NCBI GenBank assembly: GCA_001599975.1
Contig: BCIO01000003.1
Coordinates: 806,001-870,000 of the forward strand
Length of the DNA: 64,000 nt
DNA from: Cystobasidiopsis lactophilus
Lineage: Eukaryota > Basidiomycota > Agaricostilbomycetes > Agaricostilbales > Chionosphaeraceae
Direction: 5' to 3'
Below the pieces are notes generated by a model, which searched no databases, was not told the DNA's origin, and worked only from the letters and a program-made list of their open reading frames with translations. Shown here piece by piece: positions 1-64,000 of this stretch (within the stretch, counting starts at the first letter, position 1; each line of letters opens with the position of its first letter). The translations under genes and the position numbers were made by a program.

Positions 1-422
1 TCTGCTTGCTTGGAGTACTGCGAGCCACCGACTTGAGAAGATTCCAAAGTCAACCGCGAAGGCGCCCACCTTCTCCTTCCACGGCCATGCCTTCAACAAC
101 TCCAGATCCCACGAGTAGCGGTACAAGAAGGATTCGGTGTCAGACTGGGCACCGGGGTACTTGTTGAGCCACCAGGTGCCGCCCACATCGGGGCAGCTTT
201 CGATGCACTTCGCGGTCAAGCCGAGCTCGTTCCGCAGCTTGTAGAGCATGTAGATGCCGCTAAATCGCCATTCGACTGGAATTTAACGACGAGATCTAGG
301 TGAGGCTCGAGAGCACAACCTACGAGAAGCCGGCGCCCACGATGAGGCTGAGAACGCGTGTTTTAGGCCGCGCTTTCTTTCGAAAATCGGCCCACTCACC
401 AATCGAAGTCAGTTTTGGCCAT
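1..422 (-). CDS. Baeyer-Villiger monooxygenase (N-terminal part, runs off left edge)
   Basis: Flavin monooxygenase of the cyclohexanone/phenylacetone monooxygenase type; the family inserts oxygen next to a ketone using FAD and NADPH. I splice four exons: 400-422, 324-347, 70-259 and 1-17, with GT-AG introns 348-399, 260-323 and 18-69. The start is the ATG at 420-422. The spliced protein begins MAKTDFDCLIVGAGFSG, giving the FAD-binding GxGxxG, and the motif itself is split by intron 260-323. It continues with the family pattern GIYMLYKLR...DVGGTW...YPGAQSDTESFLYRYSWD...WPWKEKYSKQ. Only about the first 90 residues are in the window, so substrate and completeness cannot be judged. A generic FAD monooxygenase is less likely, given GGTW followed by YPG and DTES. 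Confidence 0.88.
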
Positions 423-557
423 GTTGGTGTGTGTACAAAGGAGAGAAAAGGGAAAGGTTGCGCAGAAAAGGTGCGGGGAGCCAGCCGCCCAAAGTGGGTG
501 GCCGAAATGTCAGGTGACCAAAAGTGGTGGGGTGCAATCGGTTTACCCGCCTCCAGC

Positions 558-2939
558 CTACGCTTGCGCCGACTCGGCGTGAAGGGACAGGTCGTAGACG
601 CTCCAATAAAGGCCTGGCAGAGCCTGTGTCGCTACCAGTCGAATTTGGTGCCACCCCATGCCGCTTTCGCCAAACTGGCTCGAGATAGTGATAGAGCATT
701 GGGCCAGTCGCCCATGCTTTCTAAGCCATTCATGACTGTTCTGGCGCTGGGAAGAGTCGGCCTTGTCGTCCAGAGAGGGCCGTTGGATCGGGTGAAGAGG
801 GTGCTTGGTGGTGCGGCATGCGAAACCTGCACCGGTGGGTTCAAGCTTCGCAGGGAGCTTAAGGGCGTGACCTTCAGCGCGGCGTACAGAAAGAGTGTGG
901 CCTGGACGTACCCATTCGCCTTCCAGGCCAACCTCAAGTCGCAGGGCAGACGTGATGGCATGCTCGTCCTCGAGTGCAATCGAAAGGTGAACTGCCGATG
1001 TCAAGGTCGTGTCGAGACTGGACAGTAGGCGTATGCCGATGTAATCTTTAGCTTGAATTGCTGGGAAACTTCATTGTGAGTGCGGAGGCAAAATCGTTGC
1101 AGAAAGATCGACTCACCGCGCAACGATCGCCAAGCCGTGGCGTGGTTGCCGTCCACAGCAGCGCCATACGAGTGCTCGATGGCAAAGTCCTCCGCTCCGC
1201 GGGCGGCCGCCGACGCTTTACTGCTGGCCTCGTCCCCCGACTGCTTCGCGCCAATGTGACCCTGCGTCGCCTCCCACCTTCGCAAGTTCGGCATGCTATT
1301 ATGTGGATAGGTCGCAGGCATTGGAAGCGTTTCTACGTTGGTGATGAACAGCATTTGACCGGAAACATCGACAGCTCGGACATCGGAGCGGCGGTATTCG
1401 AAGTTTCGGCGTGGTCGCTTGGGCTTGATCTGCTCGACCAGCGCGTTGAGGGCTCTGTCGATGTGCTTCTTGTTTCTCTCCAGCCCATCCGGTCCATCAC
1501 TGAAGCCATCGTCGGTCAGAAGGGAGACCAGACGGGTTTCGAGCACCAGAGGCGGTTGGTTGAGGAGCACCCCGTAATAGGTGTCAAGCAGCGCGTAGTC
1601 TTCCTCCCCAAGGGTCGAGTTTCGAGCAGATAGTGTCGATAGGACTTCAATGGTCGACTTTCGACTGACAAAGGAGCCGAAGCCCAGCCACGCAAAGCAT
1701 GAGTGCAAGTCGATCTGCTTGTCTATTGCGCCACTTTTCAGCCACCACTCCTGTGACGCCTCAAAGAAGAGCATACTGATGAAGCACCATTCCAAGTTGG
1801 CCAAAGCAGTCATGTCAGTCGGAGCTGCGGCCGTCATCCGGAGCGTTGGGTCGGCCTTATAGAGGCTGTAGAGCGCCTGCACACCGTAAAAGACATATTC
1901 CTGTAGCAAAATCATTCAGAAAAGTTCAAAGTCAGAGGGGCAAGAGACCTACATCGTCGAGATGGAGGCAGTGTTCAGTATCTGTGGCCGCGCACGCCAA
2001 GTGGCGCTCGAGGAACAAGCCATTGGACGGCGAGTTGCGGAGGGACAGTGTCTGCATTGGACATAGGCAGTCTTCGAAATCTTTGTAAGAGAGCGTTATG
2101 TCGGGGTTGTTGTTGAAGACGACAATGGTCTTGATGAAGTCGAATTGGCAGAGGTGAGCCACAGCGACCTTGACGTTCTGAAGCCGCTTCCAGTTGAGGA
2201 CAATTGCGGTGACATCGGGTTCGAGAGGGACATCGGGGCCGGGAAAGACGACCATGTTGGACTCTTGCCAATAGCCAAGGCCCTCCAACACCTTTTGCGG
2301 TTCCTCCTTTAGCACACCCGAAGGATCGGTGAGCCCATAACTCGGCTTCTTGAGTGCTTCTCTGACCCCGAGATACAGCAGCAGCGCCAAGATCAGCACG
2401 CTGATCCGCGAGATGCCAATGCGCCGCCGCTGAGCGTCCAAAAAGTGCAGAGGCCCCCACGCCGTACTCTTGCGGTTCGGCTCTTCTTTGATGCTGAACT
2501 CTGGGTTGGACAAAATTCTTGGGTCCTTGGTCCGCCCACGGCCTGAGTCGACCCAGAGCCATTGCGAGCTTGCCGCGAACAAATCTGCCCAAGTCTCTGG
2601 GCCCGAAGGACGACGGCCCGACAGCGATGTTTGAGTCGAGGAAACCTTCAAGTACAAATTGCGCGCCCTTTCGAAGCAAGCCTTCTCGAAAGAGTGCATT
2701 CTGCCGCGCCAAGATGGAGGGCTTTGAGGAGGCGGAGGAGCACCAGCGCTTGGCCGCTCGACGGGAGCGGAAGGGCGTAGGTGCACCGAAGGTTTTCTTG
2801 CAGACAGAGACGGAAAAGCAGCCACATCGTGAACTCTAGGCGAGTTCCACGAAAGCAGAGGCGAAGCGGACGAGTTCGAAGGCTTGGGCGTGCCATCGGC
2901 TGGATCTGGCCGCAGGGATATCCTGCGCGAGTCTGGCAT
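558..2939 (-). CDS. Membrane-anchored glycosyltransferase-like protein
   Basis: Type II membrane protein with a long, Ser/Pro-rich, basic N-terminus, one hydrophobic segment (RISVLILALLLYLGV) and a lumenal domain with glycosyltransferase features: DVTAIVLNWKR, TIVVFNNNP, a stretch ending CLHLDDE (acidic metal/nucleotide-type motif), LEWCF, HSCFAWLGFGSF and DGFSDG. Two introns are clear, 1901-1952 and 1061-1116; splicing them joins LHLDD to EYVFYGVQALYSLYK and gives a C-terminus ending near 558. The pattern recalls uncharacterised basidiomycete proteins related to the exostosin/GT64 fold, from memory and not searched. The start is uncertain: I use the ATG at 2939, but the frame is open further upstream with another ATG near 3107. 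Its promoter side abuts the left arm of the inverted duplication. Confidence 0.68.
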
Positions 2940-3177
2940 GTCTATGCCTTTCCAGGTGTAAGATCTAGGTAAGGCTGGGCTTCTGGACCTCTTCCGAGGG
3001 TTGGACGCGCGCAAAGCAGTCGCCTCGCGCCTCGCGCATGAAATTTCCCTTGCTGTCCGGCTCCCGAGACGTGGGTGGTGGCGAGGAGAGCCTCCCAATT
3101 GCATAACGACTGAGAGATGGCTTGTGGATGCAAGTACAGATGGGCTTGCGACCAGTGAAGCCTCCAATGCGAATCAA

Positions 3178-3478
3178 AGACGCTCCCAAACTGTCGGCTT
3201 TTCCACGACCGCTTTCCATGCGCCGAATTAGTTCGAGTACACAACAAGATCGGAGTTGATAAGCGCACCAGCTCCGCTTCCTTAGAGATGAACGCCGCCA
3301 CCCGAACTGTGGGCCAGATTTCCTTGCTGAGCATCGTATTTCAGTTGCAGTGATGGCTGCTCATCTTTACTGCGGCATTCCCGAGGCCAATATAGATGCC
3401 AACCTGGTGAGCGTTCAGCATGACCTTTCGACACCTGCGAGGTTGAGCGCTGAACTCACGGGCACAACTAGATGGTCT
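3178..3478 (-). pseudogene. 3' fragment of the small membrane-protein gene of 5166-6148
   Basis: Read on the minus strand, this stretch matches about 5621-5990 on the plus strand. The match starts in the short fourth exon (AGACC[A/T]TCTA...) and covers the following intron, the fifth exon (VGIYIGLGNAAVK here, VGICIGLGTAVVK there), the next intron and part of the last exon. It lacks a segment of about 50 bp that the right copy has just before GAAGCGGAGCTGG. Exons 1-3, including the start codon, are missing, so it cannot encode the same protein. It lies downstream of the U2-like locus at 3615-3803 in the same relative order and orientation as the intact pair in the right arm. That makes it the truncated member of a duplicated block. 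Confidence 0.8.
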
Positions 3479-3614
3479 GACCGGTCGTGGAATACCATGT
3501 TTATACAGCGTCTGGAACAGTTTGCTCAATAGATTTGTAAAGAACACAGCAAGTGAGAAGCGGCGCAAAGTAAGTAGGAAGACGAGGCAAAAAAAAAAAC
3601 AGGAAAGGAGGAAG

Positions 3615-3803
3615 CCCTGTCAACGCGTAACGAGTCGTGTAAGGTTACGGTCAACGCACCTGGACCCAAGAGCAAGCTCTTGTAGTCAAGGAAGGGCTAC
3701 AAATATCAATAGTCGTTGTGATTGACACCGTAGCGTCAAGCCTAACCGATTAAAGCTAGGAAGAACAGTTACTACTTTTGATCTTAGCCTCTGACCAGAG
3801 GAT
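3615..3803 (-). ncRNA. Divergent, intronless U2 snRNA-like gene
   Basis: On the minus strand the sequence starts ATCCTCTGG, passes GGCTAAGATCAAAAGTAGTA, then ACTGTTCTTCCTAGCTTTAATCGG, and ends with a 3' region almost identical to the U2 locus at 4827-5066 (CGTTGACCGTAACCTTACAC...). It keeps the GUAGUA branch-site-recognition core but differs on both sides of it (CAAAAGUAGUAAC against CAAGUGUAGUAUC). There is no intron. Predicted stems are kept with different bases: stem I CCUCU/AGAGG, a stem-II hairpin UUGACGC/GUGUCAA, stem III CAAGAGC/GCUCUUG and stem IV CGUAAC/GUUACG. Spliced lengths are nearly equal (189 nt here, about 185 nt there). A canonical Sm site is not obvious; a weak AUUUGU lies in the expected region. 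It could be an active variant U2 or a recently silenced copy; the paired stem changes favour past selection. Confidence 0.72.
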
Positions 3804-4826
3804 GACTGCCTTTGTGTCGTGCACGGTACCATCTGAGCAACTTTTGGCCGAACCGCGGGCATATGGTCAAATCTGGTGACGTTGACGAATGCTGCGGCAA
3901 CGGTCGCCACCGCCATTGTGCTGCTGCCAAGTGCTCCCGATTAGCTGATTGAGCTCGACAACGTCTTTCTAGAGGGTAGCTGATGCACCAAACAAGGCGC
4001 CCAAGCAAGTGACTTGGTGGTGGCAAAGTCTACCTGAGTCACAGCTTTGTGAGCCGAATTGGCTTCCAGTGCCCCTAGAGGGCGGCGCGACGCAGCATTC
4101 CCTGGTACTGAGAGCATACCAGCTCGGAGAGGCAGTAGAGAAGAAAGAGTGGTCGAAAGTGCGCCAGCTGAAATGGAATTCACTGATCGCCGCACTCAAA
4201 TTTAATTGAGGAGCAGGAGGGGCATCTGAGCCTGCAGCACGGCCATGCTTTTGCAAAATGATCACGGAATCAGACAGAACGGCGCAGCGCAAAGCAGCCA
4301 AGGTTTACAACGAGAGAAGGCTGCATTCGGAGTCGGCGACGGCGGCATTTGTCACTGCCAGTCGCTACACGGTTCCTAGGACCGCAGACTCTCAGGAGTG
4401 CGGGCAGTCCTCTGATCCAGTCTTAGAGGCTCCAAAGAATCGTCACACAGACACACGGGACCAATGGTGTGCCCAAGTCGCGGATCGAGGACAAGAGGCC
4501 ACATTTCAATGATCTTGCGTGGATCATCAAGCACGGGGACAATATGCAGGCTCACTGGAGAAGCAAGGGTAGCACTTGAGTACTTCTGATAGGGATGAAA
4601 TCATGTTCTGCTGGGGGTTTGCCACCAAACAACCTGAAATTTTTCCATCGTTTTCCTTCATAGCCTCATTCTTTGATGCCATTAGGTTGGAAACGATTCT
4701 TGACGACATGAAAGCACGTAAAAGCCATCGCAGGCGTTCAAAAATGGACCGGGAAATGGGACCACAGGCCCCTCGATGAGGGCAAAGTTGCTCGGGTGGC
4801 GTGGCGGCCAGCGACATGCTCCGGTT
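3804..4826. other. Spacer between the two inverted U2 loci, no gene recognised
   Basis: About 1 kb separates the 5' ends of the two head-to-head U2 loci. Short open frames occur on both strands (for example 4258-4512 plus and 4527-4817 minus), but they show no domain, no plausible splice continuation and no amino-acid bias typical of genes here. It presumably holds the divergent snRNA promoters. I could not pick out a proximal or distal sequence element with confidence. Confidence 0.5.
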
Positions 4827-5066
4827 ATCCTCTCTGGCCTTTTGGCTTAGATCAAGTGTAGTATCGTGAGTTCTTTTGCTTCAAATGAGGTCAAAGATCA
4901 AGTGCTAAGCTTTCCCGCAGTGTTCTATTTAGCTTAATCGCTGAATTCGTTGCATCGCAACGTATTTCCGGTTAATTGATCTTTCAAGGCTGTCTTGTCT
5001 CTTGGGCTTGCTCAAGAACTTGACACGTTGACCGTAACCTTACACTACCCGTTATGCGTTGACAGG
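4827..5066 (+). ncRNA. U2 spliceosomal snRNA, split by an intron
   Basis: The 5' part matches U2 closely: ATCCTCTCTGGCCTTTTGGC then TTAGATCAAGTGTAGTATC, which is the U6-pairing region followed by the branch-site-recognition sequence. The universal continuation TGTTCT does not follow directly but appears 55 bp later, after a perfect GT...AG intron (4866-4920). Joined, the RNA reads GUGUAGUAUC|UGUUCUAUUUAGCUUAAUC, as expected of U2. Further on are a hairpin CGUUGC/GCAACG, a stem III CUUGGGC/GCUCAAG and a stem IV CGUAAC/GUUAUG with a loop resembling the U2B'' loop (UUACACUACC; the usual form is UUGCAGUACC). Spliced length is about 185 nt, normal for fungal U2. The 5' end is placed by analogy and the 3' end approximately. 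It must be spliced to make working U2, so the spliceosome is needed to make its own RNA. Confidence 0.93.
4866..4920 (+). other. Spliceosomal intron inside the U2 snRNA
   Basis: 55 bp, beginning GTGAGT and ending TTTCCCGCAG, with a possible branch site GTGCTAAG 14-20 bases before the 3' end. Size and ends match the mRNA introns of this window. It lies three bases after GUAGUA, so unspliced RNA keeps the branch-site-pairing core but loses the adjoining invariant sequence. Confidence 0.92.
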
Positions 5067-5165
5067 CCATCCATTATTATTTTTTTGCTCCTCGTCATAA
5101 TTTTTGTCCTCCTTCTTAAGGCTCCTAGTCTTTCGATTGCTTCGTCACTCTGCTGCGGATCCATC

Positions 5166-6148
5166 ATGTCTGCTGCCCCAGCCATCTCGCCCGAGCAAGT
5201 GCCAAAGGAAGGTAGAGTCGCCGCCCTCCAAAATCGGCCAGCGGTCCAAAAGCTCCAATACCTCGTCAAAGGTTGGGCCAGGCGCTCGTTTTGATGCTTC
5301 CATCATCAATTGAATCGAGAATGATCGGCAGGCGGAGCAGCACCTGGGGACTTTCGCTCCAAGAGCCTCCTCAAGACCACCCGCTATGTGCTGAAGTTCA
5401 TCTTGTGCGCTTCCTTCCCAAGCGCATCGTCGTGAACCTGTAATTGATCATTGACCTGAAGCTGGCGGCTGGTGCGATACGCCAAGTATGCGGCGATAGG
5501 AGCGGCCATCGCTGCCGTAGGAACCGGCGTGCTGGGCACGGCCATCAGCGGAGCAGGGATGCTGCTAGTGTGAGTGCCTCGTTTGTTTCACTCGAGCACA
5601 CGAGACTGAATCGCCTCTTCAGACCTTCTATACCCGTGAGCTCAGAGCTCGACTTCGTAGGCGTCGAAAGGTCATGCTGAATGCTCACCAGGTTGGGATA
5701 TGCATTGGCCTAGGGACAGCGGTAGTCAAGGTGAACAGTCATCACTGCGACTGAAGCACGACGCTCAGCAAGGAAGTCTGGCCCGCAGTTCGGGTGGCGG
5801 CATTCATCTCTAAGCAAGGCCTTCCGCGAAGGCGGCAGCGGCGACGCCCGCAAGGACGAGCGCTTGGAAGCGGAGCTGGTGCGCGTATCAACTCCGATCT
5901 GGTTGTGTACTCGAACTAATTTGGCGCATGGGCATGGAAGGCGGTCGTGGAAAAGCCGACAGTTTGGGAGCGTCTCTAGCTCAACTCCCAAGTCATCTAC
6001 TTCACTAGCTCGCTTGCTTATTGTCCTGACTACTCGTGATTGTACTGTCACTAGGAGACAAATTAATGCCTATTACACGGAGATGTCGCATAGCCCGTTT
6101 TGCCACCTTACTTCGGCAGGCCTAAGAGGGAGGGCATTCAGCTGCTAA
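5166..6148 (+). CDS. Small membrane protein of unknown function
   Basis: Not recognised as a named gene. I splice exons 5166-5271, 5332-5404, 5462-5569, 5623-5635 (13 nt), 5692-5730 and 5789 onward. The protein starts MSAAPAISPEQVPKEGRVAA, has a soluble N-terminus (FRSKSLLKTTRYVLKFIFWR), then two glycine/alanine-rich hydrophobic stretches (AAIGAAIAAVGTGVLGTAIS and LLVPSIPVGICIGLGTAVVK) and a charged tail FGWRHSSLSKAFREGGSGDA. It looks like a small integral membrane protein, possibly mitochondrial or ER. The 3' end is uncertain: the frame stays open to 6148, and an 84-nt segment at about 5879-5962 could be an in-frame intron (GTGCGC...GACAG with an ACTAAT branch). It lies 99 bp after U2. Its 3' half is repeated, inverted, at 3178-3478. 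Confidence 0.62.
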
Positions 6149-6290
6149 GCTGAGACACTTGGATACTATGGAGGAGCTGCTTTGCACAATTTGATCCTAG
6201 AGCCAAAGGACAGAACGCTGCTTTTGCAAAGCGTTCATTGCCATCTTCCTCGTCTTCCAATCTAGGAGCTCCCCGAACATCAGTTGACCC

Positions 6291-7659
6291 TCAAGTCTTG
6301 TTTTTCTTCAATTGAGCTTGGACTTCCTGCCCGTGATCCACAACCCATTGAAGAATAGCCGATTGAACTTCGTCGTACGTGTGACACAATTCGCATAGCA
6401 TCTCTTGTCGAACGGCGGTCGCGTTCAATTGATTGACGTAGACCTTGAGCGCGAGTTGAGCAAGCGCCTTGAGCTCCAAGTACTAGGGCTAGAGTCAAGG
6501 CTCTTCGGCTTTCGGCGCATCGCATTGACTCACATGAGCCAGGGCGAAAACCGACTTGGGTGATGGAGGTATGAGGTCCAATTCTTTCTCCTCTTCGGTC
6601 AGACCTCCTCGTGAAGCAATCTTGGAGAATTGGATTTGACCGGTGTGGAAGTCTGCCAATCGTTGAGCATTGGCAAAGACGGCGTCGTTTTCACTTACAG
6701 ACCAAGACAGCGCGAAAAGTTGCATAAGAGCACGCACTGCCATGATGGTATTTATAGAGTCAGTCTAAGCGCAGAAGAGAAAGCTACGTACGACATGACA
6801 ACCTCGAGGCATGGGGCCGTGGAGCTTTGCGCTGTACTGGGGGCAGACTCCAAACGCTTGCGGTAGAGCTCGTCCTTCTCGTCGTCCGAGTCATAGCCTT
6901 TATTGATCTCGAAGGGGCCAGTAGGTAGCACCGAAGAGCCTTCTTGTGCCTCCGCCATGCCACTCAAAAACATCGCTCCGAAGACCGAAGGCGAAGCTTC
7001 CTCCAGCAAGTCTTTCTCGACGTAGAGGTGCAAAAGAGACTCTTTGTCCTTGCTTCGGAAGGTAAGCCTGGCTCGCATGGGGTTGGGGTTGGCAAGTCGC
7101 TCTTTGAGAGAGGTAAGGTGCGTTCGCTCTATTTCAATGGAAGCACATACTCAGCGTAAGAGCCTCGCACAAAGGATCGGACTGCAGGACAAATGGCAGC
7201 AGACCGCCCGTCTGTTCCAAAGCTGCATAGAAGCCACTCTGACTCTGCTCGCGAGCTGCCCAAGACTTGATCTGAATTTTGAAGCGGCTAAAGGCCCGCA
7301 CGAAGAATTCATTCAGCATGACCTGCGATAGGACAAAGACCAAGAGCGGAACACGCCTACCTCCCACCCGTAACAATATAGGTTTGCAGCTCGATCCGGT
7401 GATGGCAATCGTGCACATTTGGATAGCATGGGTGAGCTATAAAAGCTTCGGCAATAGACTCTCCATCCCACAGAAGCCTGTATCTTTAATAAACAATCGG
7501 GTTATAATGAGCTCCGAGGGCGAAGGTAGCAAACATGGCATTGTGAGAATGGGAGGAGGTCGCCGAGTAGCCGGTTCCCCATCGCAAAACCTCAACAATG
7601 GGTCTCTCTGGCTTCTCGCCATTCTTCATGGCACGAAGACATCGGTACGAGAGCGACAT
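6291..7659 (-). CDS. Conserved-looking protein of unknown function
   Basis: No family recognised. Spliced from the ATG at 7657-7659, the protein runs MSLSYRCLRAMKNGEKPERP...VLRWGTGYSATSS...FALGAHYNPILTHAIQMC...VMLNEFFVRAFSRFKIQIKS...SGFYAALEQTGGLLPFVLQS...LTFRSKDKESLLHLYVEKDL...FEINKGYDSDDEKDELYRKR and ends with an amphipathic helical tail QEVQAQLKKNKT. Likely introns are about 45-61 bp: one ending just before ILTHAIQ, one just before VMLNEFF, one before RLANPNP, one or two near 6730-6800 that I could not place exactly, and one of 49 bp before YLELKALAQL. Composition suggests a helical solenoid protein without membrane segments. It is divergently transcribed from RPN6. Confidence 0.6.
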
Positions 7660-8051
7660 GGTCGATGCAGAGCAAGGAGACGGGGGTGACAGAACTTGCC
7701 CAAAGGAAGGCGTATTCAAGCCACATTAACACGAACAGTGCCATTCAATTCTCATGCATCAAAGGATAAGACCATCATGACGTGAGTGGTCTGACGTGAG
7801 TGGTCTTAAGAAGAGACCAAAAGAAGGCCCCTTCGAAAGCCGCCACTTCACGCACGTCGTTCACATTTTGACTGGTGGCAGTTCCAAGTGACAGGCAGGC
7901 AAGCCGTGTTCGCAGCAGACCAAAGCACACCAAACAGACAGAAGAGGAGGCAAAAGGCAAGATCCCAGCACCGAGGCTTGACTGCTGCTCTCCAAACCTC
8001 GAGGATTGCGCGTCTGCTTGTCTTCCGCTGACGTCCAACTCTCTGCCCCTC
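7660..8051. promoter_or_regulatory. Divergent intergenic region upstream of RPN6
   Basis: 392 bp between the start codons of the 6291-7659 gene (minus) and RPN6 (plus). It must hold both promoters. I saw no clear TATA box and no recognisable proteasome-gene element. Confidence 0.5.
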
Positions 8052-9621
8052 ATGGTTGACGCCCCTTCGACTTCGAGCCAAGCAGAGGCCGCGCTAGACA
8101 AGAAGGACTATGCCACGGCAGCGGGCCTGTACCAGCAAGTGCTGAGCGCGGCGGACACGAGCGACGACGGAGTGAGGGACAAGGAGGCGGCTTATTTGGG
8201 GCTCGGCGCTTGCTACGCAGCTCAGCGGTGCGTTGTTACACTCTCTTAACTTCTATTGACAAGTCCTCAAGCATGGCAAGCAGGGATGGCAAGGCGTTGG
8301 CGGCGCTGGTCGGCCAGTCGAGGGAGTTCACAAAGTCGATAGCCAAGGCCAAGACGGCCAAGTTGCTGCGTTCGTTGATCGACCTGTTTGACGACATCCC
8401 GTCCAGCTCGGCCCAGCAGATCGCCGTGACCAAGGAGTCGATCGAGTGGGCGCGGGCGTCGGCTCGCATCTTCCTCGCCCAGTCGCTCGAGACCCGGCTG
8501 ATCGGCCTCTACTTTGACGCTGGCAACTACAAGGACGCGCTGGCGCTCATCACCGCCTTGCTCAAGGAGCTCAAGCGGCTGGACGACAAGATGATCCTCA
8601 CCGAGGTCCACCTGCTCGAGTCCAAGGTCAACCACGCTCTGTCCAACCTGTCCAAGTCCAAGGCGGCCTTGACGTCGGCGAGGACAGCGGCCAACTCCAT
8701 CTACTGCCCGCCCATCCTGCAGGCCGGCCTGGACATGCAGAGCGGCGTACTGCTCGCCGAGGAAAAGGACTACAAGACGGCCTACTCGTACTTCTTCGAG
8801 ACGCTCGAGGCCTACTCGGCCCAGGACGACAAGCGTGCCGTGCTGGCGTTGAAGTACATGCTCTTGTGCAAAATCATGCTCAACTTGGTTCGTCCCTTGG
8901 CCCTTGCTCAATCCGACTTTCCTCTGATGTGCGATTGGTGGTTTGCGAACAGAGCTCGGACGTGGCGGTCATCACCCAAGGCAAGCTGGCGTCGCGGTAC
9001 AGCTCGAGCGCGGACATCAAGGCCATGCAAGATATCGCCAAAGCGCACGCCGACCGCTCGTTGGCCGCCTTTGAGTCCACGCTCACCTCGTTCAAGAAGG
9101 AGCTCTCGGACGACCCGATCATCCGCAACCACCTGTCCAGCCTGTACGACACCCTGCTCGAGCAAAACCTGTGCCGCATCATCGAGCCCTACTCGAAAGT
9201 CGAGATCGCCTACATCGCCGAGCAGGTGAAGCTGCCTTTGCACGACGTCGAGGCCAAGTGCGTGTGCAATCCTTCTTCTCCAGGAGCTTGTCCTGATAAC
9301 ACGGCTTTCGTGCGCAGGTTAAGCCAGATGATTTTGGACAAAATCTTCCACGGCATCTTGGACCAAGGCGCCGGCTGCCTGATTGTGTACGACGAGCCGG
9401 AAGAGGATGTGGGTCGAAGACGTCTCTTCATCCTCTTTAGAACGTTGTTGAATGTCTTTCTCTTCACAGAAAACGTACGACCGGACGCTGCAAACGCTAG
9501 GCGTGGTGGGCCAGGTGGTTGATGTGAGTTGGACGCTCCCTTTGCTGCACTCATCCTCAGTGCTGAATTCGTTCTGCTCTCCTTACAGACACTCTACACG
9601 AAAGCCATGAAATTGACATGA
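8052..9621 (+). CDS. RPN6: 26S proteasome regulatory subunit Rpn6 (PSMD11)
   Basis: PCI-domain subunit of the proteasome lid; in the family it clamps lid, base and core particle together. Exons: 8052-8227, 8284-8887, 8953-9257, 9318-9408, 9470-9523 and 9589-9621; the five GT-AG introns are 56-66 bp. Family signatures read clearly: KAKTAKLLRSLIDLFDDIP, ETRLIGLYFDAGNYKDALAL, LLESKVNHALSNLSKSKAAL, SGVLLAEEKDYKTAYSYFFE, the PCI part RIIEPYSKVEIAYIAEQVKL and a C-terminus ending DTLYTKAMKLT. Length, about 420 residues, is normal. The start is the first ATG of the frame (MVDAPSTSSQAEAALDKKDY). It looks intact. Confidence 0.97.
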
Positions 9622-9994
9622 TCACACATGGGTGTGGCGCATGACCGTCTGGCGAAACAGGAGAGCGGCTCTCGAGCTTAGTTCAGCTCGCGACGAGGTC
9701 CAGCTTCGAGGGTAGCGTGGACGAAGAGGAGGGCTCTAACTCTTATCAAGCAGCGGAGAGTAGCAGGGACCCGAAACAGAACCAGATGAGACAGCCTCAC
9801 TTGAGCCAGGCACCACGCTTGCAGCAGCTAGCTGCGGCTGGCCTTCAGGGCGTGGCAAGAATTTGTTGTTCTTGTTGCGCATCCCTCAACGCTCCTTTTA
9901 ATAACTTGTCGTGTCCATAACATACTCGATGCCAGCAGGAGCCAAACGGAAGCCCTGATTCGACACGCCGCAGCTCTGCCAACAGCACTCCAAA

Positions 9995-12141
9995 ATGGCG
10001 ACCGCGACGTTCCCAGTCGCCCAGGTCACCCACGCTCTGCCGCCATCGCCGCCGTACACCGACTCAGACGACAAGCAGCTCCTCTCAGCCTACCCGTCGC
10101 CCAGGCTCGGCCACCTGCAGTCCCACGGCAGCTCCATCCAAAGGCGAGGGTCGACGGGAACGACAGCGGCTGGCATCAAGGCCCGCTCCTCGCCCTTTGC
10201 GCCCGCCCAGGCCATCTACACGCCCGCTTCCAGGCCGCTGTCTCCCTTGCACATGCCCAACGGCAACGGCGTGCACCACATTGGCCAGGACTCGCCCTTC
10301 GACGCCTCGGGCGGCCCAACGCTGTCCGCGCTCCTGCTCGATGGCTTCCAGCGCATCAAAGGGTCAACAGCAGGCACAGGCTTGGGGTCAGGGTTAGGAT
10401 CAGGCTTGACAGAGGCGTCGACGTCCTCGGCCAGGGCGTTGACCGGGCAGGAGGCGCGCAAGTCATTGATCCCATCCGCCGCCGCCTTTCGCTACGCTGG
10501 CCTCTGCGCGCTCTGGTACACCTCCTCCGCCCTCTCCTCCAACACGGGCAAATCCATCCTCGCCAAGTTCCGCTACCCGGTCACCTTGACCTTGATCCAG
10601 TTTGGCTTCGTCGCCGCCTACTGCCTGCTCTTCCTCGCCCTGCGCGAGTCCCTCTCCTACGCCGCTTCCCACCACAATCACCACCACTACCGGCCGTCCA
10701 TCAGCTCTCTGGGCCCACCGTCCAAGAACCTGATCGACAAGCTCGCCAAATGGGGCGTGCGCAGGCCATCAAAAGCCGCCTTGAACGGCACGTTGGTCAT
10801 GAGCTTCTTCCAGATTGCCGGCCACGTTTTCTCCTCCATGGCCATCGCCAGGGTGCCCGTCTCCACCGTGCACACCATCAAGGTATGCCCGGTTTTGACC
10901 AACTTCTGGGTGTAAAAACGCTAATCAAAACAAAATCTCGCGTTCGGATGCAAACAGGCCCTGTCGCCCTTGTTCACCGTGCTCTCCTACGCCCTCCTCT
11001 TCCGCGTCCGATACTCCTTCTCTACCTACATCTCTTTGATCCCCTTGACCCTCGGCGTCATGCTCGCCTGCTCCTTCGACCTCCGTGCCAACGGGGCCGG
11101 CCTGACCTGCGCTCTGGGCTCGACCGTCATCTTTGTCTCCCAAAACATCTACTCCAGTACGTTTTTGCTTTCTTTCGCTCTAGCACAAATAGAGACTCAT
11201 TTGGTTTTTCCAAACGCACAGAAAAGCTGCTGCCGAAAGAATCGTCGGAGCCGACCAACAGCCCGTCGATGCGGCAGAGCGTCTCGTCCAGCGGGACTTC
11301 CGGCGGCGGACACAACCACGGCAAGCTGGACAAGGTCAACCTGCTGCTCTACTCGTCCGGCATGGCCTTCCTGCTCATGATCCCAATTTGGATCTACACC
11401 GACCTGTCCGCCCAGCTCGCGCCCAAGCCTTTCGACCCCAACGCGGCCTCCGCCTCCGTTCTCCTGGGGCTCTTCCTCCTCAACGGTTCTGTCCACTTTG
11501 CCCAGTGCCTCTTGGCGTTCTCCATCCTCGCCCGCTCCTCTCCGGTGGCCTACTCCATCGCCTCCCTCATCAAGCGAGTGGCCGTCATCTGCATGGCCAT
11601 CGTCTGGTTTGGCCAGCAGATCAACTTCATCCAGGCCTTTGGCATGACCTGCACCTTTGGCGGGCTTTGGATGTACAACCGCGCCAAGTCGGACATTGAC
11701 AAGGGCGAGCGCAAGCGGGGCGCGTTCGAGAAGCGCACCTCGCTCTTGCTGCCCACGACGACGCTGGACGTGCGGATGATGCAGGACGGGATGACGCCGG
11801 AGCCGTCGCCTTCGACCACGCCTTTGCCGCCCAATCTGTCGCCGTACCACACCCCGGCCCGAGCGGGCACGCCACCCTCCTCGTTGCCCCTCAAGTTCAA
11901 GCCATCCGTCACGCCGCTAGGAAACAGCCAGCCAGCCTGGACGCCGCAGCAGCTAGAGCAGCGGCTGGACACGCACTACCACCCGCAAGACCAGGCCACC
12001 CGGAATCGGCTGCACCACCCGCCCTCTTCCTCAGCGGCCAGCGACGCACAGCCACCACCACTGCAGCCGCCGCCACCACCGCATGCCCATTCATCCGTTT
12101 CAATAGCGGCGCCGGACGCCGCATTCAACGGCGGGCGGTGA
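9995..12141 (+). CDS. SLY41-type triose-phosphate-transporter-family membrane protein
   Basis: Drug/metabolite transporter superfamily, TPT family. The nearest named relative I recognise is yeast Sly41 (ER/Golgi, suppressor of a vesicle-transport defect). Exons 9995-10882, 10958-11156 and 11222-12141; introns 75 and 65 bp. A disordered N-terminus of about 150 residues precedes several hydrophobic segments. Family motifs include TLIQFGFVAAYCLLFLALRE, the strongly conserved MAIARVPVSTVHTIKALSPL, and SPVAYSIASLIKRVAVICMA near the C-terminal end of the domain. A Pro/Ser/His-rich tail follows, ending FNGGR. A short GSGLGSGL repeat lies near residue 130. The substrate is not predictable; a nucleotide-sugar or phosphate-sugar role in the Golgi is inference. 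Confidence 0.9.
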
Positions 12142-12578
12142 CCTTGTCCTCCTCAAAACACGCCCTCTTTCAGCATCAGCATTCATCACCCTTCTGCCGG
12201 CCACCTCTTGTTCTAGACTTTTCTTCTTTACGCCCACACGCGCTCGCTCTCATTGCGGCCTCCTATTTCGGACTTTCCACTCACGACCCTCCTCTTCTGC
12301 AAGAGGCCTCCTTCTGGACACTACAAGGGACACAGCGGCGCTCATTTGGGCGGCTCCGGCGCCTACGCCCTTTTATTGTTTATAAGACCGCTGCCGCGCT
12401 GGAATCTTTAGAGACTCCAAATAAAAAAGACCGTTGTCGAAGGTTTTTGCCACCTCGGATTCTGACCTTTTGCTTTGGAGATGAGGGCTACACAAGTCTA
12501 AAGGTGTGCTTGCAATGATATGTGTGAGCATATACCTACAAGGAAAGGAAATGAAAGCCGTGCAGTCGACCAAGAATT
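12142..12578. other. Intergenic region between convergent genes
   Basis: About 440 bp between the 3' ends of the SLY41-like gene (plus) and the unknown gene at 12579-13878 (minus). Both 3' untranslated regions should lie here. An A/T-rich patch (ccaaataaaaaagac, near 12417) may be a polyadenylation context. No gene seen. Confidence 0.5.
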
Positions 12579-13878
12579 TCATCCGCTGTTGGTTCCAGGT
12601 TCCACCGCATAACGATACATCACTGGCAGAGCCGCGTTGGTTGCGTGCTGGTGCACGCCATGGAAAACCTCGTTGATCGCGACGCCCTCCCAAGTACCCT
12701 CATGAATGAGGCGGTGTACCTCCTGCATAATTTCCCGACCCCACTGGCTCTTGAGGCTCAGGAGAGTGGGAATCCAGGGTCCAGCTTTCGTATCTCTTCT
12801 CTGTTCAACACTGACGTCCAAAGCGCCAATAATGTAGAGAGCCGCAAGCTCTTGAACAAGCGACCGCCGCGCGATCGTCGTTTCCTCGTAGTTCGCTGCT
12901 GCCGTCCCGTGTCGGGAGATGCAATGTATCAGACAGGCGACCTCAACGCTGAACATTGTGGTGACGCAGAGCTCGGTTCTCTCTGATCACCGCCTTTTAG
13001 AGTCGTCTCTTGACACATTTGAGGAACGGACCTTTGAATACTTGTCCAAGGTCCTGGACACGTTTCGCAAGGTCCTTCATGGGTGCTGCCTTTCGGCCGC
13101 TTCGTTTCACGTTGGCGGAGTACTCTAGGAGTTTCTTGTATTCGTCCACCTTCGCCATAAGGTCCTCGTAGCAGCGCCAAAAGCGGTCGCGGCGGATCGC
13201 ATAGTCTTCATAGATCTCACTTGTGAAGTCGCGCTTGCGTGGGCCAGGACCAAGTGAGACAAAGTCACATCACTACAAATGTAGCCTCACCAGATTTTCG
13301 CAAGGGGCACTTCGGCCCTCTGACTTGGCTGTGAGAGCGCTCCGGATATACAGCCGCCAAAGGACACGGGCGTCGTCGAAGAAGCCTCCATAATTCAAGC
13401 CGTCAATATGTGTTGGCGAACCAGGACGCGGTGGGACGGCTTTAATCTCCTTCGGGACATCTTCAAACTCCCTCGGGTCGCAGTAGAGATGAATGAGAAC
13501 GTCGGCAAGAGGGTGTCCGTGGTGCAGGCGCTCGTCGGTCGTGATCGGTAATCCCGCAATGTCTACTTCTTGCGCCTTCCAACTGCACTCTCCATCAGGA
13601 AGGACAGCAGCTGCAGCGGAGAAACATGCTTACTTTGGAAGGAACAGGCTCGTTTCGAAGCATTTTTCGTAAAGCTGTTTGAAGAGTGGGACCGCAACAG
13701 CCAGGCACGGCAGCGTCCTGTGCGTTTGCAGGGAACAATATAGCTCCCCGGTTTTTGAAACTTGCTGAATGTTCTGAGACTGTAGTTTGCGCAGTTCGTT
13801 CAACTTCTTGTCAGCGTTATAGTACGCTGTTAAAAATCGGGCATTGCGAAAGGGTGTCTCCGTCACTTCCTCCGACAT
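12579..13878 (-). CDS. Protein of unknown function
   Basis: No family recognised. The start is the ATG at 13876-13878 (MSEEVTETPFRNARFLTAYY). I infer at least three introns: one beginning GTAAGC at about 13631 (after SLFLP), one near 13250-13300 (after CENL, resuming RDFTSEIYEDYAIRRDRFWR) and one of about 49 bp near 13000-13050 (after QVFK). The joined protein continues PLADVLIHLYCDPREFEDVP, HIDGLNYGGFFDDARVLWRL, VDEYKKLLEYSANVKRSGRK, MFSVEVACLIHCISRHGTAA and ends YRYAVEPGTNSG. It is a soluble, mixed alpha/beta-looking protein of about 400 residues with no signal peptide and no obvious metal-binding cluster. The frame stays open through all proposed exons, which supports a real gene. Confidence 0.6.
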
Positions 13879-14173
13879 GGCGGGGGCGGCTATTTGCGAA
13901 ACCAGGTCAGGATCAGAAGAGAGTATTGCCAGCGCAACGTGGACGAGACCGCCGACAGGAGGGTGCGAGAGTAGTTATTGAGGCGGTTCAAAGTCGCAGG
14001 GATTCGAGAAAGTGGGTTGAAGAGGTCCAAGAGGCGAATTGGCCTTTTTATACCTGAGTTTTCAAGGAGTCGCCTGACCCCTTCTTACAACACGTCCAGA
14101 CTGGCACTTCAACGTCCGCGGCATGGAACTCCGCGGCATGACCAGAGCACCAACTTCTGAAACGGAAACAGAG

Positions 14174-15146
14174 TCAGGTCTGAGTAGGAAGGTGCATTCC
14201 GAACCGTTTCGAGCCATTTTGAACATCCAAAATGGCAGTCATCGAATCAATGAATAACAAGCGGCGGCGAGCGACAAGATCATACAGTATTTCGACAAGC
14301 TGAAGGAGAATAGCTGTAACGTTAAGGCCTGCAGCAAGAGCTTGGAGAGGCCAATACGGAGCCAGCGCCGCGGGAATCTCGTTGAATCGGTCCAACCGTT
14401 TTCGCACGCCTAGTGACCCAATACAGAGGCTCAGGAGAGATAACGCAAAGCAAAGGAGGGCGCGTGAGCTCTGCCACGATTGGAACACTAGCAACTTCCC
14501 AAAGCGACCTCGTTCGCAAAGCGCCTAGCAATGATGGCGGCTCCGGCAGTGAGCAGCAAGGGGCACACGAAACCAGTCACATCACAAGAGAACAGTGCCA
14601 GCAAGGCAAGACCAAGTTGAAGCTCATGTTCCAGGCGCGTCGAACCCAGCGAGCTTAATGAGAGGGACAGGGGGGGCGCCAGCCAGGCAGCGTCAAAACA
14701 AAAACATCCCAGGCTGAGCAACAGCCACTCGCCCTAGCACCGCCTGCAAGCAGTCTAGACACAGAGACAGTCAGCGACAAAGCGACTCGGCAAAACGGCA
14801 CGCCGTCGAAGCGGAAGTTGGCGAGGGTCAGAATTTTCAAGTGCATCCAGCACTTGGTCCGCGTCGACCTCGCCGCCCCAATATATGAACAGTCTTGATC
14901 CTTCTATATCTGACACCGTGGGGGGAGCCCACCTACCTGAACTGTGAGTCCTGCTTGGGCGGCGCAAAATGGCCTGCCACCCATTGGACGGATGCTGAAG
15001 GGCCCGCGCGCGCAGAAATACACTGGCAGCGCCCAGCGGCTTCGTAAAAGGCCAAGCAAGCGCGAAGCAGCCTCCTTGAGGCCCTCCAACGTCCCATCCG
15101 TCTTCCGCGAAGAGGCTTCTGCAGCCCATCTTTCGCCTTCCGTCAT
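14174..15146 (-). CDS. Possible multi-pass membrane protein (doubtful)
   Basis: Several minus-strand open stretches here are rich in hydrophobic segments: CRVALSLTVSVSRLLAGG (about 14750), LGLALLALFSCDVTGFVCPL (about 14600), LLCFALSLLSLCIGSLGVRK and LQALAAGLNVTAILLQLVEI (14200-14450). A possible start is the ATG at 15144-15146 (MTEGERWAAEASSRKTDGTL). I could not find a convincing splice path joining them. It could be a small intron-rich membrane protein or a decaying one. The region also holds the upstream side of the gene starting at 15218, so part of it is promoter. Confidence 0.3.
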
Positions 15147-15217
15147 ACAAATTTTCCGATAATAGCCAGCCAGCATAGCATGGTCACACCTCCTGGCATC
15201 CTCAACAGCGCGATATA

Positions 15218-17490
15218 ATGGTCTCCATCCTCAAGACTAGCTTGCCGCACCTCTCGTTGACTCGAGCGGCAACACCAACCCCTGTGGTCGGTTCGCTCGA
15301 CGCCGACGCTCCGAACGACCACGGCCTACCCCTGGATCCTACCAGATCCTCGAGCTCTGGCCTTGCTTCCCTTGCCAAGCGGTCCATGTCCGCTTCCGGT
15401 CTTTCGCGCCGGTCCACCCAGCAAGAGAAGGTCGCCGCCGATAACTCCGTCCGCGCAAAGTCGCAGACGCCGGTCGACCGCAAGGCCACCTCTCTATCCA
15501 TGTCGGCTTCTGCAGCAGCCCCCGCGGCAGCTCCTGCAGCGACCAACGGCAGGAACATTATGAACCTCCTGCACTCTCGCTCCTCCACCCCGGTGCCCTC
15601 CCCAGCCCCTTCTCCAGCTCTGCCTGTTACGCCCACCATTCCATCGCAAGTGGAGGCGTCTTACATCAGCAAGGTGTCTGTCAAGTTGCACGAGGTGCGT
15701 CCTTACCTCTTTCAGACATGCACCGCCCAGGAACGTTTTGACTCACGCCCGGGTTGGCAACAGATGGTGAACCGCATTTTCCCAGCTATTGGCAGTGCGG
15801 ATGCTGTGGGCGGCGTGGTCTACAAGGGCCGCTGCTCCTCGCGCCCCGACAGGGCCAAGGACCTGGGAGAGCTCATCCTTCAGTGGGTTCATTACTCTTC
15901 CCGATTCAAGCCCTCGAGACTGAGGTTCTTGCTTGTGATCACAGCGAAATTGGACAAGCCGCGACGAACGACCCTTATTTATTGCGCACTCTGCTTAGAT
16001 CGGCCGTCTCCCGCACTTTTTCCATCTTCCTCACCCGCATCGAGGCTCTCTTGACCCTTTGCACACCGCCGGATGCGACTGCCCACCCCTTTATTCCCAA
16101 GACTGTCAAGGACCTCCAGCCCATCGCCCAGCCCTTGCACAAGCGCTTCGAGTTCGACATTGTCCGGACAGCGTGGGAGCTCCGCACGGCTTTGGACGCC
16201 GCCTGTGCGCCGGTCAACACGCCAGCCTATGTGATCGACACCCTGCAGTCTTGGGTGGCCAAGTTGGACGTCATCGTTGGCCGCATCATGACCCCTTTCT
16301 TGGCCGACATCAAGAAAGACATGGCCAATGTTGTCGGCCGCGCTCGCAGCCCTTTGAACCGCGTGCCGTCCGGCCAATCGGTCACTGCTGCTAAAACGGC
16401 TGTGGTGCCGCCGCCCGAAGTGGCCAACAGCCCCGCCTACTTGCAAGAGCTGGGCCTGCAGCTCGACGCCACCAAGCGCTTCTTGGTCTCAGTCCTCAAC
16501 TGCGGCGGCGCGGCGGACCGGTGGATCGTCGCTTTGGCTACCCACGTCACCTGGAAGGGAATGCTGGCGTATGCAGCGCGCCCTTGCCCGGCGGACGAAA
16601 GCTCAGCGGCCGGCAACTCGGTTCTGCCCAAGATGATGCGCAAGACGACGCTCGGCCTCAAGTCGGGCAAGCGCTCGCCTTCGCCTCCGCCCACTCGCAA
16701 CGGCGCAGGCAGCCAGCAACAGAAGCTTATCGACGAGGTCACGGCTTTCCGGACCCTGCTCATCCATTTCACCGCCGAAATTCTAAAGTCCCCGCTGGAC
16801 ATCCACACCCCCGCCGAAGCGGAGGCCATGGCCAAGGCCGACACCGTGCAGGCCCTGTGCGACGTGTTCGACCTGCTGCCCGAGCTGGACGCCGACGAGG
16901 AGGACATGACCCTGACCCAAGAGGCCATGCACGAGGCGCTCCTGGCCCTTTCTTCCTTCGAGCTGGTGGTCCGCTGCTTGAAGTGGCCGGAAGAGCTGAA
17001 GCTGGCGTTCCTCTACGACGACGAGGATTCGGATTCAACCTCGTCGGATGGCGACGGCGACGGCTCGCTCAAGCCCATGACGCCCTCCGCCGTCTTCAAC
17101 CTCATCGGCCCCTCCTCTCCCGCTACCCGGGTGGCCGCCATCAAGCAAAAGCCCGCGCCGGCCCCTTTGGTGCCCGTCAAGCTGCCTTGCCAAGCTCTCG
17201 ACCGGGCTCTAGACACCCTGCCGCCCTTGATCTCCTTCCACCTCTTGGTCTCCCGCTTGCCTACGGCCCGCAACCACTCGTTCCGGATGCCGCACGAGGT
17301 GTGGAACCTGCCCAACGGCTGGGAGGACTACACCAGCCAGCTGACCGGCTTTGCGACCGGCGAGTCCTTTGCCGAGGAGGTCGGCTGGCAGATCGTGTCC
17401 GAGCTGGACCGCTTGAAGAACGAGCGGGGCCCAGAGGACGTGTGGGAGGATGTGCTGAGGTGCGCCGTGCGGGCCGAAGTCGGGTTGTGA
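15218..17490 (+). CDS. Conserved fungal protein of unknown function
   Basis: Not recognised as a named family. Exons 15218-15694, 15764-15882 and 15945-17490, with introns 69 and 62 bp. The first intron has no frame consequence because 69 is a multiple of three, so the unspliced frame also stays open across it. Splicing the second joins GELIL to HEIGQAATNDPYLLRTLLRS. The N-terminus of about 140 residues is Ser/Pro/Ala-rich and probably disordered. The rest is helical: ALLTLCTPPDATAHPFIPKT, FEFDIVRTAWELRTALDAAC, AYLQELGLQLDATKRFLVSV, and a C-terminal part RMPHEVWNLPNGWEDYTSQL before EEVGWQIVSELDRL. No membrane segment. A scaffold or adaptor role would be guesswork. Confidence 0.75.
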
Positions 17491-17597
17491 TGTGCCCGCA
17501 TTCCCTCTTCTCTTCCCCCAGTCTGTTCCAGTCTGTTCATCCTCGTTTCGCTGCCCACCACACGTAGATTTCCAATTATGCAATATTTCCAGATCTA

Positions 17598-18094
17598 TCA
17601 CTTTGGCGCGGATTTGTTGTGATTGGCCCCTCGCCGGTTCGCGAAGCCAGGCTTGCCGTCTGCAGAAGGCGGCTGCGGACTCCGAGAGACGGTAACCTTT
17701 GGCTCGTCGGGGCTCTCCTTGCCAAAGATGCGCTCGCGCGCCTGCTTGTACTCGAGCTGGCGCTGCTCGAGCGTCCGCTCGCCGTTCTTGTTGGACGAGT
17801 TAGAGTTGTTAGACCGGTTGGATGAGGCCGAGTCGGGACGCTTGAGGATGGTGAGCTGCGGGCCTGGTGGGGCGACGGCGGGCTGGATGATGCTGTAAGT
17901 GGTCGACGGCGATGGCACCGGCGATGGCAAGCGCGGCGCCGGATGGGCTGGAGGAGGCGAGATCAAGATTTGGTCTTCTTCGTCCCCATAGCTCTGCTTC
18001 CCTGCCTTGAATCCTTGCCACTTCACGTTGACTGGAGGAGTCTCACATCTTCCCAGTCGTCGACTGGAGCAGCGGCCTTCTTGCTGCTCGCCAT
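17598..18094 (-). CDS. SUZ-domain RNA-binding protein, SZRD1-like
   Basis: Small protein with the SUZ motif: LTILKRPDS followed, after a Ser/Asn linker, by TLEQRQLEYKQARERIFGKE, with a basic C-terminus ending RRGANHNKSAPK that resembles the SUZ-C element. Order and size match animal SZRD1, a small SUZ protein implicated in RNA binding. The start is the ATG at 18092-18094 (MASSKKAAAPVDDWED, with the acidic-tryptophan N-terminus seen in the family). An intron of about 41 bp starting GTGAGA then joins to GKQSYGDEEDQIL; its 3' end is not certain. The gene is convergent with the unknown gene that ends at 17490, 107 bp away. Confidence 0.78.
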
Positions 18095-18631
18095 GCGCGG
18101 CCTGGAATCAAAACTGGCTGCTGTTGGTGAAGAGGCGCATGAACTCGGATTGCTCGTCGGCTGGCGGCCTACCAGTAGTGGCTCTTCTGTTTTGTTTTGC
18201 TTTGACCTTAGTGGTCGAGTTGCTTGGTGTCACAGAGAACTCGAGAGGAGCGCCCGAACGCCACTCGATTCTGTCTCCCATTTCCCGGGCTACCCTTGCT
18301 GCAATAGCGGACCCAACGTGCCTCATCCGTCTCTTAAAAGAAGAGAAACGGATTCCATTCCGATGTCTTTCCCGACACGAATACAAGGCCCGCGTCCAGA
18401 AACCGTCCTCGGTACAGAATCCAACGACATTCTGTTTCGGCCTGAGGTCTTGCAATTGTTGGTTGACGCTGGTTTGTCAAGGCCTCGTCCAGTATACTGA
18501 TCATCGAGCCTCGGTCATTGCTTCCGGCCCTATCAGGACAGCCCCAGAGTCGGTGCTTGGACTGGATTGCTTGAGCTTCGGACGTTGTGGCGTCTGCACT
18601 CTAATCTAACGCAACCACACTCCCCTAGCTT
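18095..18631. promoter_or_regulatory. Divergent region between SZRD1-like and sugar-transferase genes
   Basis: 537 bp containing the SZRD1-like promoter and the 5' end of the downstream gene. The first coding exon of that gene probably lies here, because its main frame has no ATG before the conserved part and an acceptor (CCCCTAG) sits just before 18629. Two overlapping plus-strand frames cross the region, but I could not select one. Confidence 0.4.
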
Positions 18632-20626
18632 TTGAACGAGGCTCCTCTACTATCTCTGTACACACAACTTCAAGTCGAGTGCACCTCGAATGGGGGGCCC
18701 AACAGTCCGAATGGCGACTTTCATGGTAGGCCCGACCTTTGCATTTGGTCTTACCTCAAGCTCATCTCGACACCCGGGGGGAAGGCGGAGCTTAAGGACG
18801 GCCTTTTCTCAACGCCTGTACTCCCTGATGCCAGTTCGCCGGGCACGACTAGTACCAACAAAGACCAGCACCTTCCCGATGCCTCGGAGACGGAGCTTAC
18901 GACTCCAAATCCTTCCTCACGGCTGCAGACTCCCCTTGGAATAGTCATTCTCCTATTTTTGGGCTCTGTCTGCGTGCTGCAGGTTTTGCTGGAAGATGGC
19001 CGAGGACTGGCTGAGCTTTTTTTGGGCTACACCCCTCCTCCCGTCGACTTGCCGACCTACCTTAGATACCACGGCATTTCACCAAAACATGACCTCTTTG
19101 TGACCTTCGCCGACCACGATTACACGGCATCCATTCGCAACACGCAACACGTCTTTCGATCTAACAATCGCAACGCCAGGCTTTTGACCATTTGCCTGGA
19201 CCAAAAGTGCATGCAAGAGCTCGATGGATCTGGATGTCTGGTATACTCCGGGCAGCGTCTGTTCGAAGCTGCCGGTGGTGATTCTGATCTGGCAGGGGAT
19301 AAGATGAAGCTGGTGGCGTGGCTCAAGGTTCGCGTTCGCCTCCCTTTCCATTTCCTTCGCTCATCGTATGACCAGTTTAAAACTATATCGATCATATTAC
19401 AACATGGCTACTACACCGTTTTCATGGACGGTGAGAGCGTTTGGCCACAACGACATGCGCTTCCTCTCAACTGCAGTTGGGGGCAGCGGACGTCTATTTT
19501 CACCCTACAAGGGATCCCATGCAGGGTCTTCGACCCCGGAATGAGCACTGGGACATCGTAGGCCCATGCCTGCCATCCTGCGACCGTCTTTTTGACCCAC
19601 TCACCCAGCAATATCAAACTGACAACGAGTTCAACAAGCACATCAACATTGGTTTCATGCTGGTCGCCCCGTGAGTGCTTGCACTGTCGCTGGATCAGCC
19701 CAGCGGAGCCTCATCCCACGCCTTCACCAGAACGTACGCCTCAATTCAATTCTTTGCGAGCTGCCGCGACGAGTGGCGCGCTACCGGCGATTGGGATCAA
19801 AAGGTTGTTCAGCGAATGTAAGTCCGGATATTTTGCCTCGCAGGTGGTTGTTGAAGCCAGCCACAGCCTGGAGGGGAACGTAATGCTGGATTTCATGGAC
19901 CCGAACAAATTGAAGACCTTGGTGCTTCCCACCCCGCACTGGAATAACTTCATGATGCACCGTTTCTACAAAGCACTTGGAGATGAAGCCGCTGTATCTG
20001 TAAGTCTATGGCTAATCGGTCCCCTCTAAGCCCTTCCTTACATTTCCGGCCAGCGGTTTGCCGACCTCAGCAACATTATACACTTCACTTGTGTGGACAA
20101 CGTCTCTCTGCGCGTCTATTTTGCGAAGTACTTTCGCTTCTGGAGCGACTATGATGGCCACTATTCGCGCCCGCCTCGCATGCTCGCGCCCAAGTTCACC
20201 CAACCTGCCACGCGAGCAAGCTTGGAAGCGGAAATGCTGTTCTGGATGGATTTAGCCGAGCAGTCTGAGCGAATGCTGTTGCTGCCAGAGTCTGTGGAAG
20301 TTGAGGGGCTGGGCCATCAAGCGCCGCCTTTCCTTTGGCGGATGGCACACATTGAAGATCGGATCATCGAGCCCAACTACCTCTCCACCCGCCGCTGGAT
20401 GGGCTACTCGGACATCTCGGACACTCTGTTCACGCTTGGCGGCGACAATGACGGCGAACGCTTACTCAAAGAAACGCGGCTTCTGGCCTCGGCTCTATCA
20501 CCACCTGCAATCCCATCGCCGGGGCACTCGGATGGGCTGCTGTGCGCCGCTGACTCCCCTGGGCTCCGACTGTCCGAGTCGTGGAATCGCATAGAAATGT
20601 GGGCTTGCAAAAGGCTATGTTCATAG
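18632..20626 (+). CDS. Nucleotide-diphospho-sugar transferase family protein (membrane type II)
   Basis: Resembles the nucleotide-diphospho-sugar transferase domain of GT77-like enzymes. One N-terminal membrane segment (LGIVILLFLGSVCVLQVLL), then LFVTFADHDYTASIRN, LLTICLDQKC, VAWLKFKTISIILQHGYYTV and the metal-binding motif MDADVYFHP (DxD), followed by NIGFMLVAPTYASIQFF. Introns: 19328-19375, 19431-19486, 19671-19730, 19818-19866 and 20000-20053. The DxD codons are assembled across intron 19431-19486. The 5' end is unresolved: 18632 is where the good frame becomes readable, and it starts with a non-ATG codon, so an upstream exon is missing here. Probably a Golgi glycosyltransferase; donor and acceptor unknown. 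Confidence 0.75.
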
Positions 20627-20683
20627 AGCAACCTTGAGCATGTGCATGGCAAAATGTACGCATTGCAATGTCTATCAAAGTCT

Positions 20684-22119
20684 CTAGTGAAGATGAAGAG
20701 GGCTGTGAGTCTCCTCGAGGTGGTTGACGTGAAAATGTATATCTCTGGCCTTGCAGCGCTCTCGAAGTTTCTTGACCGCCACCGCCCGCTTGCGGATCTG
20801 GAGCACGCCAAGGCTGAGCGAGCCGAGCTTGGGCACGACTTGGTCGTCCTCCAAAGCGACGGCGACGTCCTCTGCAAAGTTTTTGAGCTCAGGCGCCGTC
20901 TTGAAGACCTGCGACAAGTAATGAGTTGGAGTTGCCAACAACAAGCAGAGGCTGGTGACGCACAATTTGGAGGCAGAACAAAGGCGCAGAGTTGGCAGCC
21001 AGCTCTTTGAACATGGCGGCAAGCTCGTCGCCAGGGAAGGGCGAGCGAAGATGTATGCCCTCCAGCGCGGTGAAATGGTGGACCGGTGCAAGGGCATGAA
21101 CCGAATCCTCGTCGAAGAAGCGATCGTACATGGAAAGAAAGCCGACTTGCAAGAAGCGGAGGGTCGTAGGGCAACAGCTCTTTAAGATTCGGGCGAGGAT
21201 TTCGGGCGAGTCGACGTCGTACACCTCAAGTTGCTGGAGGGCGGGAAACGAGGCACGGGAGTTGCTGGTGAAAGACACCCGGAAAAGAGTCAGGTTGGTG
21301 AGCGAAGCTGGAAAGTCGATGTCAGCGTCGAAGGTGATCTCGCGCAGGCGCATGGTGGTGATTTGCGGAAAGGAGGATAAGATGTCCCACCGCGGGTCGA
21401 GCTGAAAGGGGTTGGTAAGAATGTGGATGGCGGCCACGGGAAGAGCTTGAAGCCTCTTCAAGGTGCTGAAAGCGACGTCCGCCCCGCCTTCCTCCATAAG
21501 CAGCCCGAGATGGACCTCTTTCAAAGACGGGCAGCTCTTGATCAAGGCCTCGGCTCGCAAGAGATCTCTCTTGACCGTCTTGCTGGAGAAGTCGACGAGG
21601 ACGTGGAAGGCCTTGATGAAGGACGTTGGCTGCAGAGGCGATTGCTCGAGCCAGTCAAGTCTCGCCGTGTCCTGACGCTCGGACTTGGTGAGGCGGGTGC
21701 CAGTCAAAGGGTCGGTGAAGATTAATGCCGATTCGACCTGTGGTAAGAAATCGAGGTTCAGCGCGTTGAACAGAGTCGGGATTGCACTTACGCGGGAGAA
21801 CACGATTGGCAAAACACATCTGGGAAAAGGGAGATTTGCTCAGCGTTCGATCTCTACGACATTAGAAACTGCCCGCAGCTGCTCACCTGTAAAAGCGCTT
21901 CGAGACCAAGGCTATGTTCATCCAGTAGTCCTTCCGCTCGGTGTTGGCCAAATAGTCCAAGTGCGTCCAGTCGTGCGGCCAAATGAATTGCTCTCCGGAG
22001 TTTGTGCGCAGCAGCTCGTCGCAGATTGCCAGGAGAAGCTCGTCAGGAAGGTCGTTGATTCCCAACGCGGACTCATTGCCGGGGGAAATATTGACTCCTG
22101 AGGAAGACCTGCTGTTCAT
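20684..22119 (-). CDS. F-box protein with LRR-like repeats
   Basis: N-terminal F-box (INDLPDELLLAICDELL ... ALVSKRFYR), which in the family docks to Skp1 in an SCF ubiquitin ligase. It is followed by leucine-rich-repeat-like strands: CPSLKEVHLGLLMEEGG, SFPQITTMRLREITFDADID, PASLTNLTLFRVSF, PALQQLEVYDVDSPEILARI. Exons 21887-22119, 21792-21819, 20964-21737 and 20684-20908; introns 67, 54 and 55 bp, one flanking a 28-nt exon. The C-terminal exon is basic (IRKRAVAVKKLRERCKARDI). Chosen start MNSRSSSG at 22119; the open frame extends upstream without another ATG. Divergent from mS29 with only 159 bp between start codons. The substrate is unknown. Confidence 0.82.
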
Positions 22120-22278
22120 ATTAGACGGGTTTCGACTCGGACCAGTGTCCAGACGTACATGGTGTGAATCTGGCCGTGAGAACGAACACCAGAAGAGCGA
22201 GCTCTTTCGTGGGACCGGATCAAGAGGCCAAGTTCGCTCTTGTCCGCGCTCATCCACTCTTGACTCCTGGTAGCTCCC
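22120..22278. promoter_or_regulatory. Very short bidirectional promoter (F-box / mS29)
   Basis: 159 bp separate the start codons of the F-box gene (minus) and the mS29 gene (plus). Both transcripts must start within or overlap this gap. Confidence 0.6.
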
Positions 22279-23857
22279 ATGAAGCGCCTATTTTCATCTT
22301 CGGTTGTGTCTAGATCAGTGCCCGCGAAGAAGGAGAAAGCCAAGACGTTCACCTTCATCAAGCCAGGGAGCCAGGCAAGCCGCCCTCCGATTTCAGCCTC
22401 ACGAAAGCCATGCTCATGCCGCCCTTTCTGCCCAGACTTCCCAACCAATCGCACCCGAGCTGATCCAACCTAAGATTGACGCCGCGTACCCAGAATGCTC
22501 CTCGGTAAGCTCGCCGAAAACGGACCCCATTCATGCAAAGCTCAAAATTTTGGCCGGCGCGCCTCGCACAGTCAACGATGACGCTGGACAACTTGGGCAA
22601 GCTGGCAAATCACAGTGAAAGGACGTTAAGGATAGCAAATCAGTTTGGGCAGGCTCGGAGCTTTGCGAAAGAGGTGCGCTTGGCTTCAAGTCCTTGACGA
22701 AAGGGCGTCCCTTTCTCAGCAGGTTGCTCCGTAGTTTGCGTTCACCACTAAGGCACCAACAGTCATCAGAAGCTCCACACTCAAGATGAAGGAGCTTTTG
22801 GAGAAAGGTTCTAAAGCCTCGGTCAGGGCGTTCTTGGGTGAGCAGCTCGCATCTTCATTCTGAATCGAGCCCCCAATGACTCTTCGATCGCTCCAATTCC
22901 ACAGCTGGATCGCCTTCCAGCGGAAAATCAACACTGCTCCTTCAAGCGCTGGGTTATGCCATGTCGAACAGATGGATGGTGTTCCACATCCCTTCCGGTG
23001 CGCTGCATCGTCCTTCCCCGCGCTCTTCCACAATTGAAACTCAATGTCCCACTTGGTGTATCAAGCTGTTGCGCTGGTAGACTCTTCGACCGAGTACGCC
23101 TTTTCTCCGACAACTCAGCTCTTCGCCCAAAACGCCGCTTCGCTAAAGCTGTTATCCACTTTCCACGACGTCAACAAAGACCTATTGGGCAGTCTCAGCG
23201 TAAAAGACGGCAGGCAGGTCCACCAGGTCGTTGCCGAAGCGGTGCTGCATCCCGAAACGGCCGCAGAGTCACTTGACCAGGTCTTGGCCGCTGTGGCTAG
23301 TCAAGACCAGTGCGTGTGCCTCATCGTAATCAAGGATCGTTGGTTTGACCTTGTGATGCACTACCAGAACGCCACTACTATTGGCAGTCGACTCGGCTCA
23401 AGCTCTCTTCCGCCCTTCCGCCTACCAAGCGCCCCTGTCTAACAACTTCATCCCCTCCTACGCTCTGTCCCTCCCTCGAATCCTCTTGAACTACTCGACT
23501 GCCGCGTTGCCGCTCAAGAAGGGGGCAGTCCTCTTCGCCGCTTCTTCCTCTGACATGGCCTTCCAGTCGCGCGAGGTCGCCCACTTCACGAGCCCGTCTC
23601 CTGGGCCAATATCACCCTATGACGGCTTATCGACCGAGTTCCTCGACTTGCTCAACAAGATCCCCTTGTTCCAAGTGGACGACAAGTGGAGCTTGGAGGA
23701 GGCGGCCAGCTTGTACAAGCTCCTGGTGGAGACCAAGCAGGTGTCGGTGGGAGAGGGCAGGATGACGGACCGGGTCTTTCTGGAGAAGTACGTCGAGTGC
23801 GGCGCTAAGGGGGCGGATTTGGGCAGGGCGCTCAAGCAGACCATGGGCTTTGCTTAG
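22279..23857 (+). CDS. Mitochondrial small-subunit ribosomal protein mS29 (DAP3/Rsm23)
   Basis: GTP-binding protein of the mitoribosome small subunit. Eight exons: 22279-22374, 22436-22504, 22572-22673, 22720-22730 (11 nt), 22770-22837, 22905-22997, 23066-23309 and 23368-23857. The N-terminus MKRLFSSSVVSRSVPAKKEK is a typical mitochondrial presequence, followed by KTFTFIKPGSQ as in fungal mS29. The P-loop is AGSPSSGKSTLLLQALGYAM. Further family signatures are VDSSTEYAFSP, TPLLLAVDSAQALFRPSAY and SYALSLPRILLNYSTAALPL, then KKGAVLFAASSSD. The first intron starts with GC (GCAAGC...CAG), a GC-AG intron. The P-loop is also assembled across an intron. Length, about 390 residues, is normal. Confidence 0.93.
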
Positions 23858-23992
23858 CGGCTTCGACGTGGAAGGTCTTTGTGCAACCGCATCCAGTCTC
23901 TTCAACATGAAAGAAATGTTGGGAGGGCTAGGCCTCTGTGGCGAAGTATGGCGAACATTGCAAAGAGGTCTCGCGTAGAGGGAGGTCCGCCA

Positions 23993-25059
23993 TCAAAGCA
24001 CTTTGACGCCCTGTGAGGTGACAAAGTACGACAAGCCCGACCATATCGTCGTCCCTGCCACCGTCCACCTGAGTCGAGGATGTCCGTCAGCCTGAATGCA
24101 GATGTAGACGGGAAGAAAAGTGACAAACTGGAGAGCCATCAACCCGAGCCCGATATCGACCGGCAGAAGGGGAGCGATAGTTGTCAAGCCCATCAAAGAC
24201 AATTGAAGGAACGTGTTGTACTTCGAGATGGTGGTGGGCTTCACCTCAGCTGAAGGGTTGGAAAAGTCCCAGAACCTCTTGAAGGTCTTCTGCAGGGAGG
24301 CGTCCGCAAGAGCTATGTGAGCCGGCGAATGAGGAAAGTTTGATCACAACAAACGAACAGGAGGAGCCAAGGTTCGATAGCGCCAGTAGAAGGCGGAAAA
24401 GGACAGGGCCACGTCCCGGCCGATGATGATGACCGCCAGCGGCACTGTTGAAAATCCTATCAATGGGTTATTGGGTAGAGAAGTAAAGGGGGCATACTAG
24501 GAAGAGCTCCGTTGATGGCCAGAGTGACTGTCAAGGTGGTCATCAAGGCCTTGTCGGCTGCTGGGTCCAAAATGGAGCCCATGACGGAGGCCATGTTGAA
24601 CCTTCTCGCCAGCCAACCGTCGACCTGTGTTGACTTGCTCTTTAGTCTTTCTTGATGAAAGAGCAGGTCCAAAGCACGAACAATGTCGGTCACGCCAGCG
24701 TAGAAGAGCAAGCCGGCAGCGGGCAGCATTTGGTCTTGGAGGATGAAGTAACCCAGGAATGGGCAGGACGCTATCCGCGACAGCGTCAAGAGGTTTGGTA
24801 GTGTATAAATGTTTTCGTGCAGAGGGAGTTTGGGAGGAGAAGGCGGCTCAGAGGAGTAGAAGCGGTTCTGCCTCTGACGCGAGCAAGCACTTGAAAGGCT
24901 CAGCAGAGGCGGCAAGCGGGTTGCTGTCGGCAGCCTCGGGCTGCAAGGACGACATCTTAGAAGCTGGAATGGGCGCACAGGGACTCGGAGGGACATTATC
25001 GGTGACCGACTCGGTTCAAGGGTCGATTTGAACAGAGAGTGTCTGACTTGCCAGGCCAT
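23993..25059 (-). CDS. CRD1: Cardiolipin synthase (CDP-alcohol phosphatidyltransferase)
   Basis: Mitochondrial inner-membrane enzyme that joins CDP-diacylglycerol and phosphatidylglycerol to make cardiolipin. The N-terminus is basic and Ser/Pro/Arg-rich (targeting), then NIYTLPNLLTLSRIASCPFL, then the CDP-alcohol transferase motif DG(x)2AR(x)8G(x)3D(x)3D, visible in VDGWLARRFNMASVMGSILD-PAAD with the first Asp in TDIVDG. Four introns: 24625-24681, 24445-24497, 24290-24358 and 24069-24128. The C-terminal part PTTISKYNTFLQLSLMGLTT and LPVDIGLGLMALQWTVAGTT matches fungal Crd1. The start is the ATG at 25059; an in-frame ATG at about 25101 is possible. Intact catalytic residues. Confidence 0.94.
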
Positions 25060-25203
25060 TTTCAGAGACGGTGAAGTCAACGGTTCAAAGAAAGTATTCA
25101 TTCTATGCAATTACACAGTAAATAAGGGCAAACTTTGAGGTGAGAATGGCGGGAGTCGGTAGAGCCAGGTGGCGTTCGGAAAGAGCAAGCTTGAGAGACT
25201 TGA

Positions 25204-27158
25204 TCAGACAGGAACGGCAGAGAGGCGTGTCCAAGCATCTTGCACTTTTTGGAGGATAGCGAGTGCGTATTCTACGGTGCGCTTTCGTCCTTTCGAAGCA
25301 AGAGCAAAGAAAACCACTAGGCGCAGCTGCGATATCGCGTCATCTCTCGCACCGAGAGCTGCAGATTGAACCAGGCCTACTCCATCTAGAACCTCATACA
25401 GCGTGTCAGGGTCCGGCTCCTGCCAGATGTCGCAGACCAGCTGCAGATTGTCATGTAAGCGGTTTGTCTCAGGAAACCCTTGAACACATACGCTATTGAG
25501 GCAGGTGCGAAGTGGGCGGAGATCCAGCTTCTTCTTATCGTGGTTGGACTTCATGGCAGCTGTAAAGCGCTTGGTAGTCGTGGAAAGTCAGAATGATGGC
25601 GCGACAACAGCGCCTTGCCTTACTGCACGAACAACCGCCAGGGCCTCAGCGTCAACTGCACACGCCAGATCTCAACAGGGATAGACCTTCATAACGAGCT
25701 TGCTCACCCGATTTGCTGCTTGTAAGGAAGGTACTGAGCATATTCTCTTTTGATGCGAGCAAATGATCGACAGCGTCCAGGTGATCGATAGCAATGTTGT
25801 CCGTCCATAAAGACAAGCACAAAACATAATGTAACTCGTTCAGGATGTGCTGACAGTCGCGGCCGGTCTGCGCTACGATCTTGGTCTTCTCCAACCCCAC
25901 CTCAACTAAACGCTTGATCTAGCAGGGATTGAGCGGCGAGCGAAACGGACGGCTTCTTCAACCACTCACGGTTATAATAGCAGGAAGAACGTCTCTGTGC
26001 TTGTCCACAGGACAATGATCTACGTTAGCGTGCTGGACTTCAGACCCGGGCCACTTGAAATGGTATTCGAGCTGTGGAAACGGTGAGCGAACATCAACAA
26101 GTCTCGAGCGACTCCCTACCCGAATGATGGCTCCATCCCACGCATCAACATAGGTGGACAGCCCGGGGTCCCGCTGTGCTTTGTGCTTCTTGACGATTGC
26201 CATTTGCTGTTCTCTGCTTCAGCCCAAGTGCTGCGCGATATGGGGGGAAAATGCTTGCCTTTACTGCTTCTTCTAATAGTTTGGGACAGCCTGCCACCAA
26301 CGTCAGTAGGTTGTGGAGAAGGCGAGGGAAATCGGGCAAACTTGTGCAGTGAGGTCTCACTTCGTAAAGGGCCAGCCGTGGAAGAAGCGAATTTATCTCT
26401 TCCGTCAACTGGGAACCGTTTGTGGTAAGATGTGCGAGCTTCTTGAGTAGGTCATCGTACTAGCGAAAGGTCAGTCCACCGAACGCTTTAGTGATTTACG
26501 CGACGCACGTAATCCTGGCGAGCCTGAATCCGGGTCGAACGATTCAACCGACCAACTGAACGAAATGGTTCCAGTAGGGCGTGAAGTGCCGAGGCCATAT
26601 ACGTTCGTTGGGGCAAGGTCACGTCTCTCTCGCCCATCCACGTTGCCACTTGGATGACCTTAGGCAACCAGTTGTCAAGTCAGACCTGGTCTTCGATGTT
26701 CGCCGATAGAAAGCTCACGTTGTGAAACAAATTTTCCCTCTTACTGCCATTTGGGAACCTGTCCAGGCTGATATGGTCGGAGACGCCTTTCTGTAATGCG
26801 CATCCTGACCTTGATCGAAACCCACGAGCAGCCGGCTTACTGTCACCTTCGAAACAGCCTTAGGAAAGGTTTCTCCATTTTCAAGTGTCTGCGCATCTCT
26901 GTCAGCGAGCACGAAGCTATGGAGAGGCAGGCACTCACGAAAATAAAGGAGCGGAGCAGAAGTTCGCCCTCTGCGACCTCAATGAGCCATGGGTGCAGAT
27001 CCTCGCAGCATCAGCAGCAAGAAAGATAGAATACCCTGCGTTGTCATAAGCAGTCCATAGAGAACTTTCACGTCAGCGGCCAATGTCTCAAGATAGACCT
27101 CTAATTCTTTTCGTGCTTCGGCGGAAAAGAGATCCGGAGGTGCTGACGGACGAGTCAT
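25204..27158 (-). CDS. Large protein of unknown function, many small exons
   Basis: No family recognised. A plausible start is the ATG at 27156-27158 (MTRPSAPPDLFSAEARKELE, then VYLETLAADVKVLYGLL). Coding-like minus-strand stretches follow: WLIEVAEGELLLRSFIF (about 26950), GERDVTLPQRTYMASALHAL (about 26600), LTEEINSLLPRLALYE (about 26380), AGCPKLLEEAVKASIFPPYR (about 26280), STYVDAWDGAIIRV (about 26140), DCQHILNELHYVLCLSLWTD (about 25820) and a last exon LQLVCDIWQEPDPDTLYEVL ending LSAVPV at 25204. The content is helical and leucine-rich without membrane segments, suggesting an alpha-solenoid. Exact exon borders are not resolved, and one or more frames could be broken. It may be two genes, but I saw no internal terminator or start that favours this. 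Confidence 0.5.
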
Positions 27159-27597
27159 AGTCGCACGGCGTTTTGGAAGTCAGGGTGCAAGGAAAGTAGG
27201 CGAAACCCGAAGGCAGCGAACAGTAGTACAGAAGGACGAGGACGACACCTTCTGAGTCTTACTGGCAAAGAACACGAGTGGCAATACATATTCTCTCCAC
27301 GTCTCCCTGTAAAGACCAAGGCATGAGGGCAATGCGCGAGGCGACAGCTGCCTACCCGAAACAGGACAGGAGCGCTCGGAGCAAGAACAGAGGGGGCAGC
27401 CCACGTCGGGCATCAAAGAATCAGCACTGGCGAGCCCTCAAGGCATCATGCATTAGCATTGCACGCCTCAAAAGCCATAAGTAGTCGCCGACCGATTCCA
27501 AGGGCGAAGGCGACTCCTGCTCAACTTTTGTTTTGGCACGTCGACGCTCTTGGTCGCCGAGTCCCTGACTCTGCATGCTTGGACGACTTGGCAGCCA
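27159..27597. promoter_or_regulatory. Divergent region upstream of the SHE3-like gene
   Basis: 439 bp between the start codons of the 25204-27158 gene (minus) and the SHE3-like gene (plus). Short frames cross it on both strands without coding character. Promoters are presumed here. Confidence 0.45.
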
Positions 27598-29535
27598 ATG
27601 ATAGCTACGGAGACAGCGTTGAGGAGCCCAAGCCGGCCCCCGAAGTCGCCTGGGCGCAAAGCAGCGCACAAACAACAAGAGATCTACTCTGACAGCTTTG
27701 GGTCGGCGGCGGAAGCAGAGACGGACTCGCTCATTGTTGAGCTCACTGCCCTGCGCCAAGAGTGCGTTGCCTGCTCGTGCGCCAACCATAGGCCAAGGCT
27801 GACGAGCAGCGGGTGGCAGACTCAAGCGGGAGCGGGCGGCCAACAAAGCCCTCGAGTCGCGCATCAACAACACCCAACAGCAGCAGCAACTGGGCGTCAT
27901 GTCCAACATTTCCAACACGCCGTCCTCTACAATTGCGTCCGCCGTCAAGAAGCCGTCAACAGCGAGGCCCCGGGTGGATTCAGCCCCTTCGCCATCCTCC
28001 AGGGTTCGCGCCGACTCTAACCCAGCGCCCCCCGTGCCTTCAAATCCCAATCTCGGCGCGGGCATGATGACCCCGCAGATCATGCGCCGCTCCCAAGCCA
28101 AGCTCGACTTGATCAACCCCTCGCCTTTGCTACTCAAGTCCTCTTTAAACTCGTCCTCGTCCTCTTCCAACGGCGGCCAAAGCGACTACCTCTCCCGCTC
28201 CGCCTCATCCGCTAATGGCGTATCGAGGATCCCAAGGCATGTGGTCGGCATGAACCGCGCGCTGGCTGGGACAGAGCACGATGTGTCTAAATCCCCCCAC
28301 GACCGCTATCCCTCCGAAGACTCCCAGCCCGGAGGAGGCGAGGAAGACGACAGCGGCGAGCCGCAGTACTCGCCCACGCCCTCGTCCTCTAGGCATTCGG
28401 ACATCCCCAGCACCGTCGAGGAGGACCCAACGGCGCCTTTCTCGTTTGCGTCGCCCAACGAAGGCGAGGTGGAGCAGTTCGCCATCCCGGAGCTTCCACA
28501 GCCAAAATCCTCCCAGCTAGCTCGAAAACACTCCACCAGGTCCTCGACCCGACCATCGAACCAGCCTGCGTCGCACAACCGAAAGTCCTCCATTCCGCTG
28601 CCCGCCTCGTCGCCCATGACCCCAACGACTTCGTCCTCTTCCAGCCGGGGTGCAGCGGCCGCCAACTCTGGCGTCTTCTTTGGCGGGTCTGGTGGCGGAG
28701 AACGGCATTTGCAGCGCTTGGCTTCCGCCGCGTCGGGCACCGGCAAGGTGCTGTCCGACCTCCAGCTCGAGTTGGCCACCGTCCGCGGCGCCCTGGAATC
28801 CACCAAAGCCCAGCTGCGCAACGCCCAGCGCGCGGTCGAGTTCCTCTCGCGCCAAAATTCGGACCTGGCCGATGGGCGGGAGCGGTTGAAGCTCGAGAAC
28901 GAGAACACGAACAAGATCCTGGCGCGCAAAGAGCGCATGCTGGAAGAGGTCCTCCTGCGCGCGCGGACAGCAGAGGGCAGCTTGGAGGGGAATAACAAGA
29001 AGATGGCCGAGATGGGCAAGCGGGTCAAGGACCTCGAGGCCGAGTTTGGCGTCATGGAGGGCCGGACCAAGAAGGCGGAGAGCGAGTACGGCGCGCTCAA
29101 AGGATCCGTCGACGGCGTCATGGAGGTCGTCCGGCGGGAGGTGGACCAGGTCAAGGCGCTCCAGGCGGCCTTGCAAGAGAAGCACGAGCGGGAACTCCAG
29201 CAGGCTCGCGAAGCCGGCCAAACTCGTACGTCTTCTCTCCCTTAGTTATTCCTGTTTTCGACCGACAGTTTTCCACGTCAACAGTCCAAGCCGCTTTGAC
29301 CAAAAGAGCAGAGGCCGACAGCGGCCTCAACAAGCTTCTCTCACAGCGGCAGGAAACGCAAGAGACCTTCGAGCAGCTCTGGTCCGAGCAGGCGCTTGAC
29401 TTCACCCGCCGCATCGATGCCGAGGCCGCCTTGAACGCGGAGGCGAACCGGCAGGCCAAGGAAGTCGACGGCGAGCTGAAGCGGATGCGCAAGCTCATGA
29501 GGGAGCACCCCACCGCCGCCGCCTCCTCTTCTTGA
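27598..29535 (+). CDS. SHE3-like coiled-coil protein (putative mRNA-transport adaptor)
   Basis: Resembles fungal proteins annotated as SWI5-dependent HO expression protein 3; in yeast She3 links RNA-bound She2 to a myosin V. Three exons, 27598-27761, 27820-29225 and 29285-29535; introns 58 and 59 bp. N-terminal coiled coil SLIVELTALRQELKRERAAN (assembled across intron 1), then a disordered Ser/Pro-rich middle with acidic patches, then a long C-terminal coiled coil: VLSDLQLELATVRGALESTK, QRAVEFLSRQNSDLADGRER, GNNKKMAEMGKRVKDLEAEF, ending KRMRKLMREHPTAAASSS. The start is the ATG at 27598, the first in frame after an upstream non-ATG stretch. The function is inferred from pattern only; any long coiled-coil protein could look similar. 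Confidence 0.75.
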
Positions 29536-30030
29536 TCCGTGTTGTGTTATATCACCAACCTTGTTGCTGTTCTTCCTTTGCCTTTTACTACATCCTTTGG
29601 GTTTGTAACTCCTCACACTAGGCCTTTTGCCACGTTTTTTTAGATAACGACCTTGTAGAACATTTTGCTCTGCCACGCTCTTCACGCGGTCTCTCTCATC
29701 TCCAGGTCCAGAGCAAGATGTGTCGTATAGGAAGAGGCAAAAGAGCGAGCCCTGCTTTGCATAGGAAAAAACTCCCTTGGAAAATCCTTTCCCCATTTTT
29801 TCCGACCTCGCCGTCCTGCCTTCTCTCCTAAACCACAGAGAGAGAGCTATAGGTTCCGCCGTATGTCGTCCAAAAGTATGCAAAAGAGGTGGGCCAGAGA
29901 GAAACACAGTGTCGACCAAGATGATGCCAGCCCAAACGGAGAGAAAAAAATTCCGAGATGGAAATTCTTAGTTCCTATGCGCGGACAATTCCTGATGAGA
30001 ACACGAAGTTCAAGAGAGAGAGGGCAAGTC
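29536..30030. other. Intergenic region between convergent genes
   Basis: 495 bp between the ends of the SHE3-like gene (plus) and uL30 (minus), T-rich on the plus side just after the stop. It should contain both 3' untranslated regions. No gene or structured element recognised. Confidence 0.5.
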
Positions 30031-31267
30031 TCACATTTGGCGGATCAGCTTGTTGATGTTCTCCTCGCGGTCACCGGTGGCACCACCCTCAACGAAGCTG
30101 CGACGGGAAGACACTCAGATATTGGCCGCAGATGGCGAACGAAGCAGCCCTTACTGGTTGAACTTTCGGCGCGCAAAGCCGCCAGTGGGGTTGGAGAGCT
30201 TGAATGGCCACAGGAAGGACGCGACCTCTGCAAGACCCAGTCTTTTTAGCACGTCTGTGCAAACATGGAAAATGCGCCGACTCACGCTTGAAGTTGGGCC
30301 CAGCGGTGGAGATCTCGTGGATGATGTCCTCGACGGAGATGATGCCGTACTGGCCGAGCGACTTTTCGACAATCTGGTTGTCGGTCAGGGGGATGCGCTG
30401 CTTGTTGACCTTGCCATAACCCCGCTTGAGGACGAGTTCGCGAATGGCTATGGCAAGACCAGTCTCAAAATTAGCACCGGAAAGTGTATGTTAAGCAAAG
30501 CAAGGAGCGCAACGCACTCTTAAGGTTTGGCTCGCCATAGGTGATGTAGGGCTCAACGAGCTGGAGCATCTGGGTGGTGGCCTTGGTGACCTTGATGAAA
30601 ACGCCGTTGTTGATCTGGAGGAGCCTGAGGAGCTGGAGGACCTTGCGGGGCTTGGGGGCAATGTTGTTGATACCGCGGAGGCGGACGACAAAGTAGACCT
30701 TTGGCTGGTCCGGCACGTAGTACTCGCCCTTCGACTTGGCTAGGCGGCGCAGGCGGATCTCCTCGCGCTCCTTGGCTCGCTGCTGGTTGACGTAGAGCTC
30801 GGCGCGCTTGAAGAGGGCCTGGCGGGAGGTTTTTCGAACCTGCGTTCGTGCAAAATGGTCAGCGTCTTGGTTCCGAACGCAAAATCGGAACTCTGAAAGT
30901 GGATGGGATGCAGGCTAAGTTCCGAAAGATGGTTGATTAATCGTTTAGTCGTCTTGTTCGGGATAAGCAATTTGGGTATACGTTAGTGATCATCATCGCC
31001 TTGGTGGAGTTGGTCGAGACCGGCGCCTTCCAACCCGCCGCCTATGGCCTTGCTCGCCTTCCGCGCACTGATAGCAAGACCACAAAGCAGGCAGGAGTAC
31101 CGACACGGTCCCAAGAGAGGCACAGAGGGCGAGAGGATTAAGACGCTAACCTTGCGAGCCTCGACGGCGGCGGCCAGCTTCTCCTGCCTCGTCTTTTCAT
31201 TGCTGCGCCTCTTCTTCAAAATCGTCTCGGGCACAGCGATCTGCTGAGCTGTCGGAACGGAAGACAT
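30031..31267 (-). CDS. RPL7: 60S ribosomal protein uL30 (L7)
   Basis: Cytosolic large-subunit protein. Five exons: 31151-31267, 30518-30839, 30286-30447, 30155-30227 and 30031-30097. The family reads throughout: [151 protein letters not shown] and the end [11 protein letters not shown]. Introns 2-4 are 57-70 bp, but intron 1 (30840-31150) is 311 bp, by far the longest in the window. The start is the only in-frame ATG. Intact. Confidence 0.97.
30840..31150 (-). other. Unusually long first intron of uL30
   Basis: 311 bp against a window norm of 50-75 bp. It contains a perfect hairpin GTTCCGA/TCGGAAC (about 30870-30892) and, on the transcribed strand, a C-box-like ATGATGA (30990-30996) and a D-box-like CTGA (30859-30862). 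The two boxes are about 130 nt apart without a good terminal stem, so a C/D snoRNA is only a possibility. A regulatory intron is the other obvious reading. Confidence 0.5.
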
Positions 31268-31723
31268 GGTTGGAGTTGTTCAGAGGGAGTTGGCTCGAGC
31301 TCCTCAAGCCCTGAGGGGCCAAATTTTCGAGCGACACGATTTTTTTTTCGGGCGCCTGAATTGTGGTAGAGTGCACCGTGGTCTCAAGATTCTTTCTCTA
31401 ACAGCGTTGACACTTTGCGAAGCTTGAAAGTCTATACATGAGCGTGGTGAGTGCGAGCAGCACCATTTGCCGTGCGCATGAATGCAATTTGCCACCCGAC
31501 ATGCTGCCTGCTCTTCACTGAGATTCGCTCTCCGAATGCCTTGATCCAACACGCCCGCTGCTGTAGATGCTACTGTGCATGGTAAATAGCAGACACAGAG
31601 CGTTCTCGAGGCTGCTGAAGCCTTATGGATCGGCAACGCTCTCCCAATGCTTCGGCTCTGGTGGATCTGACCCACCGCGCTGCCTATCGTCGCTCTTCTG
31701 CCTTCTCTTGCAGACACCAACAA
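31268..31723. promoter_or_regulatory. Divergent region between uL30 and the 2-oxoglutarate oxygenase
   Basis: 456 bp between start codons. It has a run of nine T near 31340 on the plus strand. The oxygenase frame is open upstream of the chosen ATG, so an extra 5' coding exon is possible but not supported by any motif. Confidence 0.45.
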
Positions 31724-33386
31724 ATGCCGGGGTTTGAGAACAAGCACGCTGGGATCCCTTTGATAGATTTCTCCGACTTTGGAGATGGGACCAGCGAGGC
31801 GGCCCAACGCGTGAGAGCTTGCTTCTTGCGCTCCGATTGCCCGCTCAGTATGGTAACAGATCGGAGAAGATTTCTACAAGGCTTGCAAAGAGTGCGTTCT
31901 CCCCTTCTCTTCGGCCATCCTCGACGGGCCACAATTGATGGCGAAAAGTGCAGAGTCGGGTTCGCGTACTGCATAGGCCATGGCGTTCCCCAGACCTTGA
32001 TCGACGACATGTTCGCGTGGTCCAAGAAGTTCTTCGACTTGCCCCAGGAAGTCAAAGAGCTCGCGCCTCACCCGCCTGAAGGGTGGTACCATCGCGGTTA
32101 CAGCGGAATTGGGAGAGAGCAGATTTCCCAGATGGTGCGCTCTCACCCTGACCGAATCTTCAACAAAGCGACTGAAAATCGCGAGGGGGACGCACAGGTG
32201 TTCGACAAAGCCGGCTTAGAATCTGCCAGGAAGACCGCGCCAGACTTGAAGGAGTCGTTCGAAGTGGGCAACGACGTCCGCCTAAAGAACATTTGGATCC
32301 CGGATGAAAAGCTGCCGGGGTTCAAAGAGCAATGCGAGCTGTTTTTCAGGGAGGCCGGCAAGTTTGAGTTGAAAGTCTTGCACGCGCTCGGATTGGGTAT
32401 GCCGGGTTTGACGAGGGATTACTTTGATGCTTGTGCGTCCTTCCCTTTGGCTGGAAACAATCACAGTATCTCACTGACGACGCGATATGTGCGCACAGAT
32501 CATACGCACTTTGATAATCAATTGAGGCTGCTGCATTATCCTGCCGCGCCAACGCAGCTATTCGAGTCGGGCGCCAGTGGCCGAACTGCCGCTCACACCG
32601 TTCGTCTCTCCGTATCAAAAGCTGCTTCTTGGACCAGACTGATGACTTGATGATGGCGACAGGACTTTGGCACCTGTACTCTGCTGTGGCAGGATGTGCG
32701 GCATTCTATCTTATCCCGCGATTCAACGTAGCTGAAGTTGTCGACAGGACGTCGGCGGTCTTGAGGTAGAAGATGCACACAATCCCGGCACATTCTTACC
32801 CGCACCTCCGTGCGCCGCTTCTTGACTTACCCAGTTGCTAACTTTTGCTGATGTTGCCGAACGTCATTTTAGGATCAAGGAAGCCATCGTGTTCAACATT
32901 GGCGACTTGATGATGCGGTGGTCAAACGGTGCGCATTCCTCAGCGAGCGAAATGAACGACTGCCAACAAGTGAAGGTATACAGACGAGCTCAAGTCCACT
33001 TTGCATCGCGTTAGGGCGCCACCCAGTTCACCTTCTGATATGGGCATGACCAAGGAGCGATATTCGATCCCATACGTGAGTCCCTTTCAGCTTGAAATTG
33101 ACCACGCGCGAGAGTTGCTCATTGTGGTGCGACTTGCAGTTCATTGGCGCTGACCGAACAATCGTGAGTTGCACCCCGTCTCCGAGTTTACCCAGCTGTA
33201 AGATGCTTCCTCCAACTCGCAGACTATTGACGCCCTACCTGGTACTTTTTCTGAACCTGACCGTCCAAGTGAGCTCCCCTCAGCTGGAATCTTTGTCGGA
33301 TCTGAGCACCCTCCTTGACAGAGAAGTACGAAGCGATCAATGCGGGCGAATACAACAACAAGCGACTGGTGGCGGTCTATTCTTGA
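31724..33386 (+). CDS. 2-oxoglutarate/Fe(II)-dependent oxygenase (isopenicillin N synthase-like)
   Basis: Eleven exons separated by introns 31811-31859, 31892-31953, 32432-32498, 32600-32662, 32696-32747, 32810-32872, 32929-32983, 33076-33139, 33164-33222 and 33269-33321. The joined protein starts MPGFENKHAGIPLIDFSDF (typical N-terminal DIOX strand), has KEVGFAYCIGHGVPQTLIDD, SFEVGNDVRLKNIW, ELKVLHALGLGMPG and HTHFDNQLRLLHYPAAPTQL. The iron site is AAHTDFGTCTLL (H and D of the HxD motif) plus the distal His in LKSTLHRVRAPPSS; the 2-oxoglutarate Arg is in KERYSIPYF. It ends YNNKRLVAVYS. All ligands are present, so it should be active. Fungal members act on small molecules; the substrate is unknown. 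Next to it, in the same direction, is a metallo-hydrolase, another small-molecule enzyme. Confidence 0.9.
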
Positions 33387-33921
33387 GCTGAGTGTGGGAA
33401 TGGGTGGCGAACTTTGGGCGGTGGCAACGACTTTTGGACTGTTCCAGGTCGCTGCCCTCTGAAGATGATAGCGTAAGCTTGCACAGAACAGTATGCCTCA
33501 TACTGCTACCCGAAGTCAAACCGAGCAAGGTAGCTGAGGGCTGCATAGGCGAGCGGGCAACTGGTGCTTGTCTGTCACCCATGAACACGGGATGCACTGG
33601 CCAACAGCTCATTGTGCCTATCCCATTACGCTTTGATTGTAGTGGGCAGAATCCCTGCCATGCAATTGGGTTGCCATTAACCTCGTTCTGCGCCGAGCCA
33701 GCGACTCCCGCCCAGCATGGCAAATATTGCGGAACTGAAGCATCCCGCGTCGCTTTGGTTCAATCCTGATGATGTTCTGCCAAAACTATAGAAGAGGGGC
33801 GGCCTGCCCAAGATAGCCTGCCGGCTGCGCTCCTTGGTGCCGCCCGCGATTTCAAGTCCCACCCTCGCCTGGATGATCTGCCCCGCATTCTCCGTCTGCT
33901 GCTCTCCATCGACGAATAAGA
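33387..33921. other. Intergenic region, no gene recognised
   Basis: 535 bp between two co-directional genes. Frames of up to 125 codons cross it but have no domain and no ATG-supported start of interest. Presumed 3' end of the oxygenase gene and promoter of the hydrolase gene. Confidence 0.5.
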
Positions 33922-35196
33922 ATGTGTGGCAGTGGCAAAGACACCCCAGATAATTCGCCGGAGGCGTTGAAGGCTTTGAAGCCGCTAGTCCCCAATGACC
34001 TGCCGTTCAAAGCCGTGCCCAAGTCGTCCGCCACCTGCAAGCTCTCTGTCTTCAAAGTTGGGTATATCGACATGCCAGGCTTTTACTGGGTCCAAGACTT
34101 CAAAGGGGACATGCATTTCGAGAACTATGGCAAGTGTCGTCCGGGTTCAGATTTGGGCAATGTGGCGTTATCTCAAGCATGGACATGCAGTCTTCCTTGT
34201 CGAAGGACCAAAAGGCAAGGCTTTGTTCGATCTCGGCCTGCGCAAGGGATGCGTTTTCCCGGATCCCCATTTGCAAGCGGCCGTTGCAGGAGGAGGCATT
34301 CACAGCAAGGATGGACTCAACGATGTCCTGCATGAAGCAGGCGTGGCACTGGATGACATTGATATTGCAGTCATTAGCCACAGCCACCTTGATGTACTCG
34401 TTTTCGCTTTCGTCCCTGATCTGGGCTCACTTCGGAGTCAAACAGCACATCGGCGACGTCGCCTCACTTCCTCCCTCGATGGAGATCATTCTCGGTCCTC
34501 GCTCGACCGAATTGACCACTGAAGAGGTGGCAAATGCTCTACAAGTTACCGAGAACGACCTGAAGGGCCGCAAAGTCACTTTCTTGGACCGCCAACAGGG
34601 AGACTGGCAGCAGATTGGCGCATTCAAGGCCATCGACCTATGGAAAGACGGTTCATGCTACATATTGGATGCTCCCGGGCACTATCCTGGCCATATCGCA
34701 GCCTTGGTTCGGACCGCCAGCTCGCCAGCTGCTTTCCATTTGCTAGCCGGCGACTGCGCTCATCACTATTCTGCAAGTTCAATCATGCTTTCCCGAATCT
34801 TTGAACCATCACATTGACCTGGGCGCCGCAATTCAGTTGATCGGCAATGGCGCTCAGCCTGGTCGGCCGATTGGCCTGTTTACTGCGAAGGAACACATGC
34901 TTGGCAATCCTCATCCAGAAGACCCCGATAGAGTCGTATCGTTTGAATACAATCTGGCTGAATCGTATGAGACTATGGGCAAGTAAGTTGTTCTCATTCT
35001 CTCTTCACTTAAACGTGCCGGTCTAATGCTCTGACTCAGGTGCGGAAGAATGGAGACAGAGAGCAACATCCACGTGTGGCTCGCTCACGATCCATCAATG
35101 CTGAGCGTCCTCCCCGACCCTTCGGCCGACTACAATGTTCTTACGGGAACACTGGAAGAGCTGAAGAAGTTCAAGAATCGCGACAGGGATGCGTAG
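33922..35196 (+). CDS. Metallo-beta-lactamase-fold hydrolase (lactonase-like)
   Basis: Zinc hydrolase of the MBL fold. Exons 33922-34138, 34191-34393, 34446-34772, 34838-34983 and 35041-35196. After splicing 34394-34445 the metal motif is complete: ISHSHLDHIGDVASLP (HxHxDH). Other MBL features are LFLVEGPKGKALFDLGLRK, the later His in LDAPGHYPGHIAALVR, the bridging Asp in LLAGDCAHHYS and a C-terminal His in SNIHVWLAHDPSML. The intron 34773-34837 starts with GC (GCAAGT). The first intron has an atypical donor (GTCCGG). The pattern is closest to fungal proteins similar to N-acyl homoserine lactonases; whether it opens lactones is unknown. Confidence 0.88.
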
Positions 35197-35717
35197 CTTC
35201 ACCTGAGTATCACTGCAGCCAGGAAAAGTGAGGGTTTGCGCTTGATACATGCCCAAGTTGCAATCTGGCGCGCTTGTCGGACGTCGTGTGGTGTTGATAG
35301 TGTGGTGGCAAATCTGCGAAAGGGCTCATCCACCAGCTTTGTACGAGGCAGGATTTCAGCAAATTCTCTACTTCTGAAGCTGTCATACAAAGAAGCGACC
35401 TATCAGCCCGTCTCAGGCCACTACCTGAAGTTCCGCGAAATGCCCGGCGCCGAGGAAGGCGGCCGCCACGCCTCGTTTCATCCCCCAACGACCTCAGCTT
35501 CACCACAAATTACTCCTGCCGCTTCCATAGCGCAGAAACGTAGTTGGCCGTGCGGAAAGCGGCCGAAGTTGCTCTCTAGGTGCAACCCTGCTGCCGACTC
35601 CGAGCGAAGAGCCGTAGCAGCGCGATTTGTGCGCAAGCCAAGTGGGCTGCTTCCAGTGCTCGTGACTTGAGTCCTTGACTCACAGTATGATAGCCTTGGG
35701 GCAAGGGGTTGCCAAGG
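35197..35717. other. Intergenic region, no gene recognised
   Basis: 521 bp between co-directional genes. A plus-strand frame of 144 codons (35236-35670) begins with a non-ATG codon and shows no motif. Nothing else recognised. Confidence 0.5.
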
Positions 35718-36923
35718 ATGGCCTCGCAAAGCAGTGCCGGGCCGAGCAACACCAGCGAGAGCGTCTCGGCCAGACTAGGCCGGCTGCGCCTGGAGAGCTC
35801 TCGTCGACAGGCCAACGACAGGAAACAACTGTATCGTCCACCGCCTCCTGCAACGTTCTCTCATCAGCCGGGAGTAGCTTACGAAAAATGGCGAACTGCA
35901 TCTCGGCGCTCAAATAACGACTTCGACACTCCTTCGTCCTGGAGGCCGATCTTTGATAAGTCACAAAGGGAAAAGATGCTGGCGTCCAGCCTGACTGTGC
36001 CTGCACAAACTCTCGCCGACCCCGTCGTTCTGTGGCGTCAAAAACTGCTGTCGACGTTCGATCTATGTCGACAAACCCTTCCTACCACTTTGGTCGAATG
36101 GTGTCTGTACAGCCTTCTTCGGAGCGTTACATTTGCAGAGGTGGACATCTGCGAAGTGGCCGGCGGCTTGCCGTCTCATCTGAAGGCAAGACTCGCTCTC
36201 ATGGCTTGCTGTCTTGCGCCGTTGCGGGAAGAGACGGTGAAAGCTTTGTTCATCAAAGCTGAGGATGAAAAGAAAGGAGAAGATGCTCCGTGGGACCTCG
36301 AGGTCGAGGAGGCGCCGGCAGATTTGAGCACCCTCAATTTGGCATTCTCCGAGGTGCACAACCTTACTCTCCAGCAAATCCTCTTCACCTCAGCGCCACG
36401 GCCACTTCCTCAATACCCTCTGCTCACCAGCTTAATTATATCGGCAGCCCCCTTCCTCCAACTCAATATCGGCCTTGTCACACTTCTTGGCTCAGTTCCA
36501 AATCTCAGGGAACTCCACATGGCCTTCATATCGACCGCGAACGTAGATCCCTCTTCTCTGCTCGCCAGACTGTCGTCGGCCACCGCTCGGCTGCAAGTCC
36601 TCGACCTGTCGCACAACAGCTGGGTCACCGCAAAAGCTTTAAGAGCCGTGGACTGGGGCTTGAAGTGGCCATTCCTCGAGAAGCTGGGTGTGCGGTGCTG
36701 TGCCTTCAACCCTCAAGTCGGACCGCCAAGGCCGGAACACATTTTGCCGCCACCGTGCGGGGGGATGGGCCCTCGGGCGGGCACTCTCCGACCAGCTCCT
36801 CTGCCAAACAACACAATCTCGCGATTCGAGAATTACTCGGCCGAAGAGAGGCAAGGGGACCTATCCGTCGCCACCAAGATCGTCATGGCGTCAGGTCGCC
36901 CGTGGGTCCAGATCATCTGCTAG
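35718..36923 (+). CDS. LRR-like protein of unknown function
   Basis: A single open frame of about 400 residues, unusual here because no intron is needed. The start is MASQSSAGPSNTSESVSARL at 35718. Leucine-rich repeat-like segments lie in the C-terminal half: LSTLNLAFSEVHNLTLQQIL, YPLLTSLIISAAPFLQLNI, VPNLRELHMAFISTANVDPS and ARLQVLDLSHNSWVTAKALR. There is no recognisable F-box at the N-terminus. The tail after residue 330 is Pro/Gly-rich. It resembles the loose LRR/F-box-like families that expand in basidiomycetes. No membrane segment, no catalytic motif. Confidence 0.65.
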   Translation: MASQSSAGPSNTSESVSARLGRLRLESSRRQANDRKQLYRPPPPATFSHQPGVAYEKWRTASRRSNNDFDTPSSWRPIFDKSQREKMLASSLTVPAQTLADPVVLWRQKLLSTFDLCRQTLPTTLVEWCLYSLLRSVTFAEVDICEVAGGLPSHLKARLALMACCLAPLREETVKALFIKAEDEKKGEDAPWDLEVEEAPADLSTLNLAFSEVHNLTLQQILFTSAPRPLPQYPLLTSLIISAAPFLQLNIGLVTLLGSVPNLRELHMAFISTANVDPSSLLARLSSATARLQVLDLSHNSWVTAKALRAVDWGLKWPFLEKLGVRCCAFNPQVGPPRPEHILPPPCGGMGPRAGTLRPAPLPNNTISRFENYSAEERQGDLSVATKIVMASGRPWVQIIC

Positions 36924-37108
36924 GCCTCCCGAGGAATCGCTTGTTCGCCGCGTGATTGTACAGCACTGTAATAAAATACCAGAGCGTTAGTATATTCCAA
37001 GATTGATGGTTCCCTTCCTATTCCTATGAACATAACGACATCCCTGCGAAGTACCGACGATAAATAAAGCGTCACACCGCACGCAGCCCAACCCAAACAT
37101 CCGCCCCA

Positions 37109-39931
37109 TCAAAACAGCAGGTCGCCCGAGAGGTCAAGCGGTTCACCAGAATTCGACATCCCGGCAAAGCTCTCGGGCCACTCGCCAGACGCCTGCTTTG
37201 GACCGAAGTAGTCCGATGATGTATCCAAGTAGCTGCTGAGACCAAAGTCTTGCGGCTCGGCTGTGGTGTGGAAAGACGTTCCCAGCGAAGGGGCATCTTG
37301 GAAGAAGGAATAAGTCGGCGTGCCAGCCGCGATTGCCGACGCCGTCATGTAGTTCAGGGCAGCGCTGGCGTTGTGGTGCTGAGCCTCGGTAGGCATTGAC
37401 GTCGTATAAGACGGCGATGGCATGCCAAGAGCAGGAAAAGCCCCCAACAGCGCTGGCGATGCCATGTTCCACTCCCCAGATGTCGACGCCCAGATCTGGT
37501 TGAGGCGGTTCCGCTCCGTCGGGCTAGAAGGCTGATAGACTGGTGGCGGGCAGTTGGGCGTGTGCACCATTTGCGGCCATGCTGAAAGAGGTCGCCTTGT
37601 TAGCTTGATTCGCCCAAAAGCGGCGTAAGAAGGGAATCTCACGAGTGATTGGCGGAGTCTCGCCCTGAGACGGCGCATTTGGAGATGGAATGCGAAGGGA
37701 CAAGTTTGGCTTGTTGGCCAGCCGACCGCCGGCCTTTGCTTGGAGGACACCCTGCGGCGAAGCCTGCGCCAGCTGAATGTCCGGCACCTGAGGCGCTGCC
37801 ATCTCCAGATCGATGGACATGGCAAGATCGTCCGCCGACGAGGAGGACTGTGAAAGAAGCGATGGTCGGCGGGGAGCGGTGGCAGAGGGGCGTCGAAGCA
37901 TCTGAGGGGCGGGCATGGTGGCGACCGGCGCCGCTGGCTTCCGCAAAGAAAGAAAAGACATCTGTGACGAAGGATATTCGGCCAGTTCAAAGTCGTAGAC
38001 GACTACCAGAATGACGTCCCCGAGGGCGCTGCCCGGGGAGACAGCCTGAGGCCCAGGAACCTGGCGGTTCAAAGCGTCTTCGGATCGAACGATGAACTCT
38101 TGCACGACGACAATGCCGGCGATGGCCTCGTTGAAGTGCTCCCGCTCTGACGGGTTTTTGGCGAAGCGACATTCGCCCGGCTGCAAGGAGTGCTCCTGGG
38201 CACCGCCCAGGAAGATGCTCCAAAAGTCATTCGCGAAAGGCGCGTTGTAAGTGTGCTTGTGCTTTGGTCCAAAAGCGGCCATGCCAGACCCGTGGCCGGC
38301 ATCGGGTGGCGTGATTGGCGAGTCGGGGGTTGCAGGCGACGAGGTGTTAGAGTGGATCGGCGCGTTGCTGCCTGTCGAGCTCGGGATGCGCGCCGGCAAC
38401 GCCAGAGTCTCGTCCATGGACAAGACCTGCTCGCCCCAGCTGAAGATGGAGGTGACGGCTGTCAGAGGCACATCCTGGACCGACGTGAGGGTCAAGGCGG
38501 TGCGCAGGTTGTCGACCAGAAGGCCATCCTCGGGGCGCGGGATGTCCAGGCCGAGCTTGACGTGAATGAATTGGCACGGCAAGTGGTTGTGCATGTCGGC
38601 GAGCTTAGGAAAGCGCCGGTCGGCGTGGGCCAAGTCTTCCAGGTAGACCGTGCCCGATGGAACCATCTTGTCCAGCTCAGTGAAGACGTGACGCGAGTCT
38701 TGGGCGTCAGTCTCAGCGTAGAGCGAAAACTGAGCGGGCGCGATGGGGCAGACAATGCTCTGGCTGCGCGTGAGCGGCACAGCTTCCATCTTGAGCTGAG
38801 GCGAGGCCGCGAACGGGAAGCCCATCTCCTTGAACGCCGAATTCAAGGAAGTGTTGACCGAAACGGACGAGAGCGAGGCCGGAGCGATGCAAGGGGAGCC
38901 GTACGGCGAAGGCGAAGGGGCTGAGCTCGGCAGTGAAGAGCAATCGTCGGAGATGGCCGGTGAGAGCAAAGGCGACGGGCTGCACGAGTGAGACCGAAAG
39001 CTGGCGAACGCAGCCCCTGCCGGGTGCGGAGAAAGCAAGCTGTTGTCGTTGTAAACAAGCTGCACAGGGCTAAGGCCAGCTGTAGACGGAGCTGGGCTGG
39101 TGGGCGAGAGGACGGCTCCAAAGAGTGACAAGTTGTGAGGCGAGAATACATCGTCTACGCCGTCCATGGGCTCAGACACCAGCTTCATGACTGGTTGGCA
39201 CTATAAAGACGCGTTCTCGAAGGGTGAGCAAGCAGGAAACGAACATTCGATGTCATCGCGACGCATATTCTTGAGAACCTGGATGTGGCTCGAGACTTGC
39301 TTGCGCGTGCGGAGCTTGTTCGTCTTGCGGTAAATGTAGTTGGCGATAAGCTCGTTGCGGCCGTACGGCTTTTCGTTGAGAACAATCTTCTTGCGACCGA
39401 GCTTTGGAACGATGCGCAAGGCTGTTTGACCACCGAAACCCGTAAGCTCCGGTGCACCAGAGAAGCCGAGAAGAAGCTGCGCGTACCTTCATAAAAAGCT
39501 TCCTCGACATCCGCAGGCCAGACCTCCAAGCCGTCCTTGCCACTCCCGCGCTTCTCCGGCGAACCGCGCTTCAAGGGGCTCGACGTGGGCGTGGCCATAG
39601 TAGGTGGTGCCGTCTTGCGGCGCTTGAGGTCCGGCCTCTCGGTGTCTGGCGTGCGAAGCAGCGCCTCGAAGGCATCGGTGGTTCCGGGCGACATGGTCAC
39701 GCCGTTGGACGCGTAGCCAGCGGTGGGCGAGGCGATAGTGGACGCTGGGGACGCCGTGAAGGGTGAAGAAAAGGGGCTCGAGTCAATGTCGTCGAGCAGG
39801 GCGCGCTTGCGGGTGGACTGGGGCGTGCAGAGCGTGTGAGGGGGAGCGACTTGAGCGCCGCGAGTGGGTGAAGCCATGGCCTCGAGGGTTCGCTCGAGGG
39901 AACTGGCCGTCGCGTTCAGCGTGTAGTCCAT
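37109..39931 (-). CDS. TEA/ATTS-domain transcription factor (Tec1/AbaA/TEAD family)
   Basis: Exons 39487-39931, 39245-39421, 37643-39190 and 37109-37581. The TEA domain is assembled across intron 39422-39486: [72 protein letters not shown]. This is the complete DNA-binding domain, including the third helix [12 protein letters not shown] long C-terminal region follows with [39 protein letters not shown], a [14 protein letters not shown] segment and a Ser/Pro-rich tail ending LDLSGDLLF. Fungal members control development, filamentation or conidiation. The start is [19 protein letters not shown] at 39931; the frame is open upstream without an ATG. Intact. Confidence 0.93.
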
Positions 39932-40451
39932 CGTGTACTGGCTTGTAGGAGAGCGCCTACCCGGCAGACATTGTGAAAAGAGCGTGTGGCGGACTTGTCG
40001 AGTGAAATGAACACGATCCGGGAGACGTAGGGGCTGAGGTCGCGGACGAGAGAACACAGAAATAAATAAGAAGTGAGAAACGACAGGAAGTGGGCAGGGG
40101 TCAAATGAGTGTGTTGGCGTTTAGGACAGGATCCAATTGCTCATGCGAGAATTGGAGTGGCCAAGGCAAATCGAGTCGCGTCTTCCAGGCTACTGAGGCG
40201 GCGGAGGGCGATGGACACGGTCTGGTCTAGAGCACTTGATGGGAGAAGAGTCGAATGGAGGAGACGGGACAAGAGGCTTCGCGCGGGCCAAGCCGAGCAA
40301 CGGTCATCAAAAACCGTTGCAGGTCGTTGCGTCCCGGCAAAGTTTGGCTGCTCCTGAAGCACTTTAGTGTCGCACGTCGTTGTTTCCCGAAAGCTTATGC
40401 AATGTGTGTATGAAATCCAGCGAGATCAAAATCGGTACAAGTGTAGGGGTT
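39932..40451. other. Region upstream of the TEA gene, downstream of the PS synthase
   Basis: 520 bp holding the TEA-factor promoter and the 3' end of the phosphatidylserine synthase gene (both minus). Nothing else recognised. I did not find a clear TEA-binding CATTCC/CATTCT element that would suggest autoregulation. Confidence 0.45.
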
Positions 40452-42461
40452 CTAGTTGGAGAAGCTCTTCTTGGTTGGTGACGCAGAGGTAGGCGACGGC
40501 CCTTCCGTGTCCGATCCGACGCGCCGCCGCTTCTTTTTGAAAGTAAACTGCAGTGTGGAGGCTACCTTAGCAACGCAATCGCGCGATTGAAGTAGAAAAG
40601 CTAAATCACCTTCCACACCGGGTAAGCCACCAGAGCCAATATCACCAGCGACCACGACACCTTGACGAGCCTGTATCACAGTGTGCTTAATGTTCGCACC
40701 AGGGCAAGAGCATAGGTGCTTACAAGGGAGTCGGCGTCGTGAATTCGCCACGCGACCACTTGATGACAATCAGGAGCTCCAGAACGACTGTCGCAAGCAG
40801 GAGCCAGACATGCATGCCCATGCGCTTGACCTGCTTCCAGTGGTTGATGTACTCGTAGAACTCGCGAACGGCTGGGAGCGCCCAGAGGAACATGAGGATG
40901 AGGCGGATGGTCACAATGGGATGGTCGGACGGCAGCCAAAGCAAGTGCTTGATGTAGAACGCATCCACCTCGCTGATTAGAAAGAGGGCGAGCAAGATGA
41001 TGGTCGACATGTAGTTGCGGAACCGCTTGACCGAGTCCCACGAGAAGTCGGCAAAATCGAACTACGTTTCAAGTCGAGGGTCAGTTTAAAGGAGTTCGTA
41101 TTTTACTTTGATTGACTCTTACAGGAGTGAGATGTTGGACGACGCGGGCTGAAGTGTCTCTAAAGCCTCCAGGCCGAATGCGTCCGCGCCAGCTCAGATG
41201 TGAAACCTCGAGGAACTGCGCAAACCGCGTTAAAACAAACTCTCGCTATCGAATAAGTGTTTACTCACTTTGCAGAGCTTCATTCCGATGAAGGAGCCTG
41301 TAGAGCAAGGGTCAGAGACGCGTGTCAGTGGCCTTCAAACTACCTTACCAATGAAATTGCAGCTGGAGGGACATTTGAGCATACAGTTGCAAAGGTTCGA
41401 GGTCGATCGCTTACCCAGCAACATCCAGAAGCCAGTGGTCCCACCAACACTCTCGAAACTCCGGCAAATGGTGAGCGAGCGAGTATTCGATGAGCTGTCG
41501 AGGGTCTCAATTCACAGCAAATTTGGTCAAACCTCAATCCGACGTACCTCATAGGTGATGCTCAGGATGTTGACTGCGAGAGAACCCTCAGCATTGGTCA
41601 GTCTAGAACCCGACAGCAAACACGCACGCAGCCACCAATCTCTGAACAAAAGAGTTCGTTGTCAGGACCGCAGATGACCTGAAGTTGAAGTGGTAGAACT
41701 AACCTGATGATCAAGGCCTTGCCAAACCAGCCCAAGGCGTGAGCCAGGGAGAAGATCTCGAACGCTTGCGACTTGAAGTTGTAAAACGTAAAGGTGCAGT
41801 CGGCGTCAAAGGCTCGGTGTTCGAACGGCTGGCCCAAGCCGCGATCGAAAAAGGGCATAACGGTCTTTCGTGCGTAGTCGACGTCGTGGAAGTAGAGCCA
41901 GCACAAGAATAGCCAATACAGCAAGTTGAGACCCTGTCAACCGGTAGATAAGCCGCGTTTAAGCTTGGGGTTTGCACCGATGGCAGAGTTACTCACCATG
42001 ATAGCTCGCCAGAAGACGGGGTGAGGGCGTCGAAACGGCCCGTCGCGAACGTGAATCATGCAGAACAGCTCGAAGCTGGCGATGCCGGTCAACAAGCCCA
42101 AGTTGCTCCTGATTCGCTCAGGAAGATGCAGTCGATCGCTGGCGTAGGCAAAGAGGGCCACGATGACCACCACAAAGCCAAAGGCGGTGAGTGCAGGAGG
42201 GCCTATTTTGGAAGCCGTTGAGTTTGACACGGTGGGACCTTGGGCAGCGCGAAAGCAGAGGAGCTCACGGTAGAACCAGTCGATGGAGGGATCAGACGAC
42301 TTGCTAAAGCTGGCTAGGGCTGGCAGGCGGCGCCTGGCTTCGTGCGAGTCGGAGGCCGTTCCGCTGAGCGCATCGTCTTCAGATTCGCCTGGCCCTTCCG
42401 CGATGGACTGGATGGAGCTGGGGGCCGCAGGGGCGATCCTTGCAGACTTTCTCCGGCTCAT
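40452..42461 (-). CDS. Base-exchange-type phosphatidylserine synthase (PTDSS2-like)
   Basis: Multi-pass ER enzyme. Animal PTDSS1/2 make phosphatidylserine by swapping the head group of PC or PE. I splice about eleven exons. Signatures agree with PTDSS2 along the whole length: [76 protein letters not shown] followed by [67 protein letters not shown]. One exon is only 14 nt (about 41360, CNFIG). The C-terminal tail is basic, [15 protein letters not shown]. The start is [11 protein letters not shown] at 42461. Yeasts normally rely on the unrelated CDP-diacylglycerol-dependent Cho1, so this type of enzyme is notable in a fungus. Confidence 0.9.
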
Positions 42462-43555
42462 CGTGTTGAACGACAAGTGGAGGAAGGGGTTCAAGAGTGG
42501 CTGCCGGGCTCCAAACTTTTTTGGCCCGTTGCAACGTTGGCGATCATCAACCATCAGCATGTGAAATACGATGTCATCTCGAGGCTTGTGAAAGCTGTTG
42601 TCTTGCTTGTGGGACCTCCCGACCTGCGCATAGAGGCTTAGGGATCGCGAAACATGCCTCTCCCCTGTCCAATGCCTCGGATATGGATGTGAACGTGCTT
42701 GGACTCCTGCTCTGTCTCATGCCGTTGTCTTGCTACTGCTCTTGAAGGTGTACTCCAAGGAGTGGTTTGCTGTTCTCTTTTCCCACTTGTCCTTGTAGTC
42801 CAGAGTGGAACGCCTGATAGTGAGCGCATTAGCGACCACTCCTGCCAGAGTTCACGTTCTGCTCTTTCTCTGACGCTCTCAAATTGTGCTAGACAATGTC
42901 AAGTCTTCGTGACACGACCATACAGGCCTTCCCGGACCCCATGCAATAGGCCTGGGCAGCAAGCAGCCGTTTGTCTTGTGCGCACCCCGGACCGCGTTAA
43001 AGATGCATGATACACCCTTTAGCGTGAGCTCTGTTTCTTTGATATAAGGAATGCGCTTCCTTGGGCCTGGGTCTCGACAAGCGGCTCGCGTCACGTTGAC
43101 CCATCACTTTTGCCACCGACCCTCCAGAGGGCTAAACCTTTGATTTTGGCTGCAGTCACGACAGAATAAGCATAACACCTGAGAGTCATATCTTTTGAGG
43201 GTGTCAAACGTCACCTTCACAAAGCTCAGGCGGCAAGTGGAAGCAGATTTAGGCGAATTGCGCCTCTTTCAGGAAGTTTTTGTGCACTATTGTTGCGTTT
43301 CCTGTTTGCCCACTGCTTCCTAGGAACCTTATAGTCTCTTGTAATTCAGAATGATCACTCTAGAAGGAGACTGGGAAAATGTCAAACCAGAAGTCGCGGT
43401 ACAAATTCCATTGGCTCTCAAAACGCGGGCGCCAAATTTTCGCAGAGCTGCATCCAAAAGTCCTTCACAGGTTCGTCTGGCCGTCCCCTTGAGCCGCTCA
43501 GAGGGCGTGTGCTGATAAACTCGCACAGTCACCGCTGTCTCATCGACTATCGAAC
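42462..43555. other. 1.1 kb between divergent genes, no gene recognised
   Basis: Lies between the start codons of the PS synthase (minus) and uS10 (plus). Short frames occur on both strands without motif or splice continuity. I looked for tRNA T-loop signatures and found none. The uS10 promoter is presumed near the right end. Confidence 0.5.
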
Positions 43556-44221
43556 ATGAGTTACGTTGCTGCCAAAGGCGATAAAGAGGGCGCCGAGGGA
43601 GGCTTCTCGGCCAAGTCGCACAAGATTAGGATCACTTTGACCTCCAAGAACGTCAAGAACCTGGAGAAGGGTGTGTTTGGGCGGCATCTTGAGCCATGGG
43701 TTCCACGTATGCTCATGCTCGCATCGAACAGTCTGCACCGACCTCGTCAACCGCGCCAAGGATAAGGACTTGCACGTCAAGGGCCCCGTCAGGCTTCCCA
43801 CCAAGGTCTTGAAGATCACCACCCGCAAAACTGTGCGTTGCTGTCGCCCCATCTGTGATATTAAGGCTCATGCTGAGAGAAATTGTCGAACAGCCTTGCG
43901 GTGAAGGTTCCAAGGTGATTAATGGCGTGGCCCTCACCCCTGGGAACGCTATCTTAACATGAAGGGCAGACCTGGGACCGCTACGAGATGCGCATTCACA
44001 AGCGCTTGATCGACTTGACCTCGCCCGCCGAGATCGTCAAGCAGATCGTGCGTTGCTCATCTTCCTTTTTCATGGGCACTGTCTCACAAAGATTGACAAC
44101 ACGCAGACCTCCATGTCGATTGAGCCTGGTGTTGAGGTGGGCAGCCCTGGCGCCAATTCCTACGTCGAGCATGAATTGAGTTCCAGCATGTTGACAGGTC
44201 GAGGTCACCATCTCCGCCTAA
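43556..44221 (+). CDS. RPS20: 40S ribosomal protein uS10 (S20)
   Basis: Cytosolic small-subunit protein of about 115 residues, in six exons: 43556-43670, 43732-43832, 43894-43914 (21 nt), 43970-44047, 44107-44136 and 44198-44221; introns 55-61 bp. The family reads [87 protein letters not shown] and the end IEPGVEVEVTISA. Complete and intact. More than half of the gene is intron. Confidence 0.97.
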
Positions 44222-44418
44222 ATTGCCAATCCCTTCAAGCGTTGAATATGCCGCACGGTTCCTTTGCATGCAATACACGCTCTTGGTCGCACCCCATAAC
44301 TTGACGATTCCAGCTGTTTTGAGATTTCTGAGCGCGGCATCAACTTTCGTTGCGCTTGAGCCAACCCGTCTCGAAACTCGGTCTCCCCTTTCACGCGCTG
44401 CTTTAGAGGCTCGTAGTC

Positions 44419-45996
44419 ATGGCTTTCGCAGCCGCTGCCAAGCCGGCCGTGCAGGACCTCGAGGTGCAGAACCCGCCCTCGGACAGCATTTCCTGCATGG
44501 CCTTCTCGCCCGCCGGGCCCCAGGGAACCGACTATCTGGCCGTGGGCTCGTGGGACAACTCCGTCAGGATATACGAGATCACCAGCACAGGCCAGTCCAA
44601 GGGCCTGGCGGAGTACAAGCACGAGGCGCCCGTCCTTTCGCTCATGTGGTCACCAGACGGCTCCAAGATCATCTCTGCCGGGTGTGACAATGCAGGTGGG
44701 CCTTTCGTGCTCAAATGAGACGGTGCATGTGCCCATGACAGGCTCGCAGCGAGGATGTACGACCTGCAAACGGGCCAAGCCACTCAAGTGGGCCTTTCGA
44801 AGTGCTGATGGTTTTCAAGGCCTGCGAAGCTCAGATGATGCGGAAAACAGGTTGCACAGCACGACCAACCCATTAAGTCTCTAAAATGGGTCAATATCCC
44901 GGCCGCACCAGACTGCCACCTCGTCACCGGCTCCTGGGACAAGACTCTTCGCGTAGGTGCCTCGCTGCTTCTAGCCTATTAGAGCACTCTAATTGAATAT
45001 CTTGGAGAGGACAGTACTGGGACATGAGGAGCCCGAACCCCATTGCCAATGTGCAGCTGCCGGAAAGGCTCTATTCGATGGACACGGCCGGCCAGTACCT
45101 GGTCGCCGGCTGCGCCAACCGGCAGAATGTCGTTTACAACCTCAACGACCCTTCCAAGCCAGTTGTTGTGAGTTTGATGTGCTGCCAATCAGCGCGTGAC
45201 AGGAAGCCTGAAGTTAATCCACAGTCCAAGCCGTCGTCTTTGAAGTGGCAAACGCGTGTGATAAAGTGCTTCCCAGAAGGCACTTCTACTCCCGGATTTG
45301 TAATTGGCTCTATCGAAGGCCGAGTGGGCGTCTGGTCCGTTCTTCAGCCCTGTCCCCACTCCAGCTTCATTTGATCTTCTTTCTCCTTAGCTACATCGAG
45401 GGCCCGGAAACGGATAATTTCTCCTTCAAATGTGCGTCGAATCCGCCGGCCCTCTTCCTCTGATTGACCGCGGTCTTCTTTAGGTCATCGGATTGACAAG
45501 AACCCAAAACCTGTTGGCCTTGACCGCCCGAACCAAGACATCTATTCGTTCGTTCCACTTGCCATGGTCGTCGCCGACGCTTACATTGTGGAACAGTGTC
45601 AACGATATCAGTTTCAGCCCGTACGGGACGTTCTCGACGGCTGGCGGTGACGGCGGCTTCTCGTTTTGGGACAAGGAAAACAAACAGAGGCTGAAAGGTA
45701 CGGCTTTCTGTTCCTCGCCTGTGTCGGATGTATGCTCACCCAGTCTCGCGCGTGCAGAGGTCAATGGTCGTGGTGGGCCAATTGCCGCTACGAGCTTCAA
45801 CCGGACAGGTACCATTTTCGCTTATGGCATCTCGTAGGCTTGGCTCGTCAATACCGCTCTTTTTTATGTCGACTAAAATGTATGGCACAGCTACGACTGG
45901 TCAGCTGGCCACCAAGGGAACCAGAATGTCCCCATCAAGCTCATGCTGCACCCTGTCAGCGCAGAAGACATTCAAAAGCGGCCAAAGAAGAAGTGA
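44419..45996 (+). CDS. RAE1: mRNA export factor RAE1/Gle2, copy A (WD40)
   Basis: Seven-bladed WD40 protein of the nuclear pore, binding Nup98 and acting in mRNA export. The start is MAFAAAAKPAVQDLEVQNPP at 44419. Blade motifs: DYLAVGSWDNSVRIYEI, HEAPVLSLMWSPDGSKIISA, CHLVTGSWDKTLRYWDMRSP, ERLYSMDTAGQYLVAGCANR, GFVIGSIEGRVGV, YSVNDISFSPYGTFSTAGGD, GTIFAYGISYDWSAGHQGNQ, with the C-terminus EDIQKRPKKK. I infer eight introns of about 55-85 bp. The same type of gene follows in the same direction at 46317. Relative to copy B it reads DNAARMYD where B has the same AR, and GVCYIEG where B has GVHYIDA. Confidence 0.94.
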
Positions 45997-46316
45997 TGGC
46001 TGCGTCTAGTTCTTCTTGATGACCCACGAGCTCTCTGGCTACGATTTCGGCTGACCCTTTTGGCGTCTGCACTAGGGAGGATCTACTCCTTTTGACGATC
46101 TTCGTTCGACTTTCTAAGTTCTTGTCCATATTGTACCACCGCGTTACCCTTGCATTTCAAAGTCCCTGAGCGCGTTGATGCGCACGCCAGTCGGGGTTCG
46201 AGTAGACCAGTAGTAGCGAAATCAACGCCACCAGCTCAACGGCTCTGGCAAGTCGCGCTCTTTTTCCGCTTCAGTGACCTTCGATACCCCTTCTTTGGCA
46301 TTCGATAGCTTCAGCA

Positions 46317-47950
46317 ATGGCTTTCAGTGTCGCTGCCAAGCCGCCCGTGCAGGATGTGACGGCAAGTTTGATTCCCGTGCAAAACAGCGCTCCGGAAAAG
46401 AGCTGAAGATGCAGAATCGTGTCCAGGTCGACAACCCGCCTACGGACTCCATTTCCAGCATGGCCTTTTCCCCAGTCGGGCCCCAAGGGGTGGATTACCT
46501 CGCGGTTTCGTCGTGGGACAACTCGGTTCGGGTGTACGAGATCTCCTCGACCGGCCAGAGCAAAGGTCTCGCCGAGTACAAGCACGAAGCGCCCGTCCTT
46601 TCCGTCCAATGGTCACAAGACGGCACGAAAATCCTTTCGGGAGGATGCGACAATGCTGGTGAGCAGCTCGTCCGAGAACTTTCAACGACATCTGCCTGAG
46701 CCGTTCGATGTGTTTCGGCAGCCCGCATGTACGACGTGGCAACAGGCCAAGCAACCCAAGTGCGCCCGCGCTGACTCTGTCGTCAATCTCATCTAGCTGA
46801 CTTATGCGAGCTGCAGGTCGCACAGCACGACGGTCCGGTCAAGACCGTCCGTTACTGCAACATTCCAGGAGCGCCGGATTGCCATCTAGTGACAGGCGAG
46901 CCTCTGCCTGTGCCCTCATTTTAAGATTCGAGCTCATTTGAAGGGCAAATAGGCTCGTGGGACAAGACGCTGAAGGTGAGGTCCGCTTGACCAGGCGTTG
47001 GATGGGCCGCTAACCTGCTACTGATGCAGTACTGGGACATGCGGTCTCCGACGCCAATTGCGACTGTGCAGCTTCCAGAGCGCCTTTACTCTTTGGATGT
47101 GGCTGGAGAATACATCGTGGCGGCTTGCGCGGACCGGCAAAATATGGTCTACAAAGTCTCAGACCCATCGAAGCCTTACAAAGCGATCCGGTCCAATCTC
47201 AAGTGGCAGACCAAGGTCTGTAAGGCATTCGTCTTTGAGGGCAAGCAGCCGGCCTTCGTGATTGGGGGCATCGAAGGGCGAATTGGCGTACAGTGAGCTT
47301 TTTGAAGCACGAGCAACTTGCTTGGCACGTCTGACCATGCATTTTGCGCCAGCTACATTGATGCCGAATCGGAAACTTACTCGTTCCGCTGCCACCGCAT
47401 CGATCTGACGACCAAGCCGGACGGCTTGAACAAGTTCAACCAGTCCATCTACCAAGTCAACGATGTCGCTTTCACCCCGCACGGGACTTTGGCCACGATG
47501 GTTCGTTCGGATCTTATTATATCTTGTCGTATCTAGCTTAAGTGAGGACATCAGGGTGGCGATGGCGGATTCTCGATCTGGGATTTGCAGAACAAGCAGC
47601 GGCTGAAGGGTAAGCCGTTCAGTGCGGTGGTCTTTCTAGTCTCACACGGTGATAAAGAGGTGACTGGGCGAGGCGGACCTATTGTTGCTGGCGATTTCAA
47701 CAACCGCAGCGGGGCGAACATTCTCGCTTACGGGCTCAGGTGAGTTTGACGCTTTTATTGCCGACCAGTCCTCATCCCTCCCTTTCACCAGCTATGACTG
47801 GAGCGGCGGCCACCAAGGCAACAACAAGTAAGTCAAGCCTTCCCTTCGCAAGGAGTCTACTGATTGCTGCCCCTCAACAGCATCCCGGTCAAAATTATGC
47901 TCCACTCCATTTCGCCGGATGATATCACCAAGAAGCCGAAGAAGCGGTAA
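46317..47950 (+). CDS. mRNA export factor RAE1/Gle2, copy B (tandem paralogue)
   Basis: Second full-length RAE1-like WD40 gene, 321 bp after copy A. The start is MAFSVAAKPPVQD at 46317, then an intron and NRVQVDNPPTDSISSM. Blades: DYLAVSSWDNSVRVYEISST, HEAPVLSVQWSQDGTKILSG, CHLVTGSWDKTLKYWDMRSP, ERLYSLDVAGEYIVAACADR, AFVIGGIEGRIGV, YQVNDVAFTPHGTLAT, LAYGLSYDWSGGHQGNNNIP, with the C-terminus DDITKKPKKR. One intron (VTG|SWD, about 46897-46950) is GC-AG (GCGAGC...ATAG). Intron positions overlap only partly with copy A: shared after DNA, ATQ, the DKTL(R/K) before YWD, GV(C/H), LK and LS; B-only after VQD, VTG, TLATM and GNN. All blades look intact, so both copies may be active. Confidence 0.93.
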
Positions 47951-48374
47951 TTTCGCCCGGCGTTCACGACACTCTGCGGGTAAAGGCCGGGATAGAAGGA
48001 AGGGCAAGCTAGGAAGGGCAAGCTTAGGGAGATTGTAAACCACATCATGAAATCACAACACTCATGCACGTAGATCGTTTTGCCTTTCGAGTTTTAATGA
48101 GTTTGCTCATTACAGGTACAAGTATGAGTGTGCGTTTCTAAGGCGCACTGGTGAGTGGGCCAAAAACTGGCTACTGGGGTTGGAGGACCGGCCCTGCGCT
48201 TCCAGCGAATACATATCGGCAAAACACGCTTGAGACCTGAAGCTGAGAGTGCAAGAACCAAGACAGATGATGCAAAGAGATGCCTTGCTGATGCTGGAAA
48301 GTGGTATCCAAGAAAGTGGTGCGAAGAGGTTGGTGGCACAAATGCTGTGAGGTGTGCGTGGGCAAAGGAGGCTA
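47951..48374. other. Intergenic region between convergent genes
   Basis: 424 bp between the 3' ends of RAE1 copy B (plus) and the cyclin gene (minus). It contains a short direct repeat near 48000 (gggcaagct...gaagggcaagctta). No gene recognised. Confidence 0.5.
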
Positions 48375-49275
48375 TCAGGACTTGTCTACGTCCATGGCGG
48401 TGTGAAAATCGGAATGGCCGTTGGTGAGTGCAACGGAAGGGGCAGAGAGGTCAGGATTGGGATCGGTGTCGGGCAAGGTGGTGCGGCCAGGCGGCATAGG
48501 GTGCACCGACAGACCGAATACTGGGTTGGAGGACACCAGGCTCTCGTAGTACTTCGCCAGAAGCGTGCCAGTTGTCTGGTGTACAAGTCTAATTTAAGTT
48601 TTTGAAGCCGGCCGGCATCCAACAACCCGAACTCACAGTCAACCTCCAGTCCAAAGTCTGCAGCAACTCCTTCTCCAGCACATTCATCTCTATTAAGCTG
48701 ACCCCTCCAACTTTTGCATAACGGCCATTCGTGCAGAACGAGTCGGAGAGGGCCTTGGAGCCGCACGCTACGGCAGCTATAACGAAGCGGTGGACGGTGA
48801 GGGAATTGATGGTGAAGTTGGGCAGCTTTTCGGCCACCCGGTCGATGTAGTGGAGGATGATCAGGAGACAGCATTTGTCGACGTTGGTGAATTTGGTGAT
48901 GCGGTCGAGGTATTCGCGGACAGAGATGCCGGGCGGTGCCCTCGAGTGGAACCTTGTCAAGGCGCTCTGGGTGAGCTTGATGCCATCGTTGTGAGCAATC
49001 AGCTTGTCCAGCATGAAGGCTGCGTGCGAACAAAGCAAGGGCCAGCGTCAGCCGGTCGGTTTTGGAAGACACACAGGCAGCGGTGCAAGGCAAAGCGACG
49101 AACCTATCAGGGCTACCAAGTCTGCCACTTCGCATAGCTCGAAGCGCTGGGGCAGTATTCGAATGCCGTCCTCGACGACGGTGAGCACGGTGCGGCTCTG
49201 CCTGGAACCGAATGAGCTCGAGGCTGCGACCTCTTTGATCGTGCTGCTTCCGCCTTCATTGTTGCCGCCGTCCAT
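48375..49275 (-). CDS. Pho80-like (PCL-type) cyclin
   Basis: Cyclin of the Pho80 family, which partners Pho85-type kinases. After intron 1 (about 49036-49103) the domain reads AFMLDKLIAHNDG, FHSRAPPGISVREYLDRITK, FTNVDKCCLLIILHYIDRVA, FTINSLTVHRFVIAAVACGS, KALSDSFCTNGRYAKVGGVS and LIEMNVLEKELLQTLDWRL, the canonical order for this family including the YIDR motif. A last intron joins DWRL to VHQTTGTLLAKYYESLVSSN, and the protein ends SDFHTAMDVDKS at 48375. The chosen start is MDGGNNEGGSS at 49275, because the frame upstream has only a non-ATG codon after a stop; a further 5' exon cannot be excluded. Specific partner and pathway (phosphate, polarity or cell cycle) are not decidable. Confidence 0.9.
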
Positions 49276-49627
49276 CCACTGCCTGCTGCATCCTTCGCCT
49301 TGGCCTTCTTCACTTGCCAAAACTTGTCAGACTCGCAACAGGACCAAGACCTGAAAAGATAAGGGTCGTTGTCTTTTCTCAACCATGAACGTGGGCAGCG
49401 CGAATCCTCTGCCGCCTGGCGCACGAGATCGGTGCACGATTGTGCCTTGGGGTACATGTCGATCCGCTTGCAAGTCCTAAGCAACAATGATGTCGCCCAC
49501 AGAACGCGCTCGACCAGCTTGGACCGAGCTCCCTGGGCCCTCTCTTCGCGCCGCCACTGGGCAATTGGCTCGGCCTGCCCACCGAACCCTCTTTGCCACC
49601 TGCATTTTTTTCTCGCTTGGGTAATTG
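49276..49627. other. Region between cyclin and transcription-factor genes
   Basis: 352 bp with the cyclin promoter (minus) and the 3' end of the upstream Zn2Cys6 gene. No gene recognised. Confidence 0.45.
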
Positions 49628-51756
49628 TTACCGGAACTGTGAGATCGCTGGTGTCGGAGGCAGGCTCAGGCCTGGTGGCGAAGGCTGAATCGAGTTAGAA
49701 GTACTGAGGAAGGGAAAGTCCGAAGGGCTGCCAGACGAAGAAGTCGCTGAAGTGTTGTAGTGAAGGGGAGACTGAAGAGCAGGTGGTGAAATCGACAGCG
49801 CCGAGAGGTTGCCTTCAAGCTCCGCGATCCGTGGGTCGAAAGAGCTGGCGAGGGCTGCCCGGTCTGGCCAAGTCCACGATTGCGCCCTGAGAGCAGCACA
49901 CAGCGCCTGGCACTTCCGAAGCTTGTCCTCCAAAGTGAAGTCTTGCGCACCGCCTTCATGCTGGGTCGGTGCTCGCAGGAGCGCGTCGGTCCAAAAGGTG
50001 AACATTGCCCCTCGGCCGGCCAAAGGACTTGCGAAGCCCAGCACTTTAATCAACGGTTGCCTCTCGACCTCTGTAGCGAAGATTCGCGCCTGTGTGAACA
50101 GAGCGAGGTCCAAGCGTTGCTGGACGGCGAGCATCTGGGCTGCCTCCACATCCTCCCCTTGAGTCAACTGCAGAGTTTCGGGCCGTTCCCGGTACTTGTC
50201 GAGTTGGTATTTCAGCACTAACAGAATGTATTGCGCGGTCGGCATAGAGAGCTGGAACATATCGATAATGTTGCGGTTGCGAAGTCTGGCTTGTTCAGCG
50301 AGGATTTCCGGCGCAATGTTCATCTGCTCTAGTTCGGCTAGGCTTTGCAGGATCCAGAGGCGCAAGGCTTCGAACTCGTCGATCGCTTTGAGAATGGCTG
50401 AAGCTGGAAAGTCGGCGCTTGGATCTCTCGCGAGGGCTGCGTTGGGCGTGTCCACATCAGTCCGTTCCGATCAAGGAAAACGAGAGCACACACGTCTAGA
50501 GATGTCCTTCAAAATGTTTCTGCAAACGCGTATGAAGTTGCTCCAGAAGAAACTGAGCGCCATGTGGTGGCGATTTGTAGAAAGAGCCATCTGCGCCAGC
50601 CGGTCGCCGAGAGGGAGATCCCGCATCTTGAACACGTCCACCCCCAGAATATCTCCCAGGTCGTCCTCGTGAAACAATGGAGGGCTTCCCCTGTAGGCAG
50701 CTGTGATGCTGTCACTTGCGACCGCCGACCACGAAGCGAGCACGAGGAGCCGCTGGACTTCGCCTGCTTGTTGAAGGACGTGTGCCTCTTGCGTAGATCT
50801 CTGGAAGTTCATTTCTTTCAGGGTGCCCGCAACAGCCGCACCTGAGCCAGCATCAGAGACGCGGGCTATGGCCATACGAATCCGGAAGAAGGCTTACAGT
50901 AGGCGCGCCCCGCAAATGCATCGCTGGTGTGGTGTACGACAGCCTGTTGGAGCAGAAGCCTACCCAAATACGACAATGGTTGCGCATCAGGAAGAGATTG
51001 CTCACAATATGAGAAGAGCGTCCGGGGACTCCATTTTGTAGATAGCGGCGGTGTCAGAAAAGCTCGTGGCTTGGTCGAGCAAGCTTTTCGCCAAGCTCTG
51101 CCTTCGATGGCCATACTCAGAGAGGTCCAGACCCTTGAAAAGGTCGAAATATTGGAGCTTGGGAGCGTGGTGACCAACGACGAGGGGGCTGTCGGTCATG
51201 TGGGCGGAAATTGCGGCGACGAGCTTTGCCAGTTGGCGTTGAAGTGGGTTCACCATTTGATCTGGCCGCCGTCCTGCCAGATTCAAGCGCTCTTGAAGGC
51301 CGTGGAGGTGGTCGTGCGCGATGACGAGAGCGCCGTGCTGAAAGAACGAGCCGAGTAGCTCATCCATGAGCCAATCTGCAGCCTCTTGATCGCCTAGCCT
51401 GGAGTCCACAGAGTCAAACGACAGCTGGCAGTCGCCATTAGGTAACGGCGAATTGATAAGGGAGGCTTCATGGCTTGATGCTGAAGTTGACGCGAAAGGC
51501 TGGTGGGAAACGTCGCCAAAAACCTCTCTGGCTTCTTGATGAACGGCTGGCGTGAACGACGAGACGAGGCGACGTACTTAGCCTCTTGAATTCGAGGTCC
51601 CGAACGATCTCTTGACTTCTTTGGTGTTTGCTCCTGGCAGACAACCCCGCTGCGGATACAGGCCTCACAGGCCTCTTGGCCGTTTCTGTTGCACTTTATA
51701 CGTCGAAGGCGACAAGGCGCACAGACAGGAGTGTCCCGCTGGCTCGGGAGGTTCAT
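49628..51756 (-). CDS. Zn2Cys6 transcription factor, tandem copy 1
   Basis: Fungal binuclear zinc cluster at the N-terminus: MNLPSQRDTPVCAPCRLRRI then KCNRNGQEACEACIRSGVVC, giving C-x2-C-x6-C-x7-C-x2-C-x6-C. Later exons: SRLGDQEAADWLMDELLGSF, DSPLVVGHHAPKLQYFDLFK followed by GLDLSEYGHRRQ, a middle region AAYRGSPPLFHEDDLGDILG, and a C-terminal part ATEVERQPLIKVLGFASPLA with QSWTWPDRAALASSFDPRIA, ending PPTPAISQFR. Several introns are implied between these blocks (about 51540, 51000, 50500); I did not fix every border. A paralogue with the same block order lies directly upstream (52243-54648). Targets unknown. Confidence 0.82.
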
Positions 51757-52242
51757 CAGCTTCCCGACAGCCCTTGCTCTGGTTGGTCCCGTACCTTTCT
51801 GCTGATCTTGATTCGTTTACGATCTGCAGACATTGGTGGTCGGAGTGCTCCAAGAGAGACCTCTTTGAGCTCATTCTAAACGCGGGTCTGTGCCTCGCTC
51901 CGTTCCAGCCCAGTGGCGAGCTTGAAAGGCCAGAACCCACAGCGGGATCGCCGGTAGGCGCCCATAGACACCAAGTCGAAGCTGCATCCTCTTGTCGAAG
52001 AGCGAAGGCAAGAGTGGATGGCCGAGATTGATCCACGGGCAGTCTCCACGGAGTGAGAGGCCGACGGTGGGCAAAGATATCGATCTCGAGCGAGCTGGCA
52101 AGCGAACTTGAGGATTGGTGCGTGTGCCGTCGTGACACACTACTATACAAATCTACAAAGGGTCTCGCACAAAATCTATATGATCCAGCCCCGCTCTGTG
52201 AGTGTCCGACTATTTCACCCGAAGCAGACACCCTTGCACCCG
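51757..52242. promoter_or_regulatory. Upstream region of transcription-factor copy 1
   Basis: 486 bp between the stop of copy 2 and the start of copy 1, both minus. A long frame of 193 codons crosses it, but it begins at a non-canonical context, has no motif and spans into copy 1, so I treat it as chance. Presumed promoter of copy 1. Confidence 0.45.
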
Positions 52243-54648
52243 TCACGGCGCCAGAAGAGGGTCTGGCTGTAAGAACAGATCATCTGCAGAGCCGAACGGG
52301 TTTGTGAGATACTCGTCGGGCGGGAAAAGGCTCGGCGCGGGCTGGTCGAAATCGAAGAGCGGAAGAGGATCCGTCAGGAAGGGCGAAGCTTCGCTGCTGA
52401 ATTGGTTGTAGCGCGGGATTTCGAGTTGGTTGATCTGGTCCTCCAGCCGGAAGGCATCTGTTGCCCTCTCAGGCCAAGTCCAAGTCTGCCCTTTGATGGC
52501 GTCGAGCAAAACACGGCATTTGGCGATCTTCTCCTCCAATGTGAAGTCTAGGGGGCCGCCCTCCATGTTGGTTGGCACCTGGGAAGTACGATCAGATTTT
52601 GTGGTGAACCGCAACCATGCCGACGGCCCTGACCTCTAGCAGAATCTCTAGCCAATTGGCAATCGAGTTGCCGCGTCCGGCGATTATGTTGGCATAACTG
52701 ATCATTTCCGCCAGATCCTCGTTGATGGCACTCTCGACGACATCGGCGTAGTGACGAGCTGCAGTGTAGAGCGTGTCGTTGAGTCGAGCGCGGACGGCCG
52801 CGAGGCGGTGTGGAACGCTTTGATCGGCCTCCAGAGAGTTCAAGCTGGCTTGTTCCTGCCGCTGCTTCTCATACTTGATGAGCTGGATCCGGCACAACAT
52901 GGGGATAATCTGGGCGGCCATGGGCGCCGCCTTCAGCCTGAGCCGTCCTTTTTGAGATCGGTCCCTAAGTCTCGATATCAATGACTTACTGTGTATGAAG
53001 GTCCATGTGCGTCATATCGCGTTGCTTGGCGATGGTGGTCGTCGGAACGTTTGCCTTCACGACTGCGTCGTAGCCCTCGGTGGCCCACCGGAGCATTCGG
53101 TCATGCTCGTCCAGAACAGAATGAAATGCAGCAGAAGGGAAGTCAAGGCCTTTTGAGATGGCTGCGCGGGGGGCGTGTCAGGCTTTGCGCCGCGAGAGGG
53201 AGCATACAAACACGCACGAAGTGCAATCTCTTCGGTCGCCATCCGAAATACGGCGATGAACCGAGCCCACCAGTAGATGATCGGCATAAAAAAGTCGTCG
53301 ACTTTCGTCGAGTGCGCCATCAAAGCGAGGTGGTCTGCTGGGATTGGGTTTTGCCACTGATAAATATCGAGGAAGGTGAAGTTGATGAGCTCGTCGTCTC
53401 TGATTAAGAGCGGCGTCCCTCGATAGAAAGCGCCGATGGCGTCGTTAAGGGCCACTTGCCAAGAGGCTGCTTCGATCAAGATTTTTTCGGCGGAGCCCTC
53501 GGGCTCTCTGATGCCCGCGTGGTGCCGCTCTTGCAGAATTGAGAGGGCTGCCAGGACTGATAAAGGAACTGTTTTCAGTTGTGCAGGCATGAAATTAAGG
53601 GACATTCGCACAGTAAGAACGACCTGCGAGCGGATCGCCAGTGTGGTGGATGGTGGCCTCGCGCAATTGAAGCAGAAGCATCAACGCATCCCCAGAGTCT
53701 TGGCGGAAGAGTCCAGCTCGGTCGCCCATCGCAATAGCTTGCGTCCTGGTTAGAGGCGTCAGCACGATCTTGCGCCGCTGTTGGTCACCCCGAAAAAACG
53801 GAGATTCACATCAGCTTGTCGCAGGTCCTTTGGCGCCGGCGACCGTACTCCGACAGGTCTAGACCTTTGAAGAAATTGAAGCACTCCAGCTTGGGCGCGT
53901 CTTTGCCGACGATGAGCGGCGAGTCGGAAGCTTTGGCGGAGATGGCAATGATGATTCGGACCAGATTTTCCTGCATGGGGTCCAACATCTGCCCCGGTCG
54001 ACGTCCAGCATCCATGAATCGGTCTTGGAGGGAACGCATGTGAACGTGCGCCAAGCTGACGCGGGACGTTTTGAAATAGCTTTGCAGCAGTTCGGCCGTC
54101 AAGGAGTCTGTGACTTCCGTGTCCGAAAGCCTCGAGTCCACCGAGTCGTAGGACAGGAATTCAGGGCTGTAGTGGACCATGGCGCCCGACGAGCTGCTGT
54201 GAGGCTCGCTCTTGAGGGTTTCACTGCCAGACGGTGGGGAGGCGGTGGTGGGCGACAATTCGCCGAACGAGGCTCTATCGTCGTCCGCTCAGCTGGCGGT
54301 CTTGATAACTCTCTAAAGTGAAAGTCACTGACTTGGCCTGCTCGATTCGGGTGCCAGTCCGGTCTTTGTAGGTACGAGCGGGGGGCTCGACGCATTTGAT
54401 GCCCTTCTTAACGCAGGAGACGCAAGGGTCGTTGCCTTCGCGGTTGCATCTGTTTGAATATCACAAAATGTGAACAAGTGAGCTTAAGATGAGACCGGAA
54501 AACGAACTTGACTCGGCGAAGGCGACATGCTTGACAAACCGGTGTGTCTCGCTGCGGTCACATCAAGGTCTTTCAGCATCTGACTGCCTTTCGAGATATC
54601 CAAACGCACCTTTCTTGAGACTTTGGGCCGCTTCTCAGAGTCGCCCAT
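52243..54648 (-). CDS. Zn2Cys6 transcription factor, tandem copy 2
   Basis: The start is MGDSEKRPKVSRK at 54648, followed by an intron and RDTPVCQACRLRRVK, another intron and CNREGNDPCVSCVKKGIKC: a complete zinc cluster split by an intron between its second and third cysteines. Downstream blocks parallel copy 1: SRLSDTEVTDSLTAELLQSY, DSPLIVGKDAPKLECFNFFK with GLDLSEYGRRRQ, AFYRGTPLLIRDDELINFTF, AEMISYANIIAGRGNSIANW, and LDFTLEEKIAKCRVLL with QTWTWPERATDAFRLEDQIN, ending LFLQPDPLLAP. Roughly 35-45% identity to copy 1 by eye in the aligned blocks. Exact exon borders in the middle are unresolved. It is divergent from the Hel2/ZNF598 gene, 298 bp between starts. Confidence 0.82.
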
Positions 54649-54946
54649 GGTGCGTTCGAGCGAGAGCGCGCGGCGAAGAGGAGTCAGACGTCAAACCGCT
54701 TCCGGCACAGCTGAACCCGCGCTTCCGGGCCTCATCCACCGCTGTTGACTGGCTACAGTGCTGCGTACGACAGTGCGTGGTAGGTTGCTGCCTCGTCGGT
54801 TCGTCGGGCGGAGCATAAAACGCTCTTGAAGATCTGACCCATTGAAGCGATCGTTCGTCCTTCTTTGCTTGGTCAGCAAGACGCAGGCGTTTGACTGTTT
54901 GTTGATCTGCGCAGACCAACCAACTTGCAAGAGTAGTGTAGTGTAA
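54649..54946. promoter_or_regulatory. Bidirectional promoter (Zn2Cys6 copy 2 / Hel2)
   Basis: 298 bp between the two start codons on opposite strands. No specific element recognised. Confidence 0.5.
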
Positions 54947-57368
54947 ATGAACAAGGGCAAAGGCAAAGCGCAAGAGGCGCCAGACCCGTGCTTCATCTGC
55001 GCGGAGCCTATCGAGATCACCGCCGTCTCGCCTTGCAACCACTCGACCTGCCACATCTGCTCCGTCAGGCTCAGGGCACTCTACAAGAAGCTCGACTGCA
55101 CCTTCTGCAACCAGCCCGCGCCCAACGTCGTCTTCTCCACCGACCCGGACGCCAAATTTGCTGACTTTGCCCTCCTGCCCAATGATGCCGGCAGCCTGGC
55201 CCCCGTCCGGCTCACCTGCACCGATGTCAAGCTGGGCATCTGGTTCGAGAATAAGGAAATGATGGACGACGCTCTGGCCTTGCTCCGGTTTAACTGCCCG
55301 GACGGCCACTGCGATGAAATTCTCTCGGGCTGGTCCGACATCAAGAAGCACGTCAGGGCGCTCCACGACAAGGTCCTATGGTACGTCGTTGCCTTTGGCT
55401 TTGCACTTGAGCGTTGCTGATGGGCAACGCATGCCACAGCGACTTGTGCATCCGGAATCTCAAAATCTTCACCCAAGAGCACAAGCTGTACACGCCTGCC
55501 CAGCTCAAAGTGCATGTAGACACTGGTGACATTGGGTCTGCCAACTCGACTGGCTCAACAGGACATCCGAGATGTGAATTTTGCCGAGTGACGTGAGTCG
55601 GACGTCTTCCATTCGGTTGCCACTGGAGGGTGCTCAATACTGATCCTGCCACTGCAGCTTCTTCGACTCGGAGCAGCTGTACAAGCATATGAGAGACAAG
55701 CACGAGCAGTGTTTCATCTGCCTCAGGAACGGGCGGGATCAACAGCAGTGGTATCGCAACTACGATCATCTGGACCAGCATTTCCAGCAAGCGCACCACG
55801 CTTGCGCCGAACAGGTGTGCAAGGACAAGAAGTTTGTTGTCTTTGAGACAGCCTTCGAATTGCAGAAGCACGAGTAAGCTTCGCATCCTATTCAGTCCAT
55901 CGGACTTGGAAGTTGAAGCGAAACACACAGGATTGAGGAGCACGAGTCGTCGATCTCCATCAACAAGAGGGCGATGAAGGAAGCTAGAAGACTAGAGACC
56001 AATTTCACCTACAGCAACAACAATACTTCGGGCAGCGGCACTTCGACTCCGCAACGTGGGGGGCCAGCAGCACGAGGCGGCCGAGGCGAGCCTGGTGCAC
56101 CACGCAACAGCCACCGCTCGCAACCTCCAAGCGGGACTAATACGCCTCAGGTCCGAACGACCACGCCGGAGCCAGGGACCATCCCCGGCGGCGGCCCATC
56201 CCGCAAGGCCAAAATCAAGTTCTCAGGCTCGCTCACCCCCGACGTCCCGGCTGCCTCGTCCTCTGGAATGCAGACGGACTCCAAGGAGAAAGCCAACGCG
56301 AATGCGGATACCATAGCGTGAGCAAAAGCGCCAGTGCGTATCGAGAGGGAGGCCCCATCTGATTGACTTCTTGTGTACAGAAAACACGCCGATCTGATGA
56401 ACAAGGTCAACCAGGCTGTCGACGGGTCTGCAAACAGAGTCCTCGCTTTCAAGACATCGGGTAAATAGAGCTATCACTGGATCGCTGTGTGTCGATTGTT
56501 GAAGTGAGCCATTTACAGTCCGCACCTACCGCCAATCGGAGATGTCCGCCACGGATTTGTTGGACACGCTGTACAACTTGTTCGACAGGAAGGTGGAAGT
56601 CATGGGCTCCATCTTGTTGGAGACGGCCGCTCTCTTGGACAACGCCGAGAAGCGGGAGGAGGTGTTGACTTCTTGGCTCGCTTTTGAAGTCGAGGTGAGC
56701 GACATTTTGTTGTTATTATCGATCGCTCTGTTGATTCTTCCATATGTATCTTATAGGAGGAGGCCTTCCCATCTCTTGCCGGGCTAGCGCCGCACCTTGA
56801 CGGCCATCCGACGCAGTCAACTCGAGGCCGGCCATCACGAAATTCTCAGCGTGATCCAGCCATCTGGGCACGAGTGCAGCAGGCTGCTAGCTCTGGAGGC
56901 TCGCGGGGAGCAGGAGCAGGAGCAGGTGGTGTGCCCGGCATGGCAGGTCGACGAGGAGCCGGCGAATCATTCCCGGCACTGCCCACCGCTTCCAAGACTC
57001 CCGTCAAGAAGACAACTGCTTGGTCGGCATCCGCTGCGACAGCCGCCGCTCCCAAAGTGGTTAACACGCCTCAGTCTTTCTCTTACACCTCCCCGCAAAC
57101 TTCCACCGCCGCCCGAAAGCCGCTCAAGCAGTCCGAGTTTCCCGGACTGCCTACATCCAAGCCAAATCTCGCCAGGCAGTATTTCAAAGCCAACGATCTC
57201 AAGCCAGCGGCAACGTGGGGCTCAGCGGCCAGCTCCCAAACCCCTTCACCTAATGAGGAGGACTTCGCCTACGATCTTCCGCCCGTCAACGCGCCCGCAG
57301 TATCAGCAGGTGGCAGTCAAGGAAAGAAGAAGGCGAAGAAGCAGCTCTTGTTCACTCTCAGCGCATAG
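54947..57368 (+). CDS. HEL2: E3 ubiquitin ligase Hel2/ZNF598 (ribosome quality control)
   Basis: In yeast and animals this RING/C2H2 protein senses collided ribosomes and ubiquitinates small-subunit proteins. Exons 54947-55380, 55440-55592, 55658-55873, 55931-56317, 56381-56460, 56519-56694 and 56757-57368; introns 57-65 bp. The RING is CFICAEPIEITAVSPCNHST with CHICSVRLRALYKKLDCTFC. Then come zinc fingers: CDEILSGWSDIKKHVRALH, CEFCRVTFFDSEQLYKHMRD with KHEQCFICLRNGRDQQQWYR, and YDHLDQHFQQAHHAC. The middle and C-terminus are Gly/Ser/Pro-rich, with FPSLAGLAPHLD, SFPALPTASK and EFPGLP boxes typical of the family, and a basic end GKKKAKKQ. Complete. Confidence 0.94.
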
Positions 57369-57571
57369 ATTACACCCTCACGCATTGTTAGACCATGTCG
57401 CACACACCTTTGCACTTCGAATCCTGCAAATTGCATTCCCAGCAGCAGTCCAGGCCGCGGAACAGAACCCTCTCGTGCTCTATAGAAACTGTAAATGCTG
57501 TTTACAAGCTGCGTAGATGCGCTCGTAGACGATGTCGTGATCGGGTTCGTGACGAGGAACCGCTTTTGGTG

Positions 57572-60536
<2,965 letters not shown>

Positions 60537-60755
60537 CCTGGCTTTTGGTCTAATGCATGCACACGCTTCGCTCGAGAAGCCGACACAGTCACAGCGGAGG
60601 GGCGTTGGGGTTTAGGAACAAGCTTTGTTCGAGGCGGGCACTTCGCGTTCACAGAGTGATCGGCGGCCGCTGTGGCAAAAGATTCCAAGAGCCCCCTTCT
60701 CCTCCTCCAAACACGAGATGAATCAGGGCGCAACCATTGCGAAGAAAATAGGCTG

Positions 60756-61837
60756 TCAGATTTGGTCGCTGGTGGTGACGGCTGCTCCAAAGGTCAGGTC
60801 GCGTAGTTGTGGACTGAGAAGAGGACAACAGCTCACTTGCAATTGCGTCAGCCAACTGTTGAACAGTGTTATAAACATGCACTTTTATATTTGGAAGAAG
60901 GAGCGAGCGAAAGGATGTGACAGAGGGAACAGTCCGCCAAGTGAGGACAGGGGGATCGAGAGGCAGTGACGAAGAAAGAGGGGGCGAGAGACTGCCTTAC
61001 CTCGTTGAGGACTTGCTCCGTCAGCGTCTTGCCAGGAACAACAGTGGAGCCGTCCGCCGAAGGAATGTCTCTGTCGCCAATGGCGTCAGACAGGACGACA
61101 GTGTCGTAGCCATGCTCCATTGAGCTCCGAGCGGTTCCCGTCACGCAAACGTGGGCCATGTAGCCAGTCAAGACGAGCTGCTTCTTGCCCAGAGCCGTCA
61201 AGGTCTCGTGCAAGTCGGTGCCGGTGAACGACGACGGCGCGAACTTGACGATGACCTTCTCTCCTGGCTTGGTTTCCAATCCTGTGATGTTGGCGACCAA
61301 AGGACCATCCGGGTTGAAGATTGGTGCGCCAGCGGGGGCCTTGGAGGACAAGTTGAGATCAGACAACGCCAGCGATGGAACGCCAGTCTGGTCATTCTCG
61401 GCCCCTTTGGACCTACATTGTGTTGCACAAAGATGACAGGAGCCTTGGCCTCTCTGTACTTCTCTACCGTGCGAATCTAAGATCTCTGACTCAGCATCTT
61501 CGGGGCGCTCGATAGATCAGGCGCAACCCCGCTTCGAGCTCACGATGGCTTTCGACGACTCTTCAACGCCAGAGATCTTGAGGGAGCCTTCAGAGTACTA
61601 AATAAGGCTCAATGAGCAAAGATGGCCAACTGGGGCACATTGAAACATCTTGGGAGGTGCACCTCCTTCTGGGCATCGATTACCAGCAGGACAGAGTCTA
61701 CCGTCTGGCTGAGCGCGGTCCCTGTCCTCACACAGTGTTGACTTGCCTTGCAGAGAGACCTTTGAGGGCTCGAGGCCAATGGTTTGTCGAAAGCTCTTGG
61801 GGGTCGTCATTGCTTGATCCGGGTCAAAGTTCCACAT
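60756..61837 (-). CDS. Isochorismatase-like cysteine hydrolase
   Basis: About seven small exons. An early exon gives SVLLVIDAQKE (catalytic Asp); further exons read YSEGSLKISGVEESSKAI, IRTVEKYREAKAPVIFVQHN, APAGAPIFNPDGPLVANITG, KVIVKFAPSSFTGTDLHETL (catalytic Lys) and LVLTGYMAHVCVTGTARSSM (catalytic Cys), then VVLSDAIGDRDIPSADGS and LADAIATAVTTSDQI at the end. All three catalytic residues of the family are present. The start is either MWNFDPDQAM at 61837 or MTTPKSFRQTIG at 61810. The second exon junction (about 61720-61760) has a weak donor. Fungal members act on amides or isochorismate-like small molecules; the substrate is unknown. Confidence 0.83.
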
Positions 61838-62207
61838 TGTCGCGCAATTTGCTGCTATTGTCTAGCTGATGTGAAGTTATGGGTCTGTGTGCTCAGGTAA
61901 GTTGCTCGTGGGCTGAGAAGACAGCCTTTGTGTCCGCCCATGCCTGCAGGCTGCCTCTGTGAACGGTTCTGAAATTTGCCACTGGACAATCTCGTTCCAA
62001 TGCGCAAAGTGTTGTGTTGCCGTCTTGCGTGTGACTGCTATTTAAACTGTATGATCCACGCTGCTTGCGGTCCCCAGACCTCCACACAGCGGGGAGCCGC
62101 GAGCGAGCGCCGAATCAGAGCGGGGTTCGCTGCCGAACTGGTTCGAACAGCGTGTCCACTTTCAACGACAGTCTGTCTGTTACTCCTGGAGTGTTATCAA
62201 TCGTTGG
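61838..62207. promoter_or_regulatory. Divergent region between isochorismatase-like and P450 genes
   Basis: 370 bp between two divergent small-molecule enzyme genes. Shared regulation is possible but not shown. A plus-strand frame (61976-62551) overlaps it and the P450 start without coding features. Confidence 0.45.
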
Positions 62208-64000
62208 ATGTTGTCTTGGATTGCCTTGACCAAGGAAACCGCTCTGAACAACGGCGAATGGGCCTCAGCCCTGTCCGTTCTTGGTGCTCTGGTGGCGATT
62301 TGTCTTTTTGCGTTAACGAGAAATCGACCTGCTGCACCTTTGCCTCCGAGCCCGAAAAGATCCTGGGTCCCATTTGCCGGCCACTATTTTGCTCTCAACC
62401 ATGGCGAGGTCCCCTTCCCAGTCAAACTTTGCCATTGGGCGGATCAGCTTGGCGAAATTTACTCGCTGGATGTCTTTGGCAAGGTAAATTAGAAGGTTGT
62501 TGCTTGATCCGATGGTGCTCATGCTTGGCAAACCACAGAAAACCATCGTGATAAACTCGGCCGCCGTTCTCAAGGATGTCCGTGTTTTTGCCTGATTTGC
62601 GCCCAGTTTTCGAGTCCCTGAAGCCATTGATGCCAGCTCTTTGACCTGCGGAGTACCATCTACAGCAGCCGAGAGGACCTGCCACTTCTGCGAACGTTCA
62701 TCTGCCGCCGGTCGAACATCGCATTCGAGCCGTGAGTTCTTATCTATAGAAGCCGGCTTTCTTGATAATAGACCTGACCCGGCGGACTGAGAAAAGATAC
62801 GGCGAGAGGTGCGCTGTCCCAAGAAGTCCGCTGCAGCCATCCAGCTTACCTACGAGCAGCTGGAGGCGACAGAGGCGCGCTGTTCACCGCGAAATCAATG
62901 CCACCCAATTCAAGCAATAGTGCGTTTGAGGGCATGCGAGTCGAAATGGGAAGATCTCTCAACAGGTCGTCAGTTCTCACATCACGGAGCGCGAGGCCTT
63001 TATCTTCGCCCATGGGTTCCTGAACCACGGGTCGGAAGATCTTTTGAAGCTTACCGACCGCTTTGGAGGCAGCATTGGCATGGGATTGCTCTGTAAGGAT
63101 TGCACTGAGAAGTTCGCCACATCAACCGACGAAACGAAACGGCAGACAACCACCGCGTCACGACTTATGACGACCCGTCATATCATGACTTCACTGCAAT
63201 CAGTGTACGGAAGCTATCACTCCTTCAAGTAAGTCTTCCGTTCGTCGGATCATGGGCGGCTCTAATTTGAGCAGCCTGGAGCCTCGATCTATGACTCCCT
63301 ACCTTCTTGGCTACGCTGGCTCCCAGAATGGATCATACCATCTAAGAAGACCGCTCGTATCACCCGCGAGCGTAGCGAAGAGCTTGACCACCGGCTGTCT
63401 CAAACCGTGCAGGATCGACTGAAGACGGGCGACGAACACGAAACTTGCTTTCACGCCAACTTACTTCGGCGTCAGGGACAGAGCAAAGAGCTGTCTCAGT
63501 TCGAATGCGACAGCCTCAGCGGCACTCTGGTCGGCGCCTCAACAGACACCTCCACGGCGGCACTGCATGCCTTGATCGCCGCACTCGTTTGTAGGCTAGC
63601 TTTCCCTGTCTCTCGGCTTCCTCGGTTCACACAGGCTCTCTAATCGCCAGGCTTTCCGGAAGTCCAGCAGACAGTTCAGGATGCTGTGGATCAGGTCGTC
63701 GGCCAAGATCGAGTGCCAAATAGCGACGATGTTCCCAACCTGCCTTACATCCAAGCATTTGTGCAAGAAGGCCTTCGGTGGAGGTCTGTTGCTCGATACG
63801 TGAGTGTCAGAAACCCTGTGTGTTGCTTTGCCTGATGGACCGGCGCAGGGCCTCCCTCACGCCACCTCAGCCGACGACTTCTACAAAGGCTACTTCATCC
63901 CTAAGCACTCTGTGGTCATCCAGAATAGCTACTACATGGAGCACGATCCCAACATCTTCCCTGAACCGGATGTCGTGAAACCCGAGCGTTACCTGAACGA
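62208..64000 (+). CDS. Cytochrome P450 (C-terminus cut by right edge)
   Basis: The start is MLSWIALTKETALNNGEWAS with one N-terminal TM (ALSVLGALVAICLFALTRN) and a PPSPKRSWVPFAGHY hinge. I splice nine introns; the joined protein continues KTIVINSAAVLKDLFDLRST, IYSSREDLPLLRTFICRRSN, AFEPYGESWRRQRRAVHREI, SHITEREAFIFAHGFLNHGS, LLYNHRVTTYDDPSYHDFTA, SWLRWLPEWIIPSKKTARIT, then the I-helix GTLVGASTDTSTAALHAL, the ExxR in AFVQEGLRWRSVARY and the PERF-region VVKPERYLN. The frame stays open through all exons, so it is not broken. The heme-binding Cys lies beyond the window. It resembles fungal P450s of the O-methylsterigmatocystin-oxidoreductase type in automatic annotation; the true family is unknown. 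It is a neighbour of the isochorismatase-like gene. Confidence 0.9.

Follow-up and report, generated by a model that had tools for sequence, protein, structure and literature searches.

The window analysed here, 64,000 nt of contig C3 (positions 806001 to 870000) from a genome of 22.1 Mb on 8 contigs, holds two strongly diverged genes for the U2 snRNA. The second of these, U2-2, is very probably a real U2 gene as judged from the DNA, since it combines kept stem pairing with an upstream element and with a 3′ element and Sm-type site. U2 is among the most conserved RNAs. We consider it reasonably probable that U2-2 encodes the RNA of an alternative U2 snRNP, which would act beside that of U2-1 in ordinary splicing and with relaxed gating of the branch site. 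The two genes are located as follows:

3617 to 3803, minus strand: U2-2, intronless divergent U2 snRNA gene (ends approximate; Rfam match 3611 to 3805)
4827 to 5062, plus strand: U2-1, U2 snRNA gene with standard core sequence (3′ end approximate; Rfam match 4827 to 5070)

Both genes were recognised by cmscan over the full U2 model (RF00004). U2-2 reached 68.7 bits on the minus strand, against a gathering score of 46, and U2-1 reached 80.6 bits on the plus strand, a value that includes its intron and also exceeds the gathering score. The inverted orientation of the two copies, as described in an earlier note on this DNA, is thus confirmed. A U2 family search of the 22.1-Mb genome, in which 45 of 176 candidates were scored, returned these two loci, and U2-2 used as a DNA query retrieved itself and 40 nt of the 3′ end of U2-1 (93% identity). 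The two RNAs are identical in 107 of 187 aligned columns; this similarity is unevenly distributed, with only 49 of 110 identical columns between 41 and 150. The known second branch-site RNA is U12 of the minor spliceosome (RF00007). U2-2 instead keeps GUAGUA and matches U2, and the genome gave no U12 match up to E 10 (42 of 284 candidates scored), so that an origin from U12 was rejected. Relatives of U2-2 were also sought in viral contigs, where no exact match to a 21-base core was found. By its gene style, its short introns and a Cas1-type acyltransferase, the genome would be that of a fungus, probably a basidiomycete.

The earlier note had stated that stems I, IIb and III of U2-2 are rewritten with their pairing kept. 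To follow this up, both RNAs were paired stem by stem, covering 39 pairs in stems IIa, IIb, III and IV. The stems of U2-2 are:

3788 to 3801, minus strand: stem I, refolded as CCUCU-GGUC-AGAGG in a fold of the 5′ 27 nt
3741 to 3760, minus strand: stem IIa, 2 double and 2 single compensatory changes
3722 to 3739, minus strand: stem IIb, 3 double and 1 single change, UACG loop
3659 to 3691, minus strand: stem III, 7 double changes (5 in the lower part, 2 in the upper) and 1 single change
3617 to 3655, minus strand: stem IV, near-identical to U2-1 (34 of the final 37 aligned columns the same)

On this manual alignment, which leans towards pairing, 38 of the 39 pairs are standard in U2-2 and 35 in U2-1; 12 of the latter 35 are changed on both sides in U2-2, 5 on one side, and none is lost. 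Random placement of an equal number of base changes gave a mean of 17.8 standard pairs and a maximum of 29 in 200,000 trials, and when the changed positions were fixed and only the bases were random, 35 pairs were likewise never reached. The statement therefore holds for stems IIb and III, including the example given for stem III (CAAGAGC/GCUCUUG in place of CUUGGGC/GCUCAAG), and can be extended to stem IIa, whereas stem I is refolded and not compensated pair by pair. This refolding takes up bases needed by U2/U6 helix II, and we counted it against a role of U2-2 in an alternative snRNP. The independent cmscan alignment placed stem III likewise and stem IIb off by one in U2-2; its marks indicate 3 non-standard pairs in U2-2 versus 5 in U2-1, part of whose stem IIa is undisplayed. 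Folding and covariation against U2-1 had been suggested as a check. The covariation goes beyond chance, whereas the folding energy of the whole U2-2 RNA is weak evidence (z −1.75; 11 of 200 shuffles equally good) and was also counted against.

U2-2 carries control elements of the kind found at the other snRNA genes:

3827 to 3874, minus strand: upstream (PSE-like) element of U2-2 (TTGCT at 3840 to 3836, −37 from the gene start)
4754 to 4801, plus strand: upstream element of U2-1 (leave-one-out score 29.1)
3582 to 3601, minus strand: 3′ element of U2-2 (T-run then GCC), shared with U1, U2-1, U4-A, U4-B and U5
5074 to 5093, plus strand: 3′ element of U2-1 (training member)
3700 to 3706, minus strand: putative Sm-like site AUAUUUG of U2-2, between stems IIb and III

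The upstream element consists of an ACCAC-like block followed by TTGCT and is common to U1 (2 loci), U2-1, U4-A, U4-B and four U6 loci. In the other snRNA genes TTGCT lies at −38 to −40. Because this anchor was picked after it had been seen in U2-2, an exhaustive scan of the window served as the test. The matrix was derived from seven genes (U1, U2-1, U4-A, U4-B, U6 and two divergent U6), leaving out U2-2, the near copies U1b and U6b, and U5, which is without TTGCT at that distance. Among 127,906 positions on both strands, the training member U2-1 scored 43.4 bits, U2-2 16.0 bits and the next site 10.7, which makes U2-2 the best non-training site and the second overall. The 3′ element (T-run then GC) follows six of six Sm-class genes examined, namely U1, U2-1, U2-2, U4-A, U4-B and U5. 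In a scan of 127,962 positions with a matrix made without U2-2, only U2-1 and one unrelated site outranked the element of U2-2, which came third and is therefore less decisive. The Sm-like pattern AU(A/C)UU(U/C) was likewise found in all six of the Sm-class genes examined, U2-2 included. In this genome the same PSE-like element stands at the same distance before Sm-class genes (U1, U2, U4) and U6 genes, and U5 is without it at its Rfam start; the sites are 4754 to 4801 (plus strand) and 3874 to 3827 (minus strand) in the window, and positions upstream of loci L003, L004, L006 to L009, L016 and L019.

Taken together, the compensatory pairs, the Sm site, the 3′ element and a correctly spaced upstream element give good support from the sequence to the earlier view that U2-2 is not a dead copy. 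It might still be a recently dead paralogue, whose long period of selection ended with a loss of function so recent that structure and control elements still appear good. Such a history would fit the substitution of core bases that are normally conserved (positions 31, 32 and 39, and the loop of stem I) and the upstream score of 16.0, which is below most of the others (11.5 to 31.7 for the seven training genes in leave-one-out scoring). We regard it as rather improbable: no broken element was seen, 38 of 39 stem pairs are standard, and the Sm and 3′ elements are both present. For a working U2-2 we infer expression, most likely by transcription from its own snRNA-type promoter, and the RNA would then bind Sm proteins and form an alternative U2 snRNP.

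The region of U2-2 that would contact the branch site comprises:

3763 to 3783, minus strand: branchpoint-interacting stem-loop region (GUAGUA at 3775 to 3770)
3777, 3776 and 3769, minus strand: changed bases 31, 32 and 39 (human numbering), read from the sequence

As had been noted before, GUAGUA is retained and the bases that flank it are altered, from CAAGUGUAGUAUC in U2-1 to CAAAAGUAGUAAC in U2-2. The bases for U2/U6 helix I (GCU, GAUC) are unchanged, with GGCUAAGAUC kept. According to a published account, the top pairs of the stem-loop are U32:A38 and G31:U39 (PMC13167188). By this description the changes G31A, U32A and U39A abolish both pairs and leave A32/A38 and A31/A39 in U2-2. The altered branch-site contacts proposed earlier are thus found at the sequence level, where both top pairs are gone; the functional consequence is a predicted one. 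We treat the missing pairs as a feature of a variant U2, because all other U2 features tested were found in U2-2. Mutations that destabilise the stem-loop are described in a review as abrogating the requirement for the Prp5 ATPase (PMC11482624). For U2-2, which is without the top two pairs, we infer use in splicing with relaxed gating, in that branch sites would be engaged with less Prp5-type remodelling. The IIc pairing is weaker in U2-2 than in U2-1 (−2.9 versus −5.3 kcal/mol), and the IIa/IIc switch of U2-2 looks tilted to IIa. In neither copy does the isolated stem-loop fold stably, and the predicted opening does not appear in the energies, since these are near equal (+2.2 and +2.4); this, too, was counted against the alternative snRNP.

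The same changes could be imagined in a U2-derived RNA that works outside splicing, with stem I and the branch loop, which both serve in splicing, altered and the protein-binding stems and the Sm site kept. However, GUAGUA, GCU and GAUC are unchanged, and such an RNA would not need them; we consider this extremely improbable. If U2-2 acts in splicing, it would by pairing favour U over A at intron position −6 and U directly after the branch motif. The best made-up branch site was U-flanked for U2-2 (−8.3) and A-flanked for U2-1 (−10.4).

Introns were mined from 277,900 bases as pattern-matched candidates, with reversed sequence as a control. The looser set comprised 235 candidates versus 102 in the control, with A at −6 at a frequency of 0.32 versus 0.18. 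The stricter set comprised 139 versus 38 candidates; among these pattern matches, A at −6 was present in 33 of 139 versus 6 of 38 (Fisher p 0.38) and T at −6 in 38 of 139 versus 11 of 38 (p 0.84). The branch motif of the mined introns is of the CTGAC type. Within the pattern matches from these 277,900 bases, no separate intron class suited to U2-2 was seen, and this was counted against the alternative snRNP as well.

U2-1 differs from U2-2 by a predicted intron, as already reported in the earlier note:

4866 to 4920, plus strand: predicted spliceosomal intron in U2-1 (GTGAGT...GCAG, 55 nt, splits AUC^UGUUCU)

It starts right after GUAGUAUC. U2-2 is intronless and could therefore be produced without prior splicing. 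It may be that U2-2 is a backup or bootstrap U2, which does the same job as U2-1 in a splicing-independent manner and whose branch-loop changes are tolerated drift. This would agree with the interruption of U2-1 in its branch-pairing region, which makes the function of U2-1 dependent on splicing, with the retention of GUAGUA and of the U6-pairing bases in U2-2, and with the lack of a U2-2-specific class among the mined introns. We think it unlikely, though with a chance worth keeping in mind: the changes are concentrated on the two stem-loop pairs and not scattered over the 5′ core, where 21 of 25 aligned columns around the stem-loop are identical in the two RNAs, and U2-2 pairs no better with the U2-1 intron than U2-1 does (−5.4 versus −7.7). 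An aid of U2-2 in the splicing of this intron was rejected for the same absence of an advantage. In the 3′ half of the U2-1 intron, AGATCAAGTG of exon 1 recurs (shuffling P 0.005, or 0.04 when the whole intron is considered), and the 5′ half of the intron is similar to the start of exon 2 (P 0.10). A tandem gene duplication may be the origin of this intron, the data being suggestive only.

Other spliceosomal RNAs and proteins encoded in the genome bear on whether U2-2, as an alternative U2, has partners of its own. The following loci are referred to:

L003, 1501 to 1626, and L004, 1501 to 1628, both minus strand: the two U4 genes
L006 and L007, 1501 to 1602, and L008, 1501 to 1600, plus strand: standard and variant U6
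L016, 1539 to 1716, plus strand: divergent U1-like gene (26.3 bits, below the cut-off), found via the shared upstream element
L019, 1539 to its end, plus strand: second U1-like locus, which shares its first 71 bases with L016 before the locus ends

The U4 genes score 70.8 and 63.8 bits. Four U6 genes were found, two of them identical over 102 nt (88.3 bits), one a variant (64) and a further one (48.3), together with one U5, a loop pattern likewise giving a single match. For U1, the genome gave no Rfam match up to E 10. A U1 pattern found three loci, which gave no U1 match up to E 1, and the pattern combined with the upstream element found six, one of which (L016) has a weak U1 match below the cut-off (E 0.0029). 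L016 and L019 share 95 nt, promoter and 5′ end included, and are called U1 on the basis of 5′ end, promoter and 3′ element. The fourth U6 (L009, 1501 to 1609, minus strand; C1:643015-643123) has about 7 extra nt in the region of the internal stem-loop, is without a T-run terminator (TTCATTTATTG), has a fully paired 3′ hairpin, and is perhaps a decaying copy. The variant U6 lies about 30 kb away from it in the opposite orientation, and the two share 90% identity over 556 nt.

The stem II duplex of U4-A has an energy of −23.8 with standard U6 and −21.5 with the variant, and that of U4-B −24.8 and −13.5, respectively. By these values U4-A is the fitting partner of the variant U6 and is suited to standard U6 as well. 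Stem II of the variant U6 (GCACAAAGAU) pairs fully with U4-A (AUCUUUGUGC) and is mismatched with U4-B (AUCCUUGUGC). A set-specific U2/U6 helix II was not found, as U2-2 reached −13.8 with standard U6 and −11.1 with the variant; for U2-1 the values were −12.7 and −14.8. Prp8 was found at one locus in the genome, and SF3B1 as one complete gene (C5:1291067) plus one N-terminal fragment. This fragment (L044, 5529 to 6582, minus strand; C5 near 998318) was rejected as a second SF3B1, being a truncated copy (96% over 702 nt and 95% over 155 nt) that is N-terminal only, with nothing after.

The presence of two U4 and four U6 genes, with a variant U6 that goes well with U4-A and poorly with U4-B, would fit a partly separate snRNA set of U2-2, U4-A and the variant U6, a nascent second spliceosome sharing U5 and Prp8. 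We hold this to be very improbable, since U4-A is also good with standard U6, the variant U6 goes better with U2-1 than with U2-2, and the searches gave a single Prp8 and a single complete SF3B1 gene. The chance is similarly slender for a second spliceosome in the making in which U2-2, U4-A and the variant U6 co-evolve, U5 and Prp8 are shared, and branch-site gating is relaxed. As U2-2 has no preference for the variant U6, and Prp8 and the complete SF3B1 were each found once, a second spliceosome is not claimed.

Some information on the history of the U2 pair comes from its flanks:

3178 to 3462, minus strand: arm of an inverted duplication, downstream of U2-2
5633 to 5975, plus strand: matching arm, downstream of U2-1

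The arms match as complementary blocks of 186 nt (85%), 66 nt (95%) and 44 nt (98%). Both U2 genes sit within this inverted duplication, and while the arms are 85 to 98% alike, the U2 pair is far more divergent. This higher similarity of the flanks suggests that gene conversion took place or that the arms were duplicated later. Gene conversion may account for some of the resemblance of U2-1 to U2-2, and this was counted against an alternative snRNP. It is also possible that U2-2 changed fast while keeping its structure.

Compared to the U2 family (RF00004), U2-2 has the same stems IIa, IIb, III and IV, GUAGUA, U6-pairing bases and Sm-like site, but differs in the refolded stem I, in A31, A32 and A39, and in the weaker IIc. 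Developmental U2 isoforms are described for Drosophila, mouse, silk moth, sea urchin and Dictyostelium in PMC4291461. As here, these genomes have more than one U2 sequence; the present pair agrees in 107 of 187 columns and belongs to a compact fungus-like genome. A fungal U2 gene with an mRNA-type intron, like that of U2-1, is attributed to Rhodotorula hasegawae by the title of Takahashi et al. 1993, as cited in PMC2586383. Among the titles and abstract openings listed, mostly outside the subscription literature, none described a fungus with a pair of intron-bearing and intronless U2 genes.

If our view of U2-2 is true, the two genes, one of them changed at the very place where the loop displays the branch-pairing bases, constitute a natural experiment on how U2 finds the branch site and on the reasons for the conservation of its loop. 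The pair would also show how an intron can be carried in the active region of a U2 gene when an intronless paralogue is available. With its divergent U4 and U6 paralogues, the genome further allows one to ask, in a testable way, how a second set of splicing RNAs might arise.
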